Of a stretch of 64,000 nucleotides of DNA, positions 1 through 64,000 are shown piece after piece (position 1 is the stretch's first letter; every line of letters begins with the position of its first letter). The DNA is from Qipengyuania gaetbuli. Its GTDB lineage: Bacteria > Pseudomonadota > Alphaproteobacteria > Sphingomonadales > Sphingomonadaceae. The DNA is taken from positions 1,674,001 to 1,738,000 of the forward strand of contig NZ_WTYF01000004.1 in the NCBI RefSeq assembly GCF_009827315.1. Direction: 5' to 3'. The notes beneath the pieces were generated by a model, which searched no databases, was not told where the DNA came from, and saw nothing but the letters and a program-made list of their open reading frames with translations. A program made the translations under genes and the position numbers.

Positions 1-357
1 CAGCGGTCGAGCGCGGAAGGGATCGTGCGCATGAGCGATATCGTCGCCCGCCTGCTGATGGCCGATGGTCCGGCGCGGATCAGCGCCGAGGGCGGGCAGT
101 ACGATATCGACGAGCAGCGCATCGACGTGGCCGGCACCATGCGCATGGAGGCCGCCGACGGCTATCGCATGCGCGCCACCGGCGTGTCGGTCGACCTTGC
201 TACCAAGCAGGTCACCGGCGCGGGCGGCGTCGAAGGGGCGGTGCCTGCAGGCACGTTCCGCGCCGACCGGCTCGAAGCCGACCTTGCCGAGCGAACAGTA
301 ACCCTCGTGGGCAATGCGCGCCTGCGCATGGAACCCGGAAAGCTGAGAATGCCATGA
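1..357 (+). CDS. lptC: LPS export ABC transporter periplasmic protein LptC (3' part)
   Basis: The frame is open from the first base of the window to the TGA at 355-357, so about 118 C-terminal residues of a larger protein are visible and the start lies outside. The residues are short alternating beta-strand repeats (ISAEGGQYDIDEQRIDVAG, then MRATGVSVDL), typical of the LptC beta-jellyroll, which passes lipopolysaccharide from LptBFG to LptA in the periplasm. The assignment rests mainly on context: the stop overlaps the lptA start (ATGA). There is an internal GTG at 25, but the reading frame continues upstream of it without a stop, so I treat the gene as cut by the window edge. Confidence 0.85.
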   Translation, partial: QRSSAEGIVRMSDIVARLLMADGPARISAEGGQYDIDEQRIDVAGTMRMEAADGYRMRATGVSVDLATKQVTGAGGVEGAVPAGTFRADRLEADLAERTVTLVGNARLRMEPGKLRMP

Positions 358-908
358 TCAAGCACCACCTGCCCGCCATGACCAAGTCGCTGGTCGCCGG
401 TTTCGCGCTGACCTGCGCGGCGCTCGGCGGCATCCAGCTGAACGCCCAGGCGATCGCCAGCCACAATTCGAACGCGCCCGTCTCCTTCGACGCAGGCCGG
501 ATCGAGCTGCAGGACCGGCAGGACCGCGTGGTGCTGTCGGGCAATGTGCGGATCACGCAGGCCGGCCTCACGCTCAATGCGGCGCGCACGGTGATCGACT
601 ATTCGGACCAGGGCACGCTCGAAATCCAGCGCATCCTTGCGACCGGCGGCGTGACCGTGGCGCGCGGCAACGAGCGGGCGAGCGGCGACACGGCGGTCTA
701 CGACTTCAACCGCCGCATCATCACCATGGCCGGCAACGTTCGCCTCAATCGCGGCAGTGACACGCTCAATGGCGGGCGTCTCGTAATCGATCTCGCCAGC
801 GGCGTGTCGAGCGTCGACGGGCGCGCCAGCGGCTCGTCCTCGGTCACCGGCCAGACGGGCGAGTCCGGCGGACGCGTGACCGGCACCTTCTCCGTCCCGC
901 AGGACTGA
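354..908 (+). CDS. lptA: LPS transport periplasmic protein LptA (OstA family)
   Basis: 184 residues. A hydrophobic signal peptide covers about residues 10-33 and ends near LNAQA; ATG at 378 (MTKSLVAG) is an equally good alternative start. The mature part carries the OstA/LptA repeats (VVLSGNVRITQAG, then ITMAGNVRLNRG) that build the beta-jellyroll bridge carrying LPS across the periplasm to LptD/E. The last 30 residues are Ser/Gly rich and low in complexity. The start overlaps the lptC stop (ATGA) and the stop overlaps the next gene (TGATG), so translation of all three is probably coupled. Confidence 0.92.
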   Translation: MIKHHLPAMTKSLVAGFALTCAALGGIQLNAQAIASHNSNAPVSFDAGRIELQDRQDRVVLSGNVRITQAGLTLNAARTVIDYSDQGTLEIQRILATGGVTVARGNERASGDTAVYDFNRRIITMAGNVRLNRGSDTLNGGRLVIDLASGVSSVDGRASGSSSVTGQTGESGGRVTGTFSVPQD

Positions 909-2053
909 TGCAGCCGCGCCTGCTCGCGCTGGCCGGCTGCCGCGCGGGCGAACTGGGCGCGCTTTCGCCGACCGAATGGCGGGCGCTGGATGCGCTCGCC
1001 GAAGCGCACCGGCTGGGGCCGCATCTCCACGGACGGCTGTCGCGCGGCGAGATGCCGGTCGAGGTGCCGCAGGACATCGCCGAGGGCTGGCGAACGGCGC
1101 ACCGGGCGAACGCCATCGCCGTGCTCGCGCAGCGGCGGGCCCTGGCGCAGGCGGCAACGCTGCTTGGAGGTCTCGGCATCGAGGCGGTCGCGCTGAAAGG
1201 ATCGGCGCTTGCGTGGAGCGTCTGGCCGTCCCCTGCAGAACGGGTCATGCGCGACATCGACCTGCTGGTTCCGCAGGACCGCGCGGTGGAAGCCTACAAA
1301 GCCCTGCGCGATGCGGGCTGGCAGGGACCGGCGGCGACGCCGGAACTGCTCGACCGGTTGGCGTGCGAGGAAACGCATCTGCCGCTCCTCGTCTCGCCCG
1401 ACGGCGTGCTGTGCGAACTGCACGCCCGTGCTTGGGCGAGCGCACCGCTCGCAGGCCTCGACATGCCGCGCTGCGACGATGCGGGGCTGCTTGAGCGGTC
1501 AGTCTTCGACGAGGTGCTGGATATGCGGGTGCCCGCAGCGCAGGACATGCTGGCGCATCTCGTGGTGCATTGCGCCTGCTCGCACCTGTTCAATGTCGGC
1601 CCCTTCGCACTGGCCGACATCGACTACCTCACCCGCAAGCGCGTCATCGACTGGCCGCGGTTCTGGAAAGCGGCGCAGCGCGAAGGGTATGAGCGCGCCG
1701 CTGCGCTCGTGCTGGCGCTTACCGACAGCTGGTTCCGGCCGGGGCTCGTGGATGCGAGCGGATGCCCGGTGGCCGTCCCGGCAGAGGAGGTCGAGCGGGC
1801 CGAGGCGTTGCTGGTCCAGCAACCCGCCGCCCGCAGGGACATCAATGCCATTGCCGGGCTGACGCTGGGCGGCGGGGCGGACCGGATGGCGCAGCACCCG
1901 CTCGACGAGGCGGAAGGAAGTGCGGGCGGCCTTGCCCGTGCCGGCCAGCTGGCCCGGCGCGGCCTGTCGGTCGCAGGAAGCCTCCTTGACGGACCGACCC
2001 GGCGCGATGGCCTAGCCACCGCGGCCACGGCGCGCTGGCTGCGGGGAGACTAG
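908..2053 (+). CDS. nucleotidyltransferase family protein (PF14907-like)
   Basis: 381 residues. The family signature is visible: an ALKGSAL motif at about residues 95-101 followed by RDIDLLVP at about 115-122, the Asp pair of a minimal nucleotidyltransferase fold. Members of this uncharacterised family often sit in cell-surface, exosortase or peptide-maturation loci; the substrate is unknown. The ATG overlaps the lptA stop by one base, which suggests co-expression with LPS transport genes, although a direct role in LPS is only an inference. It ends convergently with holA, the two stop codons overlapping at 2050-2053. Confidence 0.8.
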   Translation: MQPRLLALAGCRAGELGALSPTEWRALDALAEAHRLGPHLHGRLSRGEMPVEVPQDIAEGWRTAHRANAIAVLAQRRALAQAATLLGGLGIEAVALKGSALAWSVWPSPAERVMRDIDLLVPQDRAVEAYKALRDAGWQGPAATPELLDRLACEETHLPLLVSPDGVLCELHARAWASAPLAGLDMPRCDDAGLLERSVFDEVLDMRVPAAQDMLAHLVVHCACSHLFNVGPFALADIDYLTRKRVIDWPRFWKAAQREGYERAAALVLALTDSWFRPGLVDASGCPVAVPAEEVERAEALLVQQPAARRDINAIAGLTLGGGADRMAQHPLDEAEGSAGGLARAGQLARRGLSVAGSLLDGPTRRDGLATAATARWLRGD

Positions 2054-3087
2054 CGGCGGGTCGCGATCTGCGCGATGCTGGTGAGGCCCTGCGCGAGCAG
2101 CAGTTCCGAGGCTTGGCTGTTCGTCAGCAGGTCGCGGTGCAGGCGCGTCAGGCCGTGCGTCAGCCGGTCGAGTTTCGGACCGCGCCAGCGCTGGAGCTGT
2201 TCGGCAATGTCGCGCTCTTCCTTCCAGAAGATGCCGAGGCGGGCCTTCTGGCCCTTGTCGAGGTCTTGGTAGCGCCGGTTGCCCAGCGCCGCCGAAATCC
2301 GCGCCAGCTGGGCCGCGCGTCGCTCGAAGGCCAGCAGGGTGCCGACCGGGTTGAGGCCGATCTGCTTCATCCGCGCGATTTCGGGGCCGACGCGGTTGGC
2401 CTGACCGCCCAGCACCGCGTTGACGAGGCTGGCGAAGCCGTCCTCCTCACTCGCCGCGCCGATCGCGTCGAGGTGTTCCATCGTTGCCGGCTTGGGCGAC
2501 TGCGGCGAGGCATCGAGATAGGTCGCGAGCTTGGTCACCTCGCTCTGCGCCAGCCGGACGTCGAGATTGGCCGCGCGGGCAATCCGCTCGGCCACCGCAC
2601 CGTCGAGCCGGATGCCGGACGCATCGCCCATCCCGCGAACGGCCTGGGTTACCGAACGCAAGTCCGGCGGGTAGAACATGGCGACGACCGCGTCCTTGCG
2701 CTTTTCGAGCAGCTTGGCCGTGCGCGACTTGTCGGTGGCGGAGGTCGCCACGACGATCACGGGACAAGCTTCGCCCGCGCCGGCTTCGCCGGTCTGGATC
2801 AGCGTCTGGAGCGCGTCATGCGCCTCGTCACCTGCCACGCGGCACCAGATGTGGCGCTTGTCGCCGAACAGCGAGGTGGAACGCGCCTCGTCGCCCAGCC
2901 GGGCGGGATCAGCCTTGAGGTCGGCGCCGGAGATTTCAACCCGTTCGCCCGGCTCGGGCAGCATGGTCACGAGATCGCTGGCTGCAGCGCTCGCCCCGGC
3001 CTCGTCCTGCCCGCAGAAGAAGAAGATAGCGCAATCCTGCGCCATACCGCGTGCCTTTGCGGCGAATTCGTTGCCCTTGACCTTCAC
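2050..3087 (-). CDS. holA: DNA polymerase III subunit delta
   Basis: 345 residues, the usual HolA length. Recognisable parts are the N-terminal IFFFCGQDEAGASAAA segment (the degenerate AAA+ nucleotide-binding region), the LFGDKRHIWCRV clamp-interaction region and the C-terminal helical domain. Delta opens the beta sliding clamp within the clamp-loader complex. Its start overlaps the lptE stop by four bases. The leuS-lptE-holA order is a conserved proteobacterial arrangement and supports both neighbouring calls. Confidence 0.93.
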   Translation of the reverse strand: MKVKGNEFAAKARGMAQDCAIFFFCGQDEAGASAAASDLVTMLPEPGERVEISGADLKADPARLGDEARSTSLFGDKRHIWCRVAGDEAHDALQTLIQTGEAGAGEACPVIVVATSATDKSRTAKLLEKRKDAVVAMFYPPDLRSVTQAVRGMGDASGIRLDGAVAERIARAANLDVRLAQSEVTKLATYLDASPQSPKPATMEHLDAIGAASEEDGFASLVNAVLGGQANRVGPEIARMKQIGLNPVGTLLAFERRAAQLARISAALGNRRYQDLDKGQKARLGIFWKEERDIAEQLQRWRGPKLDRLTHGLTRLHRDLLTNSQASELLLAQGLTSIAQIATRR

Positions 3088-3569
3088 TGCTGGCGCAGCG
3101 TCAGCGCCACGCGGGTGACGATCCTGTCGGCAATTTCGCGGGCGAGGTTTTCGAGCGCGGTCTGTTCGGCGGCAATGGTCGCATATTCGCTCGACACCAC
3201 GTCGATACCCGCATCGGCGCCTTCGGTCGCATCGAGGAGGATTTCGCCCGTGCTGGCATCGACCAGCTGGTAGCGGGCGCGCAGCGTGCGGCGTTCGCGG
3301 CTGACGGTATCGTCGGCAAGGATGCCAAGCGCTTCGAGATTGTCGTCGAGCCTGACGTCGAGCCGGTAACGCGGCGTGCTGTCTCCTGCCGCGCCGAAAC
3401 GGTCGTTCAGTTCGCCCCGAACCAGCCAGCCTGCCCGGCCCGCGATCGGCGGAACGTCGACGGCGGCAAGACCGCGCGCGACCTCGCCGCTGCCGCCGCC
3501 CGCATACATGGGCGCCAGGCCGCAGGCGGACAGCGCGAGGCAGGCGAAAGTGGCGGCGAGAATGCGCAT
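3084..3569 (-). CDS. lptE: LPS assembly lipoprotein LptE
   Basis: 161 residues with a lipoprotein signal peptide: a hydrophobic stretch at residues 3-14 ending in the lipobox LSAC, so Cys16 should be lipidated. After the lipobox comes the LAPMYAGG start common in LptE/RlpB proteins of this group. LptE plugs the LptD barrel in the outer membrane and helps insert LPS. It overlaps leuS by one base upstream and holA by four bases downstream. With lptC and lptA 2 kb away on the other strand, three LPS-export genes fall in one 3.6-kb stretch. Confidence 0.9.
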   Translation of the reverse strand: MRILAATFACLALSACGLAPMYAGGGSGEVARGLAAVDVPPIAGRAGWLVRGELNDRFGAAGDSTPRYRLDVRLDDNLEALGILADDTVSRERRTLRARYQLVDASTGEILLDATEGADAGIDVVSSEYATIAAEQTALENLAREIADRIVTRVALTLRQQ

Positions 3570-6106
3570 CAGGTGACGATATTCACCAATCTGTCGGGCA
3601 CGACAATGACCTTGCGTACTTCTGCCCCGTCGATCGAACGCTGTACCTTTTCGGACGCCAGCGCCATGGCCTCGAGGTCTTCCTTAGACGCCCCCTTGGG
3701 AGCGGTCAGCGTGTCGCGCAGCTTGCCCATGTGCTGGACGGCGATGGTAACTTCGTCCTCCACCAGCAGGGCGGGATCGACGGCCGGCCATGCGGCATCT
3801 GCGACCATTCCGCCTTCGCCCAGCGCAGCCCAGGCCTCTTCGGCGAGGTGCGGCATCATCGGGGCGACAAGCTGGACCAGCGTGCGGATCGCCTGGCTGC
3901 GGCTGGCAGAGCCTTTCGCTTTCTCGACCGCACCGGTTAGCTCGTAGATGCGCGCGACGGCCTTGTTGAAGCCAAGCGCCTCGATGTCCTGCGCCACGGC
4001 GGCGATGGTCTGGTGCGTCTTGCGATCGAGCGCCTTGTCCTCGCCCCCGGCTTGCGGCTCATAGGCCGAGAACAGGCGCCACAGGCGGTGGACGAAGCGC
4101 GAGCAGCCCTCGATCCCCGCTTCCGACCACGGCAGGTCGCGTTCGGGCGGGCTATCGGACAGCATGAACCAGCGGACCGCATCGGCGCCGTAGGTGTCGA
4201 TGATGGTGTCGGGGTCGACGACGTTCTTCTTCGACTTCGACATCTTGATGACGCGGCCGACGTCAACTTCAAGGCCGCTAGAGATTTCAAACACCTTGCC
4301 GTCGCGGCGCTCGACCTCGTCAGGTGAGACAAAGTAGCTACGCGGTGCACTGGTATTGCCCTTATCGTCTGGAATGAAAACTCGATAAGTCTCGTGCGTG
4401 ACCATGCCCTGTGTGAACAGCGAGGCGAAGGGCTCCTTTACCTCGATCTGGCCCATGTGGGCGAGCGCGCGGGTCCAGAAACGGGCGTACAACAGATGCA
4501 AGATCGCATGTTCGATCCCGCCGATGTACTGTTCGACCGGCATCCACTTGGCGACTTCTTCGGGATCGAAGGGCCGGTCAGCCGGCTGGCTGGCGAAGCG
4601 CAGGAAATACCACGAGCTGTCGACGAAGGTGTCGAGCGTGTCGGTCTCGCGCTCAGCCTTGCCGCCGCACTTGGGGCAATCGACATGCTTCCAGGTCGGG
4701 TGGCGCAGCAGCGGGTTTCCGGGCGTCTGGAAATCGACATCTTCCGGCAAGGTGATCGGCAGGCTGTCCTTGGGCGCGGGGACCACGCCGCAGGTGCCGC
4801 AATGGATGAAGGGGATCGGCGTCCCCCAGTAACGCTGGCGGCTGACGCCCCAGTCGCGCAGGCGCCAGACGGTCTTGCCCGTGCCGCGACCCTCGGCCTC
4901 GATGCGGGCAATGATCTCGCGCTTCGCATCCTCGACATTCATGCCGTCGAGGAAGCCGGAGTTCACCAGCACGCCCTCGCCCGCTTCGGCCTCGCCCTCG
5001 AAGGGCTTGCCGGCATCCTCGGCGCTCGCCGCGACGACGCGCGGGATCGGCAGGCCGTACTTGGTCGCGAATTCGAAATCGCGCTGGTCATGGCCCGGCA
5101 CGGCCATGATCGCACCGGTGCCGTAATCCATCAGCACGAAGTTCGCGATGTAGACCGGCAGGTCCGCGCCGGTGAACGGGTGCCTGGCCGTAATGCCGGT
5201 GTCGAAGCCCAGCTTTTCGGCGGTTTCGAGTTCGGCGGCAGTGGTCCCGCCCTTCTTGCATTCCGCGATGAAGGCGCGCGCCTCGGCGCTGTCGATACCC
5301 TGCGCGACCGGATGGTCGGCCGCAACGGCGACGAAGCTCGCCCCGAAGATCGTGTCGGGGCGCGTGGTATAGACCGGCAGCTTCTCGCCGTTCGACAGGT
5401 CGAAGCTGAATTCCAGCCCCTTGGACTTGCCGATCCAGTTTTCCTGCATCAGCCGGACCTTGTCGGGCCAGTTCTCGAGGCTGCCGAGGCCTTCGAGCAG
5501 TTCCTCGGCGAAGTCGGTGATCTTGAGGAACCACTGGTTCAGCTTGCGCTTCTCGACCTCCGCGCCCGAACGCCAGCCCTTGCCGTCGATCACCTGCTCG
5601 TTGGCGAGCACGGTCATGTCGACCGGGTCCCAGTTGACCTCGCTTTCCTTGCGATAGACGAGGCCCGCTTCGTACAGGTCGATGAAGAGCGCCTGTTCGT
5701 GGCCGTAATAGTCAGGCTCGCAGGTCGCCAGCTCGCGGCTCCAGTCGAGCGCGAAGCCGAGGCGCTTCAACTGCGCCTTCATGTGTTCGATATTCGCGCG
5801 GGTCCAGCCGCCCGGGTGGACGCCCTTTTCCATCGCGGCGTTTTCCGCCGGCATGCCGAAGGCGTCCCACCCCATCGGGTGCAGGACCTCGTGCCCGGTC
5901 GCTTTCTTGTAGCGCGCCAGCACGTCACCCATGGTGTAGTTGCGCACGTGGCCGATGTGGATGCGCCCCGATGGATAGGGGAACATCTCCAGGACATAGC
6001 TCTTCGGCTTGTCGGAGTTGCTGTCGGCGCGGAAGGTCTGCGCGTCCTCCCACGCTGATTGCCAGCGCGGGTCTGCGGACGTCGGATCGAAACGGGTATC
6101 GCTCAT
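3569..6106 (-). CDS. leuS: leucyl-tRNA synthetase
   Basis: 845 residues, class Ia synthetase charging tRNA-Leu. The HIGH motif is at residues 50-53 ([11 protein letters not shown]), the CP1 editing domain shows [12 protein letters not shown] and [12 protein letters not shown], and the KMSKS loop is at 621-625. I start at the ATG at 6106 ([16 protein letters not shown]), where homology begins; the frame stays open for 64 codons upstream, but that part would run into the DUF3576 gene and looks non-coding. First gene of leuS-lptE-holA. No leader peptide rich in Leu codons is visible in the 46-bp gap upstream. Confidence 0.97.
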
Positions 6107-6152
6107 GCCCGAAGCCCTTAGGCAATTCGGGCGTAAATGGAACCCGTCAGAA

Positions 6153-6602
6153 TCAGTTGGCGATCGCCTGGCGGCGCAGTTCGCGGGCCTTGGTGAGGAT
6201 GATGTCCTCCAGGCGCTGGACCGTGGCGGCCTGCACCGGTGCATCGACCCAGTTGCCGGCCTGGTTGACCTGGCGGCTGGCAGCGACGCGCAGGGCATCG
6301 GCGCGCAGGTCGCGGTCGAGGATGGTGACGGTCATCTTGACGCGTTCGCCCGGATTGCTCGGGTTGGCGTACCAGTCGGTGACGATCACGCCGCCGGCGC
6401 TGTCGGCCTGGAGCAGCGGGGCGAAGCTGACGGTCTCGAGCGAGGCGCGCCAGAGATAAGAGTTCACGCCGATGGTCGAAACCTGCGAGGCAGCAAGGTC
6501 CGCGCGCGGGCGTTCACCGCCGCCGCAAGCGGCCAGCGCCAGGGTGGCGACCGCAAGGCCGGCGATGGCGGCGGGGCGACGGAAGCTGCGCGTGATGGTC
6601 AT
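6153..6602 (-). CDS. DUF3576 lipoprotein
   Basis: 149 residues. The start at 6602 is preceded by AAGGA at a good distance, and the protein begins with a signal peptide ending in the lipobox LAAC. The rest matches the DUF3576 pattern: [16 protein letters not shown], a central [10 protein letters not shown] segment, [13 protein letters not shown], and a C-terminal [13 protein letters not shown] helix. The function of this alphaproteobacterial family is unknown; the signal predicts a periplasmic lipoprotein. It lies just upstream of leuS on the same strand, a position I recall as typical of the family. Confidence 0.88.
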
Positions 6603-6914
6603 GAACGATCCTTGAGAGAAACTGTGTTGGTCGGCTCTATAAAGCCTGAGCGCTTGCGGGCAAGCACCGGCTTGGCCGCATAGGCACCGCCAGGCCGTGA
6701 ATATGTGCTGAATTGTGCGGCTATTTGTGGAGAGGGGGCAACACCTTTCCCCCATTGCCGCCCCATGCTGTGGAAAAGCTTGGCAAGGCTCGCCTGCGGG
6801 TCCTAATCTCTTTGGTTCACAGGCGAGTCGCACGCACGATCCGCCGTTCGGGAACGGTTAAGTCGCAGCCTGCTTCAATAGCAGGCTGACCTTGACGAAG
6901 AGGATAGAGTTCCA
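6603..6914. other. 312-bp divergent intergenic region
   Basis: Separates the minus-strand DUF3576 gene from the plus-strand gene at 6915, so it should hold two divergent promoters. No convincing -35/-10 pair stands out. The half nearer 6915 carries a 14-bp palindrome and a perfect 8-bp inverted repeat, listed separately. No gene is visible here. Confidence 0.6.
6844..6888 (+). promoter_or_regulatory. palindrome plus hairpin upstream of the 6915 gene
   Basis: Two symmetric elements lie close together. CCGTTC-GG-GAACGG (6844-6857) is a perfect palindrome, a shape that suits a dimeric repressor. CAGCCTGC-ttcaata-GCAGGCTG (6866-6888) is a perfect 8-bp stem ending 26 bp before the ATG, so it would fold in the 5' leader if transcription starts upstream. 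No T-run follows, so it is not a classical terminator. The function is inferred from position only. Confidence 0.4.
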
Positions 6915-7670
6915 ATGGCCGACAGGCATGACAGCAAAGGCAAGAACCGGCTCGCTCCGGTCGTGCTGACGGCTGCCGTCCTTGCGCTGGCCATTCCGGG
7001 CGCCGGCCTCGCGGTCGTCTCCGGCTCGCCCGAAGCCGCTCCCGAATCGATGGAATTCGTGCCCTTCACGCCGGCCGGCGTCGATCCGGAACTGGCCGCG
7101 CGCGTCGCGGCGGTGATCGGGGAAGACGCGCTGCGTTTCACCCCGGCCAGCAAGCCGCGCAACCTTCGCGAACGCACCGTCAATTTCGCCGTCCGCGTGG
7201 ACAAGAACCTCGCCTCGTCGATTTCGGGCCGTTCGCCGCGCGATACGATCGCCAGCGTGGTCGCTGCCGATGGTGCCTCGCCGCTTGCGGCTACGCGCTA
7301 CAATCTCGGCGTCGCGCGCGGTTACCAGAGCTTCACGCAGCCGACCCGCTCGGCCGCGACGGTCCCGACCGGCATTCGCGATATCGCCATGCCCGACCTG
7401 TCGACCTATCGCGCCGACGCAAAGGACGCGCCCAGCCGCTTCCAGTCGCGCATCGCGCTTGAACAGCAGGGCCGCGCAGGCGCTTCGCCGCGCACTCTGG
7501 AGGGCGCTGGTTCGCAGCAGCTCGACCTCGGCGGCTCGTACAGCCTCAGCCGCAATCTCGACGTGACGGCAGGCGTCCGCCTGTCGCAGGATCGCGACCG
7601 TCTCGCCCCGCTGACCAATGGCGTGGAAGACGACCAGGCCGTCTACGTGGGCACGCAGATCCGCTTCTGA
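6915..7670 (+). CDS. hypothetical exported protein with outer-membrane-like C-terminus
   Basis: 251 residues; not recognised as a named family. A membrane segment or uncleaved signal covers about residues 14-35 (VVLTAAVLALAIPGAG). The middle (residues 50-170) is soluble-looking and rich in Ala, Arg and Ser. The last 45 residues alternate polar and hydrophobic residues (GGSYSLSRNLDVTAGVRLS, then AVYVGTQIRF) and end in Phe, like the final strands of an outer-membrane beta barrel, but there are far too few strands for a complete barrel. It is transcribed alone, divergently from DUF3576. Confidence 0.7.
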   Translation: MADRHDSKGKNRLAPVVLTAAVLALAIPGAGLAVVSGSPEAAPESMEFVPFTPAGVDPELAARVAAVIGEDALRFTPASKPRNLRERTVNFAVRVDKNLASSISGRSPRDTIASVVAADGASPLAATRYNLGVARGYQSFTQPTRSAATVPTGIRDIAMPDLSTYRADAKDAPSRFQSRIALEQQGRAGASPRTLEGAGSQQLDLGGSYSLSRNLDVTAGVRLSQDRDRLAPLTNGVEDDQAVYVGTQIRF

Positions 7671-7804
7671 CCCGCGCCTTCGCAGGCACTTTCCCGAACG
7701 AATACGATTGAACGGCTCCGACCAAAGGCGGATTGCCTTTACCTCGTCATATCCGCACGCCTATGCCTTCAGCGAACGCTACGGAAAGCTTGGGAGAATC
7801 GACA

Positions 7805-8530
7805 ATGGGACGAGTTGCCATCGTAACCGGGGGCACGCGCGGCATCGGGCGCGCAATCTGCGAACGCCTGCGTGACGAACGCGGCTGCACGGTCGTCGCC
7901 AACTATGCCGGCAATGATGATGCCGCACGTCGCTTCACCGAAGAAACGGGCATCCCGACCGTCAAGTTCGACGTGGGCGATTACGAAGCCGTGCAGGAAG
8001 CCTGCAAGAAGGTCGAGGAAGAACACGGCCCGATCGATATCGTGGTCAACAACGCCGGCATCACGCGCGACGGCACTCTCCTCAAGATGAGCTACGAGGA
8101 CTGGGACGCGGTCATGCGCACCAACCTCGGCGGCTGCTTCAACATGGCCAAGGCGACTTTCGCCGGGATGAAAGAGCGCGGCTGGGGCCGGATCATCAAC
8201 ATCGGTTCGATCAACGGGCAGGCCGGCCAGTACGGTCAGGTCAACTATGCCGCCGCCAAGAGCGGCATCCACGGCTTCACCAAAGCGCTGGCGCAGGAAG
8301 GCGCGCGCTTCGGCATCACCGTGAATGCGATCGCTCCCGGCTACATCGATACCGACATGGTCGCCGCAGTGCCCGAACCGGTGCTGGAAAAGATCGTCGC
8401 CAAGATCCCGGTCGGCCGCCTCGGCAAGGCCAGCGAGATCGCCCGCGGGGTCAGCTTCCTGGCATCGGAACATGCCGAATTCGTCACCGGCTCGACCATG
8501 AGCATCAACGGCGGCCAGCACATGTACTGA
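7805..8530 (+). CDS. phaB: acetoacetyl-CoA reductase
   Basis: 241 residues, short-chain dehydrogenase. The NADP(H) motif TGGTRGIG is at residues 8-15, the NNAG motif at about 86-89, and the catalytic Ser/Tyr/Lys set shows in INIGSINGQ followed by YAAAKSG. The QAGQYGQVNYAAAKSG stretch is characteristic of PhaB, which reduces acetoacetyl-CoA to (R)-3-hydroxybutyryl-CoA for polyhydroxybutyrate. GGGAGA precedes the ATG at 7805; the frame extends upstream to 7733 without homology. No phaA or phaC is next to it. Confidence 0.92.
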   Translation: MGRVAIVTGGTRGIGRAICERLRDERGCTVVANYAGNDDAARRFTEETGIPTVKFDVGDYEAVQEACKKVEEEHGPIDIVVNNAGITRDGTLLKMSYEDWDAVMRTNLGGCFNMAKATFAGMKERGWGRIINIGSINGQAGQYGQVNYAAAKSGIHGFTKALAQEGARFGITVNAIAPGYIDTDMVAAVPEPVLEKIVAKIPVGRLGKASEIARGVSFLASEHAEFVTGSTMSINGGQHMY

Positions 8531-8549
8531 TCCGCGGGCGAGTGCACTG

Positions 8550-9323
8550 CTACTCGATCTCGTAGTCCTTCACGACGAAACCCGTTCCGTCGCGCACAAG
8601 GGTGATCTTTTCGTAGGTCCCTTGCAGGCGTTCGAAATCGGTGAGGAAGCGGACGATCCATTGGTCGCGGCCGTTGCTTTCCATGATGTCGATCCGGTGC
8701 GTATCGCGGCTTAGCGCCTTGCCGAATTGCTGCCGCCTTTCGGCAAGCGCGTTCCATGCGGCGAAATTCGGGTCGGTCCGATCGGAAGACTTGGCCGTCA
8801 GGTCGAATTCGTCCTTGTCCGCCACCCCCAGCATGACGAGGGCAGCGCGCTCGGCCGATTCCAGCCTCTCGCGCATCGCCGGGCCCACGGGCTTCCCGGG
8901 GCTTTCTTCGGCTACAGCGGCTGGAAGAGCAATGGGCGGGGCATCTGGCGTCGGGGCCTGAAGGGCGAGCATGGCGGCTAGGATGATGGACATTAGGGCA
9001 ACTCCGATCAGTATGGTTCGAGTTTGCCTCGGACGGTCATCGCCCGAAACTGCCCCAGCATCGGCGGATGCCTCTATCGACGCATCCCCCAAATGCTTGT
9101 GTCCCAGCATTTCGGCCATGCCGCCCTCGTCTTCCAGCAGCAGCCGCGCAGCCTCCTTGCTGCTGGTGACTTCCAGCTTGCGCCGTGCGCCGCGCAGGCG
9201 CTCGTTGATCGTGTGGACGGAAAGGTCGAGTTCGCGCGCGCTGGACTTGGCGTCGTGGCCGCGCAGGATGAGGCGCAGGGCCTCCTTTTCCTTGTCGGTC
9301 AGGGCGTCGAGCGTGCGCGTCAT
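8550..9323 (-). CDS. LuxR-type HTH protein with membrane anchor and DUF4019 domain
   Basis: 257 residues. Residues 4-60 form a LuxR/FixJ-type helix-turn-helix (LTDKEKEALRLILRGHDAKS, then LSVHTINERLRGARRKL) placed at the N-terminus rather than the usual C-terminus. One transmembrane helix follows at about 103-122 (TILIGVALMSIILAAMLAL). The C-terminal 130 residues resemble DUF4019, a domain with alpha-beta-beta repeats and a conserved Trp, which would sit in the periplasm. This is the layout of a ToxR-like one-component regulator. I use ATG 9323; a GTG directly before it gives one extra residue. Confidence 0.8.
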   Translation of the reverse strand: MTRTLDALTDKEKEALRLILRGHDAKSSARELDLSVHTINERLRGARRKLEVTSSKEAARLLLEDEGGMAEMLGHKHLGDASIEASADAGAVSGDDRPRQTRTILIGVALMSIILAAMLALQAPTPDAPPIALPAAVAEESPGKPVGPAMRERLESAERAALVMLGVADKDEFDLTAKSSDRTDPNFAAWNALAERRQQFGKALSRDTHRIDIMESNGRDQWIVRFLTDFERLQGTYEKITLVRDGTGFVVKDYEIE

Positions 9324-9407
9324 CACGCACTTACTAGGCGAGGCACCGCTGCAAGCTACCCCAAAAAATTCGTGCGGCCGCGGGCACAGTCGTTATATCA
9401 GTAACTT

Positions 9408-9689
9408 ATGGAGACGCCTTACCACCCGCCGAAGAAGTACTCCGTCCGCATCGAAGGGCACCGGACCTCGGTAAGCCTTGAGCCGGTGTTCTGGGACCTC
9501 TTGCGCCGGGCCGCGGCACGCAGGGGCCTGGCGGTGAACACGCTGGTCGCCAGCATCGATGCCGAGCGGATCCGCAGCGACACGCCTCCCGGGCTTGCTG
9601 GTGCCATCCGCGTCTGGCTGGCCACCCACGAATTGCAGCCCGCAAGCAAAGGGGGCGACAGGATCGCTCCTGCCGCCCCCGAAGACTAA
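9408..9689 (+). CDS. ribbon-helix-helix domain protein (RHH_4 type)
   Basis: 93 residues. The core (YSVRIEGHRTSVSLEPVFWD, then LRRAAARRGLAVNTLVASID) matches the RHH_4 pattern: a short beta strand then two helices, expected to dimerise and bind DNA or act as an antitoxin-like partner. Homologues are often mislabelled as aryl-sulfate sulfotransferases. No toxin gene is adjacent. The ATG has no Shine-Dalgarno, but TTATAT at 9393-9398 is close enough that a leaderless mRNA is possible. Confidence 0.8.
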   Translation: METPYHPPKKYSVRIEGHRTSVSLEPVFWDLLRRAAARRGLAVNTLVASIDAERIRSDTPPGLAGAIRVWLATHELQPASKGGDRIAPAAPED

Positions 9690-9704
9690 GGTCCGTCGGG
9701 ACCT
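9689..9704. terminator. short bidirectional hairpin between convergent genes
   Basis: AGGTCC-GTCG-GGACCT lies exactly between, and overlaps, the convergent stop codons of the RHH gene and the small membrane gene. The stem is only 6 bp and there is no strong T-run, so it is a weak terminator at best. Confidence 0.3.
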
Positions 9705-9930
9705 AGTATTTCGCCGTCGCGTCGCTCGCCGGGAAAGTCTCGTCGAGAGCTTCGTCGGTCTTGCTCATCCGGTCGCCGACCGTTGCGGTCGATTCTGAGC
9801 CTGCGTTGCGGAACGCGCCTGCCGGTTCACCGGCTGCAAAGGCCACCCCGCCGCGTTCCTTCTGGTTTTTTTCGTAATACTTGTACCCGGCATAGCCGAG
9901 CGCGCCGAGTGCTGCGAGCTTGAGGATCAT
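9703..9930 (-). CDS. small hypothetical membrane-anchored protein
   Basis: 75 residues. An N-terminal hydrophobic stretch (residues 2-18, with a GALGYAGYKYY motif) looks like a membrane anchor or signal, followed by a polar, acidic tail rich in Ser, Thr and Asp (SKTDEALDETFPASDATAKY). The tail resembles small conserved sphingomonad proteins of unknown function. It lies 71 bp downstream of murA on the same strand; the start has GAAAGGAAGG just upstream, which supports it as a real gene. Confidence 0.65.
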   Translation of the reverse strand: MILKLAALGALGYAGYKYYEKNQKERGGVAFAAGEPAGAFRNAGSESTATVGDRMSKTDEALDETFPASDATAKY

Positions 9931-10001
9931 GATGCCTTCCTTTCCAATGGGTTCGTCGAAAGTTCAACGAACCGCATTCGGGAAAGGTCCGGCCCAGGCG
10001 C

Positions 10002-11285
<1,284 letters not shown>

Positions 11286-11412
11286 GGGTCCGATGCCTTT
11301 AATGCCATGTGGCGTACAGGCAAGCGTCATGCACCTGTCACCCCGCCTGCCTACTACACGCATCTCCGCCAATTGTTGACCTGCCAGAGAGGCAGCCGTA
11401 ACTCCCGCCGCC

Positions 11413-12291
11413 ATGACCACGCACAAGCCGATCAAGAAAGCCGTTTTCCCCGTTGCGGGCCTCGGCACACGCTTCCTGCCCGCCACCAAGGCGATCCCGA
11501 AGGAACTGCTCCCGATCGTCGACCGCCCGCTGATCCAGTATGCAGTGGACGAGGCGCGCGAGGCGGGGATCGAGCAGATCATTTTCGTGACCGGCCGCGG
11601 CAAGACCGCGATCGTCGAGCATTTCGACGTGGCCTACGAACTGGAATCGACCATGTCCGAACGCGGCAAGGACATGAGCGTGCTCGACCCGACCCGCGCC
11701 ACGCCCGGCGACATCATCACCGTGCGCCAGCAGGTCCCGCTCGGCCTTGGCCATGCGATCTGGTGCGCCCGCGCCATCGTGGGTGACGAACCCTTCGCCA
11801 TCCTGCTGCCCGACGAGCTCATGATCGGAAAACCCGGCTGCATGAAGCAGATGGTCGAAGCCTATAACGAGGTGGGCGGAAACCTCATCTCGGTGCTCGA
11901 AGTGCCGGAAGACGAGGTTTCGAGCTACGGCGTGATCGCTCCGGGTGCGCAGGTGTCCGACACGCTGACCGAAGTCACCGGCCTGGTCGAGAAACCGAAG
12001 CGCGAGGATGCGCCGTCGAACAAGATCATTTCGGGCCGCTATATCCTGCAGCCCGAAGTCATGCGCGTGCTGGAGAGCCAGGAAAAGGGCGCGGGCGGGG
12101 AAATCCAGCTGACCGACGCCATGGCCCGCATGATCGGCAACCAGCCGTTCCACGCGGTGACCTTCGCCGGCAATCGCTATGACTGCGGCAGCAAGACCGG
12201 TTTCGTCGAAGCGACGCTCGCGCTGGCCCTCGAACGCGAGGACATGGGCGCCGAAGTGCGCGCCATTGCAGAGCGCCTGCTCGCAAGCTGA
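11413..12291 (+). CDS. galU: UTP--glucose-1-phosphate uridylyltransferase
   Basis: 292 residues, the usual length for bacterial GalU. The nucleotide-binding motif [19 protein letters not shown] is at residues 16-34, with further family blocks [13 protein letters not shown] and GLVEKPKRE. It makes UDP-glucose, precursor for LPS core, exopolysaccharide and glycolipid sugars. Transcribed singly, divergent from murA, and followed by a strong intrinsic terminator. Confidence 0.96.
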
Positions 12292-12311
12292 AATAGCCGA
12301 AGCACAAAGAA

Positions 12312-12350
12312 AGGGCCGGTCCGCCGCGTTGGCGAACCGGCTCTTTTTTT
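12312..12350 (+). terminator. intrinsic terminator after galU
   Basis: A stem of about 14 bp (AGGGCCGGTCCGCC paired with GGCGAACCGGCTCT, a few G-T pairs) with a 5-nt loop is followed by seven T residues at 12344-12350. It lies 20 bp after the galU stop and before the convergent peptidase gene. Confidence 0.85.
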
Positions 12351-12365
12351 GGAGCCCTGATCGGA

Positions 12366-14054
<1,689 letters not shown>

Positions 14055-14155
14055 GGGGGGCAACCTCTCTTGATCGTTTGCGCCGCGCTTGTTGCAGCAC
14101 ATGGGCCGCAAGGGCAAGCTTGCGCACACCGGCGCGCGCAGGCACACCGCGCGCC

Positions 14156-16840
14156 ATGGCTGACGACTGGTCCGGAGCACTGGCAAGGGCGCGCGCCCAC
14201 GCACCGTACCTCGCGCGCGGGCTGGAACTCCGGCCCGACCTTGCCGAACTGCTCGAAAAGGGACGCGGGGACGATGCGCTGGCTCTGGCCAAGGTCGCAG
14301 GCGAGGGGATCGCCGATGCGGGCCTAGCGCTGCGGCGCGAGAAACGGGCGCTGGCGACGGCGCTGGCGATCGGCGATCTCGCTGGGGCCTTCGATCTCGA
14401 CAAGGTGATGCGCGAACTTTCGCTCTTCGCCGATAGGGCCATGCACCGCGCGCTGGAGGCGGCCATCGATCGTCGGGTCGAGGGCGCGCCGGTGGACGGG
14501 ATGATTGCGCTCGCGCTGGGAAAGCACGGTTCGGGCGAACTCAATTACTCCTCCGACATCGACCCCATCCTGATTTACGATCCGGAACGCCTCGCACGCC
14601 GCGAGCGCGACGAGCCGGGCGAAGCGGCCCAGCGCTATGCGCGCGAGATGGTCCGCCTGCTGGCCGACGTGACGAGCGAAGGTTACGTCTTCCGCGTCGA
14701 TCTGCGGCTGCGGCCCGCATCGGAGGTCAGCCCGCTCGCCATCCCGCTAGAAGGGGCGATCACCCATTACGAAAGCTCGGCCATCGCGTGGGAGCGCGCA
14801 GCTTTCATCCGCGCCCGGTCATGCGCGGGCGATATCGCTGCGGGCGAGCGCTTTCTCGACCATATCCGACCCTTCGTCTGGCGACGCAGCCTCGATTTCG
14901 GGGCCATCGACGCGATCCGCCAGCTGACCCGCCGCATTCGCGAACAGCAGCGCGGACCCACTGCCCCTGCGCCGGGCTACAACGTCAAGCTGGGCCGCGG
15001 AGGCATTCGCGAGATCGAGTTCTTCGCCCAGACCCACCAGCTCATCCACGGCGGGCGCAACCGCGAACTGCGCTGCAAGCGGACCCGTGACGCGCTCGAT
15101 GCCTTGGCGGCTGCTGGCCATATCGCGACCGAGGACGCGGCCATTCTCGGCGCGTCCTATGACGGGCTTCGCTGCATCGAGCACCGCCTGCAGATGGTGG
15201 CCGACCGCCAGACCCACTCGCTTCCCGAAGGCGAGGCGCTCGACAATGCAGCGCGGCTGGACGGGTTTGCCGACGGGTCCGAATGGCTCGAACACATCGC
15301 CTCGCTCACGGCACCGGTCGCGGCACGCTACGATGCGCTGCTGGCGGAGGACGAGCGATCCGTCCCTGCCGACAGCCCCCACTTGGCACCGGTGACCCCA
15401 GCTAAGGAACTCGACCCCGAGCTGGCGGAGCGGGTGAAGGCGTGGACCGATGGCCGCTACCCGCCACTGCGCAGCCCTGCGGCGCTGTCCGCCTTCGAGG
15501 CGATCCGTGCGCCGCTCCTCGATTCGCTGGCGGCTGCCGACGAACCGGACCGCGCCGTCGCCCGCTGGGAAACGCTGCTTTCGCGGCTGAGCAGCGCGGT
15601 GAACCTGTTCCGCCTGCTCGAGGCGCGACCCGGCCTGTTCCAGTTGCTTGCCGACTGCCTCACGCTCGCCCCGCCGCTGGCCGATGCGATTGCCTTGCGC
15701 CCTGAACTGGTCGACGCCCTGATCGACCGCAGCGCGCTCGACCTGCCGGGCAGCCGCGAAGAACTGGCCGAAGCGATGATGCGCGGCGAGCGGGGCGACA
15801 CCTATGAAGACCGGCTCGACCGGATCCGCATCGTTACCGGCGAGACGCGCTTCGCGCTCGGCGTGCAGCTGATCGAGACAGCGCACGACCCGCTCGATAT
15901 TGCGCAGGCCCTCTCGCGCACGGCGGAAGCGGCGCTGGATATCGCGCAGCAGGCGGCGAGCGAGGAATTCGCGGCCCGCCACGGACGCATCGAAGGAAGC
16001 GAACTGGTCGTGCTGGGTCTCGGGCGGCTCGGCGGAGGCATGCTGACCCATGCTTCCGACCTCGACGTGGTCTACCTCTTCACCGGCTCGCACGAGGGCG
16101 AATCCGATGGCGAGCGACCGCTCGGCGCCACGCTCTATTTCAACCGCCTCGCCCAGCGGGTGAGCGCCGCACTGTCGGTGCCGACAGCCGAAGGCGCGCT
16201 CTACGAGGTCGACACACGGCTGCGCCCCCAGGGCGCGCAGGGCCCGCTCGCGGTAAGCCTCGACAGCTTCCTGCGCTACCAGGCCGAAGACGCCTGGACA
16301 TGGGAGCACATGGCGCTGACCCGCTCGCGCGCGCTGACCGGCAGCGAGGAGGCGCGCACGCAGATCGAGGAGGGGCTGCGCGAAGTGCTTTGCCGCAAGC
16401 GCGATCCGGACACGCTGAAGGAAGACCTGCTCAAGATGCGCAGCGAAATGGCGGCGCACAAGCCACCGCGCGGGCCGCTCGACGCCAAGCTGCTGCGCGG
16501 CGGGCTGGTGGACCTCGAATTCGTCGTCCACTTCCTGCAATTGCGCGACGGCATTGCGCTCACCCCGCGCCTCGATGACGCCATTGCGCAGCTGGCGGCG
16601 CGCGACCTGCTGGCAGCAAGTCTTGGCAATGCGCACGACTTGATGACGCGGCTGCTGGTGGGTACGCGCCTGCTCGCCCCCGACCTCGCCATCCCGGCAG
16701 GCCCGCAGGGCGCGATCCTTGCGCGGATCTGCCGCTGCGAGGATTTCGCGGCGCTGCGCCAGGCATTCGATGATGCGCGGGCGGAAGTGGCACAGGCATG
16801 GACCGCCCATATGGGCGAGAGACTGGAGATGGACGAATGA
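14156..16840 (+). CDS. glnE: bifunctional glutamine synthetase adenylyltransferase/deadenylase
   Basis: 894 residues with two nucleotidyltransferase domains. The first motif, GKHGSGELNYSSDIDPILIY, is at about residues 122-141; the second, GLGRLGGGMLTHASDLDVVY, at about 619-638. Each is followed by a PII-uridylyltransferase-like helical domain. GlnE attaches AMP to glutamine synthetase and removes it in response to glutamine and PII. ATG 14156 is chosen because homology starts there. The stop overlaps the bcp start (ATGA). Confidence 0.95.
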   Translation: MADDWSGALARARAHAPYLARGLELRPDLAELLEKGRGDDALALAKVAGEGIADAGLALRREKRALATALAIGDLAGAFDLDKVMRELSLFADRAMHRALEAAIDRRVEGAPVDGMIALALGKHGSGELNYSSDIDPILIYDPERLARRERDEPGEAAQRYAREMVRLLADVTSEGYVFRVDLRLRPASEVSPLAIPLEGAITHYESSAIAWERAAFIRARSCAGDIAAGERFLDHIRPFVWRRSLDFGAIDAIRQLTRRIREQQRGPTAPAPGYNVKLGRGGIREIEFFAQTHQLIHGGRNRELRCKRTRDALDALAAAGHIATEDAAILGASYDGLRCIEHRLQMVADRQTHSLPEGEALDNAARLDGFADGSEWLEHIASLTAPVAARYDALLAEDERSVPADSPHLAPVTPAKELDPELAERVKAWTDGRYPPLRSPAALSAFEAIRAPLLDSLAAADEPDRAVARWETLLSRLSSAVNLFRLLEARPGLFQLLADCLTLAPPLADAIALRPELVDALIDRSALDLPGSREELAEAMMRGERGDTYEDRLDRIRIVTGETRFALGVQLIETAHDPLDIAQALSRTAEAALDIAQQAASEEFAARHGRIEGSELVVLGLGRLGGGMLTHASDLDVVYLFTGSHEGESDGERPLGATLYFNRLAQRVSAALSVPTAEGALYEVDTRLRPQGAQGPLAVSLDSFLRYQAEDAWTWEHMALTRSRALTGSEEARTQIEEGLREVLCRKRDPDTLKEDLLKMRSEMAAHKPPRGPLDAKLLRGGLVDLEFVVHFLQLRDGIALTPRLDDAIAQLAARDLLAASLGNAHDLMTRLLVGTRLLAPDLAIPAGPQGAILARICRCEDFAALRQAFDDARAEVAQAWTAHMGERLEMDE

Positions 16841-17307
16841 GCACTTACGACGTCGGCGACGCCTTTCCCGATTTCAGCATGGAAACGCCCGATGGCGGCA
16901 CGGTGACCAAGGCCGACCTGTCCGGCGCGAAAGCAGTCGTCTTCTTCTATCCCAAGGACAATACGCCGGGCTGCACCACAGAGGCCAAGGACTTCAGCGC
17001 GCTGAAGGGCGAATTCGACAAGGCGGGCGTCCGCCTGCTTGGCGTCAGCAAGGATTCGCCCAAGAAGCACCATAATTTCATCGCCAAGCACGCCCTCACG
17101 GTCGACCTTGCGACCGATGCGGAGGAGGGAGGCCTGTCGGACGAACTCGGCGTGTGGACCGAAAAGCAGATGTACGGGAAGACCTTCCTCGGCATGGTCC
17201 GCTCCACCTATTTGCTGGCAGGCGACGGCACGATCCTGCGCATCTGGCCCAAGGTGAAGGTCAAGGGCCACGCCGAGGAAGTGCTCGAAGCGGCAAGGGG
17301 CGCATGA
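16837..17307 (+). CDS. bcp: thiol peroxidase of the BCP/PrxQ family (single Cys)
   Basis: 156 residues, peroxiredoxin of the AhpC/TSA fold. The peroxidatic motif FFYPKDNTPGCTTEA puts the catalytic Cys at 46. The resolving Cys normally found five residues later is Lys51 here, and there is no other Cys in the protein, so it must be regenerated as a 1-Cys enzyme by an external thiol. It overlaps glnE upstream and the DUF455 gene downstream by four bases each. Confidence 0.93.
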   Translation: MSTYDVGDAFPDFSMETPDGGTVTKADLSGAKAVVFFYPKDNTPGCTTEAKDFSALKGEFDKAGVRLLGVSKDSPKKHHNFIAKHALTVDLATDAEEGGLSDELGVWTEKQMYGKTFLGMVRSTYLLAGDGTILRIWPKVKVKGHAEEVLEAARGA

Positions 17308-18104
17308 CCTCACGGCGGCAATCGGTTGCTGCTGCCATCCGTGCGGCGCTGCTGACCGGGGACAAGACGGGCAAGGTCTTCGCTGCAAGGCAGGTGGCGC
17401 GCGACTGGCGGTTGGGCAGGCTCGATCCGGTCTTCGACTGCCCCATGCCCGATCGCCCCGCCTGGCCGGGCGATCTGGTGCTGGCCGCCCCGGGACAGAT
17501 GCCCAAGCGCGGCAAGGGCGGGTCCGAGCGCGGGCGGATCGCCCTGTGGCACGCGCTGGCCCACATAGAGTTCGTCGCCATCGACCTCGCGCTCGACATG
17601 GCCGGGCGGTTCGGCGAATCGATGGGCGAGGAGTTCGTCTCCGACTTCCTTGCGGTCGCCGCGGACGAGGCGATGCATTTCGCCCTGCTGGAGCGCAAGC
17701 TCGCGACGCTCGGTTCCTATTACGGGGCATTGCCCGCGCATGACGGCTTGTGGAGCGCCGCGCAGGACACGGCGCATGACGTCGCCGCGCGGCTCGCGAT
17801 CGTGCCCATGGTGTTGGAAGCGCGCGGCCTCGACGTAACGCCCGCAACGCTCGAACGCGTGCGCGCGCAAGGGGACGAGAACGGGGCGCGAATCCTCAAA
17901 CGAATCCTTGACGACGAAATCCGCCACGTCGCCTACGGCGCCAAGCACTTTCGTGCCCTTTGCGAGGGACGCGGAGAGAACCCGCCAGAATCATGGCAGA
18001 AACTCGTCCAGACGCATTTTTCGGGAGGGCTTAAGCCACCATTCAACGACTCGGCGCGTTCGACAGCCGGTCTGTCGCGGGACTTCTACGCGACTATTGC
18101 TTAG
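17304..18104 (+). CDS. DUF455 ferritin-like protein
   Basis: 266 residues. The central region forms a helical bundle with two ExxH-type motifs (DEAMHFALLERKL and DDEIRHVAYG), plus an earlier HALAHIEFVAIDLALD helix, consistent with a ferritin-like di-iron site. DUF455 proteins are widespread in proteobacteria and are linked by family resemblance to tRNA-modifying or rhodanese-associated enzymes; the reaction is not known. The start at 17304 overlaps the bcp stop (ATGA), which argues for this ATG over longer frames. Confidence 0.88.
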   Translation: MTSRRQSVAAAIRAALLTGDKTGKVFAARQVARDWRLGRLDPVFDCPMPDRPAWPGDLVLAAPGQMPKRGKGGSERGRIALWHALAHIEFVAIDLALDMAGRFGESMGEEFVSDFLAVAADEAMHFALLERKLATLGSYYGALPAHDGLWSAAQDTAHDVAARLAIVPMVLEARGLDVTPATLERVRAQGDENGARILKRILDDEIRHVAYGAKHFRALCEGRGENPPESWQKLVQTHFSGGLKPPFNDSARSTAGLSRDFYATIA

Positions 18105-18211
18105 TTAACTTTTCCGCCGATAACCCAAACTCACGAGATGCCGGGGGGTTCCGGCGGAACTGAAAAACATGATCGGCAAGGGCACGGGACGCCCACCGGT
18201 CGAAAGCAAAA

Positions 18212-18230
18212 CGGCCCCGCAATGGGGCCG
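18212..18230 (+). promoter_or_regulatory. hairpin in the 5' region of the M23 peptidase gene
   Basis: CGGCCCC-GCAAT-GGGGCCG is a perfect 7-bp GC stem ending 16 bp before the ATG at 18247, close to the ribosome-binding region. No T-run follows. It could modulate translation; this is inference from position. A second, shorter repeat GTTCC-GGC-GGAAC lies at 18148-18160. Confidence 0.35.
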
Positions 18231-18246
18231 ACAGGACGGGTTAGCA

Positions 18247-18936
18247 ATGATTTCCAAGCGCAGCACGATTGCAGTGACGATGCTTGCCGCAGGCATGAGC
18301 ATCGCAGCCGCTCCGGCTCACGCGGAAACCAATGCGGCAGCAGCCGCGGTCGGCGCCATCGACGTGTCGAAGGTTACTGCCGAAAACGCAGGCGAAGCGG
18401 ACGAACAGTTCACCGAACTTTTCGCCAAGTGGGAAAATCCGGGCCAGGCCTCGCTCCTGACCGCCGGTCCGAAGGTTTCGGTCCCCTCGCGCATGCCGCT
18501 CGAAGATACCCGCCTGACCAGCGATTACGGCATGCGCACGCATCCGGTTCTCGGTCGCCGCATGGGCCACAAGGGCGTCGACCTTGCCGCCCCGACCGGC
18601 ACGCCGATCTATGCCACTGCCGACGGTGTCGTTTCGAAGGCAGAGAAATTCTCCAGCTACGGCAACTTCGTCTCGATCGAGCACGGCGCCCGCATCCAGA
18701 CGCGCTATGCCCACATGTCGCGCATCGCAGTTGCCGACGGCGCCCGCGTCAAGAAGGGCGACATCATCGGTTACGTCGGTTCGACCGGCCGTTCGACCGG
18801 TCCGCACCTGCACTATGAAGTCCGCATCGACGGCAACGCCGTAAACCCGGTTCCCTACATGGTCGAATCGTCCGCCCAGCAGGCCTTCGCGCTTGCCATC
18901 AGCGAAGGCGGCCAGGGCGGCGCAGACGAAAATTGA
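18247..18936 (+). CDS. M23 family murein peptidase
   Basis: 229 residues. A clear signal peptide spans residues 1-27 (AAAPAHA cleavage region). The C-terminal half is a complete LytM/M23 domain: GMRTHPVLGRRMGHKGVDLA supplies the HxxxD zinc pair, RYAHMS and HLHYEVR the remaining His residues. It is expected to cut peptidoglycan cross-bridges or crosslinks in the periplasm. It lacks the long coiled coil of EnvC/NlpD, so it is more likely an enzyme than an amidase activator. A strong terminator follows. Confidence 0.92.
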   Translation: MISKRSTIAVTMLAAGMSIAAAPAHAETNAAAAAVGAIDVSKVTAENAGEADEQFTELFAKWENPGQASLLTAGPKVSVPSRMPLEDTRLTSDYGMRTHPVLGRRMGHKGVDLAAPTGTPIYATADGVVSKAEKFSSYGNFVSIEHGARIQTRYAHMSRIAVADGARVKKGDIIGYVGSTGRSTGPHLHYEVRIDGNAVNPVPYMVESSAQQAFALAISEGGQGGADEN

Positions 18937-18980
18937 GGCGATAACGCCAGGGGCTTCGCGCCCTTCGGGTTCGCAGGAAG

Positions 18981-19009
18981 AGGCGCCGGTTCATTCCGGC
19001 GCCTTTTTT
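18981..19009 (+). terminator. intrinsic terminator after the M23 peptidase
   Basis: AGGCGCCGG-ttcatt-CCGGCGCCT is a perfect 9-bp stem followed by a six-T run (19004-19009), 45 bp after the stop codon. Confidence 0.9.
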
Positions 19010-19097
19010 CTTGCCCGCGCGCGCCATGCAGGTAGGTTTCCTTCCGCAACCGGATGAGTCCGCCAACAGGACCGACGGCGAGGAGAGAGAAACAGGC

Positions 19098-20645
19098 ATG
19101 CATCCAATCACGCACGCGCAGGCGCGACCCGACCATCCCGCGATCATCATGGCCGGTTCCGGCAAGACGGTCAGCTATGGCGAGATGGAAGCCTACGCCA
19201 ACCGCTTCGCGCAGCTGATGCGGGCGCGCGGGCTCAATCGCGGCGATCACGTCGCGATCCTGATGGAAAACAATGCCGACTACCTCCAGCTGGTCTGGGG
19301 CGCACAGCGCTGCGGCATCATGATGGTGCCGATCTCCACCCGCCTGACCGCGCCTGAAATCTGCTACATCCTCGACGATGCGGGCGCCAAGCTGCTGATC
19401 ACCACTCATGCCTTCGACGAAGTGATGCAGGATATCCGGCGCGAGTGCGCTGGCGTCCCCGTCCTGCTGGTCGGCGGTTCGGGTGAAGAGAGCCTCGAAG
19501 ATGCGCTTGCCGCCCAGCCGGCAGAGCCCATCGCGGATCCGCTGCCGGGCCAGTACATGCTCTATTCCAGCGGCACGACCGGCCGGCCCAAGGGCATCCG
19601 CCCCGCTCCGCCGGACGATGACGACGTGCTGGCCGTGACGCCGCTGGTGGGACTGGCCGTCATGGGCGTGGGCTGGCCGACCGACGGGAGCATGATCTAC
19701 CTCTCGCCCGCCCCGCTCTACCATGCGGCCCCGCTCGGCTGGTGCACCACCGCACACCGGCTCGGCGCGACGATCGTGGTGATGGAGAAGTTCGATCCGG
19801 AAACCGCGCTGGCAGCGATCGAGAAATACAAGGTCACCGACAGCCAGTGGGTCCCGACCCACTTCGTGCGCATGCTCAAGCTCGATCCCTCGATCCGCAC
19901 GAAATACGATCTGTCGAGCCACCAGCGCGCCATCCACGCGGCTGCCCCCTGCCCCGTGCCGGTCAAGCGCGAGATGATCGAATGGTGGGGCCCGATCATC
20001 GTCGAATATTACGCCGGTTCCGAAGGCATCGGCATGACGCTGATCAAGAGCGAGGACTGGCTCGCCCACCCCGGCTCAGTCGGCCGCGCGATCCACGGTG
20101 TGCTGCACGTTTGCGATGCGGACGGGAACGAGGTGCCGGCCGGCACCGACGGCCTGCTCTATTTCGAAAACGACAAGATCCCGACCTATCACAACGACCC
20201 CGAAAAGACCCGCGACGCCATGCACCCCAAGGGCTGGATGACGCTGGGCGATATCGGGCACGTGGACGGGGACGGCTTCCTCTACCTCACCGACCGCAAG
20301 AGCCACATGATCATCTCGGGCGGGGTGAACATCTACCCGCAGGAGATCGAGAACCTGCTCGTCACGCACGAGAAGGTGATGGATGCCGCCGTCATCGGCG
20401 CGCCTTGCCCGGACTTCGGGGAGAAGGTCGTCGCGGTGGTGCAGCCGATGGACATGGGTGAAGCCGGCGAAGCGCTCGAGGCCGAGCTGCGCGATTTCCT
20501 CAGCCCCCAGCTGGCCAAGATAAAGATGCCCAAGCTGTTCGACTTCCGCGCCCAGCTGCCGCGCGAGGCCAATGGCAAGCTCTACAAGCGCGAACTGCGC
20601 GACGAATACCAGAAGAAGGCCGAAGCAGAGACGGAGCAGGCGTGA
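19098..20645 (+). CDS. acyl-CoA synthetase (AMP-forming)
   Basis: 515 residues, ANL superfamily. The AMP-binding P-loop YSSGTTGRPKGI is at about residues 154-165, with EYYAGSEG and the hinge segment GWMTLGDIGHVDGDGFLYLT, and the C-terminal catalytic Lys region PREANGKLYKREL. It activates a carboxylic acid to its CoA thioester; the chain-length preference cannot be read. AGGAG at 19081-19085 sets the start. Its stop overlaps the P450 start, so the two probably act on the same substrate class. Confidence 0.9.
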   Translation: MHPITHAQARPDHPAIIMAGSGKTVSYGEMEAYANRFAQLMRARGLNRGDHVAILMENNADYLQLVWGAQRCGIMMVPISTRLTAPEICYILDDAGAKLLITTHAFDEVMQDIRRECAGVPVLLVGGSGEESLEDALAAQPAEPIADPLPGQYMLYSSGTTGRPKGIRPAPPDDDDVLAVTPLVGLAVMGVGWPTDGSMIYLSPAPLYHAAPLGWCTTAHRLGATIVVMEKFDPETALAAIEKYKVTDSQWVPTHFVRMLKLDPSIRTKYDLSSHQRAIHAAAPCPVPVKREMIEWWGPIIVEYYAGSEGIGMTLIKSEDWLAHPGSVGRAIHGVLHVCDADGNEVPAGTDGLLYFENDKIPTYHNDPEKTRDAMHPKGWMTLGDIGHVDGDGFLYLTDRKSHMIISGGVNIYPQEIENLLVTHEKVMDAAVIGAPCPDFGEKVVAVVQPMDMGEAGEALEAELRDFLSPQLAKIKMPKLFDFRAQLPREANGKLYKRELRDEYQKKAEAETEQA

Positions 20646-21946
20646 TGGCAACCATGGACCGGCCGACACTCGACCGCGAGACCGCTCGCGAGGTCGTGGA
20701 CCCGGCAAGCTACGCCGCATGGGACCCGCTGCTCGACACCTTCGACCGGCTGCGCGAGGAGAACCCCGTCGCCTGGATCGAGCCTGGCGAGGAATATGCC
20801 CACCCGCCCTTCTGGCTGGTCACGCGCTATGACGACGTGATGCGCATGTCGAAAGACAATGCGACCTTCCTCAACAATCCGCACACGGTCGTCTTCAGCC
20901 TGACCGAGGGGATCGAGTTCGCCAAGGCGATGACCGGCGGCAGCGAGCATCTCGTCGCCAGCCTCGTCACCTTCGACGGGCCTATTCACATGAAGTACCG
21001 CAAGCTGACGCAGGAATGGTTCATGCCCAAGAACCTGCGCTCGGTTGAAGACGAGATCCGCGAAATCGCCACCGCCGCGGTCGACCGCCTGCTGGCCGAA
21101 GGCGAGGAGGTCGATTTCGTCAAGGCGGTCAGCGCGCCCTATCCGCTGCACGTGGTGATGCAGATCATGGGCGTGCCCGAGGAAGACGAGCCGCGCATGC
21201 TGATGCTTACCCAGCAGCTGTTCGGCGGGCAGGACGACGATCTCAACCAGTCCGGCATCAAGAACCTGCCGCCCGAGGCGATCACCCAGCTGGTCGCGGG
21301 CGCAGTGGCCGATTTCGAAGCCTATTTCGCCAAGCTGACCGCGGAACGGCGCGCCAACCCGACCGGCGATGTCGCCAGCACCATCGCCAATGCGGTGATC
21401 GACGGCGAGCCGCTCAACGACCGCGACATGATGGGCTATTACATCATTCTCGCCGCGGCCGGGCACGATACGACGAGCGCCAGCACGGCAGGTGCGATGC
21501 TCGCCCTAGCGCAGGACCCCGAACAATGGGCAAAGGTGAAGGCCGACCGCTCGCTTTTGGGCGGGATCGTCGAGGAAGCGATCCGCTGGACCACGCCGGT
21601 GCAGCACTTCATGCGCACCGCTGCAGAGGATACCGAGGTCGGCGGGCAGCAGATCGCCAAGGGCGACTGGCTGATGATGAACTACGTCGCCGCCAATCAC
21701 GACCCTGCAGTGTTCGACAACCCGCGCAAGTTCGACGCCGCCCGCAGCCCCAACCGCCATCTCGCCTTCGGGGCAGGCGCGCACCAGTGCCTCGGCCTGC
21801 ACCTTGCCCGGCTGGAAATGCGCATCCTGTTCGAGACGCTGCTCGACCGGATCGACAGCGTCGAACTGGCGGGCGAACCGAAGCGGGCGAAATCGACCTT
21901 CGTCGGCGGGCTCAAGACGCTTCCGCTCCGCCTGAAGGCAAGCTGA
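20645..21946 (+). CDS. cytochrome P450
   Basis: 433 residues, a soluble bacterial P450. The I-helix oxygen-activation motif AAAGHDTTSA, the ExxR pair in EEAIRW, and the heme loop HLAFGAGAHQCLGLHLA with the axial Cys at 382 are all intact. Substrate unknown; coupling to an acyl-CoA synthetase suggests lipid, terpenoid or steroid-like acids. I use ATG 20645, which overlaps the upstream TGA by one base; a GTG at 20642 adds one residue. It is not of the CYP153 type found at 46 kb. Confidence 0.93.
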   Translation: MATMDRPTLDRETAREVVDPASYAAWDPLLDTFDRLREENPVAWIEPGEEYAHPPFWLVTRYDDVMRMSKDNATFLNNPHTVVFSLTEGIEFAKAMTGGSEHLVASLVTFDGPIHMKYRKLTQEWFMPKNLRSVEDEIREIATAAVDRLLAEGEEVDFVKAVSAPYPLHVVMQIMGVPEEDEPRMLMLTQQLFGGQDDDLNQSGIKNLPPEAITQLVAGAVADFEAYFAKLTAERRANPTGDVASTIANAVIDGEPLNDRDMMGYYIILAAAGHDTTSASTAGAMLALAQDPEQWAKVKADRSLLGGIVEEAIRWTTPVQHFMRTAAEDTEVGGQQIAKGDWLMMNYVAANHDPAVFDNPRKFDAARSPNRHLAFGAGAHQCLGLHLARLEMRILFETLLDRIDSVELAGEPKRAKSTFVGGLKTLPLRLKAS

Positions 21947-21976
21947 AGTCACGAACGTCCGAATTGAAGACAAACG

Positions 21977-22018
21977 CCCGCGATTGCGGGAGAAATCGTA
22001 CTATCGATTTCCGATTTT
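21977..22018 (+). terminator. possible terminator after the P450 gene
   Basis: Two small stems follow one another: CCCGC-GATT-GCGGG (21977-21990) and AAATCG-tactat-CGATTT (21993-22010), then a T-rich stretch (CCGATTTTCC). Weak as an intrinsic terminator, but it lies where one is expected, 30 bp after the stop. The remaining sequence to 22133 shows no gene. Confidence 0.35.
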
Positions 22019-22133
22019 CCTACCCAAACACCCCCCGTTCTGCTAACTGATTGGCATGGATAAAACAGTAGGACGATGGGCTTTCGGCTCCGGCTGAGAG
22101 CGCGGCGCACTGCGCATTTGAGGGGAGGGGATC

Positions 22134-22772
22134 ATGACATTGCTGGAACCGCACAACCTGCCGTTTGCAGGCGCGCTGGCGATCATGCTCGTCCTCGCGA
22201 TCTTCCAGCTGTTCGGGCTATCCGACATGGCCGGGGATGCCGACATCGGCGCGGATGCCGATGGTGACGGCCTGATCGAAACCGGCGCGCTGGACGGGCT
22301 GTTCGCACTGCTCGGCATCGGCCGGTTGCCGGTGACCTTGTGGTTCGCGCTGTTCCTGTTCGTCTTCGCGGCGATCGGGCTGAGCGGGCAAGAACTGGCG
22401 GAAAGCCTGACCGGCGCACCGCTCTATGCGTGGCTTGCCGCGCTGCTGGCGGGCGGCGCTGCGCTTCCGGTGACGGGCGCGCTTGCCCGGCCGCTGGGAG
22501 CGATCATGCCCAAGGACCATACCACCGCGGTCAACACCGCCAGCCTGCTGGGCCGGCGCGCTACGATCACGGACGGCGTGGCCCGCAGCGGATCGCCCGC
22601 CCGCGCCAAGGTGCGGGACGTGCACGGCCAGGTGCATCACCTGATGGTCGAACCGCACGAGGAATCGTCCGAACTCCACGCCGGCGACGAGGTCCTCCTC
22701 GTCCGCCGCGAGGGCAATCAATTCTACGCGACCGCGCTCGCCGAGCGTCGCTTGTCGCCAACAGTCAACTGA
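22134..22772 (+). CDS. YqiJ-like membrane protein with OB-fold domain
   Basis: 212 residues. Three transmembrane helices (about 13-30, 65-88, 100-122) are followed by a soluble C-terminal OB-fold of the NfeD type (about 140-205, ASLLGRRATITDG, then AGDEVLLVRREG). Such proteins are paired with SPFH/flotillin proteins and help build membrane microdomains. That partner is the next gene, 12 bp downstream, which supports the call. The acidic GDADIGADADGDG stretch after the first helix is probably a periplasmic loop. Confidence 0.85.
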   Translation: MTLLEPHNLPFAGALAIMLVLAIFQLFGLSDMAGDADIGADADGDGLIETGALDGLFALLGIGRLPVTLWFALFLFVFAAIGLSGQELAESLTGAPLYAWLAALLAGGAALPVTGALARPLGAIMPKDHTTAVNTASLLGRRATITDGVARSGSPARAKVRDVHGQVHHLMVEPHEESSELHAGDEVLLVRREGNQFYATALAERRLSPTVN

Positions 22773-22784
22773 GAAGGAGGAGCA

Positions 22785-24539
22785 ATGGAAACCCTGTTTG
22801 GAACTTCGATGGTGGTGACGGTCGGGGGCTTTATCCTTGCCCTCATCTTCATCACCTTCCTGCTGAAGATGTACCGTCGTGCATCGAAGGAAATCGCATT
22901 CGTGCGCACCGGCGTCGGCGGCGAGAAGGTCGTCATGAACGGCGGCGCGCTCGTCTTCCCGATCTTCCACGAGACCATGCCGGTCAACATGAACACGCTG
23001 GTGCTGTCGGTGGTCCGCCGCGACAGCGAGGCGCTGATCACGCTCGACCGCCTGCGGATCGACGTGAAGGCGGAATTCTACGTCCGCGTGAAGCCCGATG
23101 CCGAAGCGATCGCGATGGCGGCGCAGACGCTGGGCCAGCGCACGATGCAGCCCGAGCTCCTGAAGGACCTCGTCGAAGGCAAGTTCGTCGACGCGCTGCG
23201 CAGCGTGGCTGCGGGCATGACGATGAACGAGCTGCACGAACAGCGTGCCGACTTCGTCCAGAAGGTGCAGCAGGTGTCGTCCAACGACCTCGCCATGAAC
23301 GGCCTGGAGCTCGAATCGGTCTCGCTGACCGGTCTCGACCAGACCAGTATCGAGCACTTCAACGCCAACAACGCCTTCGACGCCGAAGGTCTCACCAAGC
23401 TGACCGAGCAGATCGAGGCGCGCAAGAAACTGCGCAACGACATCGAACAGGACACGCGCGTGCAGATGGAGACGAAGAACCTCGAAGCCGACCAGAAGAG
23501 CTTCCAGATCAAGCGTGACCAGGAATACGCCCGGCTCGAGCAGGAGCGCGAGGTCGAAGTGCGGCGCGCTGCGCAGTCCTCGGAAATCGCCCGCGAACAG
23601 GCCGAGCGGACCCGGGAGGCAGACGCTGCACGGATCGAGGCGAAGAAGCAGGTCGACGCGCAGCAGATCGAGGCCGACCGTCTCGTCGAGGAAGCCCGCA
23701 TCGACCAGCAGCGCGCGCTCGAAATCGCTCGCCAGGAGCAGCAGATCGCGGTCCAGAACAAGAGCCGCGAGGAAAGCCAGGCCAAGGCGGAGGCCGACGA
23801 GGCCCGCGCCAAGGCGGTCGCTGCCGAGGAACAGGTCGCAACCAGCCGCGAAACCGAAATCGCCGAGCGCCAGAAGCGCATCGAGCTGATCGAGGCCTCG
23901 AAGCAGGCAGAGCGTGACGCGATCAAGATCCGTGTCGATGCCGAAGCCGAGAAGGATGCGGCCTCCAACCGCGCCGAAGCCATCCGCCGCGAAGCGGAAG
24001 GCGAGGCCGAAGCGGAAAAGCTGCGGGCCGAAGCCGCCCGCGTGCGCTTCGAAGTCGAAGCGGCCGGTCAGCGTGCGATCAACGAGGCGGCGAACATCCT
24101 GTCGTCCGACCAGATCAGCCTGCAGACCAAGATGGCACTGCTCAAGGTCCTGCCGGAACTGGTCCGCGAAAGCGCCAAGCCGATGGAAGCGATCGAGAGC
24201 ATCAAGATCGTCCAGGTCGACGGCCTCACCAATGGCGGCGGCAAGTCGTCGGGCGGTGCGGCTTCAGCCGGCGGCTCGGGCAACCTTGCCACCGATGCGG
24301 TCAGCGCGGCGCTCGCCTACCGGGCGCAGGCGCCGGTGCTCGACGGGCTGATGAAGGAACTGGGCCTCGACGGCTCGAGCCTCAACAGCCTGGTCAAGGG
24401 CCCGGCCGAGCAGACCGCGGGCTTCGTGGTCGAGGAAAAGGCCGACAAGGCGCCGAAGGACGGGCCGGTTGCAAAGGCGGAAAAGAAGGCCCTGCCTAGC
24501 ACGAAGGGTGAAAGCGAAAGCAAGCCTGCCGACGCCTGA
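22785..24539 (+). CDS. flotillin family protein (YqiK/SPFH)
   Basis: 584 residues. An N-terminal membrane helix (residues 8-28) is followed by the SPFH/Band-7 domain (about 30-200, with VVRRDSEALITLDRLRIDV). A long coiled coil of Glu/Ala/Arg heptads (about 205-430) and a flexible C-terminal tail rich in Ala, Gly and Lys complete it. Flotillins oligomerise into membrane scaffolds. GAAGGAGGAGC just before the ATG is a strong ribosome-binding site. The repetitive look of the DNA here comes from the coiled coil, not from a DNA repeat. Confidence 0.93.
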   Translation: METLFGTSMVVTVGGFILALIFITFLLKMYRRASKEIAFVRTGVGGEKVVMNGGALVFPIFHETMPVNMNTLVLSVVRRDSEALITLDRLRIDVKAEFYVRVKPDAEAIAMAAQTLGQRTMQPELLKDLVEGKFVDALRSVAAGMTMNELHEQRADFVQKVQQVSSNDLAMNGLELESVSLTGLDQTSIEHFNANNAFDAEGLTKLTEQIEARKKLRNDIEQDTRVQMETKNLEADQKSFQIKRDQEYARLEQEREVEVRRAAQSSEIAREQAERTREADAARIEAKKQVDAQQIEADRLVEEARIDQQRALEIARQEQQIAVQNKSREESQAKAEADEARAKAVAAEEQVATSRETEIAERQKRIELIEASKQAERDAIKIRVDAEAEKDAASNRAEAIRREAEGEAEAEKLRAEAARVRFEVEAAGQRAINEAANILSSDQISLQTKMALLKVLPELVRESAKPMEAIESIKIVQVDGLTNGGGKSSGGAASAGGSGNLATDAVSAALAYRAQAPVLDGLMKELGLDGSSLNSLVKGPAEQTAGFVVEEKADKAPKDGPVAKAEKKALPSTKGESESKPADA

Positions 24540-24560
24540 GGCCGGCAATGGCAATTATGG

Positions 24561-24590
24561 AAAGGGGGGCGCAAACGCGTCCCCCTTTTT
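24561..24590 (+). terminator. intrinsic terminator after the flotillin gene
   Basis: AAAGGGGGGCGC-aaac-GCGTCCCCCTTT gives a 12-bp stem (one G-T pair) followed by T residues to 24590, 21 bp after the stop. Confidence 0.85.
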
Positions 24591-24629
24591 CGTTGCGCAG
24601 GGGGGAGACTTGGGCCTAACCGCGCGGCC

Positions 24630-25634
24630 ATGACCGACGCTTCTTCTTGGATCATGCCGCCCGAATGGGCTGCGCAGGACTGGCTCTGGATCGGCTTCCC
24701 GCACGATGCGGACGAATGGCCCGAAGTGCTGCCCCGCGCGCAGGAACAGATCGCCGCCTTCGCCAGTGCAGTGGCCGAAAGCGGTCAGGAAGTGCGGTTG
24801 CTGGTGCGCGACGATGCCAACGAGGCACGGGCGCGGTCGCTCGTGACCGGCGGCGTCCAGCTGGAGCGGCGCGCCTATGGCGATGTCTGGCTGCGCGATA
24901 CCGGGCCGCTGGTGGTTGCCAATGCGGCGGGCGAGCGGGCCGCGCGGCGCTTCGGCTTCAATGGATGGGGCGGCAAGTACATGATGGCAGGCGACCAGAC
25001 CATCGGTGCCGAGCTCGCCCGCGACGAGGGCCTGCCGCTCGATACGGCGGACTGGATCCTCGAAGGGGGCGCGGTGGACGGCGACGGCACCGGCCTCGTC
25101 GCGACGACCGAGCAGTGCCTGCTCAACCCCAATCGCAACCCCCATTTGTCCCGCGAAGAACTCGAATGCCGGCTTGCCCGCTACCTCGGCTTTACCCGCG
25201 TGCTGTGGCTGGGCGACGGGCTGATCAACGACCACACCGACGGCCATGTCGACAATTTGGCGCGCTTCGTTGCGCCCAACACACTGGTGATTCCGCGGGC
25301 GACCGGAAGCGCGGACCCCAATGCCGAAATCTATGCCGATGCGAAGCGGCGGGCAGAGGCGGCAGGCGTGGAGGTACGCGAAATCCCCTCGCCCGGTCTC
25401 GTGACCAGCGGCGACCATGTCGAGCCGGCAAGCTACGTCAATTTCGCCATCACCAGCCATCTCGTGGTCGTGCCGACCTTCGGCAGCCCGCATGACGAGG
25501 AAGGCGTGGCGGCCATCGCCGACCTGTTCCCCGACCGCGCCACGATCGGCCTGCCGGGCGACGCGGTGCTGGCAGGCGGCGGCGGCTTTCACTGCGCCAG
25601 CCAGCAGATGCCCTCGGCAGGGTGGAAGCCTTAA
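24630..25634 (+). CDS. aguA: agmatine deiminase
   Basis: 334 residues, peptidylarginine-deiminase-like fold. The family start (MPPEWAAQDWLWIGFPHDAD), the RDTGPL motif, the catalytic NDHTDGHVDN and the nucleophile loop GGGGFHCASQQMP with Cys at 322 are present. It converts agmatine to N-carbamoylputrescine on the way to putrescine. The partner N-carbamoylputrescine amidase (aguB) is not in this window. Confidence 0.94.
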   Translation: MTDASSWIMPPEWAAQDWLWIGFPHDADEWPEVLPRAQEQIAAFASAVAESGQEVRLLVRDDANEARARSLVTGGVQLERRAYGDVWLRDTGPLVVANAAGERAARRFGFNGWGGKYMMAGDQTIGAELARDEGLPLDTADWILEGGAVDGDGTGLVATTEQCLLNPNRNPHLSREELECRLARYLGFTRVLWLGDGLINDHTDGHVDNLARFVAPNTLVIPRATGSADPNAEIYADAKRRAEAAGVEVREIPSPGLVTSGDHVEPASYVNFAITSHLVVVPTFGSPHDEEGVAAIADLFPDRATIGLPGDAVLAGGGGFHCASQQMPSAGWKP

Positions 25635-25668
25635 CACTTCGTTAGGGTTTGCAGGCGAGAATGGCCGC

Positions 25669-25797
25669 ATGGCCAAGGCTATCGCTCTCGCACGCACCCA
25701 TGTCCCGTCGATCCCGGCGGCCGAAATGGCGCGTGCCCTGATTGTGAGCGGCTGCGGGTTCGCACTGGCCCTCGCCGGGCCGGCCCTGCCCTTCTAA
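25669..25797 (+). CDS. small hypothetical protein, 42 residues
   Basis: A short frame starting 34 bp after aguA. The protein has a hydrophobic C-terminal half (ALIVSGCGFALALAGPALPF) that could span the membrane. The only support is an AGGCGAGA upstream of the ATG at rather long spacing and the compact position before a convergent gene. Not recognised; it may be a chance frame. Confidence 0.35.
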   Translation: MAKAIALARTHVPSIPAAEMARALIVSGCGFALALAGPALPF

Positions 25798-25802
25798 ACG
25801 AC

Positions 25803-26549
25803 CTAGGCGAACGCCTTCCACAAGGCGCCCATAGCGGCTGCGCCCAGCACCACGCCCACGCAGATCCGCCACGTGCGATCCTCGATCCTCCCCGACGCCC
25901 GGTTGCCGAGCCAGTTGCCCAGGAGCACCGCCGGGAAGAGCACCACCGCGAACAGCGCCAGCTTCCAGTCGAGCACGCCGATTGCACTGCCGCTGACGAG
26001 GCCCGTGGTCGAAGCGCAGGTGAAGATCAGCAGCATGGATGCCTTGGCCGTCTCGCGCGGAATGTCGCGCCCCACGTAATAGGGCACGACCGGCGGCCCC
26101 GGCATCCCGGCATACCCCGTCATCAATCCGCTCAGCACTCCGACACCGGCCGTGGTGGCGGGGTGATGGTCCAGTGCGCCGCGACGCGGCAACAGCACTG
26201 CGACGAAGGCGGACAGCGCGATAAAGGCGATGACCACGCGGGCGAGCGCGGGCGTGGTGATGCTGAGCAGGTAGAGGCCCACCGGTGTCGTCACCGCGAC
26301 CAGCGCGATAATCGCCCAGGCCGATCTCTCCGCCTCGCGCAGCAACCGGCGAATCTCGGAAAGCCCGATGAAGACCGAGAGGAAATTGGTCAGCAGGACG
26401 GCATGGACAGGCGACAGTGCCAGCGCGAGGATCGGCACGATCAGGATCGCCATGCCGAAGCCTGTCAGGCCGCGCACGAAGGCGGAGCCGAATGCGGCCA
26501 GGAGCGCGGCGGTAATCGCCGCCGGCCCGTAGCCCGCGAGCAGCTCCAT
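25803..26549 (-). CDS. TSUP (TauE/SafE) family membrane permease
   Basis: 248 residues with about seven or eight hydrophobic helices in two similar halves, as in TauE/SafE proteins. The first half shows AAFGSAFVRGLTGFGMAILIVP and the second SGLMTGYAGMPGPPVVPYY, the two family signature loops. Family members export sulfite, sulfoacetate or related anions; the substrate here is not predictable. It starts 8 bp after the thrS stop on the same strand, so it may be co-transcribed with thrS. Confidence 0.88.
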   Translation of the reverse strand: MELLAGYGPAAITAALLAAFGSAFVRGLTGFGMAILIVPILALALSPVHAVLLTNFLSVFIGLSEIRRLLREAERSAWAIIALVAVTTPVGLYLLSITTPALARVVIAFIALSAFVAVLLPRRGALDHHPATTAGVGVLSGLMTGYAGMPGPPVVPYYVGRDIPRETAKASMLLIFTCASTTGLVSGSAIGVLDWKLALFAVVLFPAVLLGNWLGNRASGRIEDRTWRICVGVVLGAAAMGALWKAFA

Positions 26550-26557
26550 CCGTCAGC

Positions 26558-28576
26558 TCAGCCTTCGCGCAGGTCCGGCGGCGTCGCGTCGTCCTTCAGC
26601 ATCGCGATCGCCTCGTCGAGGCTCATCACCTTCTGGTGCTGCTGGCCGAGCGTACGCACCGCGACAGTGCCCTCTTCCGCCTCGCGCATGCCGACGACCA
26701 GGAGGTGCGGCACCTTGGCGTGGCTGTGCTCGCGCACCTTGTAGTTGATCTTCTCGTTGCGCAGGTCGCTTTCGACACGGATGCCTGCGGCCTTCAGCTT
26801 CTCGACCGCTTCCTTCGCATAGCCGTCCGCATCGGACACGATGGTCGCGACGACGGCCTGCACCGGCGCAAGCCAGGTCGGCAGGCGTCCGGCAAAGTGT
26901 TCGATCAGAATGCCGATGAAGCGTTCGTAGGACCCGAAGATCGCGCGGTGGAGCATGACCGGACGGTGCTTCTCGCCGTCTTCGCCGACATAGGTCGCAT
27001 CGAGGCGGTCGGGCAGCACGCGGTCGCCCTGGATCGTGCCGACCTGCCAGGTGCGGCCGATGGCATCGGTGAGATGCCATTCGAGCTTGGGCGCGTAGAA
27101 GGCGCCTTCGCCGGGCAGTTCTTCCCAGCCGTATTCCTCGTTCGCCATGCCGGCTTCGGCTACGGCATCGCGCAGTTCCTGTTCCGCCTTGTCCCAGTCC
27201 GCCTCGCTACCGAAGCGCTTTTCGGGGCGCAGGGCGAGCTTGACGTGATAGCTGAAGCCGAAGTCGCGATAGACCTCGTCCGCCAACTTGCAGAAGGCGC
27301 GAACCTCTTCGACCACCTGGGCTTCGGTGCAGAAGATGTGCGCATCGTCCTGCGTGAATTGGCGCACGCGCATCAGGCCATGGAGCGCGCCGTGCGGTTC
27401 GTTGCGGTGGCAGCAGCCCATTTCGCCCAGGCGGATCGGCAGGTCGCGGTAAGACGTGATGCCTTGCTTGAACACGAGCACGTGGGCCGGGCAGTTCATC
27501 GGCTTGATCGCCATCCACTCGGCATCGTCGGCGACCTTGGGCGAGGCAGCGGTTTCGCCGTCATCACCGACTTCGGGCACGATGTCGGGGACCGCGAACA
27601 TGTTCTCGGCATATTTCCCCCAGTGCCCGGACTGCGTCCACTGGCGCACGTCCATCAGCTGCGGCGTCTTGATTTCGCGGTAGCCCGCGCCGTCCATCTT
27701 GCGGCGCATGTAAGCTTCGAGCTCGCGCCAGATGCGGTAGCCCTTGGGATGCCAGAAGACGCTGCCATGCGCCTCTTCCTGCAGGTGGAAGAGATCCATC
27801 TCGCGGCCGAGCTTGCGGTGGTCGCGCTTGGCGGCTTCCTCGAGGCGCGTGAGGTGCGCATTGAGCTGCTTCTTGTTGAGCCAGCCGGTGCCGTAGATGC
27901 GCGTGAGCTGCGCGTTCTTCTGGTCGCCGCGCCAATAGGCCCCAGCGACACGCATCAGCTTGAAGGCATCGGGATCGAGTTTGCCGGTCGAGGCGAGATG
28001 CGGGCCGCGACACATGTCGAGCCAGTCCTCACCCGACCAGTAGACCGTCAGCTCCTCGTTCTCGGGGAGTTCCTTCGCCCATTCGGCTTTGAAGACCTCG
28101 CCTTCGGCCTCCCACTTCGCGATCAGCTGTTCGCGGCTCCACACTTCGCGGCGCAGCGGCTTGTCCGCGCGGATGATGCGGCGCATTTCCTCTTCGATCG
28201 CGGGGAGGTCGTCCATGCTGAACGGCTCGCGCGTGGCGGGGGCCTTCACGTCGTAATAGAAGCCGTCGTCGGTCGCCGGGCCGAAAGTGATCTGCGTGCC
28301 CGGGAAGAGCGACTGGACCGCTTCGGCAAGGACGTGCGCGAAATCGTGCCGTGCGAGTTCGAGCGCGTCTTCCTCGTCGCGGGCAGTCACCAGCGCAAGC
28401 TCGGCATCGCCTTCGAAGGGGCGGTTGATGTCGCGCAGTTCACCGTCGATGCGCGCGGCGATGGCGGCCTTGGCAAGGCCGGGGCCGATCGCGGCGGCGA
28501 CATCGGCAGGCGTGGAGCCTTCCGGCATTTCGCGTACCGAACCGTCGGGCAGGCTGATCTTGAGCAGTTCCGTCAT
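26558..28576 (-). CDS. thrS: threonyl-tRNA synthetase
   Basis: 672 residues with the full class II layout: TGS domain (residues 1-65), editing domain with the [12 protein letters not shown] metal motif, class II core with [11 protein letters not shown] and [20 protein letters not shown], and C-terminal anticodon-binding domain. It charges tRNA-Thr and edits Ser-tRNA-Thr. The ATG at 28576 is where homology starts. The 240 bp upstream hold a Thr-rich leader peptide and alternative hairpins, so expression is probably set by Thr-tRNA charging. Confidence 0.97.
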
Positions 28577-28629
28577 GTCACTCGTATTTCCGTCTCGTTT
28601 GGGCGCGCCCTGCCACAACGGAGCGCGCA

Positions 28630-28738
28630 CCGGAAGGGCGGTGTCGCTGGTTTATCGCGATTTCGGGAAGCTGACACCCTGCCGCCCGAAACCGGGCGGC
28701 GGGAAGCCGCGGATCAGACCGCGACCGACCGCCCCCGG
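28630..28738 (-). promoter_or_regulatory. putative thrS attenuator (alternative hairpins)
   Basis: Read in the mRNA direction, four complementary segments occur. Segment 1 lies in the last leader codons (opposite strand of 28721-28738, CCGGGGGCGG core). Segments 2 and 3 form a perfect hairpin GCCGCCCG-gttt-CGGGCGGC (28681-28700). Segment 4 is GCGACACCGCCCTTCCGG (28630-28647). 1 can pair with 2, and 3 (GGGCGG plus GTGTC at 28673-28679) with 4, or 2 with 3, or 1 with 4. Such exclusive pairing is the logic of attenuation. No T-run follows any stem, so the switch could act through Rho or translation rather than an intrinsic terminator. Confidence 0.6.
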
Positions 28739-28785
28739 AAGCCCGGGGTGGTGGTAGTGGTCGTCGTGATGCGCGTGTGCGTCAT
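28714..28785 (-). CDS. Thr-rich leader peptide upstream of thrS
   Basis: 23 codons from ATG 28785 to TGA at 28714. The peptide starts MTHTRI, then has seven Thr in a row (ACG, ACG, ACC, ACT, ACC, ACC, ACC) before PGFRGRSVAV. Nine of the first 13 codons are Thr. It stops 137 bp before thrS and its 3' end overlaps the first segment of the hairpin set. This is the signature of attenuation leaders such as thrL and pheM, in which ribosome stalling at the specific codons reports low charged tRNA. No Shine-Dalgarno precedes the ATG. Confidence 0.75.
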   Translation of the reverse strand: MTHTRITTTTTTTPGFRGRSVAV

Positions 28786-28793
28786 GCCGGACG

Positions 28794-28821
28794 AGATAGC
28801 GCCGAGAGGTTAAGAACTCAA
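28794..28821 (-). promoter_or_regulatory. candidate promoter of the thrS leader
   Basis: On the minus strand TTGAGT (28816-28821) and CTATCT (28794-28799) are 16 bp apart. The -10 box ends 8 bp before the leader ATG, so transcription would begin at or within a base or two of that ATG. The -35 box overlaps the stop codon of the phosphatase gene. Box match is moderate (4 of 6 each). Confidence 0.4.
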
Positions 28822-30482
28822 CCGGCCTGCAAGGCCCGCTGGCCCGCAAGCGCCGTCACCCGGTGAGTGCCGACGACACCGGCGCCCTTGTCGCGCACGC
28901 CTGCAAGGAAGCGGAATTCACTGGTGGCGCTCGACGGGGTCAGTTCCACGGCCATGTAGCCGCGCCGCGATGCGTCCATCCATTTGAGCTCGGGATTGCG
29001 CTCGACCAGTGCGCCGGCAATGTCGGCAGGCTTCAGCTGCGGCAGGAAATTCTCGAACCCGGGAGACGTCACCGACTGGCCGCCGAATTCCACGCCGACC
29101 CGCTCGCCGCCATGCGTCAGGTCGAAAGCCCAGGCATTGTGCGTATCGCCGGCAAGGCTGACGAGGTTCGCCCCGGCTGCCAGCGATGCCTGGTAGAGAC
29201 GCTCGCGCGCGGCGGGATAGCCGTCCCAAGCATCCATGTTGATCGGCAGGCCTGCACGCGATGCGAGCGCCCCGGCGACTACCCTGCGTTGCACGAAGTC
29301 GGGCAGGCCCGCAGGAAGGTTGTCGGTCAGCGATGTGGCCGAGGAGGACTTGCCGAGCAGCACCTGCTGGACCAGCACCTGCCAGGCCTTGCCGCCCTTG
29401 GCCGAACGCATCAGCCCGTCGGCAAGCCAGTCCTGCTGCTCCGCTCCAAGGACCTCGCGCGCCGGATCGCGGTAGCGCTCCTCGCGAAAGGCGGTGAGCG
29501 CGGCGATGCCCTGCTCGGGCGACGTCGTCCCGCGCAGCAGCATGCCGTAATCGAACTGCTGCGAGCGCGCGGTCAGGCGGGTTTCCAGCCGGAACAGCGT
29601 GGCAAGATCGCCGACCTCGTACGCCGCCCACGGCTCGTCCGACACCGGCATCCATTCGCGATAGGCGCGCATGGCTGCAGCCTTGCGCACGCTCCATTCG
29701 CCCTCGGTCTCGCTCTGGTGGTTCTGGGCACCGCCTTCCCAGCTATCGTTGGTGCTTTCGTGGTCGTCCCAGCCCGAAATCATCGGGTAGACCTGGTGCA
29801 GGCGACGCAGGTCCGGATCGCTGCGATACTGGGCGTAGCGCGCGCGGTAATCGTTCAGCAGGACGATCTCGGACTGCGGGTCGAGCGGGGCGCGGGCGGC
29901 CAGCCATTCGGCCTCCGAAGGGTAAGTGCCGTACCCGTATTCGTAGAAATAGTCGCCCAGGTGCAGCGCGCAGTCGAACTCGTTGGCATCGGCTGCATGG
30001 GCATAGGCATTGAACCAGCCGAAGCCGATGTTCGAGCAGGAAAACACCGCCATGCGCCAGCGCGCGGTCGGCCCTTCGGGGAGAGTGCGCGTGCGGCCCG
30101 TGTCGGACACCGAGCCGTCGGGCGCGATGAAGCGATAATAGTACCACTTGCCCGACCGCAGCCCGTCGGCCCAGGCCTTGGCGCAGCAATCCGTTTCGGG
30201 GCTGGCAATCGCGCTGCCTTCCGCCACCGGATCGGCGAAATCCTGCGTCTCGGCGACCTGGAATTCGAGCGCCACGACATCGTCGGCAACATAGCGCGTC
30301 CACAGCATGACCTTTTCGACGCCCGGTTCCCCGCTCGCCACGCCGTGGGTGAACCCGCGCGCGCCCGATGCCGCCGATAGCGGAGCCGCCAGAAGGCCCG
30401 CCCCTAGCGCGCCGCCCTTCAGCAGCGTGCGCCGGTCGAGCGGCGCGATCGGGGCGGATGCAGGCGGTTCGGTCTTGAACAT
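28818..30482 (-). CDS. PhoD-like alkaline phosphatase/phosphodiesterase
   Basis: 554 residues. The N-terminus has a Tat-type signal (DRRTLLKGGALGAGLLAAP, residues 20-38), so it is exported folded. Family motifs include the N-terminal FTHGVASGEP domain, LHLGDYFYEYG and SGWDDHESTND for the metal site, and LAGDTHNAWAF near the C-terminus. PhoD enzymes use Ca2+ and Fe3+ to release phosphate from mono- and diesters. GAGGAGAG before ATG 30482 sets the start. No Pho box was identified. Confidence 0.92.
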   Translation of the reverse strand: MFKTEPPASAPIAPLDRRTLLKGGALGAGLLAAPLSAASGARGFTHGVASGEPGVEKVMLWTRYVADDVVALEFQVAETQDFADPVAEGSAIASPETDCCAKAWADGLRSGKWYYYRFIAPDGSVSDTGRTRTLPEGPTARWRMAVFSCSNIGFGWFNAYAHAADANEFDCALHLGDYFYEYGYGTYPSEAEWLAARAPLDPQSEIVLLNDYRARYAQYRSDPDLRRLHQVYPMISGWDDHESTNDSWEGGAQNHQSETEGEWSVRKAAAMRAYREWMPVSDEPWAAYEVGDLATLFRLETRLTARSQQFDYGMLLRGTTSPEQGIAALTAFREERYRDPAREVLGAEQQDWLADGLMRSAKGGKAWQVLVQQVLLGKSSSATSLTDNLPAGLPDFVQRRVVAGALASRAGLPINMDAWDGYPAARERLYQASLAAGANLVSLAGDTHNAWAFDLTHGGERVGVEFGGQSVTSPGFENFLPQLKPADIAGALVERNPELKWMDASRRGYMAVELTPSSATSEFRFLAGVRDKGAGVVGTHRVTALAGQRALQAG

Positions 30483-30586
30483 GTGGCGTCTCTCCTCGTC
30501 GCTCCAATGCCTGCGCCGCGCGACAGGCTCGTGACAAGCCCAAATCGCGTGGACGGAAAGCAGCCGCTCCATTTTGGAAAGCGTGC

Positions 30587-30615
30587 TTGACAATAAGCGA
30601 CTCACATGACAAATA
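30587..30615 (+). promoter_or_regulatory. candidate promoter for the 30.6-31.6 kb cassette
   Basis: TTGACA (30587-30592) followed after 17 bp by CAAATA (30610-30615), 30 bp upstream of the small secreted protein gene. The -35 is perfect, the -10 poor. The hexamer ACAAAT occurs twice nearby (30609 and 30623 region), which could be sites for the XRE protein encoded by the third gene; speculative. Confidence 0.35.
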
Positions 30616-30645
30616 CGCTTTACACAAATTCAAGGAGGCTTGACG

Positions 30646-30828
30646 ATGTCCCGCATGATTGTTGCCATCGGCCTTTCGGCCACCACTATACTTCTGGCGA
30701 TCGGAGCCACGCAGGGCCTGGTCCCTGCGGCGATGGCCGAGACGGCCGTGATCACCCTGCCCGCGCTTGCGGTGGTGACGATGCGCCCGGCAAAGGCCTG
30801 CAACCCGCTGAAGGTGTTCCGGGCATGA
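30646..30828 (+). CDS. small secreted hypothetical protein, 60 residues
   Basis: AAGGAGG at 30632-30638 lies 7 bp before ATG 30646, one of the best ribosome-binding sites in the window. The protein is a signal peptide (residues 1-33, ending PAAMA) plus a 27-residue mature part with one Cys and a basic C-terminus (MRPAKACNPLKVFRA). Not recognised. Its stop overlaps the start of the next membrane protein (ATGA), so both are made together. Confidence 0.7.
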   Translation: MSRMIVAIGLSATTILLAIGATQGLVPAAMAETAVITLPALAVVTMRPAKACNPLKVFRA

Positions 30829-31406
30829 GTGCGCAGGAAACCGCGCGCAGCGGGCGCTCGCCCGGCTTCTGGGCGGGCCTCTATCTCGCGGTGGTCGCGA
30901 TGATTGGTGCGCTCAAGATCACCGATGCCATCAATGGGCCGACCGGCTTCATCCTGATGGCCGCATCCTGCGGATTGCTGATCCCGATGGTCCGCGCGCA
31001 GAACCGCGGCGATTGCAGCAGCGCTGCCACGCTGGCCTACAACAAGCGCGTGATCGCCAGCAGCTTCGGCTATGTCCTGGGCCTCGGCCTCGCGATAACC
31101 GTGTGGCGCAATTACGAGCTGTCCGCGCCGGCGGTGTTCGCGATATCGCTCCTCCCGGTACTGCCGACCTTCGGCATCATCTGGGCCATGGCGCGCTACC
31201 TTTCCGACGAAACCGACGAATACTTGCGCCACCGCACGATCATGGCATCGATCCACGGCCTCGGCCTGGTGCTGTCGGTGGGCATCCTGTGGGGCTTCCT
31301 CGAGATGTTCGAACTGGTGCCGCACGTCTGGGCCTGGTGGGTCCTGCCCGCCTGGGCAATCGGAACCGGCCTGTCCAACCTGTGGCAGAAGGTGCCGGGA
31401 GAATGA
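30825..31406 (+). CDS. multi-pass membrane protein of unknown function
   Basis: 193 residues with about six hydrophobic segments (near 14-30, 38-55, 75-95, 102-122, 142-160, 165-182). Short polar loops include CSSAATLAYNKR and RYLSDETDEYLRHRT. No catalytic motif is seen. Membrane proteins of this kind are often paired with a minimal XRE regulator, which is the case here: its stop overlaps the XRE start (ATGA). Confidence 0.8.
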   Translation: MSAQETARSGRSPGFWAGLYLAVVAMIGALKITDAINGPTGFILMAASCGLLIPMVRAQNRGDCSSAATLAYNKRVIASSFGYVLGLGLAITVWRNYELSAPAVFAISLLPVLPTFGIIWAMARYLSDETDEYLRHRTIMASIHGLGLVLSVGILWGFLEMFELVPHVWAWWVLPAWAIGTGLSNLWQKVPGE

Positions 31407-31594
31407 AGAACCGCCTCAAGGTCCTGCGCGCCGAGCGCAACTGGAGCCAGCAGGACCTCGCCGAGCGGCTGGAAGTCAGCCGCCAGTCCGTCAATGCCAT
31501 CGAGACGGGCCGTTACGACCCCTCGCTGCCGCTCGCTTTCCGCATTGCAGATGTTTTCGAGACACAAATCGAAGAGATATTCCTGCGCGACTGA
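31403..31594 (+). CDS. minimal XRE-family transcriptional regulator
   Basis: 63 residues, essentially only a Cro/CI-type helix-turn-helix: KVLRAERNWSQQDLAERLEV then SRQSVNAIETGRYDPSLPLA, ending EEIFLRD. This short type (YgzD/YozG-like) usually controls its own operon. It overlaps the membrane-protein gene by four bases; a small secreted protein, a membrane protein and this regulator form one cassette. Confidence 0.92.
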   Translation: MKNRLKVLRAERNWSQQDLAERLEVSRQSVNAIETGRYDPSLPLAFRIADVFETQIEEIFLRD

Positions 31595-31688
31595 GCGGCG
31601 CGCTTGACTTGCAACCCCTCGCCCTGAAGAACCGCCGGTGGATGGGATTCCATTCGGATTTATAGGGCGGGGGGTCGCTACAACTACT

Positions 31689-32774
31689 ATGGAACAGGGA
31701 CATATCGAGGCGGACAGCGCCTTCGGTTTCGACGGCAATTGGCAGGATTTCGCGAAGATCGCCTTCCCCAACTTGCTGCTGACCATCGTCACGCTGGGTA
31801 TCTACCGCTTCTGGGCGACCACGCGTGAACGCAAGTATCTCTGGTCGCACAGCCGCTTCGTCGACGAACGGCTGGAATGGACCGGGACGGGGAAGGAGCT
31901 GTTCATCGGCTTTGCCCTGGTGCTCGGCCTGTTCGTGCTGCCGGTGTTCCTGCTTAACCTCGTCGCCCAGTCGCTGATAGCGCGCGGATATGAAGTCGCC
32001 GGTGCCATCCTCGGTATCCTGCCGCTGCTGCTGCTGTTCTACCTGACCGGCCTCGCGCGCTTCCGGGCGCTGCGCTACCGCCTCTCGCGCACCCGCTGGC
32101 GCGGCATTCGCGGCGGCAGCAACGATCCGGGCTTCAAATACGGCCTGTCGTACATGTGGAAGACCTTCGTCGGTTACCTTCCCGCAGGCCTGCTTATCCC
32201 CTGGTCGATGACGAGCCTGTGGAACGAGCGGATGGGCAAGATGAGCTTCGGCCCGCACCACTTCGAATCCAGTGCCGACAGCGGCAATGTCTTCGGGCGT
32301 TTCCTGCTGTTCTACCTGTCGCCCTTCGTGTTCTTCATCGGCGCGATCGTGGCCGGCGCCACCGGTGCGTTTGCCGGCTACGGCCTCGGCGGAGAAAGCG
32401 GCGCTGCCATGGGCGGTGTCGCGATGATCGTGGCGCTCGTGCTGTTCTTCTACATCGGCCTCGGCCTGATCGCGGTGGCTTTCTATGCCAAGTTCTACCG
32501 CGAGGTCGTCGGCTCGACGAGCTGGGGCGATTTGCGCTTTAATTTCGAGGCTTCGACGATGGACTGGGTCAAGCTGCTGATCGGCGACGCGCTGCTGGTG
32601 GTCCTTACGCTGGGCATAGGTTTCATCTTCCTCAGCTATCGCCACTGGAAGTTCTTCATGACCCACATGGAAGCCGGCGGCGAAATCCTGCTCGACGACC
32701 TGACCCAGTCGACCACCGCCACCGCAAAGCATGGCGAGGGGCTGCTCGACGCCTTCGACATCGGCGCGATCTGA
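31689..32774 (+). CDS. YjgN (DUF898) family membrane protein
   Basis: 361 residues. The DUF898 pattern is clear: FDGNWQDFAKIAFPNLLLTI, TLGIYRFWATTRERKYLWSH, then the second half with a repeat TLGIGFIFLSYRHWKFFMTH. About six or seven transmembrane helices are visible. Function unknown. ATG 31689 is preferred over the upstream in-frame codons because homology begins with the acidic EADSAFGFDG segment. The stop overlaps the M48 protease start by one base. Confidence 0.9.
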   Translation: MEQGHIEADSAFGFDGNWQDFAKIAFPNLLLTIVTLGIYRFWATTRERKYLWSHSRFVDERLEWTGTGKELFIGFALVLGLFVLPVFLLNLVAQSLIARGYEVAGAILGILPLLLLFYLTGLARFRALRYRLSRTRWRGIRGGSNDPGFKYGLSYMWKTFVGYLPAGLLIPWSMTSLWNERMGKMSFGPHHFESSADSGNVFGRFLLFYLSPFVFFIGAIVAGATGAFAGYGLGGESGAAMGGVAMIVALVLFFYIGLGLIAVAFYAKFYREVVGSTSWGDLRFNFEASTMDWVKLLIGDALLVVLTLGIGFIFLSYRHWKFFMTHMEAGGEILLDDLTQSTTATAKHGEGLLDAFDIGAI

Positions 32775-33847
32775 TGCACGACGAGGCGTTCCAGCTGGCG
32801 GCCCAGTGGTACGACGGCCAGAACGCCGTCCGCCACGAAGGCGAGGCTGTGTGGGACGGGGGCGACAGCCTCCGTCTCGCCGCGCCGACCAGCCGCATGG
32901 AGGTGCCGCTATCCGACCTCGCCTGGGGCGAGGAGCGCGGCGGGCAGAAAGTTTACAAGCGCACGAGCGAGCCCGACTTCCGACTCATTTTGCCGGCCGA
33001 GCTTCCAGCCGGCCTTGCCGCGCGCATGCCGGCCAAGGCAACGTATGGCGCCTGGGTCGACAATCTCGGTCTCGGCAAGGCGACCGCCATCTTCGCCGCG
33101 GTCAGTGTTGCAGCCGTCGCGCTGTTCATGACCGCGCCCGACTGGCTGGGCCCGCGCGTACCGGTCAGCTGGGAACGCAAGCTGGGCGATGCCATGATCG
33201 GCGACTTCGGCGGTAGGCTGTGCAGCACGCCCGCAGGCGATGCGGCCATGGCGAAGCTGCTTGATTCGGTCGATCCGGCCAAGGAACAGGTCCGCGCCGG
33301 TGTCGCCAATATCGGCATGGTCAATGCAGTCGCCGTGCCGGGCGGGCGGGTCCTCCTGTTCGACGGACTCGTGCAGCAGGCCGAAACACCCGAGGAACTG
33401 GCCGGCGTGCTCGGCCACGAAGTCGGCCATGTGCGCGAACGCCACGTAATGACCGCGCTGCTACGCCAGTTCGGCCTCTCGATCCTGCTTTCGGGCGCGA
33501 ATTCGGGCGTGGGCGACACGATCTTCGGCCTCGCCTCCATGGGCTATTCGCGCGATGCCGAGCGCGAGGCGGACGAATATTCGCGCGCCCGCATGGCGGA
33601 AAGCGACATCTCTCCCCTCGGCGCTGCAGAATTCTTCGAACGGCTCGGCGGGGACGAGGAAGACAGCGAGGGAAGCAATATCACCGGCTGGATCGCCAGC
33701 CACCCGGGCCCCGGCGAACGCGCCCGCGCCTATCGCGCGGCGGCCAAGGGCAAGAGCTTCAAGCCGGTGCTGACCGACAAGGAATTCCAGGCCATCAAGT
33801 CGATGTGCCGCGAGGACCCCGATGTCGAGGAGTTCGAATTCTTCTAG
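32774..33847 (+). CDS. M48 family metalloprotease, membrane-anchored
   Basis: 357 residues. An N-terminal domain of about 95 residues is followed by one transmembrane helix (about 104-120, TAIFAAVSVAAVALFM). The M48 catalytic domain has GHEVGHVRERH with the HExxH at 215-219 and the downstream Glu in SRDAEREADEYSR. M48 proteins such as HtpX and BepA clear damaged membrane or envelope proteins. Overlap with the YjgN-like gene suggests the two products work together at the membrane. Confidence 0.92.
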   Translation: MHDEAFQLAAQWYDGQNAVRHEGEAVWDGGDSLRLAAPTSRMEVPLSDLAWGEERGGQKVYKRTSEPDFRLILPAELPAGLAARMPAKATYGAWVDNLGLGKATAIFAAVSVAAVALFMTAPDWLGPRVPVSWERKLGDAMIGDFGGRLCSTPAGDAAMAKLLDSVDPAKEQVRAGVANIGMVNAVAVPGGRVLLFDGLVQQAETPEELAGVLGHEVGHVRERHVMTALLRQFGLSILLSGANSGVGDTIFGLASMGYSRDAEREADEYSRARMAESDISPLGAAEFFERLGGDEEDSEGSNITGWIASHPGPGERARAYRAAAKGKSFKPVLTDKEFQAIKSMCREDPDVEEFEFF

Positions 33848-33886
33848 GCTTGCATTGGCGGTCGCTGGCAGCGACAGCATGAGGCC

Positions 33887-34636
33887 ATGAGCGACAAGCA
33901 GTTCCACACGATGCCCGACGGGCGGCGCATCGCCTTCCGCCATACGCCCGGCAGTGGCCCGACGCTGGTCTTCCTGCCCGGCTACATGTCCGACATGGAA
34001 GGCGGCAAGGCCACCGCCCTGTTCGACTGGGCGCAGGCGCAAGGCCGCGCCTGCCTGCTGCTCGACTATTCCGGCTGCGGCGCGAGCGAGGGCGATTTCG
34101 CCGACGGAACGCTCTCGCGCTGGACGCTGGAAGTGGTCGCGCTGGTCGAGGCGCGGGCCGAAAGTGACGTGATCCTGATCGGCTCCTCCATGGGCGGCTG
34201 GCTGATGCTGCTTGCAGGGCTCGCGATGGGCAAAAGGCTCGCAGGGCTCGTCGGTATCGCTGCCGCACCCGACTTTACCGAATGGGGATATTCCGACGCT
34301 GACAAGCAGGCCCTGTCTGCGGGGCAGACGGTCTATGAAGAGAATCCCTACGGCCCCGAGCCAACTCCGATGCACGCAGGCTTCTGGGCCGACGGGCAGG
34401 CGCAGCGCCAGCTGACCGGCCCCGTCGCGCTCGATGTCCCGGCAAGGCTCATGCACGGCCACCGCGATGCCGACGTGCCGTGGCAGATAAGCATGGAACT
34501 TGCCGGTGCCCTGCGTTCGGATGCGGTTCAACTGACCTTTATCAAGGATGGCGACCACCGCCTCTCGCGCCCGCAGGACATCGCCCTGCTGCTGCGCACC
34601 GTGGGCGGATTGCTAGACGATCTGGAACGCCAATGA
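33887..34636 (+). CDS. alpha/beta hydrolase
   Basis: 249 residues. The nucleophile elbow GSSMGGW, the oxyanion segment FLPGYMSDMEGGKA, an acid in HRDADVPW and the late His in KDGDHRLSRP complete a Ser-Asp-His triad. The arrangement recalls ABHD10-like acyl-protein thioesterases and carboxylesterases; the exact substrate cannot be told. Its stop overlaps the next gene (ATGA). Confidence 0.88.
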   Translation: MSDKQFHTMPDGRRIAFRHTPGSGPTLVFLPGYMSDMEGGKATALFDWAQAQGRACLLLDYSGCGASEGDFADGTLSRWTLEVVALVEARAESDVILIGSSMGGWLMLLAGLAMGKRLAGLVGIAAAPDFTEWGYSDADKQALSAGQTVYEENPYGPEPTPMHAGFWADGQAQRQLTGPVALDVPARLMHGHRDADVPWQISMELAGALRSDAVQLTFIKDGDHRLSRPQDIALLLRTVGGLLDDLERQ

Positions 34637-35469
34637 CCCTTCTTGCCGCACCGCTCGCCATCCTGCTGATGCAGGTCGGACCCAATCCCACCGGCGGCGG
34701 GATGCCGGGTATTCCCGACGAGCTCGCCGATCGCCCTCCGCGCGAAGAAACGGTCGACGAGGTGAAGCGCGCACGGCTCGGCTCGTGCCTCAGGCAGGCA
34801 TCGTCGACGCCCAACGAGGCGCTCGATTACGCGCAGCGCTGGCGCGAAACGGCTGCCGACGAGCTGGAAATGGCGCAGTCGGCCCATTGCCTGGGGCTGG
34901 CACTCGTCAGGCTCGGCCGGACTGCCGAAGCGCGCGAGATTTTCGAACTGGCCAGCGCGGAAGCACCTGCCGACAATCTCGCCTATGCCGCGCGTCTGAC
35001 CGCCATGGCCGGGAACGCCGCGTTGGCCGGCGAAGACCTGGAAGGGGCGCTGGTGCTGCTCGACCGTGCAGGCGGGCAGGCGCAGGCCGCAGGTGACGGC
35101 CCGCTTGCAGCCGACCTCAGGGTCGACCTTGCCCGCGTGCTGGTCCGGCTCGACCGCCCCGACGATGCCGCATCCGCGCTGGCCGAAGCGCGCGAGGCCG
35201 ATGGCGACGATCCGCAGTCCTGGCTGCTCTCGGCCACGCTGTCGCGCCGCATGGCCCGGCTGGGCGAGGCGCAGCAGCAGATCGAGCGCGCGGCCCTCCT
35301 TGCCCCGCGCGATCCCATGGTCGGACTGGAAGCGGGCGTGATCGCCGCGCTTTCGGGGCGCGAGGCTGATGCGCGCGCCAGTTTCCAGTCGGTGCTCGAA
35401 GTCGCGCCCGACAGCCCGCAGGCCGAACAGGCGCGCAGCTATCTCGAACAGCTGGAGCCGCAGGAGTGA
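34633..35469 (+). CDS. tetratricopeptide repeat protein
   Basis: 278 residues. A short hydrophobic N-terminus (residues 2-14) may be an uncleaved signal or anchor. The remainder consists of helical pairs matching TPR spacing (for instance ALVRLGRTAEAREIFELASA, AEALREADGDDPQSW-type units and ALSGREADARASFQSVLEVA). TPR scaffolds mediate protein-protein contacts; the partner is unknown. Overlaps the hydrolase upstream (ATGA) and the oxidoreductase downstream (GTGA). Confidence 0.85.
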   Translation: MTLLAAPLAILLMQVGPNPTGGGMPGIPDELADRPPREETVDEVKRARLGSCLRQASSTPNEALDYAQRWRETAADELEMAQSAHCLGLALVRLGRTAEAREIFELASAEAPADNLAYAARLTAMAGNAALAGEDLEGALVLLDRAGGQAQAAGDGPLAADLRVDLARVLVRLDRPDDAASALAEAREADGDDPQSWLLSATLSRRMARLGEAQQQIERAALLAPRDPMVGLEAGVIAALSGREADARASFQSVLEVAPDSPQAEQARSYLEQLEPQE

Positions 35470-36440
35470 CCGCCTATTCCGTGCTCGACCTCGTGCCGGT
35501 CCGTGAAGGCGGCACGCTGACGAAAGCCTTCGCCGCTGCCCGCGACCTGGCGCAGGCGGCCGAGCGCTTGGGCTGCAAACGCTACTGGGTGGCCGAGCAC
35601 CACGCGATGGAAGGCATTGCCGGCGGTGCCACCTCGGTCGTGCTCGCCCATATCGGCAATGCCACCAGCACCATCCGCATCGGTTCGGGCGGGATCATGC
35701 TGCCCAATCACACGCCGTTCCAGATTGCCGAACAGTTCGGCACGCTCGACGCGCTGTTTCCCGGGCGGATCGACTTGGGGCTCGGCCGCGCACCGGGCGC
35801 CGGCCCCGAACTCCAGCGCGCGCTGCGCAAGGACCTCCACCGTGCTGCCGAGATGTTCCCGCAGGACGTGGTCGAGCTGCAGGCCTTCATGGCCGGCAAT
35901 ACGACAATCCACCCCACCCCCGGAATCGGTGCACGGCCCGAATTCTGGATGCTCGGCTCGAGCCTGTTCGGCGCGCAGCTCGCTGCAAGGCTCGGCATGC
36001 CCTATGCCTTCGCCAGCCACTTCGCGCCGGACCATCTGGATGCCGCACTGGAAATCTACCGCCGCGACTTCCGGCCGTCAGAAGCCTGCGCGCAGCCCCA
36101 TGTGATGGCCGCGATGAACCTGTTCTGTGCCGAGACGGAGGAGGAGGCGGAGACGCTGGCAACCTCGCAATTGCAGGCTTTCGTGGCCCTGCGCACGGGC
36201 CAGCCGTCGAAGCTCAAACCGCCGGTGGAAGGCTATCGAGCGCAGTTGCCGCCCACGGCGCAGACCATGCTCGCCCATATCGGCCAGGCCAGCGCGATCG
36301 GCACACCCGACCAATGCGCCGCCAGCATCGCAGCCTTTGTGAAGCGCACCGGTGCGGACGAGATTATCTTCGCCGGCCCGACCTTCGATCCGGCGGAGCG
36401 CATCGCCTCGCTCGAACGGGCGCTTGCCGCACTTGCCTGA
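35466..36440 (+). CDS. LLM-class flavin-dependent oxidoreductase
   Basis: 324 residues, bacterial luciferase-like TIM barrel. Typical blocks are KRYWVAEHHAMEGIAG, IRIGSGGIMLPNHTPFQIAE, GRIDLGLGRAPGAG and the final DEIIFAGPTFDP. It belongs to the YhbW/alkanal-monooxygenase-like group, which uses reduced FMN; substrate unknown. The start is GTG at 35466, overlapping the upstream TGA. Confidence 0.92.
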   Translation: MTAYSVLDLVPVREGGTLTKAFAAARDLAQAAERLGCKRYWVAEHHAMEGIAGGATSVVLAHIGNATSTIRIGSGGIMLPNHTPFQIAEQFGTLDALFPGRIDLGLGRAPGAGPELQRALRKDLHRAAEMFPQDVVELQAFMAGNTTIHPTPGIGARPEFWMLGSSLFGAQLAARLGMPYAFASHFAPDHLDAALEIYRRDFRPSEACAQPHVMAAMNLFCAETEEEAETLATSQLQAFVALRTGQPSKLKPPVEGYRAQLPPTAQTMLAHIGQASAIGTPDQCAASIAAFVKRTGADEIIFAGPTFDPAERIASLERALAALA

Positions 36441-36613
36441 AAGCCTCCCGGTGCGACGCTACGGAATCGGCGCGCATACGTTTGCGAATTTCCTTGAGGC
36501 CAGCCTTGCGGCGGCTCTCCAACAGGCCTAATCGCCCTCCATCGGGTAATGCCCGACGACTCACAAATTACACGGCTGCGAAATGATCGTACGCCCGCAT
36601 GCGAGAGGCCCCC

Positions 36614-39600
36614 ATGGGTTCGAAAAAGGCCGACAAGGCGAGCAGCACCACCGCGATGACTCCCCACGCCAAGGCAATCGCGCAGCACATGCGCGACTCT
36701 CTGCTTCCGGGAGACACGCCGTTCGACCAGGCGCATTTCGACGAGGCGGCAGCCTTCCTTGCGGAAACCGCCGACAAGCGCCGCCCGGGCGAACCGGCGA
36801 TCGCGATCCAGTCGATCAGCGAGGACCGCCGCTTCACGCGCATCGCCATCGTCAATGACGACATGCCGTTCCTGGTCGATTCCACGGCTGCCGCAATCGC
36901 CGCCATGGGCCTTGCCATCGACCGCCTGATCCACCCGGTCGTGCCGGTCGAGCGCAAGTCCGACGGCACGCTCGCCCGCGTTGACGAAGGCGAGCCGGAA
37001 GACGCCTTCTGGGAGTCGATGATCTACCTCGAGGCTCCGCGGGTCGATGCCAAGCGCCGCCAGGCGATCGAGGAAACGCTCAACGAAACGCTCGCCGACG
37101 TGCGCGCTGCCGTTGCCGATTGGCCCCAGCTCCAGGCCGCCATGGCGAACGATGCAAAGCGGATCGAGGACGAGGAAGGCGCAGCCCTGCTCGAATGGCT
37201 GAATTCGGGCATGCTGACCCAGCTCGGCCATGTCGTGCGCCGCCGCGACGGCACGCAGGAAGGCGGGCTGGGCATCTGCCGCAAGGGCGCGCGCAACCTG
37301 CTTGTGGACGCCAGTTACGAGCGCGCCTTCGCCTGGTTCGAAAGCAAGGGCGAGGCCCGCACCCCGCTCATCATCAAGGCGAACCATGTATCGCGCGTCC
37401 ATCGCCATGTACCGCTCGACCTGTTCCTCGTGCCGGTGCGCGAAGGCAAGAAGGTCGTCGCGCTGTCGGTTCACGCAGGCGTCTGGACCAGTGCCGCGCT
37501 CGCTTCGCCGCCACGCAATGTGCCGATCCTGCGCCAGCGGCTCGAACAGATCCGCGACGACCTGAATTTCGACGAGACCGGCCACGCCGGCAAGGCGCTG
37601 GTCCATGCGCTGACCGCCCTGCCGCACGATCTGGTCATCGGCTTTTCCGAAGCAGACACGGCACGCATCGCCACCACGATGATGAGCCTGGTCGACCGCC
37701 CACGCCCGCGCCTTGCGCTGGTCGAGGCGCCGCTGGCCCGCCACCTCTTCGCCTTCGTGTGGATGCCGCGCGACATGCTGGCAACGCAGGTCCGCCTGCA
37801 GATCCTCGCCCTGCTCGAAGAAGGCGCGAAGGCGCGCCTGCTCGACTGGAGCCTCGAGGTCGAAGGCGGCAATCTTGCCATGCTGCGCTTCGTGCTCGAC
37901 ATCCGCGACGGCTCTAAATCGCCCGACGAACAGGCGCTGGAACAGCAGCTGCAGACCCTGCTGCGCGGCTGGAGCGAAGCGGTGGAAACCGAATTGCTCG
38001 CCTTCGAGGAAAAGGGCCGCGCCGCCGCGCTTGCCATGCGCTTTGCCGAGGCTTTCCCGACCGCCTACCGCGCCCGGTTCGGCCCGCGCGAGGCGGCCGA
38101 GGACATTTCGCGCCTGCGCGCACTCGGCCACCATGCCGACGAGGAAGAGGATGCACCCCATCGCGGCGCGCGCCTCTACCTGTGCGACCGCGAGGACGAG
38201 CGCTGCCTGCGCCTCAAGCTCTACCAGGCGGAAGGCAGCCTGCCGCTGTCGGATGCGGTCCCGGCGCTTGAGAACTTCGGCTTCCATGTCCGCTCCGAAA
38301 TGCCGACCGTGCTCGAAGACGGACGCCTCGGCACCATCCATGACTTCGCGCTCCAGCTCGCTCCCGGCATCGACGCCGAAGGGCTGGTCGAACGCGCCGG
38401 CGATATCGAGGAGGCCATCGGCGCCGTCCTCAACGGCCATGCCGAAGACGACGTGTTCAACCGCCTCGTGGTCGAGGCCGGCCTCGGCGCGCGCGAGACC
38501 GACTGGCTGCGCGCCTTCTACCGCTACCTTCGCCAGGCCGGCATGGGCTTCACCATCTACACGGTGGTCGACGCGCTGGCGAAGGCCGCGGACATCACGC
38601 GCGGCCTCATCGCCCTGTTCACCGCCCGGCACGACCCTGCCTTCGTGGGTAACCGCGAAGACGCGATCAAGGATGCGCGCGACACGATCAAGCGCGCCCT
38701 GTCCAAGGTCAAGGCGATCAACGACGACCGCCTGCTGCGCCTATACAATGCGCTGATCGACGCGATCCTGCGCACCAACGCCTTTGCTCCCGCTGCGGCC
38801 GAAGCGCTGGCGTTCAAGATCGACAGCTCGCTCGTTCCCGGCTTGCCGAAGCCTGTTCCGTGGCGCGAGATCTGGGTCTATTCGCGCCGCGTGGAAGGCA
38901 TCCACCTTCGCTCGGGCCCCGTGGCTCGCGGCGGCCTGCGCTGGTCCGACCGGCGTGACGACTTCCGCACCGAAATCCTCGGCCTGATGAAGGCCCAGCG
39001 GGTGAAGAACGCGGTCATCGTCCCGGCAGGGGCAAAGGGCGGCTTCTATCCCAAGCAGCTGCCCGACCCGTCGATCGACCGTGACGGCTGGGCCGCGGAA
39101 GGCAAGGGCAGCTACCAGGCCTTCATCCGCACGCTGCTGTCGGTCACCGACAACATCGTCGACGACAAGGTCTTGCATCCCGACAGCGTGGTCATCACCG
39201 ATGGCGAGGACCCCTACTTCGTGGTCGCCGCCGACAAGGGCACGGCCAGCTTCTCCGACGTCGCCAATGCGATTGCGGAAAGCCGCGATTTCTGGCTCGA
39301 CGACGCCTTCGCGAGCGGTGGCTCCAAGGGCTACGACCACAAGGCCATGGGCATCACTGCCAAGGGTGCCTGGGTCAGCGTCCAGCGCCACTTCCTCGAA
39401 ATGGGCATCGACGTGCAGAGCGAGCCGGTGCAGGTCGTCGGCTGCGGCGACATGTCGGGCGACGTCTTCGGCAATGGCATGCTGCTGTCCAAGGCGATCA
39501 AGCTGGTGGCTGCGTTCGACCACCGCCACATCTTCCTCGATCCCGATCCCGATCCGGCCAAGAGCTGGAAGGAGCGCAAGCGCATGTTCGACCTCCCCCG

Positions 39601-41320
39601 CTCGAGCTGGGAGGATTACGACGCCAGCCTCATCTCCAAGGGCGGTGGCGTCTATTCGCGCGGCGCGAAGTCGATCAAGCTGTCCAAGGCGATGCAGAAA
39701 CTGCTCGGCATCGAGCAGTCCGAGATCGAGCCTGAGGCGCTGATTTCCGCCATCCTCAAGGCGCCGGTCGACCTCGTCTGGTTCGGCGGCATCGGCACCT
39801 ACATCAAGGCCGGGACAGAGAATAACGTCCAGGTCGGCGACCCGGCGAACGACGTGCTGCGCGTCGATGCGAAGGAAGTGCGCGCCCGCGTCATCGGCGA
39901 AGGTGCGAACCTCGGCGTCACGCAGGCAGGCCGCATCGAATATGCCCTGAACGGCGGGCGCTGCAACACCGACTTCATCGACAATTCCGCGGGCGTGGAC
40001 TGTTCGGACAACGAGGTGAACATCAAGATCGCGCTGGCAGCCGCCAAGCGCGCGGGCCGCCTGTCCGAACCCAAGCGCGTTGCACTGCTCGAATCGATGA
40101 CCGACGAGGTGTCGGCCATCGTGCTCGAGGACAACCGACTGCAGGCCCTCGCCCTGTCGATTGCCGAAATGGGCGGGGCGCGCGCCATGGCGTCGCAGCT
40201 TCACCTGATCGAGACGCTGGAAGACGGCGGCAATCTCGACCGCCGGACTGAGGGCCTCGCCGACAACCAGACGTTGCAGCGCCGTGCTGCCGATGGTGCC
40301 GGACTGACCCGCCCCGAGCTTGCCGTGCTGCTGTCCAGCGCCAAGCTGGTCCTGCAGGACGCGATCGAAGCAAGCGACCTGCCCGACGATCCGATCCTGC
40401 ACGACCTGCTGATGCGCAGCTTCCCGGAGCCGATGCGCGGCAAGTTCCGCCAGCAGATCGAGAACCATCGCCTGCGCCGCGAAATCATCGCGACCAAGCT
40501 CGCCAATGCGATGGTCAACCGCCTCGGCATCATCCATCCGTTCGAGCTGGCGGAAGAAGAAGGCGTCGAACTGTCCGAAGTGGCAGGGGCCTTCGTTGCT
40601 GCCGCACACCTGTTCGACCTGCGCTCGATCTGGACGGAACTCGACACGGCGAAGATGGAAGAATCGGCACGACTGCTGCTGTTCGACCGCCTTGCCGCGG
40701 CAGTCGGCAACCTCATGTCCGACGTGCTGCGCACCGGTGCCGGCCGTGTCCAGCCCGCCCGCATGGTGGAAGAGCTGGGCAAGAACGTGGCGCTGCTGGT
40801 GAAGTCCACGGACGAGCTGCTCGGCAGCGAGCTCAAGACCCAGTCGCGTAGCCTGCACGAAACCTTCACCAAGGCCGGTGCGCCCGATGCGATTGCATCG
40901 CATATCACGCACATCTTCGATCTCGACGGTTCGGTGGGCCTCGCCAAGCTGGCAGCGGACACGGGCATCGACCCGCTGCCGCTGACCCATGGCTTCTCCG
41001 ATATCGGGGCCAACCTGGGGATCGACTGGGCACAGGGCACGGCTGCCCTGATGAACCCGTCCGACGTATGGGAACGCCTGCTGGTGTCGGGCATCGCGCG
41101 CGATTTCCAGCAGATGCGCCTCGAGCTGCTGCGCCGTCTCTCGCGCCGCAAGGATGCGAAGGACGACATGCGCGGCGTGGTCGACGCCTGGGTCGCGGAC
41201 CACCATGCGGCGGTGCGCCAGTTCCGCTCGATGGTCGACCGCGCGCAGTCGCAGACGCCCGTTGCGCCGGCCATGCTCGCCCAGATCGCCAGCATGGCGC
41301 GCAACCTGCTGGCGCGCTGA
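36614..41320 (+). CDS. NAD-specific glutamate dehydrogenase, large (180-kDa) type
   Basis: 1568 residues, the tetrameric L-GDH180 class known from Caulobacter and Pseudomonas. The N-terminal third holds ACT-like regulatory segments. The catalytic core after residue 700 shows RGGLRWSDRRDDFRTE, PAGAKGGFYPKQLP, DMSGDVFGNGML and VWFGGIGTYIKAGTENN. It oxidises glutamate to 2-oxoglutarate in the cytoplasm. GAGAGG sits just before ATG 36614; an ATG five codons upstream (36599) has no such site. The 170 bp before the gene hold no other gene. Confidence 0.96.
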   Translation: MGSKKADKASSTTAMTPHAKAIAQHMRDSLLPGDTPFDQAHFDEAAAFLAETADKRRPGEPAIAIQSISEDRRFTRIAIVNDDMPFLVDSTAAAIAAMGLAIDRLIHPVVPVERKSDGTLARVDEGEPEDAFWESMIYLEAPRVDAKRRQAIEETLNETLADVRAAVADWPQLQAAMANDAKRIEDEEGAALLEWLNSGMLTQLGHVVRRRDGTQEGGLGICRKGARNLLVDASYERAFAWFESKGEARTPLIIKANHVSRVHRHVPLDLFLVPVREGKKVVALSVHAGVWTSAALASPPRNVPILRQRLEQIRDDLNFDETGHAGKALVHALTALPHDLVIGFSEADTARIATTMMSLVDRPRPRLALVEAPLARHLFAFVWMPRDMLATQVRLQILALLEEGAKARLLDWSLEVEGGNLAMLRFVLDIRDGSKSPDEQALEQQLQTLLRGWSEAVETELLAFEEKGRAAALAMRFAEAFPTAYRARFGPREAAEDISRLRALGHHADEEEDAPHRGARLYLCDREDERCLRLKLYQAEGSLPLSDAVPALENFGFHVRSEMPTVLEDGRLGTIHDFALQLAPGIDAEGLVERAGDIEEAIGAVLNGHAEDDVFNRLVVEAGLGARETDWLRAFYRYLRQAGMGFTIYTVVDALAKAADITRGLIALFTARHDPAFVGNREDAIKDARDTIKRALSKVKAINDDRLLRLYNALIDAILRTNAFAPAAAEALAFKIDSSLVPGLPKPVPWREIWVYSRRVEGIHLRSGPVARGGLRWSDRRDDFRTEILGLMKAQRVKNAVIVPAGAKGGFYPKQLPDPSIDRDGWAAEGKGSYQAFIRTLLSVTDNIVDDKVLHPDSVVITDGEDPYFVVAADKGTASFSDVANAIAESRDFWLDDAFASGGSKGYDHKAMGITAKGAWVSVQRHFLEMGIDVQSEPVQVVGCGDMSGDVFGNGMLLSKAIKLVAAFDHRHIFLDPDPDPAKSWKERKRMFDLPRSSWEDYDASLISKGGGVYSRGAKSIKLSKAMQKLLGIEQSEIEPEALISAILKAPVDLVWFGGIGTYIKAGTENNVQVGDPANDVLRVDAKEVRARVIGEGANLGVTQAGRIEYALNGGRCNTDFIDNSAGVDCSDNEVNIKIALAAAKRAGRLSEPKRVALLESMTDEVSAIVLEDNRLQALALSIAEMGGARAMASQLHLIETLEDGGNLDRRTEGLADNQTLQRRAADGAGLTRPELAVLLSSAKLVLQDAIEASDLPDDPILHDLLMRSFPEPMRGKFRQQIENHRLRREIIATKLANAMVNRLGIIHPFELAEEEGVELSEVAGAFVAAAHLFDLRSIWTELDTAKMEESARLLLFDRLAAAVGNLMSDVLRTGAGRVQPARMVEELGKNVALLVKSTDELLGSELKTQSRSLHETFTKAGAPDAIASHITHIFDLDGSVGLAKLAADTGIDPLPLTHGFSDIGANLGIDWAQGTAALMNPSDVWERLLVSGIARDFQQMRLELLRRLSRRKDAKDDMRGVVDAWVADHHAAVRQFRSMVDRAQSQTPVAPAMLAQIASMARNLLAR

Positions 41321-41373
41321 GCGGACGCGGGAAAGCTTGACCGGGCTGGCGTTTGCGGCCAGCCCTGCGCGTC

Positions 41374-42600
41374 ATGGAGCATTTCGACGTCGTCATCGTG
41401 GGATCGGGTCACGGCGGAGCGCAGGCGGCAATCGCCTTGCGCCAGGCTGGGCACGAGGACAGCATCCTCATCGCCAGCCGCGACCGCAACCCGCCCTATG
41501 AGCGCCCGCCGCTGTCGAAGGATTATCTCGCCGGCGAGAAGCCCTTCGAGAAGATCCTCATCCGGCCGGAGAAGTTCTGGGCCGAGCGCAATGTCACGTT
41601 CCGGCTCGGTGCCAACGCCAACGAGGTCGATCCGCTGGCGCACACGCTGGCACTGTCGGACGATACCAAGGTCACCTATCGCAAGCTGATCTGGGCGGCC
41701 GGCGGCGATGCGCGGCGCCTGTCATGCCCGGGCGCCGACCTCGGCGGCATGCACACGATCCGCAACCGGCGCGACACCGATGCGCTCAAGAGCGAGATCG
41801 AGGCCGGCGCAAAACGCGCCGTCATCGTGGGCGCGGGCTATATCGGGCTCGAAGCGGCCGCCGTGCTGCGCAAGATGGATTGCGCCGTGACAGTGGTCGA
41901 AATGCAGGACCGGGTGCTCGCCCGTGTCGCAGGCCCGGAACTCTCTGCTTTCTATGCCGAAGAGCACCGCAGCCACGGCGTCGACCTGCGGCTAGAAACC
42001 GGGGTCGAGCGGATCGAGGGCGAGAACGGCCGCGTAACCGGCGTGACGCTGTCCACCGGCGAAACCATCCCTTGCGAGATCGTGATCGTCGGCATCGGGA
42101 TCGTGCCTTCCGTCGGTCCCCTGATTGCAGCGGGCGCTGCCGGCAGCAACGGGGTCGACGTCGACAGCTTCTGCCGCACCTCGCTCGACGATGTCTATGC
42201 GATCGGCGACTGCGCTGCCCACGCCAACCCATACGCTGGCAATGCGGTCATCCGGCTGGAATCGGTCCAGAATGCCAACGACATGGCGAGCGTCGCAGCC
42301 AAATCGATCATGGGCGACAAGCAGGATTATGACGCCGTGCCGTGGTTCTGGTCGAACCAGTACGACCTGCGCCTGCAGACCGTCGGCCTTTCGCTGGGCC
42401 ACGATGCCTGCGTGTTGCGCGGCGATCCGGCGGAACGCAAGTTCTCGGTAATCTACCTCAAGGAAGGCTGCGTCATCGCGCTCGACTGCGTGAACAACAC
42501 GCGCGATTATGCGCAGGGCCGCAAGCTGGTCGAGACGCGGGCCGAGATCGACCCTGCACTGCTCGCCGACACCACCGTGGCGCTCAAGGAAATGATCTGA
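41374..42600 (+). CDS. FAD-dependent ferredoxin reductase-like oxidoreductase
   Basis: 408 residues. An FAD motif at about residues 9-14 ([11 protein letters not shown]), the [11 protein letters not shown] segment, an NAD(P)H motif ([14 protein letters not shown]) at about 152-165 and [13 protein letters not shown] match the rubredoxin/ferredoxin reductases that feed electrons to P450s and Rieske oxygenases. A CYP153 gene lies 3.4 kb downstream, so it is a candidate partner, but no ferredoxin gene is in the window. It ends convergently with queG, overlapping by 17 bp. Confidence 0.9.
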
Positions 42601-43645
42601 GCCGTGCCGCCGCCCAGTCGGCGGCGTCGGCGACCACCGGATCGGGATCGGCGCGCAAGCGCTCGACCTGAGGCAGCAGGCCGGCGTTCCCGCTGTTCCC
42701 GGCCGCGTAAAGGCAGTTGCGCACGAAACGGTCGCGCCCGATCCGCTTGATCGGCGAGCCGGAGAAGAACTGGCGGAACCCCGCATCGTCGAATTCCAGG
42801 AACTGCACGAGATCGGGCGCAACCAGCTCGTCGCGCGGTGCCAGTTTCAAATGGCGGTGGGCCGTATCGGCGAACTTGTTCCACGGGCACACCGCAAGGC
42901 AATCGTCGCAGCCGTAAATCCGGTTGCCGAGCGCGGCACGAAACTCCTTGTCCACCGGCCCCTTGTGCTCGATCGTGAGGTAGGAAATGCACCGCCTTGC
43001 ATCGAGCCGGTAGGGCGCGGGGAAAGCATCGGTCGGGCAGGCGTCCTGGCAGGCGCGGCACGAACCGCAGCTGTCCCTACCGGGCGGATCGGGTTGGAAC
43101 TCGAGAGTTGAATAGATTGCGCCGAGAAACAGCCAGCTGCCATGCTCGCGGCTGACCATGTTGGTATGCTTGCCCTGCCAGCCGAGCCCCGCAGCCTCGC
43201 CCAGCGGCTTTTCCATCACCGGGGCGGTATCGACGAACACCTTGAGCTGGCTGTCGGGCGCGCGCGCGATGAGCCAGCGGGCGAGCGCCTTCAGCGCCTT
43301 CTTCACCACATCGTGATAGTCGCGGCCCTGGGCATAAACGGAAATCCGCACCTTCTCGGGATCGCCTTCCAGCGCGAGCGGATCGACGTCCGGCGCATAG
43401 CTCATACCGAGGGCAATGACGCTCCGCGCGTCCGGCCAAAGTCCTTGCGGAGAGGCGCGTTCGGCCTTGCGCGTTTCCATCCACTCCATCGATCCGTGGC
43501 GGCCTTCGCCAAGCCATTGGTCGAGCCGCTCGGCGCGCACGGGATCGGTGGCGGCCGCCGTGAAGCCGCAGGCCGCAAAGCCCAGCGCGCTGGCCTCGGC
43601 CCTCAATTCCTCCTGCATGGCCTCCAGAGATGCGGTCTTAACCAA
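42584..43645 (-). CDS. queG: epoxyqueuosine reductase
   Basis: 353 residues. The reductive-dehalogenase-like domain binds cobalamin; the two 4Fe-4S clusters are marked by [12 protein letters not shown] and [12 protein letters not shown]-terminal HEAT-like tail follows. QueG makes queuosine in the anticodon of tRNAs from epoxyqueuosine. The longest frame starts at a TTG (43645, GGGAG 10 bp upstream); ATG 43618 is a shorter alternative with GGAGG only 2 bp away. The true start is undecided. Confidence 0.93.
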
Positions 43646-43689
43646 ACTTGCTGTTGCTCCCGTTCACTTCGCGCGGTTAACTCGCGGTC

Positions 43690-44688
43690 ATGCTTACCGA
43701 GCCCGACGCCGTCCCGCGAGCCCACGACACCAGCTCGCCCCCACTTGCAATCGAGGCGCGCGGTCTCGTCAAGCGGTTCGACCGGACGCTGGCGGTGGAC
43801 GGGGTCGACATATCCGTCCCCGAGGGCGCGATCTACGGCATTCTGGGGCCGAACGGGGCGGGCAAGACGACCACGCTGCGGATGCTGCTCGGCATCATCG
43901 ATCCCGACGAAGGCGTGCGGCGCGTCTTCGGGCACGAGCGCCCGCACGAAATCGCCCGCTGGATCGGCTACCTTCCCGAAGAGCGCGGCCTCTACCCGTC
44001 GATGAAGTGCGACGAGGCGATCGGCTTCATGGGCGCCCTGCGCGGCCTGCCCGTGGAAGAGGGCCGCCGCCGCGGGCGCGAACTGCTCGAAGGGCACGGG
44101 CTCGGCCATGCGGTCGACAAGCAGATCCGCCAGCTTTCGAAAGGCATGGCTCAGACCGTCCAGCTCCTCGGCACGCTGGTCCACAAGCCGAGGCTGGTGG
44201 TGCTCGACGAACCTTTCAGCGGTCTCGATGCCATCAACCAGGGCAAGCTCGAAGGGCTGATCCGCGAGATGGCGGAGGCAGGGACCACGGTTATCTTCTC
44301 GACCCACGTCATCCACCATGCAGAACGCCTGTGCGACGACGTGGCGATCATCGCCGGGGGCAAGGTGCCCTATGCCGGCTCGGTCGACGTCGCGCGCGAT
44401 CGCATTCCCGCTCAGGTCAGGCTCGAGACAGCGAATGGCGAGGGCGAATGGCGCGGCGCGCTGCCCGACAACGCCCGTCACGACAAGAAGGCCCACGGGG
44501 GGCATTTCTGGTACTTCCCGGTCCCCGACAGCGGCATCGAAGTGCTGCTCAAGCGGCTGATCGATGGCGGTGCGGGCATATTGTCGCTTTCGATCGAGCG
44601 GGCCGGCCTGCACGACGCTTTCGTCGAAATCGCCGGCGAGGCCGCAGCGCGCGCACTCGACGAGGATGCAGCAGGGGAGATCGCATAA
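43690..44688 (+). CDS. ABC transporter ATP-binding protein (NatA-like)
   Basis: 332 residues. Walker A GPNGAGKTT is at residues 53-61, Walker B VVLDEPFSGLD later, and the H-loop in FSTHVIHHA. The signature motif reads LSKGM instead of LSGGQ, seen in several exporter ATPases of this group. The C-terminal 90 residues form an extra domain after the ABC core. It overlaps the permease gene by one base. Confidence 0.93.
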   Translation: MLTEPDAVPRAHDTSSPPLAIEARGLVKRFDRTLAVDGVDISVPEGAIYGILGPNGAGKTTTLRMLLGIIDPDEGVRRVFGHERPHEIARWIGYLPEERGLYPSMKCDEAIGFMGALRGLPVEEGRRRGRELLEGHGLGHAVDKQIRQLSKGMAQTVQLLGTLVHKPRLVVLDEPFSGLDAINQGKLEGLIREMAEAGTTVIFSTHVIHHAERLCDDVAIIAGGKVPYAGSVDVARDRIPAQVRLETANGEGEWRGALPDNARHDKKAHGGHFWYFPVPDSGIEVLLKRLIDGGAGILSLSIERAGLHDAFVEIAGEAAARALDEDAAGEIA

Positions 44689-45905
44689 TGGCCGATGCAA
44701 GCCGTCTTCCGCTGTGGCGCGCAGCCATGGTCATCGCCCGCCGCGATTTCCGCGCGATCCTGTTTTCCAAGGCCTTCCTGTTCTTCCTGCTCGGCCCGAT
44801 CTTCTTCGGGGCGATCAGCGTGATGGCTGGCGCGCTCGGTGCAAAGGCGGCGGAAAGCGCCGACCCTCCGCGCCTCGCGGTAGTCCTGATCGAGGAGGAA
44901 GGCGCCGCCTTCGCCGCCGCTCATGCTCGGCTGGAGGATGCGGTCTCGCTGCCGGAAATCGCAGTGGTCGGGGCGGACGAACTTCGCGAGGCCGACCGCC
45001 TGCTTTCTGACACATCGCGCAATTTCGGCGCGGTGCTGACCGGCACGCTCGAAGCGCCCGAACTGTCGGGCACGCAGGAACGGATCGACCGCTGGCGCGG
45101 GCAGGTAGCCTTGCTCGCCGCCGAAGCCCGGGGCGGCCAGACCGCGGAATTGCCGCAGGTTGCACTGAAGCCCACGGCCACCAGCGTCGCCACCATTCGC
45201 AGCGCCCAAACGGCCACTGCGACCGGAGCCATCACGCTGCTGTTCCTCCTTACGATGCTGCTCGCTGGCATGGTGCTGTCGAACCTGGTCGAGGAGAAAG
45301 CCAACAAGATTATCGAAATCCTCGCCGCCGCCATCCCGATGGATGCCGTGTTCTACGGCAAGCTGTTCGCCATGCTCGGCGTCAGCTTCGTGGGCATCGC
45401 GGTGTGGGGCGGTCTCGCCGGCACGATCCTGTGGCTCGGCAGTTCGGCGCTCGGACCTGTTCCGACGCCTGCGGTGGGATGGCCGCTGTTCGTGGTCCTT
45501 TTCGTGACCTATTTCGCCACCGCTTACCTGCTGATTGGCTCGGTCTTCCTCACCATCGGTTCGATGGCGCCGACCGTGCGCGATGTGCAGACGCTCTCGA
45601 TGCCGGCAACCATCCTCCAGCTCGCGGTCTTCTTCCTCGCGACCTACGCGCTGAGCGATGCAGGCTCGCCGGTCGAGCTCTTCGCCGTAATCTTCCCCGT
45701 GTCCTCGCCCTACGCGATGGTGGCGCGCGCGGCGCAGTCACCCGTACTTTGGACGCATCTTGCCGCAATCGCGTGGCAACTGCTGTGGGTCGGCATTTTC
45801 GTGAAGGTCGGCTCGGGCCTGTTCCGTAAGCTGGTCATGAAATCGGGAGCCGGCGGAAAGACGAAAAAGGCATGGTTCGGCATCGGGCGAGCGGCCAGGG
45901 GCTGA
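44688..45905 (+). CDS. ABC transporter permease (NatB/YhaP-like)
   Basis: 405 residues. One N-terminal helix (about 23-45) is followed by a large extracytoplasmic domain of about 130 residues, then five helices from about residue 175 (ATATGAITLLFLLTMLLAG) to 385. The VEEKANKIIEILAAAIP segment is the family hallmark of type-2 ABC permeases for Na+ efflux or antibiotic and lipid export. Cargo unknown. Confidence 0.9.
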   Translation: MADASRLPLWRAAMVIARRDFRAILFSKAFLFFLLGPIFFGAISVMAGALGAKAAESADPPRLAVVLIEEEGAAFAAAHARLEDAVSLPEIAVVGADELREADRLLSDTSRNFGAVLTGTLEAPELSGTQERIDRWRGQVALLAAEARGGQTAELPQVALKPTATSVATIRSAQTATATGAITLLFLLTMLLAGMVLSNLVEEKANKIIEILAAAIPMDAVFYGKLFAMLGVSFVGIAVWGGLAGTILWLGSSALGPVPTPAVGWPLFVVLFVTYFATAYLLIGSVFLTIGSMAPTVRDVQTLSMPATILQLAVFFLATYALSDAGSPVELFAVIFPVSSPYAMVARAAQSPVLWTHLAAIAWQLLWVGIFVKVGSGLFRKLVMKSGAGGKTKKAWFGIGRAARG

Positions 45906-45969
45906 CTTCGTCGCATCGGTGCAATCCCACGGCAACGGCGACCATTAGGTTCCTTTTTGCAACTCGCTA

Positions 45970-45984
45970 TTGACACGAGTGTCA
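45970..45984. promoter_or_regulatory. operator palindrome at the CYP153 promoter
   Basis: TTGACACGAGTGTCA contains the perfect inverted repeat TGACAC-GA-GTGTCA. The first six bases also read as a consensus -35 (TTGACA). It lies 64 bp before the CYP153 ATG. Such symmetric sites fit TetR-type repressors; no regulator gene of that type is adjacent. Confidence 0.55.
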
Positions 45985-46048
45985 GTTGAGGCAGGATTGC
46001 CGGCGAGAGGACAGGCGTCACGAGAGTCGCCGCCGCAAGGAGAGAGAC

Positions 46049-47386
46049 ATGGCAACCGCTGCAGTAGCCCGCCCCGAAGTGCGCTCGAGCCCCACAGCCT
46101 ACGAGGCGCTGAAAAAGCATTTCGAGGAACATCCCGAGGAACGCTTCGAGCATCCGCACAAGTGGGACGTGAGCCGCAGCGATATCTACGCCGAGAACAC
46201 CTGGCATCCGATCTTCCGCGAAATGCGCGCGGCAGGCCCGCTCCATTACATTCCCGAAAGCCCCTTCGGCCCCTATTGGGCCGTGGTCAGCCACAAGGCA
46301 ATCCAGCATATCGAGGCGCTGCCCGATGTCTTCTCGTCCAGCTGGGAGCATGGCGGGATCACGATCCTCAACCGGTTGACCGAGGAAGAGCTCGCCGAAG
46401 CCGGTGAAGACAGCCGCGAACTGCCGATGTTCATCGCCATGGACCGTCCGCAGCACACCGGCCAGCGCCGCACGGTCGCGCCGAAGTTCACTCCGAGCGG
46501 CATGGCCGAGATGGAAGGCGAGATCCGCCAGCGCACCGGTGAACTGCTCGATTCGCTCCCGCGCGGGGAAGTGTTCGACTGGGTCGACAAGGTCTCTATC
46601 GAGCTGACCACCGGCATGCTGGCCATCCTGTTCGGTTTCCCGTGGGAAGACCGCCGCCTGCTGACCTTCTGGTCCGACTGGTCGGGCGACACCGAGCTTG
46701 CCTCGGTCCGCGCGCTCGACAAGGTGCGCTGGGAAATCCTCAAGGAGATGGGCGCCTATTTCCAGACGCTGTGGGTGGAACGCACCCACGACAAGGAACC
46801 GGGCGACGATCTCATCTCGATGATGATCCACTCCGAGGCGATGAACCAGATGCGCCCCGAGGAATTCATGGGCAACCTCGTGCTGCTCATAGTGGGCGGC
46901 AACGACACCACGCGCAATTCCATGAGCGGGATCATCTACCAGCTCGACAAGAACCCCGACCAGCGCAAGCTGTTCGAACAGCAACCGGAACTCATTCCCA
47001 ATGCGGTGCAGGAAATCCTGCGCATGCAGACCCCGCTCGCCCATATGCGCCGGACCTGCACCGAAGATACCGAGGTCTTCGGCCAGACCATCAAGAAGGG
47101 CGACAAGGTCGTGCTGTGGTACCTGTCGGCAAACCGCGACGAGGAAGTGTTCGACAACCCGGACAAGCTCGACATCACGCGCGAGAATGCCCGCCGTCAC
47201 ATCGCCTTCGGTTACGGCATCCACCGCTGCGTCGGCGCCCGCCTCGCCGAGCTGCAGCTGCGCGTGCTGCTGGAAGAGCTGCACAAGCGCCGGATGCGTG
47301 TACACTTGGCAGGCGATATCGAACGCGTCCGCGCTAACTTCGTCCACGGCTTCCGCAAGCTCGAGGTCGAGATCACAGAGTTCTGA
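46049..47386 (+). CDS. cytochrome P450 of the CYP153 type (alkane/fatty-acid hydroxylase)
   Basis: 445 residues. The heme loop HIAFGYGIHRCVGARLAE has the axial Cys at 394; the I-helix reads GGNDTTRNSMSG. The stretch FDWVDKVSIELTTGMLAILF with FGFPWEDRRLL is typical of CYP153 enzymes, which hydroxylate medium-chain alkanes and fatty acids at the terminal carbon and need a ferredoxin and reductase. AAGGAGAGAG precedes ATG 46049. The perfect palindrome upstream suggests induction by substrate. Confidence 0.92.
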   Translation: MATAAVARPEVRSSPTAYEALKKHFEEHPEERFEHPHKWDVSRSDIYAENTWHPIFREMRAAGPLHYIPESPFGPYWAVVSHKAIQHIEALPDVFSSSWEHGGITILNRLTEEELAEAGEDSRELPMFIAMDRPQHTGQRRTVAPKFTPSGMAEMEGEIRQRTGELLDSLPRGEVFDWVDKVSIELTTGMLAILFGFPWEDRRLLTFWSDWSGDTELASVRALDKVRWEILKEMGAYFQTLWVERTHDKEPGDDLISMMIHSEAMNQMRPEEFMGNLVLLIVGGNDTTRNSMSGIIYQLDKNPDQRKLFEQQPELIPNAVQEILRMQTPLAHMRRTCTEDTEVFGQTIKKGDKVVLWYLSANRDEEVFDNPDKLDITRENARRHIAFGYGIHRCVGARLAELQLRVLLEELHKRRMRVHLAGDIERVRANFVHGFRKLEVEITEF

Positions 47387-47439
47387 TGGGCTTGCCGGCG
47401 GGTGAAACCTTTCGCCCGCCGGACACGTATCTAATGGGT

Positions 47440-47946
47440 ATGAACGCCCAAGACGAATTCCCGCTATCGCGCCGCAGCCTGATAGCCGGGCTCGCCCTTG
47501 GCGCGTCGCTGCCGATCCTTGCCGCCTGCGGTGCCTCGCCCGCGCAGGCCAAGAACTTCCCGGTTTCGCTGACCGAGGCGCAGTGGCGCGGCAAGCTGTC
47601 CAAGGGCGAGTTCTACGTGCTCCGCCAAGCAGGCACCGAACGTCCCTATTCCTCGCCGCTCAATGACGAGAAGCGCAGCGGGACCTTCGTGTGCGCAGGG
47701 TGCGGCAATGCGCTCTACAGTTCGAAGACCAAATTCGAGTCCGGCACCGGCTGGCCGAGTTTCTACGCCGCGATCGACCGCGGTGCAGTGGGGACCAGCA
47801 CCGACTACAAACTCGGATATCCGCGCACGGAAGTGCACTGTGCCGATTGCGGAGGCCACCTGGGGCATATCTTCAACGACGGCCCCCGCCCCACCGGCAA
47901 GCGCCATTGCATCAACGGGATTGCAATGGATTTCAGTCCGGCCTGA
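47440..47946 (+). CDS. msrB: peptide-methionine (R)-S-oxide reductase, Tat-exported lipoprotein-like
   Basis: 168 residues. The N-terminus has a twin-Arg motif (SRRSLIAGLALGASLP) and a lipobox LAAC, so it is probably periplasmic. The MsrB core shows the Zn pairs CAGCG and CADCG, the GTGWPSFY block and the catalytic Cys in KRHCINGIAMDF. It repairs oxidised Met residues. Start uncertain: ATG 47434 is in frame two codons earlier and neither has a clear ribosome-binding site. The stop overlaps the convergent GT-C gene. Confidence 0.9.
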   Translation: MNAQDEFPLSRRSLIAGLALGASLPILAACGASPAQAKNFPVSLTEAQWRGKLSKGEFYVLRQAGTERPYSSPLNDEKRSGTFVCAGCGNALYSSKTKFESGTGWPSFYAAIDRGAVGTSTDYKLGYPRTEVHCADCGGHLGHIFNDGPRPTGKRHCINGIAMDFSPA

Positions 47947-49723
47947 CGCGCCAGACGCGGATCGCACCCGCATCCTCCGAGGGAATTTTTTCCAACCAGC
48001 CTGGCGCATCGTCCGCAAGCAACCTTGCCATCAGGCTTTGCGAACCCCCGTAGTCTGCGAGATTGCGCGCCTCGGCGACCTCGGGGCAGATGGCGAGGTA
48101 GTCTGCGCCGCGGCGCTCAACGATTGCGCGCGCTTCGTCCGGCGAAGCGGTGAAAGCCTGCAGCACATCGCGCATCGCGGCATCGGCCCGGTGATGCCCT
48201 GTCGCGACGACCTTGTGCGGTGTGTTGAGCAGGAAGAACGGGCCGATATCGAACTGGGCGAAAACCACGCCCGGCTCCAGCCTGGCGAGATCGGTTTGCC
48301 GGACCGAAAGGCCGCAAGCCGATGAACGGATCGGGGCCGTCGCCACCTGCTCGCGCGTCGGTGCACTATCGCGCAACAAGGGCGCAAGGATGTTCACAGG
48401 CGCCGAGGGCATGAGGACGAGGTATATTCCGACGGCCGCGCCCAGGCTCGGCAAGGGCCCGCCCGAGCGCCGAAGTCGTGCGAGCATCGAGGCGGCAAGC
48501 CAGCCGAGCGGGACGCAGCCGACCACGCCGACGTAGTAGAACGAGCGGTGGGTCATCATGGCAGCCAGCAGGGCGACCAGCAGGACGAGCGTATATTCGA
48601 TCCACCATTGCCGCAGCCAGTCACGGCTCCGCAGCACGAGAGCGACCGTCGCGCCGAGGGCGAGCAGCATGTGAAGCGACTTGCCGACAATGATATGCGC
48701 ATCCTGCTGCCAGATCGGCGTGCCTTCGCGCACATTGGCGTACCACAACTCGCGCACCAGCGGATCGAGCGAGCCGAAGGGCGAGGCGATGCACTGCGGT
48801 GCCGCCAGTGCCATCGCGCCCGCGGCGAGCGCGCCGACAGCTGCGAAGAGCAGCACGAACAACGGCAGGGTTACGCGCTGCATGCGCCCGAGCACGCTCG
48901 TGCCCAGCGCGGCGACTGCGAAGAAGCCGATGTGCGGCAGCGTGATCGCATCGCAATAGGCGGGGCCGGTCAGGGCGCCTGCACCCTTGGTGAGCGCGAA
49001 AATTGCGATCAGGGTTACCGCGAGCGACTGCATGTAACAGACCAGCCAGACGCGCTGGCGGTAATCCACCGCCCAGCGCAGGAAGAGCACCAGCCCGAAG
49101 GCCGCCGTCATCGGAAGGATCTCGAGCGAAATGCTCGCGCCTATTGCCATGGCAAGGCCCGCGACCGTGCCCCCGCGAATCGGTTCGCGCCACGAAATCG
49201 CCCACAGCGCGACCGCCACCGCGGCGATCTGCCAGGCATGGTGATCGATGCGCAGCGGCTGCATCTCGACCAGCAGGAGCGGCCAAAGGAGCAGCGCGAA
49301 GCAGGCCATGATCGCGGTAGTCCGGTCGAACAACCGCCAGGCCAGGCGGCCCACCACCTGCATGATGACGAGCAATATGCCGAGCGGCACGATGACGAGG
49401 GCAGCAAGTTCGGCCCTCGCCGAACCGAGCAGGGGTTCGAGTGCGAGCATGACCAGCGCCAGCGGAACATCGACCAGCCGCGACCAGTGCATCGCGACTC
49501 CCTCGGGCGGCGCGATCCGGTATTGCGTCACGTCCCACCAGGATTGCCCTGCCAGCAGGTCGCGGACCTGGAGCAGGCGGATCACGTCGTCTGCGTCGGC
49601 AAAGCGCAGCTGCTCGAGATAGGAGCGGGCCATGAAGGCCAGCACGATGCTCGCTGCCAGCCACAGCACGAATACCGCCACACTCGGGCGGCGATCGTGG
49701 CGAAGGCGGCGGTCGCTGGTCAC
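47933..49723 (-). CDS. multi-pass membrane protein, GT-C-like
   Basis: 596 residues with roughly twelve hydrophobic helices in the first 440 residues and a soluble periplasmic-type C-terminal part. An acidic motif FADADDVIRLLQVRDL follows the first helix and a DVTQYRIAPPEGV block comes next, as in GT-C glycosyltransferases of the oligosaccharyltransferase type, in which an early loop Asp pair is catalytic. Donor and acceptor are unknown. GTG start overlaps the gtrA-like gene's stop (GTGA). Last gene of the minus-strand glycan run. Confidence 0.7.
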   Translation of the reverse strand: MTSDRRLRHDRRPSVAVFVLWLAASIVLAFMARSYLEQLRFADADDVIRLLQVRDLLAGQSWWDVTQYRIAPPEGVAMHWSRLVDVPLALVMLALEPLLGSARAELAALVIVPLGILLVIMQVVGRLAWRLFDRTTAIMACFALLLWPLLLVEMQPLRIDHHAWQIAAVAVALWAISWREPIRGGTVAGLAMAIGASISLEILPMTAAFGLVLFLRWAVDYRQRVWLVCYMQSLAVTLIAIFALTKGAGALTGPAYCDAITLPHIGFFAVAALGTSVLGRMQRVTLPLFVLLFAAVGALAAGAMALAAPQCIASPFGSLDPLVRELWYANVREGTPIWQQDAHIIVGKSLHMLLALGATVALVLRSRDWLRQWWIEYTLVLLVALLAAMMTHRSFYYVGVVGCVPLGWLAASMLARLRRSGGPLPSLGAAVGIYLVLMPSAPVNILAPLLRDSAPTREQVATAPIRSSACGLSVRQTDLARLEPGVVFAQFDIGPFFLLNTPHKVVATGHHRADAAMRDVLQAFTASPDEARAIVERRGADYLAICPEVAEARNLADYGGSQSLMARLLADDAPGWLEKIPSEDAGAIRVWRVRPD

Positions 49724-50136
49724 GGCGCCGTCTGCGGTCCGAAGACCACGACCTTGCGCAGCAAATAGGTCGCAACGAAGCTCGTGCCGACCGCGACGAT
49801 CTTGGCGAGGCGGGGATCGATGCCGGCGTGCTCGCCGACCGCGACGATCAGCGTCGTGAGCGCAAGGCCGACAAGGGCAGAACCGATGAAGAGCAGTTTC
49901 TGGCGGCCGCGCCCGGCGCCTTTCGCCAGCACACCGTCATGGAAGACCGTTCGGCTCGACAGCAGCCAGTGCACGATAATACCCGCGCAATAGCCCAGCG
50001 CAGCGGCCGGGGTGGCAGCCAGCCCGGCGGCCAGCAGGAGCAGGAACGAGCCCATGTCGACCGCAAGCGCCCCCACGCTCGCCAGCAGGTAGCGAACAAG
50101 GCGCACGTCGCGCAGGCGGATAAAAGATCGGATCAA
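49720..50136 (-). CDS. GtrA family membrane protein
   Basis: 138 residues with four transmembrane helices typical of GtrA (YLLASVGALAVDMGSFLLLL first, SRTVFHDG loop in the middle). GtrA proteins are thought to flip or support undecaprenyl-linked sugars, for example in O-antigen glucosylation and arabinogalactan synthesis. It overlaps the GT-C-like gene downstream by four bases. Confidence 0.88.
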   Translation of the reverse strand: MIRSFIRLRDVRLVRYLLASVGALAVDMGSFLLLLAAGLAATPAAALGYCAGIIVHWLLSSRTVFHDGVLAKGAGRGRQKLLFIGSALVGLALTTLIVAVGEHAGIDPRLAKIVAVGTSFVATYLLRKVVVFGPQTAP

Positions 50137-50250
50137 GTGCCCCCCGTGGATCGCTCGCGGACAAGACCGCGCGATTGAAGGGCAAGTCTTGCGCGATTAT
50201 GGTTAACAAACCGCAAAACGGGTCGCTGACTTGTGCTGCACCGCGCCCGG

Positions 50251-50658
50251 TTACCGCGCCCTGAAAACCCAGGTCAGGCGGATCAGGAAGACGCAGGCGA
50301 AGCTCAGGGCCATCGCCAGCAGCTTGCCGATGCGCGGATCGGCACCGCCGTGCTCGAATGCTCCGACCACGCCCGCTGTCACGGCAAGGCCTGCCAGCGC
50401 CGAAAGCGCGAACAGCGCCTGCTGCCCGCCGCGCGCAAGGCCGGGTCCGGCCAGCCGGTCGGCAAAGGCGAAGCGGCTCGAGATGACCCAGTGGAGCACC
50501 ATGCCGAGGCAGTAGCTGGCGACCGACGATGCCACCGCCGGTGCACCTGCCGCCAGCAGCAGTAGGAACCCCGAAAGGTCGATGACCGTCCCGGCCGCAC
50601 TTGCCGCCATGTAGCGGGCAAGGCGCAGGCGCAGGAGCTTTTCGACTAGGGCACGCAT
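50251..50658 (-). CDS. GtrA family membrane protein, second copy
   Basis: 135 residues, same four-helix layout as the neighbour at 49720 (ARYMAASAAGTVIDLSGFLL, SRFAFADR loop, FLIRLTWVFRAR end). The two are clear paralogues but not near-identical at the protein level. It starts 7 bp after the FAD oxidoreductase stop and lies 114 bp from its paralogue; nothing else is visible in that gap. Confidence 0.88.
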   Translation of the reverse strand: MRALVEKLLRLRLARYMAASAAGTVIDLSGFLLLLAAGAPAVASSVASYCLGMVLHWVISSRFAFADRLAGPGLARGGQQALFALSALAGLAVTAGVVGAFEHGGADPRIGKLLAMALSFACVFLIRLTWVFRAR

Positions 50659-50665
50659 CGGCAGG

Positions 50666-52225
50666 TCAGGCCGACTTGCGGAGCCTTTCGGGCACTTCGC
50701 GGACCGAAGCCAGCGCTGCGGCCTGGTCCTCGCTGACCGGGCGGCTGGGCAGCGAAACCTCGGCGCCTTCGTTGCCGGCCTCGTGGTATTCGGCGTCCTC
50801 GTTCACGCACCAGGTGTCGTAGAGACGTTCGCCCGCAATGATGTTCTCGACCGTAAGCATGGCGGTCATCATCGCATGGTCCTGGTTGTTGTAGCGGTGC
50901 ATGCCGTTGCGCCCCACTAGGTGGAGCGTGGGGTGCTTGGCTTCCAGTTCGCGGCGCATTGCATCGACATTGGCGGCATAATCCTCGTCATAGACCGGAT
51001 AGGCCTTTTCCTGGCGCACGACCGCGCCGCTCTTGACCTTGCGGCGATCGACGAGGCCGAGGATTTCCATTTCGTCGGTGGCCAGCGAGACGAGGGCGTC
51101 GTCGTCCATCGACCACAGGCCGTCGCCTTCGAAGCAGAAATATTCCAGGCCCACGCAGGCCATGTCGGGATCGGGGATCATTTCCGGCGACCAGCTGCGG
51201 AAGTTCTGCACGCGGCCGACCTTCACCTTGCTGTCGTGGATGTAGATCCAGTTGTCCGGGAACAGGTCCTCGCCTTCGACCATCAGGGCCACGGTGAGGA
51301 AGTCGCGATACTTTAGGCCGCTGGCCTGCACGGTGGTTTCTGGCAGCGGGTGGAGCCGGCGCGACAGTTCGCGCATCGGGGCCGAGCTGATCGCATGGCC
51401 AGCTTCGATGACGACGCTGCCTTCCGGGCCCTTGGCCTGGAGGCGCCAGCCGCCCTCGCCGTGGCTGGCAAGGCGTTCGAGCGCGTGCCCCATCAGCACC
51501 TGTCCGCGTCCGCTGGCCAGCACCTTGTCGCGTGCTGCATCCCACATCATGCCGGGGCCGAGGCGCGGATAGCGGAAGGTCTCGAGCAGGGTCTTGGTCG
51601 CCATGCCGTCGTTCGGCTTCTTGTTGAGGCCGAGGCTGCGCTTCAGGCCATCGGTCACCGCGCTCCATAGAGAAAGGCCCTTGATACGCTGCGCCGCCCA
51701 ATCCGCGCTCATTTCGTCGCAGGGCATGCCCCACACCTTCTCGGTGTAGGTCTTGAAGAAGATCGAATAGAGTTTCTGGCCGAACTGGTTGGTGGTCCAG
51801 TCCTCGAAGCTCTTCACTTCGGAAATCGGGAACAGCTTGTAGCGCAGGTAGCTCGCCATGCAGACGGTCGAGCGCAGGATGCCGAGGTTCCACAGCGCCT
51901 CGAAGGCGCGCAGCGGGTAGCTGTAGAACTTGCCCTCGTAATAGATGCGGCTCATGCGCGGGCGCTGGATGAAATCGTCGGGCAGGATCTCGTTCCACAG
52001 GTCCACGACCTGCTGGCTCTTCGAAAAGAAGCGGTGTCCGCCGATATCGAAGCGATAGCCTTCGTGTTCCACCGTGCGGCTGATCCCGCCGACATAGGTC
52101 GGGTCTTTTTCGATCACGGCCACGGTCTTGCCCCGCTTGGTCAGCAGGTATGCGGCGGTGAGGCCTGCGGGCCCGGCACCGATAATCGCGACATCGACCT
52201 TAAGCGATGGATTGTTCTTAGTCAT
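50666..52225 (-). CDS. NAD(P)/FAD-dependent oxidoreductase, UDP-galactopyranose mutase-like
   Basis: 519 residues. The FAD site [15 protein letters not shown] is at about residues 14-28, then [13 protein letters not shown] and [15 protein letters not shown], the pattern of the amine-oxidase/UGM superfamily (COG1232). The later [22 protein letters not shown] block ([19 protein letters not shown]) supports flavin binding. Family members of this length are common in polysaccharide loci. Substrate unknown; two GtrA genes and a GT-C-like gene follow. Confidence 0.85.
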
Positions 52226-52315
52226 TCAAGCCCCCGGCAATCTGTTCGCCAGAGATGAATGAAAAGGGTTAGCGGAAGGTTAAAGCGCCGCCCCCGTCGT
52301 CTGGAAGCTTGGCCC

Positions 52316-52945
52316 CTACCCGCGATCGAGCATCATCGGGCACTGCACGGCCGCCGCCATGATGGCGAATTCGCGCAGCGAGAAGGTGTTCTCGAAGACG
52401 AGGCCGTAATTACAGTCGCGGCGCCAGCGCACCTTGGCGCGGGTGTCGTTGAAACCCTCGCCCTCGACTTTGAGGATCTGGTCGATCGCGAACACGGCGT
52501 CGCATTCGACGCGCGCGCCCTGCTGCGAGATGTTGAGCGTCACCGCTTCGGCCGACTGGGTCAGCGAGGACAGCTTGAGCGGAATGGCGATGTTGAGCCT
52601 CAATTGGCGCTTGGGGTAATTCCACGTCTCGTGGACCAGTCGTTCCACCACGACTGGCGTCTTGAAGCGGTAGCTGCCCTCGGTCCCGTTAGCGCGCACC
52701 TGCACGATTTCGTAGCTTTCGCCGTTCTGCAACTCGAGCGCCAGCGTGGGGTCGGTCGGCAGGGCATGGAAGGCGCGGATCGAGATGCCGGTCGACGACA
52801 CGTCGCGCACGACGCAGAGGAATTCTCCCTGTCCGCAGACGAGCTTGGCCGACCGGATCAGCGAGGTGTAGCGCGGCGCCCCGCGCTGTTCGCTGTCGAC
52901 ATAAGTCAGGTTGTTGTCGCTGCCGATGGCGGCCGAATAGTCCAT
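52316..52945 (-). CDS. tandem PilZ domain protein
   Basis: 209 residues with two PilZ units. The first has RGAPR (residues 21-25) and DVSSTGISI, matching RxxxR and D/NxSxxG of c-di-GMP receptors. The second, from about residue 120, has KRQLR and NISQQGARV, with the first Arg replaced by Lys. It should bind c-di-GMP and change an output; none is fused. ATG 52945 is used because GGGAG lies upstream; the frame continues to a TTG at 52963. Confidence 0.85.
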   Translation of the reverse strand: MDYSAAIGSDNNLTYVDSEQRGAPRYTSLIRSAKLVCGQGEFLCVVRDVSSTGISIRAFHALPTDPTLALELQNGESYEIVQVRANGTEGSYRFKTPVVVERLVHETWNYPKRQLRLNIAIPLKLSSLTQSAEAVTLNISQQGARVECDAVFAIDQILKVEGEGFNDTRAKVRWRRDCNYGLVFENTFSLREFAIMAAAVQCPMMLDRG

Positions 52946-53104
52946 GCGTTTCAAAACTCCCAAGAACCCGGCATTCCCCGTGCCGGTAAATGTCTTGGCC
53001 TTGCGCCCCTTTGAACGGCCCTATTAGCCGCCTAGGTATTAACACCGCGATAAAGGGCATTGCCTCTCAGGCAACGCCGCGCTGCACAGACGTTCGGGAG
53101 TTGA

Positions 53105-53189
53105 TGGTGCGGGTGGTGGGACTCGAACCCACACGTCCAGAGGACAGGGGATTTTAAGTCCCCGGCGTCTACCATTCCGCCACACCCGC
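53105..53189 (-). tRNA. tRNA-Leu (UAA), CCA encoded
   Basis: On the minus strand the gene starts GCGGGTG and ends CACCCGC-A-CCA, giving a perfect 7-bp acceptor stem. The anticodon loop CTTAAAA between GGGGA and TCCCC carries anticodon TAA. The T-loop GTTCGAGTC is intact and the long variable arm (GTCCTCTGGAC region) is that of a class II tRNA, as expected for Leu. Confidence 0.95.
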
Positions 53190-53251
53190 GCAGCAGAAGG
53201 GCGTGCTAGAGGGATGCGGGCCGCGCCGCAATCGCCAAGCAGCGTGAGGGA

Positions 53252-53533
53252 CTATTGCTCGTTCAGGCGCTCGCGCATGTCCTTGCCCGGCTTGAAATAG
53301 GGCACGCGCTTGGCGGGCACCTCGACCGTTTCGCCGGTGCGCGGATTGCGGCCCTGGCGCGCCTGGCGCTCGCGGGTCGAGAAGGCTCCGAAACCGCGCA
53401 GTTCGATGCGGCCGCCTTCGGCAAGGCGCTGGGCCAGTTCCTCGAAGAAGATATCGACGACTTGCTCGACCTCTTCCGGTCGCAGGTCGGGATTTTCTTC
53501 CGCAAGAGCTGCGAGCAATTCGGATCGAATCAT
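53252..53533 (-). CDS. ihfB: integration host factor subunit beta
   Basis: 93 residues, HU/IHF family. The family block [20 protein letters not shown] and the beta-arm [20 protein letters not shown] are intact. The start [17 protein letters not shown] is typical of IHF beta rather than alpha or HU. It bends DNA at specific sites as a heterodimer with IhfA. Confidence 0.95.
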
Positions 53534-53693
53534 GTTCAGGCTCCCTCGAGCGTGCGCGCGGCGGCGCTTTCCCCTGTTGTTTTATGCGACCCCTGCCACA
53601 CCAGACCCCCTGCGCAGCGGAAAAACCCTGCCAGAAGGACTCGAAGATGGCAATTGTTAATACCCGCCCGAGGGTTAGGACGGCATTTCGGGG

Positions 53694-54035
53694 TCAGGTG
53701 CGCTCGAGCAGCTCTTCCGGCGCAATGCCCAGCCGCTTCATCCGCCCGCGGATTTCCGGCCATTCCTGCTTGAGGAAGGTTTCGCGCTCCCGCTTGCGCA
53801 GCGTTTCGGCTGCGCCACGCGCGACATACATGCCGACGCCGCGCTGCACTTCGACGAGGCCGTCCGCCTGGAATTGCTGGTAGGCCTTGGCCACCGTCAG
53901 CGGATTGGCGCCCTGTTCGGCGGCCAGCGCGCGCACCGAGGGAAGCATCTCCTCCTCGCGGTAGCGGCCGTCGATGATGGCTGCGGCGATCATGTCGCGC
54001 AGCTTGAGATAGACGGGCTTGCTCTGGTTGCTCAT
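53694..54035 (-). CDS. GntR family transcriptional regulator (YtrA-like)
   Basis: 113 residues. A winged helix at the N-terminus (PVYLKLRDMIAAAIIDGRYR, LPSVRALAAEQGANPLTVAK) is followed by a short C-terminal helix rather than a ligand domain, the YtrA subfamily. These repress ABC or membrane transporter genes. ATG 54035 is chosen, as the upstream extension lacks homology. The gene is divergent from the POT transporter, its likely target or neighbour. Confidence 0.9.
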   Translation of the reverse strand: MSNQSKPVYLKLRDMIAAAIIDGRYREEEMLPSVRALAAEQGANPLTVAKAYQQFQADGLVEVQRGVGMYVARGAAETLRKRERETFLKQEWPEIRGRMKRLGIAPEELLERT

Positions 54036-54161
54036 GGCGGGTCCCCGATTGTCGTATAGTGCATCAGTGCCATAATACAGCGCGGCGCGCAAGGTTCCCG
54101 AAACGCGGTTTCATTCATGCAGGCGCAAGCTGGTCGCGTTTGTAACTAAGGCTTCACATAG

Positions 54162-54216
54162 CCGAAGATGCCGCTAGGGTGCGCGCATCTTCGGGGAGGA
54201 GGCCTGTCTGGCCTCC
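54162..54216 (+). promoter_or_regulatory. two tandem hairpins in the 5' leader of the POT transporter gene
   Basis: CCGAAGATGC (54162-54171) pairs perfectly with GCATCTTCGG (54185-54194), a 10-bp stem with a 13-nt loop. Three bases on, GGAGGCC-tgtct-GGCCTCC (54198-54216) forms a perfect 7-bp stem. They lie 30-84 bp before the start codon and no T-run follows. Not recognised as a known riboswitch. If transcription starts upstream, the mRNA leader is highly structured. Confidence 0.5.
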
Positions 54217-54245
54217 GCGTATACTTACGAGAGGGTTTGCCACAC

Positions 54246-56024
54246 ATGGCCACAACGCAACCGGTTCACGGGGATTCGGCAGGGACTATCCTTGGCCACC
54301 CCAAGGGACTTTTCGTCCTGTTCTTCGCCGAAATGTGGGAGCGTTTCTCCTACTACGGCATGCGCGCGCTGCTCATTTTCTACCTGACCAAGCACTGGCT
54401 GTTTTCCGACAGCGACGCGGGCGTCATCTACGGTGCCTATACCGCGCTGGTCTACATCACACCGGTCTTGGGTGGCTACCTCGCCGACAAGTGGCTCGGC
54501 CAGCGCAAGGCGGTGCTTTACGGTGCCATCCTGCTGACCTTCGGGCATTTCCTGATGGGCTTCGAGGGGACGGGCGGCCAGGATCCGGCAAGCCTCAATA
54601 TCTTCTGGCTCGCCCTTGCCTTCATCATCGTCGGCTCGGGCTTCCTCAAGGCCAATATCTCGGTGATCGTGGGGCAGCTCTACGCCCGCACCGACGTACG
54701 CCGCGACGGTGCCTACACCATCTTCTACATGGGCATTAACCTCGGTGCCGCACTGGGTTCGCTGCTGTGCGGCTATCTCGGCGAGACCTATGGCTGGGCC
54801 TATGGCTTCGGCGCCGCAGGCATCGGCATGCTGCTCGGCCTGATCGTGTTCGTCGTGTTCAAGCCGCTTCTCCTGGGACGCGGCGAGCCGAGCGATCCGG
54901 CCAAGCTGGCCGCACCGGTCATGGGGATCAAGCTCGAATGGCTGCTCTATGCCATCGGCCTGGTGGCGGTCGTCACCTGCTGGTGGCTGGTGCAGAACCA
55001 GTCGGTGGTCGGCACGCTTCTTGGCGTGGGCGGCACGATCCTCATCCTCTATGTGCTCGGCGAGGCGACCTTCCGTTTCGTCCACGGGTCCTATGCGGCA
55101 GCACCTACCGTGCCGGTCGCCGTGTTCGCGCTCGGCGGTGTGCTCTCCATCATCGCCTTTGTGGGCATGTTTCTGGGCTCGATCGACGAAACCAACGCGC
55201 GCAACCTTGCGCTCGGCGGGTTCGGCCTGTCGCTGCTGGTGGTGATCTGGCAATCCTTCCTCAACCGGAACGAAGACCGCGACCGCATCTTTGCAGCGAT
55301 GTTCCTTATCCTCGGATCGATCCTGTTCTGGGCGCTCTTCGAGCAGGCCGGCTCCTCGCTGAACCTGTTTACGGACCGCTATGTCGATCGCGAGTTCCTT
55401 GGCATCAATTGGCCGGCCTCGACCTTCCAGTCGATCAACGCGATCTACATTGTCCTTCTGGCTCCGGTCTTTGCATGGCTGTGGACTTCGCTCGGCCGCC
55501 GGGGGCTAGAGCCCTCGACTCCGGCCAAGTTCGGCTTTGCGCTTATGCAGCTGGGCGCCGGCTTCCTCGTGCTTGTCGCGGGATCGGCAATGGGCGGCAA
55601 CATGACGCCAGTCATCTTCATCTTCCTGATCTACCTGCTGCACACGACTGGCGAGCTTTGCCTGTCGCCGGTCGGCCTGTCGGCGATGAACCGCCTGGCT
55701 CCGGCGCACATGGCGTCGCTGATCATGGGTACCTGGTTCTTCGCTTCGGCCACCGGCAACTTCGTCGCCGGCCTGATCGCCGCCGCTACCGGTTCGGAAG
55801 CGGCGTCGGGTGAAGGCGCTGCGAAGCAGGTGGTGCTCGACGTGTACAGCCAGATTGGCTGGGTCGCGGTAGGGGTCGGCGTTGCGGTCCTCGTCATCAG
55901 CCCGCTCATAAAGAAGCTGATGCACCTCGACACGCTCAAGGACGACGGCCTCGAAGGCCAGGCCGAATTCCCGGCCGAACCGCAGGCCGCGGGCGTCCAC
56001 CCCGAGACCAAGTCGCAGGGCTAA
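54246..56024 (+). CDS. POT family proton-dependent oligopeptide transporter
   Basis: 592 residues with about 14 transmembrane helices of the major facilitator type. The first helix carries the proton-coupling ExxER motif as FAEMWERFSYYGMR (Glu29, Glu32, Arg33), and GSGFLKANISVIVGQLY is a second POT signature. It imports di- and tripeptides with protons. GAGAGGG precedes ATG 54246. A C-terminal hydrophilic tail of about 30 residues follows the last helix. Confidence 0.95.
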   Translation: MATTQPVHGDSAGTILGHPKGLFVLFFAEMWERFSYYGMRALLIFYLTKHWLFSDSDAGVIYGAYTALVYITPVLGGYLADKWLGQRKAVLYGAILLTFGHFLMGFEGTGGQDPASLNIFWLALAFIIVGSGFLKANISVIVGQLYARTDVRRDGAYTIFYMGINLGAALGSLLCGYLGETYGWAYGFGAAGIGMLLGLIVFVVFKPLLLGRGEPSDPAKLAAPVMGIKLEWLLYAIGLVAVVTCWWLVQNQSVVGTLLGVGGTILILYVLGEATFRFVHGSYAAAPTVPVAVFALGGVLSIIAFVGMFLGSIDETNARNLALGGFGLSLLVVIWQSFLNRNEDRDRIFAAMFLILGSILFWALFEQAGSSLNLFTDRYVDREFLGINWPASTFQSINAIYIVLLAPVFAWLWTSLGRRGLEPSTPAKFGFALMQLGAGFLVLVAGSAMGGNMTPVIFIFLIYLLHTTGELCLSPVGLSAMNRLAPAHMASLIMGTWFFASATGNFVAGLIAAATGSEAASGEGAAKQVVLDVYSQIGWVAVGVGVAVLVISPLIKKLMHLDTLKDDGLEGQAEFPAEPQAAGVHPETKSQG

Positions 56025-56038
56025 GCCAACGATAATCG

Positions 56039-56068
56039 AAAGGGCGCGGAGCGATCCGCGCCCTTTTT
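56039..56068 (+). terminator. intrinsic terminator after the POT transporter gene
   Basis: AAAGGGCGCGGA-gcga-TCCGCGCCCTTT is a perfect 12-bp stem running into T residues to 56068, 15 bp after the stop. Confidence 0.9.
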
Positions 56069-56104
56069 CTTTGCAACATCGCCGCTTCGCGGCATGAGGG
56101 GCAC

Positions 56105-57475
56105 ATGAGGAAATCGATCAAGACCATCGCCGCAGGCACGCTGGCCATCGCGCTCGCCGCCTGTTCGACCACCGGGCAAACCGACACCAAGAGCGCCAGC
56201 AGCGCCCCGGCAAAGTCGGAAACGCCCTTCCCTTCGACCTACACGCCCTATCCGGGCACGCCGACCGCGCTCGTCAACGCGACGATCTTCGACGGCAAGG
56301 GCGGCAGGATCGACAATGGCACGGTCTTCTTCAGCGGCGGCAAGATCGTCTCGATCGGCGGCCCCCACACGCCCGTCCCTGCCGACATCGCGGTGTTCGA
56401 CGGGACCGGCAAGTTCGTGACGCCGGGCATCATCGATATCCACTCGCACCTCGGCGACTATCCCACTCCTTCGGTCCAGGCACATTCGGACGGTAACGAG
56501 GCGACCAGCCCGACCACGCCCGAAGTCTGGGCGGAACATTCGGTCTGGCCGCAGGACCCGGGCTTTACCCGCGCGCTCGCCAATGGCGGCGTGACCTCGC
56601 TGCAGATCCTGCCCGGCTCGGCCAATCTGATGGGCGGACGTTCCGCCACGCTCAAGAACGTGCCCGCCCGCACGGTCCAGGGGATGAAGTTCCCCGATGC
56701 GCCCTACGGCTTCAAGATGGCCTGCGGCGAGAATCCGAAGCGCGTCTATGGCGGTCGCGGCCGGATGCCCTCGACCCGCATGGGCAATTTCGCGGTCAAC
56801 CGGCAAACCTGGCTAGATGCCAAGGCCTATGACGGGAAGAAGCGCGACCTCGCCAAGGAGACGCTGAAGGGCGTGCTGGACGGCGAAATCCTCGTCCACA
56901 ACCACTGCTACCGCGCCGACGAGATGGCCCTCGTCCTCGATATGGCAAAGGAGATGGGCTACAAGGTCAGCGCCTTCCACCACGCGGTCGAAGCCTACAA
57001 GATCGGCGACCTGCTGCGCGAAAACGACGTGTGCAGCGCGATCTGGGCCGACTGGTACGGTTTCAAGATGGAAAGCTACGACGGCATTCTCGAAAACGCC
57101 GCCTTCCTCCATCGCGAGGATGCCTGCGTCGTGATCCACTCCGACGATGCCAACGGCATCCAGCGCCTCAACCAGGAAGCGGCCAAGGCGCAGGCCGCAG
57201 GCAAGCGCGTGGGCATCGACATCTCCGATGCGCAGGTCATTCGCTGGATCACGCTGAACCCCGCCAAGGCGATGGGGATCGACGGCATGACCGGCAGTCT
57301 CGAGGCCGGAAAGATGGCCGACGTCGTGCTGTGGAACGGCGATCCGCTGTCGGTCTATTCGCGGCCCGAAAAGGTCTGGATCGACGGGGCGCTGATGTTC
57401 GACGCCATGGATCGCAAGCGCCGACCGGTGAGCGATTTCGAGCTCGGCCAGCCCGGTGAAGGAGACGTGAAATGA
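56105..57475 (+). CDS. amidohydrolase family lipoprotein
   Basis: 456 residues. The lipobox LAAC puts lipidated Cys at 20. The metal-dependent hydrolase core has VTPGIIDIHSHLG with His113 and His115, later His residues in VHNHCYRADEM and SAFHHAVEAY and an Asp in VVIHSDDANG, so a complete metal site is likely. Probably a periplasmic deacetylase, dihydroorotase- or peptidase-like enzyme; substrate unknown. It overlaps the next gene by four bases, its non-catalytic relative. Confidence 0.9.
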   Translation: MRKSIKTIAAGTLAIALAACSTTGQTDTKSASSAPAKSETPFPSTYTPYPGTPTALVNATIFDGKGGRIDNGTVFFSGGKIVSIGGPHTPVPADIAVFDGTGKFVTPGIIDIHSHLGDYPTPSVQAHSDGNEATSPTTPEVWAEHSVWPQDPGFTRALANGGVTSLQILPGSANLMGGRSATLKNVPARTVQGMKFPDAPYGFKMACGENPKRVYGGRGRMPSTRMGNFAVNRQTWLDAKAYDGKKRDLAKETLKGVLDGEILVHNHCYRADEMALVLDMAKEMGYKVSAFHHAVEAYKIGDLLRENDVCSAIWADWYGFKMESYDGILENAAFLHREDACVVIHSDDANGIQRLNQEAAKAQAAGKRVGIDISDAQVIRWITLNPAKAMGIDGMTGSLEAGKMADVVLWNGDPLSVYSRPEKVWIDGALMFDAMDRKRRPVSDFELGQPGEGDVK

Positions 57476-58764
57476 AGCGCGCCCTGACCCTCGCGGCGAG
57501 CGTGCTTGCCCTTGCCGCCGCCCCTGCCGCAGCGCAGGATTTCGTCATCACCAACGCCACTCTCGCCACCGGCGACGGGAGCGAGCCGATCGAACGCGGC
57601 GTGGTCGTCGTCGTCGATGGCAAGGTCGCCTATGCGGGCCCGCAGGCAGGCGCCGGCGCTTTCGAAACCGACACGGTTTACGACGTGGCTGGGGCCTGGG
57701 TGACGCCCGGGCTCGTCGCCACCGTCACCACGCTCGGCCTCGCCGATGTGTCGGGCGTGAGCGAATCGAACGACGTGCGCCCGGGCAGTTCACCCTTCAA
57801 TGCGGCTCTCGATGTCGCACCGGCTATCAACCCCTCCTCGCAGCACATCCTCGTGCACCGGGCCGCGGGCATCACGCGGGCGGCCACCGTCACCTCGCCG
57901 GCAGGTTCGATCTTCGGAGGACAGGGCGCGATCATCGACCTCGGCGCCGACGGCCAGCCCGTGACGCGGGCCAAGGCTTTCCAGGTCGTCGCCTTCGGTG
58001 AAGGCGGTGCGCGGCTTGCAGGGGGGAGCCGCGTTGCGACCTATGTCGCTTTCGCCAATGCCCTGCGCGAAGCACAGGATTTCGCCCGCGGCCGGTGGGA
58101 CGCGGAAAGCGCCATGCTGACCCGCGCCGATGCCGAGGCACTGGGACCGGTAGCGGCCGGCGAGCAGGCGCTTTACGTTTCCGTCGAACGCGCCTCGGAC
58201 ATCCGCAGCGTGCTGGGCCTCAAGCGCGATTTCCCTCGCCTCGACCTCGTCCTCGTAGGCGCCAGCGAAGGCTGGCTCGTCGCCCGCGAGATCGCGGCGG
58301 CCGGCGTACCCGTGATTGCAGACGGCCTCGACGATTTGCCCAACAGCTTCGAGGAACTGGCAAGCACCCAGTCCAATGTCGGGCGCCTCGCCAAGGCCGG
58401 GGTCAAGGTGGCCATCAACGCCGCCACGATGGAAAACCCGCGCAACCTCAACCAGTACGCCGGCAACCTCGTCGCGCTGGCCCGCATCCCGGGCGCGGAC
58501 GGCCTCAGCTGGGGGCAGGCCTTCGCCGCGATCAGCTCGGTTCCGGCCTCGATCAGCGGGCTCGGGGGCAAGGCAGGCGTGCTGGCTCCGGGGTCGATGG
58601 GCGACGTGGTGATCTGGGACGGTGATCCGCTGGAAGTCGGCTCCGTGCCTACCAAGGTCTTCATCGACGGGGTCGAGCAGCCGCTCGACAACCACCAGAC
58701 GCGCCTGCGCGACCGTTATCGCGAGCTCGACGAGAGCCGCCTGCCGGAGGCGTTCGACTGGTGA
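57472..58764 (+). CDS. amidohydrolase-like protein without metal-binding His
   Basis: 430 residues with a signal peptide (residues 1-22, ending PAAAQ). It aligns along its length with the upstream enzyme: VTPGLVATVTTLG (residues 77-89) lies where the upstream protein has VTPGIIDIHSHLG, so both HxH histidines are replaced (Val85, Thr87), and the later metal His residues are also missing. The C-terminal VLAPGSMGDVVIWDGDPLEV is the usual amidohydrolase end. It is probably a pseudoenzyme partner. Confidence 0.85.
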   Translation: MKRALTLAASVLALAAAPAAAQDFVITNATLATGDGSEPIERGVVVVVDGKVAYAGPQAGAGAFETDTVYDVAGAWVTPGLVATVTTLGLADVSGVSESNDVRPGSSPFNAALDVAPAINPSSQHILVHRAAGITRAATVTSPAGSIFGGQGAIIDLGADGQPVTRAKAFQVVAFGEGGARLAGGSRVATYVAFANALREAQDFARGRWDAESAMLTRADAEALGPVAAGEQALYVSVERASDIRSVLGLKRDFPRLDLVLVGASEGWLVAREIAAAGVPVIADGLDDLPNSFEELASTQSNVGRLAKAGVKVAINAATMENPRNLNQYAGNLVALARIPGADGLSWGQAFAAISSVPASISGLGGKAGVLAPGSMGDVVIWDGDPLEVGSVPTKVFIDGVEQPLDNHQTRLRDRYRELDESRLPEAFDW

Positions 58765-59270
58765 GCCTGCCCAAGGAAATGCGCACCACCCTGCTTGCGC
58801 TGGGCGGCGCCTTCGTGGCCGTGGCGGGTTTCGCCGCGACCGCGCAGGATGCTCCGCCCGACAAGTCGCAGGACATCGTCTGGATGAACGCGCAGCAGGC
58901 CTATCTCGCCGCGCTCAAGCCGGAGGACGGCTGGCGCTACATGGAGGGCGGCCTCTACTGGCGGTATCTCGACTATGCCGGCGATGCGGAAAAGCCGCGT
59001 GTGATCGACCGGGTGACGGTGCACTACGCCGGCACCTTCATCGATGGCGGCACTTTCGATTCAAGCTATGATCGGGGGGAGCCCGTGACTTTCCCGCTCG
59101 GCCGCCTGATCAAGGCATGGCAGATGGCCATTCCCGAAATGGGCGTGGGCGACACGATCGAGATCGCGGCACCTGCAGACTTGGCTTACGGGGCGCAGGG
59201 CAAGGGGCCGATACCAGGCGGTGCGACGCTGGTGTTCAAGGTGAAACTGCTCGGCATCGAAAAGCAGTGA
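58761..59270 (+). CDS. FKBP-type peptidyl-prolyl isomerase, exported
   Basis: 169 residues. An N-terminal hydrophobic segment (about 8-26, TLLALGGAFVAVAGFAATA) predicts export. The C-terminal FKBP domain shows DRVTVHYAGTFIDGGTFDSS, PVTFPLGRLIKAWQ and AYGAQGKGPIPGGATLVF, with binding-site aromatics largely kept. Starts at GTG 58761 overlapping the upstream stop, so it is translated with the two amidohydrolase-like proteins and may help fold them in the periplasm. Confidence 0.92.
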   Translation: MSLPKEMRTTLLALGGAFVAVAGFAATAQDAPPDKSQDIVWMNAQQAYLAALKPEDGWRYMEGGLYWRYLDYAGDAEKPRVIDRVTVHYAGTFIDGGTFDSSYDRGEPVTFPLGRLIKAWQMAIPEMGVGDTIEIAAPADLAYGAQGKGPIPGGATLVFKVKLLGIEKQ

Positions 59271-59327
59271 TTGCCAGATAAGTTTTTATTTGCTACTTAG
59301 TTTCGTGCCGTCTCGGGGGAGAGTGCC

Positions 59328-60008
59328 ATGGAACCGCTGACCAATCTCGTTGCCGCGTCGATCGCTTTCGTCGGCTCGCATTTCGCCTTGTCGCATCCGC
59401 TGCGCGCGCCTTTGGTCGCGAGGCTGGGCGAGAACGGCTTTCGTGGCCTCTACTCGCTCGTCTCGCTGGCGACCTTCGTCTGGATGGTGCTCGCCTATCG
59501 CGATGCAGGTCCCGGAGGCGCCGCCTTGTGGGACGGGATGGGTGATGCGACCTGGGGCATCGCCAGCATCCTGATGCTGGTTGCATCGGTTCTGCTTGCC
59601 GGATCCTTCGTGAAAAACCCCGCGCTTCCAGACCCGCGCGCAGCCGCCCACGCCGCCGCCGGAGTGCACGGCGTATTCCACGTCACGCGCCATCCCATGA
59701 TGTGGAGCTTTGCGCTGTGGGCGCTGGTGCACATCATGCTCAGCCCCACCCCGCGGCAGCTGGTGCTGGCCGGCTCGCTCGGCTTCCTTGCGCTCGTCGG
59801 GGCGCATATGCAGGACCGCAAGAAGGAAGTGCTGATGGGCGATGCCTGGGCCGGATGGGAAGCGCAGACCAGCTACTGGCCGCGCCTGTCGGGTTTTGCC
59901 AAGGCCGGGAGCGTAGCGTGGGCCGGGGGCGTCGCCATCTGGCTCGCGGCGACATATGGGCACATCCACGCGATCGGCATTCCCGCAGGCGTCTGGCGCT
60001 GGTTCTAG
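59328..60008 (+). CDS. NnrU family membrane protein
   Basis: 226 residues with about six transmembrane helices. The family motifs are ASIAFVGSHFALSHPLR near the N-terminus, GVFHVTRHPMMWSFALWAL centrally and a C-terminal WPRLSGF segment. NnrU is linked to nitrite and nitric-oxide metabolism by its naming in Rhodobacter, and related MAPEG/isoprenylcysteine-methyltransferase folds are known; no denitrification genes are nearby. Confidence 0.9.
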   Translation: MEPLTNLVAASIAFVGSHFALSHPLRAPLVARLGENGFRGLYSLVSLATFVWMVLAYRDAGPGGAALWDGMGDATWGIASILMLVASVLLAGSFVKNPALPDPRAAAHAAAGVHGVFHVTRHPMMWSFALWALVHIMLSPTPRQLVLAGSLGFLALVGAHMQDRKKEVLMGDAWAGWEAQTSYWPRLSGFAKAGSVAWAGGVAIWLAATYGHIHAIGIPAGVWRWF

Positions 60009-60026
60009 GGCCCTCGCCCGCGGGAC

Positions 60027-60827
60027 CTATTCGCCGGTGAACCTGGGCGCGCGCTTTTCGATCAGCGCATCGACGCCTTCCATGTGATCGCGGGTGGAAT
60101 GCATCAGCGCCTGTGCGTTGGCTGCCATTTCCAGCGCAGCGTCGTAACTCGTCGAGCGCCCCTGCCGCATGAGGTTCTTGGCCTGCCGCAGGGCGTGGGG
60201 AGGCATGGCTGCGACCCTGCCTGCGAGCGCTGCGGCCTCGTCCATCAGCGCGTCATGGTCGACAACCTGGCTGACGAGACCCCAGTCGAGCGCGGTGGCC
60301 GCATCGATCACGTCTCCGGTATAGAACAGCTCCGCAGCGCGCGCCTCGCCGATGATGCGCGGCAGGATCCATGTGCCGCCGTCCCCCGGAATGATGCCGA
60401 GCTTGAGGAAGGTGACGCCGAATTTCGCCTTCTCGCTCGCGATGCGCATGTCGGCAAGGCACGCGAGGTCGCAGCCCAGACCGATGGCCGGGCCGTTGAC
60501 CGCCGCGATCAGCGGCACGCGCAGCGAATAGAGCGCGCGCAGGATCTTGTGGATGTTGTTCCGGTAGCCGTCGGCGATCTCGGGCGCGGTACCGCCGAAA
60601 TTGCCGGTCTTGTCCTTCATCGCCTTGATGTCGCCGCCCGCACTAAAGGCGCGGCCCGCGCCGGTCAGGATGACGCAGCGCACGCTCATGTCGGCGTTGA
60701 TGGCATCGCAGGCCGCAGCGAAAGCATCACCGTCACCCGCCGCGCCGAGGGGGTTCATGCTGTCCGGCCGGTTGAGCGTCAGCGTGGTGATGTGGCCGGC
60801 GGTTTCACTCTGCAGCAGGGTCGGCAT
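60027..60827 (-). CDS. enoyl-CoA hydratase/isomerase family protein
   Basis: 266 residues, crotonase fold. The oxyanion-hole motifs GRAFSAGGDIKAM and NGPAIGLGCDLACLAD are present. Compared with classical enoyl-CoA hydratase, the first catalytic Glu is missing (GVTFLKLGIIPGDGG where PEI is expected) but the second is kept (AAELFYTGD). That pattern is closer to enoyl-CoA isomerases. GGAGG sits before ATG 60827. Its 5' end overlaps the 3' end of the upstream gene by 23 bp. Confidence 0.88.
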   Translation of the reverse strand: MPTLLQSETAGHITTLTLNRPDSMNPLGAAGDGDAFAAACDAINADMSVRCVILTGAGRAFSAGGDIKAMKDKTGNFGGTAPEIADGYRNNIHKILRALYSLRVPLIAAVNGPAIGLGCDLACLADMRIASEKAKFGVTFLKLGIIPGDGGTWILPRIIGEARAAELFYTGDVIDAATALDWGLVSQVVDHDALMDEAAALAGRVAAMPPHALRQAKNLMRQGRSTSYDAALEMAANAQALMHSTRDHMEGVDALIEKRAPRFTGE

Positions 60828-61386
60828 AGGGCCCTCCGTTTTCATCCCAGCCCGCGACTGTCGAAGCGATCTTCTTTTCAAAATCGGTCTGTGGCCGGTG
60901 CGTCCAGATCGCGTTGGTCAGTTCCGCGAGCGACCTGTCGAGATAGGTCGACCAAATCCAAGCGTCGCCATAGAACTCGCGGGCCATTGCCCCGTTCACG
61001 CGATAAAGGAAACGCCGGTGCGCGCACTCGATAGGGTATTTCGACGGCTTGAAGAGATAGAGGCTGAGGCGCCCCATATCGGTTTTCATCCTGTCGATGG
61101 ACCGCAAGCCTATCCGCTTGGAACCGTGCGACCGGATGAAGATGCCCTTCCCGTCGATAACGACCTGCTCGCGCCGATCGAACAGGCGCAGGCAGCAGAC
61201 GGCGGCAATCCAGCCGAAGAACAGCCCGCCAGGTCCCCCCAGAATGGCTGTCGTAAAACCCGACATGCCGAAACCACCGAATGCGAAGGCAAGGCAAAGG
61301 CCTGCCATTGATCCCGAGACTGCGACCAATGCAAGAAGCTTGGGGACCGAGTAACGCGCGACCAACGGCTCCGGCGCAGAAGTCAT
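60805..61386 (-). CDS. two-helix membrane protein, possibly STM3941-like
   Basis: 193 residues. Two hydrophobic helices (about 14-35 and 40-64) are followed by a beta-rich cytoplasmic domain (EQVVIDGKGIFIRSHGSKRI, LSLYLFKPSKYPIE, DRSLAELTNAI) resembling the PH-like part of STM3941-type proteins. Function unknown. It lies 7 bp after the dxs stop and overlaps the crotonase start, so all three are probably one transcript. Confidence 0.7.
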   Translation of the reverse strand: MTSAPEPLVARYSVPKLLALVAVSGSMAGLCLAFAFGGFGMSGFTTAILGGPGGLFFGWIAAVCCLRLFDRREQVVIDGKGIFIRSHGSKRIGLRSIDRMKTDMGRLSLYLFKPSKYPIECAHRRFLYRVNGAMAREFYGDAWIWSTYLDRSLAELTNAIWTHRPQTDFEKKIASTVAGWDENGGPYADPAAE

Positions 61387-61393
61387 CCGCGGA

Positions 61394-63316
61394 TCAGGCC
61401 CGCGCCTCTTCGACGCCCGCCGAATTGTGGCGCAGGGCCTTGAGCGCGGTGTCGACGATATGCGGCGCGTTGAGGCCTGCCTCGTCATACTGCTTCACCG
61501 GATCGTCCTGGTCCTGGAAGACGTCGGGCAGGCGCATGGTGCGCACCTTCAGGCCTGCGTCGGTCAGGCCCGCGTCGCTGGCAAAGGTCAGGACATGCGC
61601 GCCGAGGCCGCCGACGGCACCTTCCTCGATCGTCACGACGACCTCGTGGCCGCGCATCAGCTTCTCGATCAGCTCGGTGTCGAGCGGTTTGGCGAAGCGC
61701 ATGTCGGCAACGGTGGTCGACAGGCCCTTGGCCTCCAGCTGGTCGGCTGCCTTCTTCGCCTCTTCCAGACGCGCGCCGAGCGAGAGGATGGCGACCTTGG
61801 TGCCTTCTCGCACGATGCGGCCCTTGCCGATCTCCAGCTTCTGCAGCTGCTCGGGAATTTCGACGCCGGTGCCTGACCCTCGCGGATAACGGAAGGCGAT
61901 CGGGCCGTCGTCATATTCGGCGGCCGTGTAGGTCATGTGCGCCAGTTCCGCCTCGTCGGCGGCGGCCATCACGACCATGTTCGGCAGCGTGGCGAGATAG
62001 GCGATGTCGAAGGCGCCGGCGTGGGTACAGCCGTCGGCCCCGACCAGCCCCGCACGGTCGATGGCGAAGCGCACGGCCAGGTTCTGGATGGCGACGTCGT
62101 GCACGACCTGGTCGTAGGCGCGCTGGAGGAAGGTCGAATAGATCGCCGCGAAGGGCCGCATGCCCTGTGCCGCGAGGCCCGCGGCGAAAGTTACGCCGTG
62201 CTGTTCGGCAATGCCGACGTCGAACGCCTTGTCCGGATGCGCCTTGGCGAACTTGTCGACACCCGTACCACTCGGCATTGCGGCGGTGATTGCGCAGATG
62301 CGCGGGTCGGTATCGGCTATCTTCGCCAGCGTTTCGCCGAAGACGTTCTGGTAGGCGGGCGGGCCGCCCGAGGACTTCTTTTGCTCGCCCGTGACGACAT
62401 CGAACTTCGCGACACCGTGATACTTGTCGGCGCTGTTTTCGGCCGGGGCGTAGCCCTTGCCCTTCTGCGTGACGACGTGAATCAGGACCGGACCCTGTTC
62501 GCTGTCGCGCACGTTTTCCAGCACCGGGATGAGGTGGTCGAGATTGTGCCCGTCGATCGGGCCGACGTAGTAGAAGCCGAGCTCCTCGAACAGCGTGCCG
62601 CCGGTCACCATGCCGCGGGCGTATTCCTCTGCCTTCTCAAGCCCGTCATGGACCTTGCGGCTGAGCTTCTTCGAAAGGCGCGAGGCAAGGCTGCGCAGGC
62701 CGAGATATTCGCTGCTCGACACGGTGCGGGCGAGATAGGCCGACAAGCCGCCAACGGGCGGGGCGATCGACATGTCGTTATCGTTGAGGATGACGATCAG
62801 GCGGTTTCCCGCCGCCTCGGCATTGTTCATCGCCTCGTAGGCCATGCCCGCGCTCATCGCGCCGTCGCCGATGACCGCGATCCCGCGCCCCGGCTTGCCC
62901 AGCATCTTGTTCGCCATGGCAAAGCCCAGCGCCGCGCTGATCGAGGTCGAGGAATGCGCCGCACCGAAGGGGTCGTATTCGCTCTCCGCGCGCTTGGTGA
63001 AGCCGGACAGACCGCCACCCTGGCGCAGCGTGCGGATACGGTCACGCCGGCCGGTGAGGATCTTGTGCGGGTAGCACTGGTGCCCGACGTCCCACACCAG
63101 CTTGTCTTCCGGCGTGTTGAACACATAGTGGATCGCGGTGGTCAGTTCGACCACGCCGAGGCCCGAACCGAGGTGCCCGCCGGTGGTCCCGACGGCATCA
63201 ATCATTTCGGCACGCAATTCGTCCGAAAGCTGGCGGAGCTGCGATTTGTCGAGTTTGCGGAGGTCGGCCGGATACTCGACCGTATCCAGCAGCGGCGTGT
63301 GAGGGCGCGTCGTCAT
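61394..63316 (-). CDS. dxs: 1-deoxy-D-xylulose-5-phosphate synthase
   Basis: 640 residues, thiamine-diphosphate enzyme that joins pyruvate and glyceraldehyde-3-phosphate at the entry of the MEP isoprenoid pathway. Landmarks are [15 protein letters not shown], the ThDP/Mg motif [30 protein letters not shown] and the transketolase pyrimidine part [16 protein letters not shown]. Full length, ATG start. Confidence 0.97.
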
Positions 63317-63387
63317 GAAAGCGGCCTTACACGCGGCAATCGAAACTGTCGATGAACGCTTTATCGCTCATATCGCACGGTTCGTCG

Positions 63388-63855
63388 TCATGCGGCACAG
63401 TCATCGCATAGGCCGCGAAGTTCCACCACGGGCCGCACGTCGGTGAAGCCTGCATCCTTGCCCGCTTCGCGCAGGGCGCCGGTCACCCGGTCGTCATCGA
63501 TATGCATGGCCTTCCCGCAATCGTCGCAGATCAGGAAGATGCAGTCGTGCCGACATCCCGGGTGCGTGTTGACGAGATAGGCGTTGGCGCTTTCGATCCG
63601 GTTGGCAAGGTTGGTCCGCACGAACAGGTCGAGAATCCGGTAGACGCTGTTGGGCGCAACCCGCTTGCCGCGCGCAGCCGACAGATTGTCCGCAATATCG
63701 TAGGCGCTGGCGGGCTTTTCGTGCCGGGCGAGTTCCTCGAACACCGATTGGCGCATGCCCGTCCACTGCTCGCCGGCATCGGTCAGCGTGTGGCGTGCGG
63801 CGTCGATCAGGGCGTCGCCGGAATGTTCCTTGTGGGCGTGTACGTGCTTGGCCAT
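63388..63855 (-). CDS. zur: Fur family transcriptional regulator, Zur-like
   Basis: 155 residues. The winged helix holds SAYDIADNLSAARGKRVAPN then SVYRILDLF. The dimer part carries the metal-site cluster HPGCRHDCIFLICDDCGKAM and a second CDDC at the C-terminus, the paired CxxC structural zinc of Zur/Fur. The His-rich start (KHVHAHKEH) may also hold metal. I favour Zur (zinc-uptake repressor) over Fur on the CxxC and His pattern. No adjacent znu genes are visible. Confidence 0.85.
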   Translation of the reverse strand: MAKHVHAHKEHSGDALIDAARHTLTDAGEQWTGMRQSVFEELARHEKPASAYDIADNLSAARGKRVAPNSVYRILDLFVRTNLANRIESANAYLVNTHPGCRHDCIFLICDDCGKAMHIDDDRVTGALREAGKDAGFTDVRPVVELRGLCDDCAA

Positions 63856-63891
63856 GCGTGAGAGGTAAGCGCCCCTCTGCCCCCGCGCAAG

Positions 63892-64000
63892 CTAGTTGCG
63901 GCGGAACTCGGCCCGGTACTGAGAGGGGTAGAGCCGCTTGAGGGCAGCAACCTTCGGCGCGTCCCAGCGCAGGATATAGGGATGGCGAGGATTCTTCGCG
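63892..64000 (-). CDS. unknown protein, C-terminal end only
   Basis: The frame is open from the window edge to the TAG at 63892-63894, giving 35 residues that end KRLYPSQYRAEFRRN. Codon use resembles the neighbours. It lies 36 bp upstream of zur on the same strand. The family cannot be recognised from this fragment. Confidence 0.5.
   Translation of the reverse strand, partial: AKNPRHPYILRWDAPKVAALKRLYPSQYRAEFRRN

Follow-up and report, generated by a model that had tools for sequence, protein, structure and literature searches.

The window, a stretch of 64,000 nucleotides from Qipengyuania gaetbuli, carries on its reverse strand thrS, the gene of the threonyl-tRNA synthetase, whose product scores 634 bits against TIGR00418 (cut-off, 384). 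The gene starts at position 28576, 137 nt past the stop codon of a short frame that the sequence-only reading had singled out for its Thr codons:

26558..28576, reverse strand: thrS, threonyl-tRNA synthetase (TIGR00418 and Pfam domains)
28785..28714, reverse strand: leader peptide frame, MTHTRITTTTTTTPGFRGRSVAV, 23 codons plus stop, probably leaderless
28747..28767, reverse strand: run of seven Thr codons, the putative sensor, abutting and entering segment 1 (see below)

Read directly, the claim holds: Thr occupies codons 2, 4 and 7 to 13 of MTHTRITTTTTTTPGFRGRSVAV, that is, 9 of the first 13 codons, 7 of them consecutive. Among the 552 short ORFs of the whole window (8 to 60 amino acids, longest start per stop), the leader has the highest Thr content, 8 Thr per 10 residues, and only one other reaches at least 5 per 10, with 5. 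Seven consecutive ACN codons occur at two places in the 2.78-Mb genome, the leader included; the second lies inside, but out of frame with, a gene that by eye resembles a cytochrome oxidase gene. What precedes thrS is a short frame rich in codons for the amino acid that belongs to thrS.

We searched 37 genomes of the same genus and read 30 thrS loci, the window's own among them. A Thr-rich leader lies ahead of thrS in 28 of the 30, starting 189 to 291 nt upstream of the gene. Among 133 further family loci (L031 to L163, of which L036 and L058 are from the same genus and L048 is off-target on a short contig), 47 have a Thr-rich leader directly before thrS, and 3 more have one before an intervening gene. 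None was found at 16 thrS loci belonging to the order's other families; a frame at L171, also from another family, has six Thr in ten residues but lies 375 to 471 nt from thrS and was not counted.

The leaders were listed by hand (70 sequences, excluding the near-copies L002, L007, L008, L021 and L022 and also L026), and removal of L042, with its weak Thr content, gave the 69 sequences used for counting. The number of Thr per leader ranges from 4 to 13. In the final five positions of the run, Thr is found in 58 to 69 of the 69 leaders, with synonymous codon changes present; because positions were anchored where each leader's longest run ends, values at the very end tend to be high. At three of these five positions, all four Thr codons occur. 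The rare codon ACT accounts for 102 of 431 leader Thr codons, compared to 33 of 644 in 29 ORFs of the window. The end of the peptide, RGRxVAA, is largely kept across the leaders. The Thr run, whose conservation in other Sphingomonadales the sequence-only reading had made its yardstick, is thus kept within one family through synonymous codon changes.

The segments around and beyond the end of the frame are as follows:

28743..28748, reverse strand: segment 1, CCCCGG, partner of segment 2
28729..28738, reverse strand: segment 2, CCGGGGGCGG, inside the Phe-Arg-Gly-Arg codons, partner of segment 1 or 3
28692..28702, reverse strand: segment 3, CCGCCGCCCGG, partner of segment 2 or 4
28682..28699, reverse strand: hairpin 3:4, CCGCCCG / loop GTTT / CGGGCGG
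28685..28694, reverse strand: segment 4, the 5' strand of S1, CGGTTTCGGG, partner of segment 5
28673..28678, reverse strand: S2 5' strand, GGTGTC, within the S1 loop, partner of segment 6
28658..28667, reverse strand: segment 5, the 3' strand of S1, CCCGAAATCG, partner of segment 4
28640..28645, reverse strand: segment 6, the 3' strand of S2, GACACC, partner of GGTGTC

In the window, 1:2 pairs as CCCCGG/CCGGGG and 2:3 as CCGGGGGCGG/CCGCC(G)CCCGG, and the leader stop codon sits between segments 2 and 3. The four segments of the sequence-only reading were thus recovered, but its description lacked segments 5 and 6, which form the conserved end-point, a predicted pseudoknot. Helices 4:5 and S2 cross, and the loops, which in the window measure 6, 5 and 12 nt, are long enough for this topology; the predicted fold is therefore an H-type pseudoknot. 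Because segment 4 is common to both, pseudoknot and hairpin 3:4 are mutually exclusive.

The folding energy of the region alone is unexceptional (z, -1.3; 18 of 200 shuffles fold equally well), and the case therefore rests on conservation. We used two alignments, one of 44 of 64 sequences, from which 20 had been removed by eye as near-copies, for insertions or as hard to align, and one of all 64, scoring each helix against 500 shuffles, a kind of test that relatedness inflates. On 44 sequences, all four helices, 1:2, 2:3, 3:4 and 4:5, beat all 500 shuffles in both cells paired and double-change cells. In helix 1:2, 89.8% of the cells are paired on 44 sequences, with 10 double-change cells (86.7% and 18 on 64); helix 3:4 has 97.7% and 7 (92.4% and 11 on 64), and a single pair accounts for nearly all of its double changes. 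For helix 4:5 the figures are 92.7% and 11 on 44 sequences, and 87.1% and 30 on 64, the 30 spread across 7 of its 10 pairs. For helix 2:3 the values are 95.7% and 6, and 90.5% and 6. On 64 sequences, 1:2, 3:4 and 4:5 again beat all 500 shuffles on both measures, while 2:3 is matched by 3 of 500 shuffles in cells paired, by 2 in double-change cells and by 15 in covariation score. The number of pairs with double changes does not exceed that of the shuffles for 3:4 in either alignment, nor for 4:5 on 44 sequences.

When the partners of 2:3 are slid, they give 7 (+1) and 13 (+2) double-change cells on 64 sequences and 7 on 44, versus 6 for the true register in each case; slid partners leave fewer paired cells for every helix, and far fewer for 2:3 on 64 sequences. 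Pairs exclusive to 2:3 contribute three double-change cells on 44 sequences, two of them from related rows. With all 64 sequences instead of 44, the case became stronger for 1:2 and 4:5 and weaker for 2:3.

S2 was evaluated by permuting the partners among sequences, which is independent of the alignment of the 3' strand. All six pairs form in 35 of 44 sequences (permuted mean, 21.0; maximum, 27) and in 49 of 64 (mean, 29.8; maximum, 35). Counting Watson-Crick pairs alone, the values are 32 of 44 (mean, 12.2; maximum, 20) and 45 of 64 (maximum, 24). Compensatory changes are clearest for 4:5 and S2. Overall, the comparison indicates clear compensatory change for 1:2, 4:5 and S2 and modest compensatory change for 3:4 and 2:3; the 2:3 pairing appears well conserved, with modest covariation, the weakest of the helices. 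The mutually exclusive pairings 1:2, 2:3 and 3:4 proposed from the single sequence are thus present and supported by pairing in relatives, and the stems are kept within one family with compensatory changes, modest for 2:3. The predicted structure is one of exclusive helices that overlap the frame and have changed in a compensatory manner, least evidently in 2:3.

Some loci depart from this pattern. Three of them (L009, L024 and L026) have an inverted repeat, some 90 nt long, inserted between segments 5 and 6, with both pseudoknot strands left intact. L011 is degenerate: it lacks segment 2 and some of the Thr run, while a pseudoknot-like pairing remains (by eye). L029 has lost the leader and retains segment 6 alone; both are apparent cases of decay of the switch.

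At seven loci (L181, L187, L204, L250, L257, L258 and L259), the switch precedes a small exoribonuclease-like gene. thrS is the next gene in six of the seven, L181 being cut off; with the intervening gene lying between switch and thrS, the switch therefore stays ahead of the operon. The short intervening protein of L187, which begins MRYYIDTEFNG, is weakly similar to RNase AS (NF033638; E, 1.3e-5; 25.6 bits versus a cut-off of 200) and has no Pfam match. The S2 sequence is swapped at these loci, for instance to GCGCGCC/GGCGCGC, and yet complementarity is found at the same place in 7 of 7, together with a 10-bp helix 4:5 (7 of 7) and an S2 3' strand ending 9 to 15 nt before the start codon (7 of 7).

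A covariance model of the element matched 140 of 396 sampled Sphingomonadales genomes, in 24 of 84 genera and all within the family of the window; most sampled genomes of the order gave no match, absences that are soft because the multi-genome model searches ran with stricter filters. Coordinates of thrS were available for comparison with 47 of the matches, and every one of these sits upstream of the gene and on its strand. The distance is 53 to 150 nt for 45 of them; for the other 2, which have an intervening gene, it is 577 and 591 nt. Three genomes (G462, G449 and G438) have weak second matches (E, 0.003 to 0.008). In a class-wide sample of 385 genomes, there were six matches, four from the family and two weak. 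We rejected both weak matches (E about 7e-4 each, other families): L292 lies inside a gene that by eye resembles that of a proton-pumping pyrophosphatase, with thrS on a different contig of that genome, and no Thr leader was seen at L293.

A pattern scan of named genomes, among them Qipengyuania, Erythrobacter, Aurantiacibacter, Tsuneonella, Croceibacterium, Novosphingobium and Parasphingopyxis, gave 77 loci, several on the same contigs as in our other locus sets: 70 directly before thrS, 4 before an exonuclease-like gene and 3 cut off at the end of a stretch. This placement bears on whether the leader peptide or RNA acts mainly in trans, with control of thrS in cis being secondary. Trans functions are reported for the trp leader of Sinorhizobium meliloti (PMC10117765; PMC7298713), and the largely conserved peptide end would fit such a role. 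However, the RGR codons coincide with segment 2, and conservation of RGR is therefore explained by RNA pairing. In addition, the 74 readable pattern loci all stand before thrS or the exonuclease-like gene, and thrS is seen behind the latter in 3 of the 4 cases. We thus regard a mainly trans-acting leader as highly improbable.

Sequences upstream of the leader and between switch and thrS add three features:

28816..28821, reverse strand: -35-like element TTGAGT of promoter P1, at a constant distance from the leader ATG
28793..28799, reverse strand: -10-like element (CTATCT / TATCTC), a conserved hexamer at roughly -13 to -8 relative to the A of the leader ATG
28605..28637, reverse strand: rigid bipartite element CTT-N16-TnTGnCA, between switch and thrS

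In 70 sequences aligned on the ATG (without L042, with L026), the ungapped upstream sequences have T at -35 in 54 and G at -34 in 42. The best-scoring -10 ends 6 to 8 nt before the ATG in 56 of 70, its TA at a fixed place, as is the -35 TTG, and the spacer is 17 nt in 66 of 70, a count that is partly built in because spacers other than 17 and 18 were slightly penalised; distance to the ATG was left unpenalised. A strict consensus scan of positions 28400 to 28900 found no promoter. Judging from the promoter spacing, transcription likely starts at the A of the leader ATG, and the mRNA would hence be leaderless.

The bipartite element is found at 63 of 69 leader loci, with a spacing of 19 in all 63, compared to 2 of 69 in the control region. 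Outside the leader list it occurs at 20 of 88 family loci, 12 of them with spacing 19; the 88 include L011, L026, L029 and three exonuclease-type loci. It is possibly a second thrS promoter or an operator. A second promoter at this place would bypass the switch, which may count against an attenuator. Another possibility is that the synthetase binds and represses its own leader in the manner of E. coli, with the Thr frame being incidental; the E. coli enzyme does regulate its own expression (PMC2965389). Under such a scheme, conserved Thr codons with synonymous changes and mutually exclusive helices would go unexplained, and the TnTGnCA motif varies, by eye, where an anticodon mimic must stay constant, so that we give this scheme very little credence.

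The sequence-only reading had also remarked on the lack of a U-run, and this is borne out by the relatives: within 15 nt after hairpin 3:4, the longest T-run in the 44 sequences is 3. No intrinsic terminator was called in positions 28400 to 28900. The locus thus has no Rho-independent terminator as its off state, unlike a classical attenuator. Plain transcription attenuation, in which 3:4 would be a terminator without a U-run and segments 5 and 6 accessory, would suit the GC-rich, conserved hairpin 3:4 and the order 1:2, 2:3, 3:4 known from the trp and thr attenuators. Yet the T-runs and the missing terminator call speak against it, and it leaves the covariation of 4:5 and S2 unexplained; we judge it unlikely.

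We favor the view that the refolding controls Rho-dependent termination, the pseudoknot hiding a C-rich, G-poor stretch. The 40 nt after the S2 5' strand contain on average 15.6 C and 7.5 G (controls, 13.0 C and 12.8 G), and over segments 5 and 6 the excess of C over G is 8.2 versus 0.2 in controls, with more C than G in 43 of 44 sequences, an excess to which pairing itself contributes by demanding C. Such a composition fits a Rho loading site that the pseudoknot would hide.

The refolding could instead act on translation of the first gene past the pseudoknot rather than on transcription, a mode of action known from the pseudoknots of plasmid replication genes. The exonuclease-type loci, where the S2 3' strand ends near the ribosome site in all seven, and the lack of an intrinsic terminator in the window region would suit a translational switch. 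In the commoner arrangement, however, the model match ends 53 to 150 nt before thrS, as noted above. Constrained folding bears on the same point. It was applied to the 32 sequences of the 44-sequence alignment in which S2 has an exact partner, and the state with 1:2 and 3:4 was the more stable in 30 of 32, with a mean energy of -97 kcal/mol versus -88 for the alternative state, S2 not being counted. Direct masking of the thrS start gained no backing from these 32 sequences, the modelled states having no consistent effect on its access: its mean unpaired value is 0.51 in the stalled state versus 0.46, and the start is more open in 16 of 32 and less open in 6. We consider a purely translational output a tentative possibility and rank it second, after Rho; mRNA stability is a further candidate for the output step.

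Taken together, we hold with fair confidence that thrS is controlled by a ribosome-mediated attenuator, in which stalling on Thr codons would exchange 1:2 and 3:4 for 2:3 and the pseudoknot and thereby raise expression. The parts that we infer are the stalling, the direction in which expression responds and the step at which output is controlled. Transcription from P1 would begin with the first letter of the leader AUG, and a ribosome would translate the Thr-rich leader. With ample Thr-tRNA, it would run on to the stop codon that separates segment 2 from segment 3, upon which 1:2 and 3:4 would form, segment 4 would be occupied and the pseudoknot blocked, keeping thrS expression low. If charged Thr-tRNA were scarce, the ribosome would stall past the midpoint of the Thr run and cover segment 1; 2:3 would then pair and leave segment 4 free for segment 5, and the S1 loop would pair with segment 6 to complete the H-type pseudoknot, giving more thrS expression. 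The switch thus probably raises thrS expression when charged Thr-tRNA runs short. The initial proposal of attenuation at thrS stands up on comparison, Thr coding and pairing being conserved and apparently ordered as in an attenuator of the trp or thr type. Somewhat less firmly, we lean towards a six-segment attenuator with an expression platform of its own, in which a leaderless Thr leader is coupled to an H-type pseudoknot as end-point in place of a terminator.

Ribosome-mediated leader attenuators govern trp, his, thrABC and pheST in enterobacteria. In the trp-type anatomy, completion of the leader favors 1:2 and 3:4, and stalling late in the run favors 2:3. The thrS switch shares with these systems a short leader enriched in the regulatory codon, a stop codon placed after segment 2 and before segment 3, and the exclusive pairings 1:2, 2:3 and 3:4, but it differs by having no intrinsic terminator, by its two extra pseudoknot segments, by its target, thrS, and by a leader that is probably leaderless. 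On I-complex and related plasmids, translation of a leader ORF governs a downstream pseudoknot for repZ or repA; the signal in that case is an antisense RNA, while the codon content of the thrS leader points to charging of Thr-tRNA. Synthetase genes are also adjusted to tRNA charging, or to the amount of enzyme, by T-boxes and by the operator of thrS in E. coli.

Known leaders of synthetase genes are, as here, rich in their own amino acid, but concern other amino acids and phyla, and no pseudoknot end-point is described for them in the portions of those sources available to us. Within the alphaproteobacteria, the trpE leader of S. meliloti (trpL, rnTrpL) is a leaderless attenuator that responds to Trp rather than Thr, its mRNA reportedly starting at the leader AUG (PMC10117765). 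A search of positions 26000 to 32000 against 4227 Rfam families, at E up to 1, gave no match, and we thus rejected a known RNA family for the leader region; Thr_leader and T-box were presumably among the families searched. Among the open-licence papers listed by our literature searches, none mentions a thrS leader peptide in its title or the opening of its abstract. Lopatovskaya et al. (2010) reportedly surveyed attenuation of aminoacyl-tRNA synthetase operons comparatively, and that survey may contain thrS predictions.

Among 68 thrS loci from other families of the class, three have unrelated Thr-rich frames upstream. At L306, a Thr-rich leader, MFKRPTIETTATTTLLEGP, lies about 193 to 133 nt before thrS, with a hairpin and six T behind it; by eye, this looks like a classical thrS attenuator. 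At L315, a Thr-rich frame, MRTHPVLRSTATTTTTATGGRWRMRA, and at L309 a weaker one precede thrS, each, by eye, close behind promoter-like sequence. These frames in three further families suggest that thrS attenuation arose repeatedly or is older than thought.

The thrS switch would be a variant of leader-peptide attenuation and not a separate class, in which a trp-like chain of exclusive helices is joined to a pseudoknot in place of a terminator. As the pseudoknot covaries well, its output step is directly testable. Screens based on terminators would overlook switches of this type. In the family, it may represent a third route, beside T-boxes and self-repression by the enzyme, by which threonyl-tRNA synthetase is matched to need.
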